Shown piece after piece: positions 1-6,431 of a stretch of DNA of 6,431 bases. Source of the stretch: a candidate division NC10 bacterium CSP1-5 (GTDB taxonomy: Bacteria; Methylomirabilota; Methylomirabilia; Methylomirabilales; CSP1-5); assembly GCA_001443495.1 (NCBI GenBank), contig LDXR01000036.1:1-6431 (forward strand), written 5' to 3'. The position numbers and the translations under genes are program-made. The stretch's first letter is position 1. Every line of letters starts with the position of its first letter. Under the pieces are notes generated by a model. The model made no database searches and was not told the DNA's origin. It saw nothing but the letters and a program-made list of their open reading frames with translations.

Positions 1-379
1 TGGCGACGGGTGAGAGGTACAGACACAGGCGATTCAGGTGGGCCGCTGCAAAGACCAGAAGGCCAAAGGACACGATCACAATCACCAGGACCGTCAGGGG
101 GCGGATCAGACCCACGGGAAGGGGACGACGGGCGGTCCGCGGGTTCAGGGCATCCAGGTCCATGTCTGCCAGCCGGTTGACCCCCATGGCGCCGGTCCTG
201 GCGCCCACCATCGCCACCAGGATCCAGAACACCTGCTCACCATCCGGCCACCCCTGGGCGGCCAGGACCGCACCTGTCAGGGCGAAGGGGAGGGCAAAGA
301 TCGTATGCGGGAACTTGATCAGCTCGAGAAACAGACCGAGCTGTGCGAAGAGGCCGAGGGGTTTGCGCTCTTCACCCAT
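1..379 (-). CDS. UbiA-family polyprenyltransferase, N-terminal part (cut by window edge)
   Basis: Membrane prenyltransferase that attaches a polyprenyl chain to an aromatic quinone precursor. Only the first 126 residues are present; the gene continues past the left edge. Residues 20-41 read as the first membrane helix (LIKFPHTIFALPFALTGAV), a typical UbiA start. The first Asp-rich motif, NRLADMDLD, is at residues 68-76 and would bind the Mg2+-diphosphate; it is followed by NPRTARRPLP, also a family signature. A second hydrophobic segment (about 97-112) follows. The start codon overlaps the stop of the upstream methyltransferase gene by 8 bp (ATGGGTGA), and AGGAAGG lies about 9 bases upstream, so translational coupling is likely. 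The sequence style resembles both 4-hydroxybenzoate polyprenyltransferase (UbiA) and its futalosine-pathway relative (MqnP). I cannot separate them from this fragment, so I give no symbol. The family call is firm; the exact substrate is inference. Confidence 0.9.
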   Translation of the reverse strand, partial: MGEERKPLGLFAQLGLFLELIKFPHTIFALPFALTGAVLAAQGWPDGEQVFWILVAMVGARTGAMGVNRLADMDLDALNPRTARRPLPVGLIRPLTVLVIVIVSFGLLVFAAAHLNRLCLYLSPVA

Positions 380-1100
380 GCCGGGCGGCCTTCCTCCCCT
401 GGTGCACGGTCACGATCCGGAAGGTGAGATGAACCACCGAGACATCGATGAATCCCGCGTCCTCCATGAGGGCCTGCAACCCCTCCGGTGCGAGGAAGCC
501 GTCCACCGAGGCCGGAAGATACTCGTAGGCGGCCCGGTTCCCCGACAAGTGCCCGCCGATCCAGGGCAGCATCCGATGGGAGTAGAACCGGTAAAGTGAC
601 CCAAAGAGGGGAGACGAGGGGGTGGAGAATTCCAGGATGATCGCCCGTCCATCCGGTTTCAGGACCCTCGCCATCTCCCCGAGTCCCCGTCGCCGATCGG
701 CGATGTTCCGAACGCCGAAGGCCACAAAGGCCCGGTCGAAGGTCGCGTCGGCAAAAGGGAGCTCCTCGGCCGGGGCAACCGCAAAGCGGATCTGACCCGC
801 CGCGTTCGCCCTCCTGGCCTTGTGCAGGCCGCGGACCAGCATCGGCTCACAGTTATCCACCGCGATGACCCGCGCCCCCGACCCCTGCCGAACGATCTCG
901 AGCGCCACATCGGCCGTCCCGGCACAGAGGTCCAGGACATCTCCACCCCTGGGAATCTGGCCCAGGGCAACCGCAACCCGGCGCCAGTAGACGTCGCGAC
1001 GGAGGCTCAGCAGGCGGTTGAGGAGGTCGTAGCGCCCCACGATCGAGGCGAACATGCGCCGCACCTCTTCCCGCTTTGCCGTCGCAGGGTCAGCGCTCAT
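372..1100 (-). CDS. ubiE: Demethylmenaquinone / ubiquinone C-methyltransferase UbiE/MenG
   Basis: SAM-dependent methyltransferase that C-methylates the quinone ring after prenylation (2-demethylmenaquinone to menaquinone, or the equivalent ubiquinone step). With the start chosen here it has 242 residues, close to the family norm. The N-terminal block MFASIVGRYDLLNRLLSL (16-33) and WRR near 39 are UbiE hallmarks. SAM motif I is VLDLCAGTAD (55-64). Further on are LPFADATFD, AFGVRNIADRRRGL, RVLKPDGRAIILEF, then FYSHRMLPWIGG and AYEYLPASV, all in family order. The C-terminal IVTVHQGRKA also fits. The start at 1100 has GAGGG 8 bases upstream. An in-frame ATG at 1115 lacks such a site, and the reading frame open to 1262 would run into the upstream chelatase gene. 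Its stop overlaps the start of the UbiA-type gene, so the two are probably co-translated. Family is certain; whether the cell makes menaquinone or ubiquinone cannot be read here. Confidence 0.93.
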   Translation of the reverse strand: MSADPATAKREEVRRMFASIVGRYDLLNRLLSLRRDVYWRRVAVALGQIPRGGDVLDLCAGTADVALEIVRQGSGARVIAVDNCEPMLVRGLHKARRANAAGQIRFAVAPAEELPFADATFDRAFVAFGVRNIADRRRGLGEMARVLKPDGRAIILEFSTPSSPLFGSLYRFYSHRMLPWIGGHLSGNRAAYEYLPASVDGFLAPEGLQALMEDAGFIDVSVVHLTFRIVTVHQGRKAARHG

Positions 1101-1197
1101 GCGACCATCCCTCATCAGGGCGGTGACTGTTCGAGCCCGGAGACCACACGGATCTCTCGGGGGGACTGGCACATCCGGCTGGCGGAGCCTGAAGTCT

Positions 1198-1596
1198 CTA
1201 GGGGCGGCGGGCACGGGGTCCGGCGGCGCGCTCGATCGCCGCCTCCACCCGCTCCAGGACAACCTCGCAGAGCTTGTGATGGATCCCGAGCGGCTCGGTG
1301 ATCGTCCAACGGACCCCCGGATGGTTGGCCGCCGCCTCTGCCACCAACCGCGGGATATCCTCGTTATAGTGCGATCCCGGCGCCAGAAAATAGGGGTGGA
1401 CGATCACCTCGCGTGCCCCATCGGCTACGCAGGCCCCAAACCCCTGGGCGATGGTCGGCTCCGCGATCTCCATATGGGCATAGTGGACCACCGCAAAATC
1501 GGACTGGCGGCGGATGATGTCTGCCACCTGGACCAAGACGGCATTGGCCTCTCCCCGCCGGCTTCCGTGGTCCACCAGCAACAGCGCCCGCTTCAT
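1198..1596 (-). CDS. cbiX: CbiX-type sirohydrochlorin chelatase (short form)
   Basis: Small cytoplasmic chelatase that inserts a divalent metal (cobalt for cobalamin, or iron or nickel in relatives) into sirohydrochlorin. It has 132 residues, the size of the single-domain CbiX-short proteins. The N-terminus carries LLLVDHGSRRGEAN with His10, and residues 66-84 carry VHPYFLAPGSHYNEDIPRL with His76. This pair matches the two metal-handling histidines of the family. HMEIAEPTI (41-49) and EPLGIHHKL (101-109) are also typical. The start at 1596 has GGGAGAG about 5 bases upstream. It leads the minus-strand group with the quinone methyltransferase 97 bp downstream; that gap shows no clear terminator, so co-transcription is plausible. 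No other cobalamin, siroheme or F430 gene is in view, so the metal cannot be assigned. Confidence 0.9.
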   Translation of the reverse strand: MKRALLLVDHGSRRGEANAVLVQVADIIRRQSDFAVVHYAHMEIAEPTIAQGFGACVADGAREVIVHPYFLAPGSHYNEDIPRLVAEAAANHPGVRWTITEPLGIHHKLCEVVLERVEAAIERAAGPRARRP

Positions 1597-1641
1597 CGTT
1601 CTCTCCCGACGGCATCGAACCCGGACGGCTTCAGCAGCTAG

Positions 1642-1670
1642 ATGCTACCCCAAAAAGCCCCTCCCCACAA
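1642..1670 (-). promoter_or_regulatory. Possible sigma-70 promoter ahead of the chelatase/quinone genes
   Basis: On the minus strand TTGTGG (1665-1670) is followed after exactly 17 bases by TAGCAT (1642-1647). The spacing is ideal and the hexamers are moderate matches to TTGACA/TATAAT. It lies about 45 bases upstream of the chelatase start at 1596. The -10 resembles the better-supported one ahead of the barrel gene (TAGCGT). Seen by eye only. Confidence 0.4.
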
Positions 1671-1700
1671 GAATCTGAGTGAGGAATCGTGCTTCTCGCA

Positions 1701-1706
1701 TATACT
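1701..1706 (+). promoter_or_regulatory. Possible -10 element for the substrate-binding protein gene
   Basis: TATACT on the plus strand matches the TATAAT consensus at five of six positions and lies 55 bases upstream of the start at 1761. No convincing -35 hexamer sits 16-18 bases upstream, so this is only a weak candidate. Confidence 0.25.
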
Positions 1707-1748
1707 GGCGAGGCGTGTGCCGCAGATGCGAGGTCGGGGTGCTGCGCC

Positions 1749-1754
1749 AGGAGG
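1749..1754 (+). promoter_or_regulatory. Consensus ribosome binding site that fixes the start at 1761
   Basis: AGGAGG, a full match to the Shine-Dalgarno consensus, ends 6 bases before ATG 1761. The same frame is open upstream from 1689, but that extension puts 24 unlike residues ahead of a normal signal peptide. This site therefore decides the start. Confidence 0.8.
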
Positions 1755-1760
1755 GATGGA

Positions 1761-2765
1761 ATGGTTTGGGTGAGCGATCTCTGCCTCAAGGCCCTGGGTT
1801 GTGCCCTGGCTTTGACTGGTGCGGTAGGCGGGGCGGCCTTCGCCCAGACCTTCGAGACTGTGCGGTTCTCTTACAGTTTCGGTCGTGAAGCCCTGCCCGC
1901 ATTGGCAGCGATCGAGGGGGGTTTCTTCTTCCGGGAGGGCCTCAACGTCAGTGCCGTTCCCGTCGTTTCCATACCAACCACGATTGAATCCCTGAAAACC
2001 GGGGCGATAGACTTCGCCACGGTCCCCGCCCGAGGGCTCATCCTCATCGCCCAGAGCCGACTCCCGGTCCGGATCGTTGCCCTGAGCGGCGAGGGCCTGA
2101 GCGCCGAAATCCTTGTCACCACCTCGGGGAAGAGGGTGCAGTCCCTCAACGATCTCAAGGGGAAAGCGATCGGGATTGACCTGGAGTCCGAGGCCTATCC
2201 CCACTTCCTCCGGTATCTCGCGATCTCGAGAATGGACTATGCGTGGTTCCGGATCGTTCACGTGGACCACGCGGAGCTGGAGGAAACCTTCAAGCGCCGC
2301 CGTGTCGAGGCGGCCGTTGTCCCGAGACATGTCAGCCAAGGATTGGTCGACGGAAAAATTGCGAGACGGCTGGTGAGTCACGAGGAATTTTCGAACGTCA
2401 CGAAGGGGGTGAACCCCTCCGCTCTCGTTGTCCGCAAAGCATTCCTAGATGCCCGTCCTCAGGTGGTGGAGCGATTCGTGCGGGCGTGGACTCAGGCCCT
2501 GTTCTTTTCGACCAAAAACGTGGCGCAGGCATCGCACCTCTTGAAGACGTTCTACGAACGGCAGGGTGTGAACGTTCCCGCGGACGCCGTCCGCACGTAT
2601 GTCAACCTGGCGCGATATGATCGATGTGCCTGGAACGACAGAGACTCCCTCGATGTCGAATACAGCGCGTTGGTGCTGAAGCACGTGGGGATCATTTCCG
2701 AGGCTCCCAGCATCGCCGGCATGGTGGATCACCGATTCGTTCGTAAGGTCTCCCCACACTGCTAA
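1761..2765 (+). CDS. Orphan ABC-type substrate-binding protein, NMT1/SsuA-like
   Basis: Predicted periplasmic solute-binding protein of the NitT/TauT (nitrate-sulfonate-taurine) or THI5/NMT1 type, 334 residues. Residues 1-28 form a Sec signal peptide with a hydrophobic core (ALGCALALTGAVGGAA) and likely cleavage AFA|QTF. The mature start TVRFSYSFGREALPALAAIEGGFFFREGL is the usual family opening, in which an incoming ligand is met by a 'passer-by' helix. It is followed by TTIESLKTGAIDFATVPARG, then the lobe-crossing stretch VQSLNDLKGKAIGID. FVRAWTQALFFSTKN and the later helices fit the C-terminal lobe. No lipobox is seen at the cleavage site. No permease or ATPase gene is adjacent, and the flanking genes lie on the other strand, so it either serves a distant transporter or acts as a stand-alone sensor or binding protein. 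The ligand cannot be deduced. Confidence 0.85.
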   Translation: MVWVSDLCLKALGCALALTGAVGGAAFAQTFETVRFSYSFGREALPALAAIEGGFFFREGLNVSAVPVVSIPTTIESLKTGAIDFATVPARGLILIAQSRLPVRIVALSGEGLSAEILVTTSGKRVQSLNDLKGKAIGIDLESEAYPHFLRYLAISRMDYAWFRIVHVDHAELEETFKRRRVEAAVVPRHVSQGLVDGKIARRLVSHEEFSNVTKGVNPSALVVRKAFLDARPQVVERFVRAWTQALFFSTKNVAQASHLLKTFYERQGVNVPADAVRTYVNLARYDRCAWNDRDSLDVEYSALVLKHVGIISEAPSIAGMVDHRFVRKVSPHC

Positions 2766-2792
2766 AGTAAACGCAGTAAGTGCGTTTACTTT
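2764..2792. terminator. Perfect 12-bp hairpin between convergent genes, likely bidirectional terminator
   Basis: AAAGTAAACGCA (2764-2775), a 5-base loop GTAAG, then TGCGTTTACTTT (2781-2792): twelve perfect base pairs. Each strand starts with AAA and ends with TTT, a short U-tract in either direction. The left arm begins inside the TAA stop codon of the substrate-binding protein gene (2763-2765). The barrel gene on the opposite strand ends at 2914. Placement between converging genes supports a shared terminator, although the U-tract is short and the stem is not very GC-rich. Confidence 0.65.
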
Positions 2793-2913
2793 GGAGCAAT
2801 GGAGCAGTGGAAAAATAGAGCAATGAATTTGGAATAACAAGACTCCATTGCGGTCTAATGTTCTAATGGTCACGAAGCGCGGGGCAAGAAGGCCAGCGGG
2901 AGGAGCGGAGGAA
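2793..2913. repeat. Lower-GC convergent spacer with short repeats
   Basis: No gene is visible. Degenerate 8-base units follow one another: GGAGCAAT (2793-2800), GGAGCAGT (2801-2808), and AGAGCAAT a little further on. GCAATGGAG (2796-2804) is repeated in inverted form as CTCCATTGC (2843-2851), giving a 9-bp stem over a 38-base loop. TCTAATG occurs twice just after (from 2854 and from 2862). The composition is clearly more AT-rich than the flanking genes. It could be an extended termination or processing structure, or a decayed small repeat element. Confidence 0.4.
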
Positions 2914-4467
2914 TTAATAGATGTCGAAGCGGATGGGGAAGGCGAGATGGACCGACACGTCGGGGGTGTCCTCGGTCAAGCCGACGCCCACCGACAGGTC
3001 CATTGACACGTTGCGGGCGATGGCCCAGGTGACCCCTGCGTAGGCGGTGGCCACGTTGAGCCTGGAGCCCGGCACTTCTCCGTTGATGACACCGGGTTGC
3101 AGGGAGCGAGTCTCGGTCGAGGAAACAAATCGCTGTTCAAAGCGGAAACTGATGGCCAGGTCGATACTGAGGGCAAGGGCGACCCCCAGGTTATAGCCGA
3201 TCGAGTTGCCGGGGTCGATCTCGGTCTCGAATTCATGCGACCCCAGCAGCCTGACCGTGCGGTCGAGGTTGTGGGTATAGATGATGGAGGCAAAGATGAC
3301 GGCCGGATCGGCCGATTTCACGGCGGTGATCGTGCCGGTAATGCTGTAGAAACCCGTTCCGAGGGGAAGGTCCGTCGCCGACCCGCCGAAGGGATCCTGC
3401 CCCGTGATGCTCTTCCCGCGGACTCCCACGATCACGTCGGGCACCCACCCCCGTTCCCTGAGAGGCTGGTAGAAGATGGCCGCCTCGACGTCGCCTATGC
3501 CGGCGTCAGAAGTCGAGGTCTCCATGGTCTCGGTTGACCTGGTATCTTCGATGTAACGAAATGGCACCCGGACCTCGGCCTGGAAATCTCGGAAGACCCC
3601 CAGGCGCGCGGTGAGGGAGGGTTCGATGATGTTCCGCTGGACCTTTTCGGTCTCCAAGACCCCGATGATGAGGGTGGGGAGGATGGAGAAGCCCGACACA
3701 CTGATCCGGCGGGTATCGATAAAGAAGTAGTCGAATGCCGGAACAATCTCCAACCGACCCGGGGGAAGGAGGAGACCTCCCCGTTCAATGAGGGCCAGCT
3801 CGAGGCTGACCGGCGGCGGCTCCTCGGACGGCGGCTCGGGCTTGGCGGGTTCCGCGGCTGGGGGCTTGGCCGGTTCGGGCTCGACGGCCGCGGGCGGTGG
3901 AGGGGGTGGCGCCGGCTTGGGGGCAGGTTTCGCTACTTCGGGTGCAGGCTTGGGCGGAGCTTTCACCGTCGCCTGGCCGATCAGGACCCGCAAGGTCTCC
4001 TGGGTCACCTCGACCTGGGAAGGAAGCACGGACACGAGTTCGACGACGACCCGCACCACCGGCTTGGGCTTGAGACGATACTGAGAGGCACGAATCTCCC
4101 TGACCGAACCCCTGCCCGCCTGCTTCTTCGGCACACGTTCGGATAACTCGGCCTCTGCGATGTCAATGACGACCCGGTGCGGCTGAGGGAGCACGGAGGT
4201 TTCATAGGCGCCTACCGCTTGATCCGCCTGGATCCGGATGATGGCCGAGCCAGGGGCCGCTTCCTGGACTTCGACCCCGATCACCCGAATCGGAAGGATC
4301 CTGGCCTGGGCCAATGGGCCACCAGCCTGCGCAATCACTTCGCCTTGGCCTTGAGATTCAGGCGATGGATAGGCTTGCTGGGGGAGGCAGAGGGCGATCG
4401 TGAGGATGATCGCGATATGACCCGCGCCCCTCAGAAGACCAAGAGAGATTCGGTGCGAAAGTCTCAT
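2914..4467 (-). CDS. AMIN-domain / outer-membrane beta-barrel fusion protein (FapF-like pore candidate)
   Basis: Predicted envelope protein of 517 residues. Residues 1-35 are a Sec signal peptide (MRLSHRISLGLLRGAGHI, then a hydrophobic run). Residues about 60-165 look like an AMIN domain, the peptidoglycan- or septum-targeting module of AmiC and PilQ, with IRVIGVEVQE, HRVVIDIAEAEL and VREIRASQY...PVVRVVVEL in order. Residues 169-221 are a Pro/Ala/Glu/Lys linker. From 227 on, IERGGLLLPPGRLEIVPAFDYFFID opens a barrel of alternating strands with VSGFSILPTLIIG, GIGDVEAAIFYQPL, PLGTGFYSITG, DPAVIFASIIYTHNL and GNSIGYNLGVALAL. The chain ends FDIY, the aromatic end expected of an outer-membrane protein. 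From memory the barrel recalls COG4313-type 'transporters' and FapF, the pore that exports Fap amyloid subunits. The start at 4467 has AGGGGG 9 bases upstream. The frame is open to 4605, but that stretch holds the promoter. The 159-bp gap after the peptidase gene and a separate promoter suggest partly independent expression. Confidence 0.8.
   Translation of the reverse strand: MRLSHRISLGLLRGAGHIAIILTIALCLPQQAYPSPESQGQGEVIAQAGGPLAQARILPIRVIGVEVQEAAPGSAIIRIQADQAVGAYETSVLPQPHRVVIDIAEAELSERVPKKQAGRGSVREIRASQYRLKPKPVVRVVVELVSVLPSQVEVTQETLRVLIGQATVKAPPKPAPEVAKPAPKPAPPPPPPAAVEPEPAKPPAAEPAKPEPPSEEPPPVSLELALIERGGLLLPPGRLEIVPAFDYFFIDTRRISVSGFSILPTLIIGVLETEKVQRNIIEPSLTARLGVFRDFQAEVRVPFRYIEDTRSTETMETSTSDAGIGDVEAAIFYQPLRERGWVPDVIVGVRGKSITGQDPFGGSATDLPLGTGFYSITGTITAVKSADPAVIFASIIYTHNLDRTVRLLGSHEFETEIDPGNSIGYNLGVALALSIDLAISFRFEQRFVSSTETRSLQPGVINGEVPGSRLNVATAYAGVTWAIARNVSMDLSVGVGLTEDTPDVSVHLAFPIRFDIY
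3805..3963 (-). repeat. Proline-rich linker coding tract in the AMIN/barrel gene
   Basis: Low-complexity DNA coding residues 169-221 of the fusion protein. About half the residues are Pro, in PAP, PKP and PEP patterns with one run of six prolines. Such extended linkers usually span periplasm between a wall-bound and a membrane-bound domain. The Gly-rich frame on the opposite strand here is a by-product of this composition. Confidence 0.8.
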
Positions 4468-4476
4468 GATCGTAAA

Positions 4477-4490
4477 CCCCCTGTTGGGGG
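4477..4490 (-). promoter_or_regulatory. GC hairpin enclosing the ribosome binding site of the barrel gene
   Basis: On the minus strand CCCCC-AACA-GGGGG folds into a 5-bp all-GC stem. The 3' arm is part of AGGGGG, the only Shine-Dalgarno-like sequence for ATG 4467. With the promoter at 4496-4524 the transcript should begin almost exactly at this hairpin. The pairing is seen directly; a regulatory effect is inference. Confidence 0.5.
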
Positions 4491-4495
4491 CGCTT

Positions 4496-4524
4496 ACGCT
4501 AGCAACCCTCATATTCCTTGTCAA
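4496..4524 (-). promoter_or_regulatory. Sigma-70-type promoter for the AMIN/barrel gene
   Basis: On the minus strand a perfect TTGACA (4519-4524) is followed after exactly 17 bases by TAGCGT (4496-4501), a -10 keeping T1, A2 and T6. The transcription start should fall near 4488-4490, leaving a leader of only about 22 bases before ATG 4467. This is the best promoter in the window and argues against the longer reading frame that would extend the protein through it. Confidence 0.7.
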
Positions 4525-4559
4525 GTCTTTTTTACAACCCCCCGTCAAACCTCTATCGT

Positions 4560-4603
4560 GGACACCCCGATGGCCAATGTATCTGAGGGGTGTCTCGGTG
4601 TCC
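4560..4603. promoter_or_regulatory. Inverted repeat upstream of the barrel promoter (operator or read-through hairpin)
   Basis: GACACCCC (4561-4568) pairs with GGGGTGTC (4587-4594) across 18 bases, and GGACACC (4560-4566) can alternatively pair with GGTGTCC (4597-4603). The right side thus carries two tandem copies of GGTGTC. It lies about 35 bases upstream of the -35 box of the barrel gene and 24 bases past the peptidase stop. It could be a two-half-site operator or a hairpin at the peptidase transcript end; no U-tract follows, so a simple terminator is less likely. Confidence 0.35.
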
Positions 4604-4626
4604 AAGAGAGGAACAGCCCGGTAAGA

Positions 4627-5430
4627 CTATGGGGAAGGGGTCACGGGGAGCGACACCGGTGGGGTAACCTGAATATTGAAGAACTCCAGGAAACTCCCTC
4701 CGGGCGGGCTGGGTCCCCTGATCGACTGGACCTGGCCGGGGATCGGCGTGATTGCAGGGGTCCCGGAAGCGATGGCTACCACTCTGAGGTTTTGAGGCGC
4801 CATGAAGCGGGCCTGGCGGGCGAGATCCTCCTCGGTAAAAGGCCCCTTGGGTTTGTCGCGCTCCAGGATAAAGCCGATCCCATCGGTCCAGATGGAAAGG
4901 AAGCGTGTGAATTTCATCGTATAGTTTCCGAAGGCCGGGTCGGCGATCACCACCCGGTCGCCTACGAGCCCCTTGAAGACCACGAAATGCTTATAGCCCC
5001 GGATCTCCACCGGGACGATGACCGGCTGGTTCAGATCTACCAGGAAGTCAAAGTCCATCTCGTACCCGACCGCCTTGTAGCCCCGCGACTGGGCAAACCG
5101 CTTCATATCCAACAGAGAGAAGGCCCGGCGCTTGACGACCTTTTCTACATCGGCCCTCTGGGCGATTCCAAGGACGACCTCTTGCTCGGTCGCCGGGTCC
5201 CCGAAATAGTAGGTGAGCAGCGTCGAGATGACGGCCGCCCCGCAGCTATAATCGTACTGCTGAAAGGTGACGTAGCGGCTCTTCAGCTCTCGAAGGGTGG
5301 TGATATTATTTTTGGTCACGCGAAGCCCGCTGGAGTCGAGCTGTATCTCCGCCCCGGCGGCGACGTCGTACAGTAATGGAATGAAAAGAAGGGCAACAAG
5401 AAGCCGCGTCATTTTTCCGAATATCGTCAT
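4627..5430 (-). CDS. Exported C39-like cysteine peptidase (FapD-like)
   Basis: Predicted periplasmic papain-fold peptidase of the C39 (double-glycine peptidase) type, 267 residues. Residues 1-27 are a signal peptide (MTIFGKMTRLLVALLFIPLL, cleavage near AGA|EIQ). The catalytic set is complete: Gln57 as oxyanion residue, Cys63 in QQYDYSCGAAV, His148 in YKHFVVFKG, and Asp164 in VIADPAFGNY. Gln-Cys spacing of 6 and His-Asp spacing of 16 equal those of C39 domains of peptidase-containing ABC transporters as I recall them. No ABC or membrane domain is attached, so it is a free enzyme like FapD. The tail (about 195-267) is Pro/Gly-rich and of unknown use. The start at 5430 has GAGG 5 bases upstream; an in-frame ATG at 5457 lacks a better site. 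Its gene follows two small secreted proteins, 38 bp after the second, whose GG/QG motifs are candidate cleavage sites. Confidence 0.85.
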   Translation of the reverse strand: MTIFGKMTRLLVALLFIPLLYDVAAGAEIQLDSSGLRVTKNNITTLRELKSRYVTFQQYDYSCGAAVISTLLTYYFGDPATEQEVVLGIAQRADVEKVVKRRAFSLLDMKRFAQSRGYKAVGYEMDFDFLVDLNQPVIVPVEIRGYKHFVVFKGLVGDRVVIADPAFGNYTMKFTRFLSIWTDGIGFILERDKPKGPFTEEDLARQARFMAPQNLRVVAIASGTPAITPIPGQVQSIRGPSPPGGSFLEFFNIQVTPPVSLPVTPSP

Positions 5431-5468
5431 CCGCACCTCGTTTCGAACAGGACGCACATCCGCCGCTC

Positions 5469-6026
5469 TCAGATGCGACCAAAGAGATTTCGGATCTGCC
5501 TGACGACGCCCAGGCGGATGCTCACCACCGAATCCACCGTGACCCCTCCATTCGCCGTGATATTTAGGATGCTGCCGCCGCCGGTCCCCGTGGCCGTACC
5601 AAAGGTCACGCTCACGGGTGGGACACCGGTCGTGCCGCCATTGGCCGGGGTAATCGAGCCGCTAAAGACGACGTTCGATCCCGGATTCCCCGAGGTGCTG
5701 GAGGTCCCGTTCGGTAGCGCATTAGAGCCGGTGGAAAGCGAGACCGCTCCGCCCAGGAATCCGACCGTGGCGCCGGAACCGGGGTTATTCGGGGTGTTGA
5801 TTGTCGTTACCGCGTCAAAGCTGAAGCTGCCGCCGCCGTGTGTAAAGCCGAAAGAGACATTGACAATCGCGAGCCCCTGGGCGTAGGTGGCATCCAGTTC
5901 CTGGTCGCTCAGGACCCGCCCCCGGCTAGCCCAGATCGGAAGAATAAAAAAATGATGAAGAAGGGTGAGGGCCAAAACCGCTCCTGCCAGTAGGGACCTA
6001 TCGACCCATCGTCTTTTTCTTGTCAC
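5469..6026 (-). CDS. Secreted Gly/Ser/Thr-rich protein with LSDxEL-Y motif, candidate fibre subunit
   Basis: Unrecognised secreted protein, 185 residues from the GTG start used here. A basic n-region (TRKRRWVDR) and long hydrophobic core (LLAGAVLALTLLHHFFILPIWA) make a signal peptide with cleavage near residue 33. Directly after comes VLSDQELDATYAQG (38-51), the same motif as in the upstream neighbour. The mature part is rich in Gly, Ser, Thr, Asn and Val in short alternating stretches (FSFDAVTTI, NVVFSGSITP, SILNITANGGVTV), as expected of beta-rich extracellular proteins, and has no cysteine. The last dozen residues (VVRQIRNLFGRI) are basic and amphipathic, unlike the rest. GGGGGG sits 6 bases before GTG 6026. 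An ATG at 6065 would add 13 residues (MTGVLPSKPGGST...) that spoil a normal signal peptide and has only a weak AGAAG site. Context next to a C39 peptidase and barrel suggests an exported, possibly amyloid-forming subunit; this is inference. Confidence 0.72.
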   Translation of the reverse strand: MTRKRRWVDRSLLAGAVLALTLLHHFFILPIWASRGRVLSDQELDATYAQGLAIVNVSFGFTHGGGSFSFDAVTTINTPNNPGSGATVGFLGGAVSLSTGSNALPNGTSSTSGNPGSNVVFSGSITPANGGTTGVPPVSVTFGTATGTGGGSILNITANGGVTVDSVVSIRLGVVRQIRNLFGRI

Positions 6027-6103
6027 AGTTGACCCCCCAGGCTTTGATGGCAGGACGCCTGTCATTTGTGTCTTCTTCGCTTTCCCTTGGTCTCACCTCC
6101 CTG

Positions 6104-6418
6104 TCATGGTCCGCTGGTGAAGCCAATATTCGTCTGGCTGCCACTATTGACGCTGATGTTCAACTGCGCACTCACAGTGCTGCCAACGGCGTTAATCAGG
6201 ATCGCCGAGTTGGCGCTTTGAGTCCCACTGATGTCCAAAGTGCATGTCCCACAAACATTGGTGACAATCACGCCGCCGTTGTAGTCTTCAGAGGGCTCAC
6301 CACCGTACACCTCGGCTAGTTGGGTATCATTGAGGAGGGTACCCTCTCCCCCCCACGCTGGAGATCCTCCAAGGACGACCATCAGAGAGAGAACCATGAC
6401 ACCGAGTGCTACTTTCAT
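6104..6418 (-). CDS. Small secreted protein with double-glycine-like motif and CxxC, candidate fibre subunit
   Basis: Unrecognised 104-residue protein. Residues 1-23 are a Sec signal peptide (MKVALGVMVLSLMVVLGG core, cleavage near AWG|GEG). Then comes LLNDTQLAEVYGG (28-40), which resembles the leader end of C39-processed peptides (L..(D/E)(E/Q)L..V.GG). The predicted 64-residue remainder starts EPSEDYNGG, holds a CGTC motif (56-59), and ends in an N/S/A/Q-rich stretch (SGTQSANSAILINAVG, then AQLNISVNSGSQTNIGF) resembling imperfect repeats of amyloid subunits such as FapB/FapC. The start at ATG 6418 has GAGG 9 bases upstream; the adjacent in-frame TTG at 6421 is less likely. GC content, by hand count of two 60-base lines, is about 53%, against about 62% in a counted line of the peptidase gene. 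It is the first gene of the group in view, and its promoter lies beyond the right edge. The secreted nature is firm; the subunit role is inference. Confidence 0.75.
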   Translation of the reverse strand: MKVALGVMVLSLMVVLGGSPAWGGEGTLLNDTQLAEVYGGEPSEDYNGGVIVTNVCGTCTLDISGTQSANSAILINAVGSTVSAQLNISVNSGSQTNIGFTSGP

Positions 6419-6431
6419 CAAACGCAGCCTC

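Follow-up and report, generated by a model that had tools for sequence, protein, structure and literature searches.

Which kind of export machinery is encoded at the end of contig C36, and by which feature its cargo would be recognised, are the questions raised by four co-directional minus-strand open reading frames (ORFs) at positions 2914-6418 of the window (the whole 6,431-nucleotide stretch analysed), encoding the precursors S1 and S2, a C39 peptidase, and an outer-membrane barrel (Table 1). The first-pass annotation had described four consecutive minus-strand genes for two signal-peptide proteins, an exported C39-type peptidase, and a barrel ending in FDIY. All four ORFs are present, and ORF and Pfam evidence agrees with these component types, the signal-peptide-like starts of S1, S2, and the peptidase being judged by inspection of the sequence. 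The locus is a variant relative of the Pseudomonas amyloid-fibre (Fap) secretion system, and there is good reason to read it as encoding Fap-type secretion of small subunits destined for the surface or a matrix, with C39 cleavage at a leader motif. Because the right window edge is the end of contig C36, the operon is truncated on that side.

Table 1. Coordinates of the locus features in the window
Feature	Position	Strand	Details
S1, 104-aa exported precursor	6104..6418	-	ATG at 6418
Double-glycine-type leader of S1	6299..6337	-	LLNDTQLAEVYGG before EPSE; 13.4 bits cross-validated
S2, 198-aa exported G/S/T/N-rich precursor	5469..6065	-	Alternative GTG start at 6026
Double-glycine-type leader of S2	5877..5915	-	VLSDQELDATYAQ before GLAI; 17.3 bits cross-validated
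Exported C39 cysteine peptidase, FapD/FilB group	4627..5457	-	ATG probably 5430
FapF-type outer-membrane exporter with AMIN domain, 517 aa	2914..4467	-	NCBIfam FapF, PDB FapF, model; ATG probably 4467, ORF open to 4605
AMIN domain (residues 65-157)	3997..4275	-	Pfam PF11741, E about 2.5e-08 to 2.9e-08
Pro/Ala-rich linker (residues about 158-220)	3808..3996	-	From sequence; low confidence, pLDDT mostly <60
Plug helix (residues 222-229) and transmembrane barrel (about 234-517)	2914..3804	-	pLDDT mostly >90
Convergent NMT1/SsuA-like solute-binding protein	1689..2765	+	Pfam E 6.7e-16

The barrel, as judged from sequence profiles and its predicted structure, is a member of the FapF family. It matches the NCBIfam FapF model with E 3.6e-40 and 138 bits (the equivalog cut-off of 700 is not reached), the match beginning at profile position 118 of 420, and FapF (E 3.6e-69) is the only PDB family matched in a profile search. 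In structure comparison, the predicted barrel fits FapF (5O65) best, with Z 30.3, 30% identity, and the plug helix included, and the model aligns to FapF residues 88-406 at rmsd 1.9; the COG4313 channel reaches Z 25.3 and 12% identity. An unrelated porin or catabolic transporter, the outcome that the first-pass annotation had set against its own reading, is thus not the better fit, and profiles and model agree on a FapF-type barrel with a helical plug, as in Fap. The periplasmic trimeric coiled coil of FapF is missing from the window barrel, which has instead an AMIN domain of the peptidoglycan type followed by a Pro-rich linker. This AMIN domain, detected by Pfam, accounts for the added wall-binding domain that had been proposed for the pore; it occurs in 1 of 35 barrels scanned, and this part of the barrel is modelled with low confidence.

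The peptidase matches Pfam Peptidase_C39 (E 2.7e-17), NCBIfam FilB (E 1.5e-42, 146 of the 475 bits needed for the equivalog), and NCBIfam FapD (E 3.3e-33, 115 bits, the equivalog cut-off of 330 not being reached). Its catalytic residues, already claimed to be complete, are Q66, C72, H157, and D173, all invariant across the peptidase family alignment, which gives the locus an exported, catalytically equipped counterpart of FapD. In the C39 tree, it groups with two Nitrospirota sequences between the FapD and FilB groups, with weak support. The closest solved relative by sequence (E 2e-17) is 6MPZ, a double-glycine protease crystallised in complex with a leader peptide, to which the model aligns over 141 residues at rmsd 1.9. 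Fold, catalytic residues, and leader consensus are shared with the C39 peptidases of PCAT/AMS and ComA (6MPZ, 4RY2, 3K8U); however, those are cytosolic domains of ABC transporters, whereas here the enzyme is free and exported and the leader follows a Sec signal. A scan of the genome contigs with the window peptidase alone as query gave no match and succeeded when the query was an alignment of ten relatives; in searches across the phylum, no genome other than G000 and G002 yielded the peptidase.

In the same-genus genome G002, a fapBCD-x-F operon (contig C162) occupies the same chromosomal site, with the same flanks, solute-binding protein, sigma-54 site, C39 gene, and FapF-type barrel, and with a PrsR-type activator that is 78% identical. 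It differs in having FapB/FapC-type repeats and a FapE-position precursor and in a barrel without AMIN. Among related C39 loci, the barrel is linked in 76 of 80. The genes therefore do stay together in relatives, the point on which the earlier reading had been staked, and the same-site operon and this linkage place the locus far above chance expectation. Further genes had also been suspected beyond the right edge, and the candidates lie on contig C32, which carries two more precursors (P0 and P1), a sigma-54 promoter, and a PrsR-type activator and probably holds the upstream half of the operon. A search for an exact overlap between the ends of C36 and C32 gave none, so their adjacency rests on synteny, as does the assignment to this locus of a sigma-54 promoter with linked activator, a Fap trait: in P. 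fluorescens, the fap operon depends on RpoN and has an activator next to it (PMC9207406).

The cargo also departs from that of known systems. In its mature part, S1 consists of a single Cys-pair repeat unit, to which both repeats of P1, a 264-aa protein, are related (E 5e-7 for S1 against P1, together with a repeat alignment), and a search of the genome with P1 found no additional paralogue. S2 gave no match to NCBIfam FapE, shares the leader motif, and shows weak similarity, 30% over 101 aa at E 0.001, to the precursor that adjoins the C39 gene in G002. None of S1, S2, P0, and P1 matched NCBIfam FapB or FapC. A FapC model likewise matched nothing in this genome, which is weak evidence because the same search matched no genome at all. 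With FapB/FapC repeats undetected in this genome and a Cys-paired repeat protein in their place, the cargo is probably something other than the known amyloid. The proposal of a Fap-like system stands for the FapF barrel, the FapD/FilB-type peptidase, and their linkage, but the system is not a canonical one, and its proteins all score below the NCBIfam equivalog cut-offs for Fap. Pseudomonas Fap (fapABCDEF) has in common with it the plugged barrel, the exported C39 peptidase, exported G/S/T/N-rich proteins, a linked sigma-54 activator and promoter, and, on FapE of one Pseudomonas, the same leader motif; in contrast to Pseudomonas Fap, the locus has AMIN and a Pro-rich linker replacing the coiled coil, its cargo has Cys-pair repeats, all four of its precursors carry leaders, and its phylum lies outside Pseudomonadota.

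A double-glycine leader is the cut mark recognised by the C39 protease family. Such leaders are the most informative feature of the locus; in S1 and S2 they are placed immediately after the Sec signal and end, as C39 double-glycine leader peptides do, in an LSxxELxxIxGG-type motif. They were not mentioned in the first-pass annotation. The motif emerged de novo from proteins adjoining FapD/FilB-like genes, with the consensus [L/M][S/T/N]Dx[E/Q/A][L/M]xx[V/I/L/T]x[G/A][G/Q/R]. At 8 bits in five-fold cross-validation, it is present in 51 of 164 proteins beside such genes against 1 of 221 controls (p 2e-20), these being signal-bearing ORFs of a relative without a C39 gene; a matrix built from textbook bacteriocin leaders only recovers 33/164 against 8/221 (p 2e-7), and the genome's own control gives 0/177 at 10 bits. 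Controls were drawn from genomes without, or regions away from, a C39 gene because the first control set contained real precursors from elsewhere in the loci. The 8-bit threshold is also reached by 3.7% of shuffled sequences, and coiled-coil false positives occur among the matches. Sequences outside the training set score highly (P0, 18.9 bits; the first G002 precursor, 18.2; the G002 FapE-position precursor, 17.9), and P1 fits weakly (6.4 bits, ending AG). FilA precursors bear the motif (MDDAALSAATGQ), as do FapE-position genes in most Fap-clade loci, including that of Pseudomonas citronellolis (ELKDAEMAQLRGR); in some Fap-clade loci it was not found at that position. Canonical FapA, FapB, and FapC of P. 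citronellolis, at 4.5, 7.5, and 6.0 bits, show no convincing motif, and the claim is therefore confined to FapE and the new precursors. A leader-like tail of the window peptidase (PFTEEDLARQARF) reached 1.7 bits and was dropped.

Recurrence of the motif across related systems suggests that it marks the cut site of the FapD-type protease. FapD is periplasmic, and its catalytic Cys is required for FapC secretion; its target has been described as unclear, and mass spectrometry found complete N-terminal processing for FapE alone (PMC5557850). Fap proteins have been said to lack canonical C39 sites, with the FapD target undetermined (PMC5557850, PMC6173800), and a search covering few subscription journals found no paper on Sec-exported double-glycine precursors of Fap. 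In the proposed scheme, the precursor would cross the inner membrane via Sec and lose its signal peptide, after which the exported peptidase would bind the leader and cut directly behind it. Mature G/S/T/N-rich subunits would then exit via the FapF-type barrel, a step that requires its plug to open, and would assemble outside the cell, possibly as fibres; the AMIN domain may tether the exporter to the cell wall, and the linked activator probably places expression under sigma-54.

Cleavage has another possible interpretation, namely that the leader-like stretch is an uncut docking signal for the peptidase or exporter and that the C39 protein is a substrate-handling chaperone or cuts another target, for example the exporter. 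Inactive chaperone C39-like domains exist, the motif ends are variable (GG, GR, AQ, AA, AG), and a FapD site has been proposed at GG motifs close to the plug of FapF (PMC5557850); docking is nevertheless doubtful, given invariant catalytic residues, the resemblance of the motif to leaders cut by C39 enzymes, and the findings that secretion is lost when the catalytic Cys of FapD is replaced and that FapE loses its N-terminus (PMC5557850). Export of bacteriocin-like or signalling peptides, with no structural subunits, is unlikely. In its favour, S1 and P0 are of small size, leaders of the double-glycine type characterise bacteriocins and pheromones, and P0 gives weak matches, short of the cut-off, to bacteriocin-leader models of NCBIfam (E 0.14-0.19), but the exporter is FapF, no linked ABC transporter was seen, the mature parts are G/S/T/N-rich, P1 is a long repeat protein, and the same-site operon of G002 contains FapB/FapC-type repeats.

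Membership of the Fil 'putative pilus' group (Acinetobacter and others; NCBIfam FilA/FilB/FilC) instead of Fap is quite unlikely. That group also has a C39 peptidase next to a related barrel and shares the leader motif on FilA, and the window peptidase scores better with FilB than with FapD and takes its weakly supported tree position between both. The barrel, however, scores far better with FapF than with FilC (E 1.7e-19, 70 of 630 bits), neither FadL-like nor FilE/F genes were seen in the window, the cargo sequence is unrelated, FilB/FilC equivalence is not reached in NCBIfam, and the same-genus operon is FapB/C/D/F; a literature search on Fil genes found nothing useful. An uptake channel of the phenol-pathway/COG4313 type that is a chance neighbour of the peptidase would agree with the barrel's Pfam PF13557 match and with the adjoining convergent solute-binding protein, yet it is highly improbable in view of the profile and identity comparisons, the FapF-type plug helix, and the linkage of barrel and C39 gene.

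Taking the locus as a Fap-type exporter with leader cleavage, a broader proposal can be made with moderate confidence: a Sec signal followed by a double-glycine leader would be the general substrate code of Fap/Fil exporters, read by an exported C39 enzyme that cuts at this motif to mature FapE and FilA, as well as many unrelated subunits rich in G/S/T/N, ahead of the pore. The machinery would then be a general chassis with swappable cargo, as between FapB/C and Cys-pair repeats at the same site in sister species, and the pore could gain a wall anchor. The motif would provide a specific predicted cut site in FapE for a protease, FapD, that is essential to Fap amyloid secretion, and would allow cargo to be predicted at hundreds of FapD/FilB-type loci. 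The Fap chassis seems to extend to Methylomirabilota, exchanging cargo and periplasmic anchor and keeping pore and protease. As a separate observation, the NMT1/SsuA-like solute-binding protein co-occurs with the locus, being present among 35 relatives only in G000 and G002.

The four-gene minus-strand export locus proposed in the first-pass annotation is real: all four genes, namely two exported precursors (S1 and S2), a C39 peptidase and a barrel, are present, spaced 38 to about 160 bp apart, and the 6431-bp window is the complete contig (C36). The peptidase matches Peptidase_C39 (E 2.7e-17), FilB (E 1.5e-42) and FapD (E 3.3e-33), and its residues Q66, C72, H157 and D173 are invariant. Its nearest solved sequence relative is 6MPZ (E 2e-17; structurally rmsd 1.9 over 141 residues), a double-glycine protease whose structure was solved with its leader. 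A tree built from 94 C39 proteins places the peptidase, with weak support, beside two Nitrospirota sequences in a position intermediate between Fap and Fil. The C39 nearest to it, from Nitrospirota (L023), bears two leader-like motifs (IVSEQELASISAA, RASDRELEEIAAG) in a C-terminal extension, as if it might be its own substrate.

The leaders of S1 (...AWGGEGT-LLNDTQLAEVYGG-EPSE) and S2 (...IWASRGR-VLSDQELDATYAQ-GLAI) both fit the double-glycine leader consensus, LSxxELxxIxGG. An unsupervised search of 164 non-redundant same-strand ORFs, lying within 2.5 kb of C39 at 94 loci and signal-bearing by a simple hydrophobicity rule, ranked a double-glycine-type motif strongest. In five-fold cross-validation, at least 8 bits were reached by 51 of these ORFs versus 1 of 221 controls (p 2e-20) from 400 kb of a same-order genome without the peptidase (G026), and an untrained matrix from known bacteriocin leaders alone gave 33/164 versus 8/221 (p 2e-7). 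None of 177 ORFs taken from 400 kb of the window's own genome reached 10 bits. P0, a precursor on contig C32 of this genome, and both small precursors of the same-genus genome G002 scored 17.9 to 18.9 bits outside the training set. The motif also occurs in the gene between C39 and barrel, the position of FapE, in most Fap-clade loci (usually ...L..xRG[G/R]-[F/Y/I]), including the FapE of P. citronellolis (ELKDAEMAQLRGR-YTLPG) and Aeromonas, and in Acinetobacter FilA (MDDAALSAATGQ). In an Aquificota locus (L026), three consecutive precursors directly before the C39 gene each carry it (VLSEEELEEVSAK, IISDEELDDVSGG, IIGDRELEEVYAG). At four other loci, FilA-like motif-bearing precursors are separate from the C39 operon or face the other way, and the cargo of these genomes may therefore be dispersed.

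Rouse and colleagues described FapD as periplasmic, FapC secretion as dependent on the FapD catalytic Cys, and FapE as the only Fap protein without N-terminal peptides (PMC5557850). The target of FapD has been called unclear, and Fap proteins have been said to lack canonical C39 sequences (PMC5557850, PMC6173800). Since fapD and fapF have already been reported to colocalise in five additional phyla (PMC6173800), the presence of Fap outside Pseudomonadota is in itself no novelty. The main value of the locus is the leader motif, which, judged from sequence, offers a concrete candidate cut site in FapE and makes the question of FapD's target directly testable.

The barrel, which ends in FDIY as first noted, matches FapF (E 3.6e-40, profile positions 118-420 covered) and FilC (E 1.7e-19) in NCBIfam, and when the PDB was searched with a profile of 35 relatives, every match was a FapF chain (E 3.6e-69). 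In the comparison by structure prediction that the annotation had suggested, residues 221-514 of an AlphaFold2 model (pLDDT mostly above 90 across the barrel part) correspond to FapF 88-406, plug helix included (Z 30.3, rmsd 1.9, 30% identity), versus Z 25.3 and 12% identity for COG4313. The Fap-like reading is largely right, but the system is a divergent variant rather than a canonical one. In the window, the place of the trimeric coiled coil of Pseudomonas FapF, essential there, is taken in front of the barrel by an AMIN domain (E 2.5e-08), with a linker rich in Pro. AMIN occurs in one of 35 barrels, the window's own, and SPOR, another peptidoglycan-type module, also in one; the domain scan gives this as a count, and reading of the sequence assigned SPOR to the FapF-related barrel of locus L035 (a member of alignment A2), in the place of AMIN. 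This suggests that such barrels have gained peptidoglycan-binding modules repeatedly.

Features of the locus, of contig C32 and of loci in relatives
Location	Position	Strand	Feature
C36	left part		ubiA, ubiE, CbiX-type gene, NMT1/SsuA-like solute-binding protein gene (1689-2765)
C36	2914-6418	-	S1, S2, C39 peptidase, barrel
C32	left end	-	PrsK-like kinase
C32	106-954	-	P1, 264 aa from ATG, leader KLSDRQLDNVHAG
C32	1021-1410	-	P0, leader RLTDTELDAVTGG
C32	1667-3085	-	PrsR-type sigma-54 response regulator, exceeds its NCBIfam cut-off
L009	14418-15425		solute-binding protein gene
L134 (G005:C138)	8802-9347		short barrel fragment
L023	6399-7583		C39 with two leader-like motifs
L026	3883-6297		three precursors before C39
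L028	10567-11073		FilA-like precursor
L092	5913-6350		FilA-like precursor
L041	4763-5707		FilA-like precursor
L078	4369-4908		FilA-like precursor
L026	3323-3337		exact sigma-54 -24/-12 site
L040	5055-5069		exact sigma-54 -24/-12 site
L047	3978-3992		exact sigma-54 -24/-12 site

The further genes thought possible past the right edge are concluded, from synteny, to lie on C32, which would continue the operon; the C36 and C32 ends show no overlap, so continuity rests on synteny. S1 weakly matches C32, where P1 has two S1-related Cys-pair repeats of 75 aa each. The regulator there is 78% identical to that upstream of the G002 operon, and predicted sigma-54 sites lie upstream of P0 (TGGCACGCCCGTTGCT) and, in G002, at the corresponding position (TGGCACACCCCTTGCC). 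Three further groups with Fap-type loci, Aquificota, Geotalea and Massilia, also have an exact site upstream of the opening gene, which encodes a substrate. In P. fluorescens the fap operon depends on RpoN and has an activator next to it (PMC9207406).

The genes stay grouped in relatives: the barrel is found in 76 of 80 C39 loci, drawn from many phyla, and in G002, which with the window's genome accounts for both peptidase-bearing genomes among 95 of the phylum, the operon occupies the same site, adjoining ubiE, cbiX and the solute-binding protein gene. Its order (contig C162) is precursor, FapB/FapC-type repeats (FapB E 3e-18, FapC E 8e-15), C39, second precursor and FapF (E 1.8e-47). FapB/FapC were not detected in the window's genome; its cargo thus differs from that of Pseudomonas and G002, and the chassis appears to have been retained while the cargo was swapped. 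The precursors, whose signal peptides were assigned by a hydrophobicity rule rather than a dedicated predictor, would first undergo Sec export; the periplasmic C39 enzyme would then make a second cut, behind the leader, before export through the FapF pore and assembly of the cargo outside. In another same-genus genome (G005), a short barrel fragment adjoining cbiX is apparently the remnant of a decayed copy. The NMT1/SsuA-like protein is confined to the window's genome and G002 among 35 genomes; its gene is convergent with the barrel and co-occurs with the locus in these two, none of the other genomes among the 35 having either.
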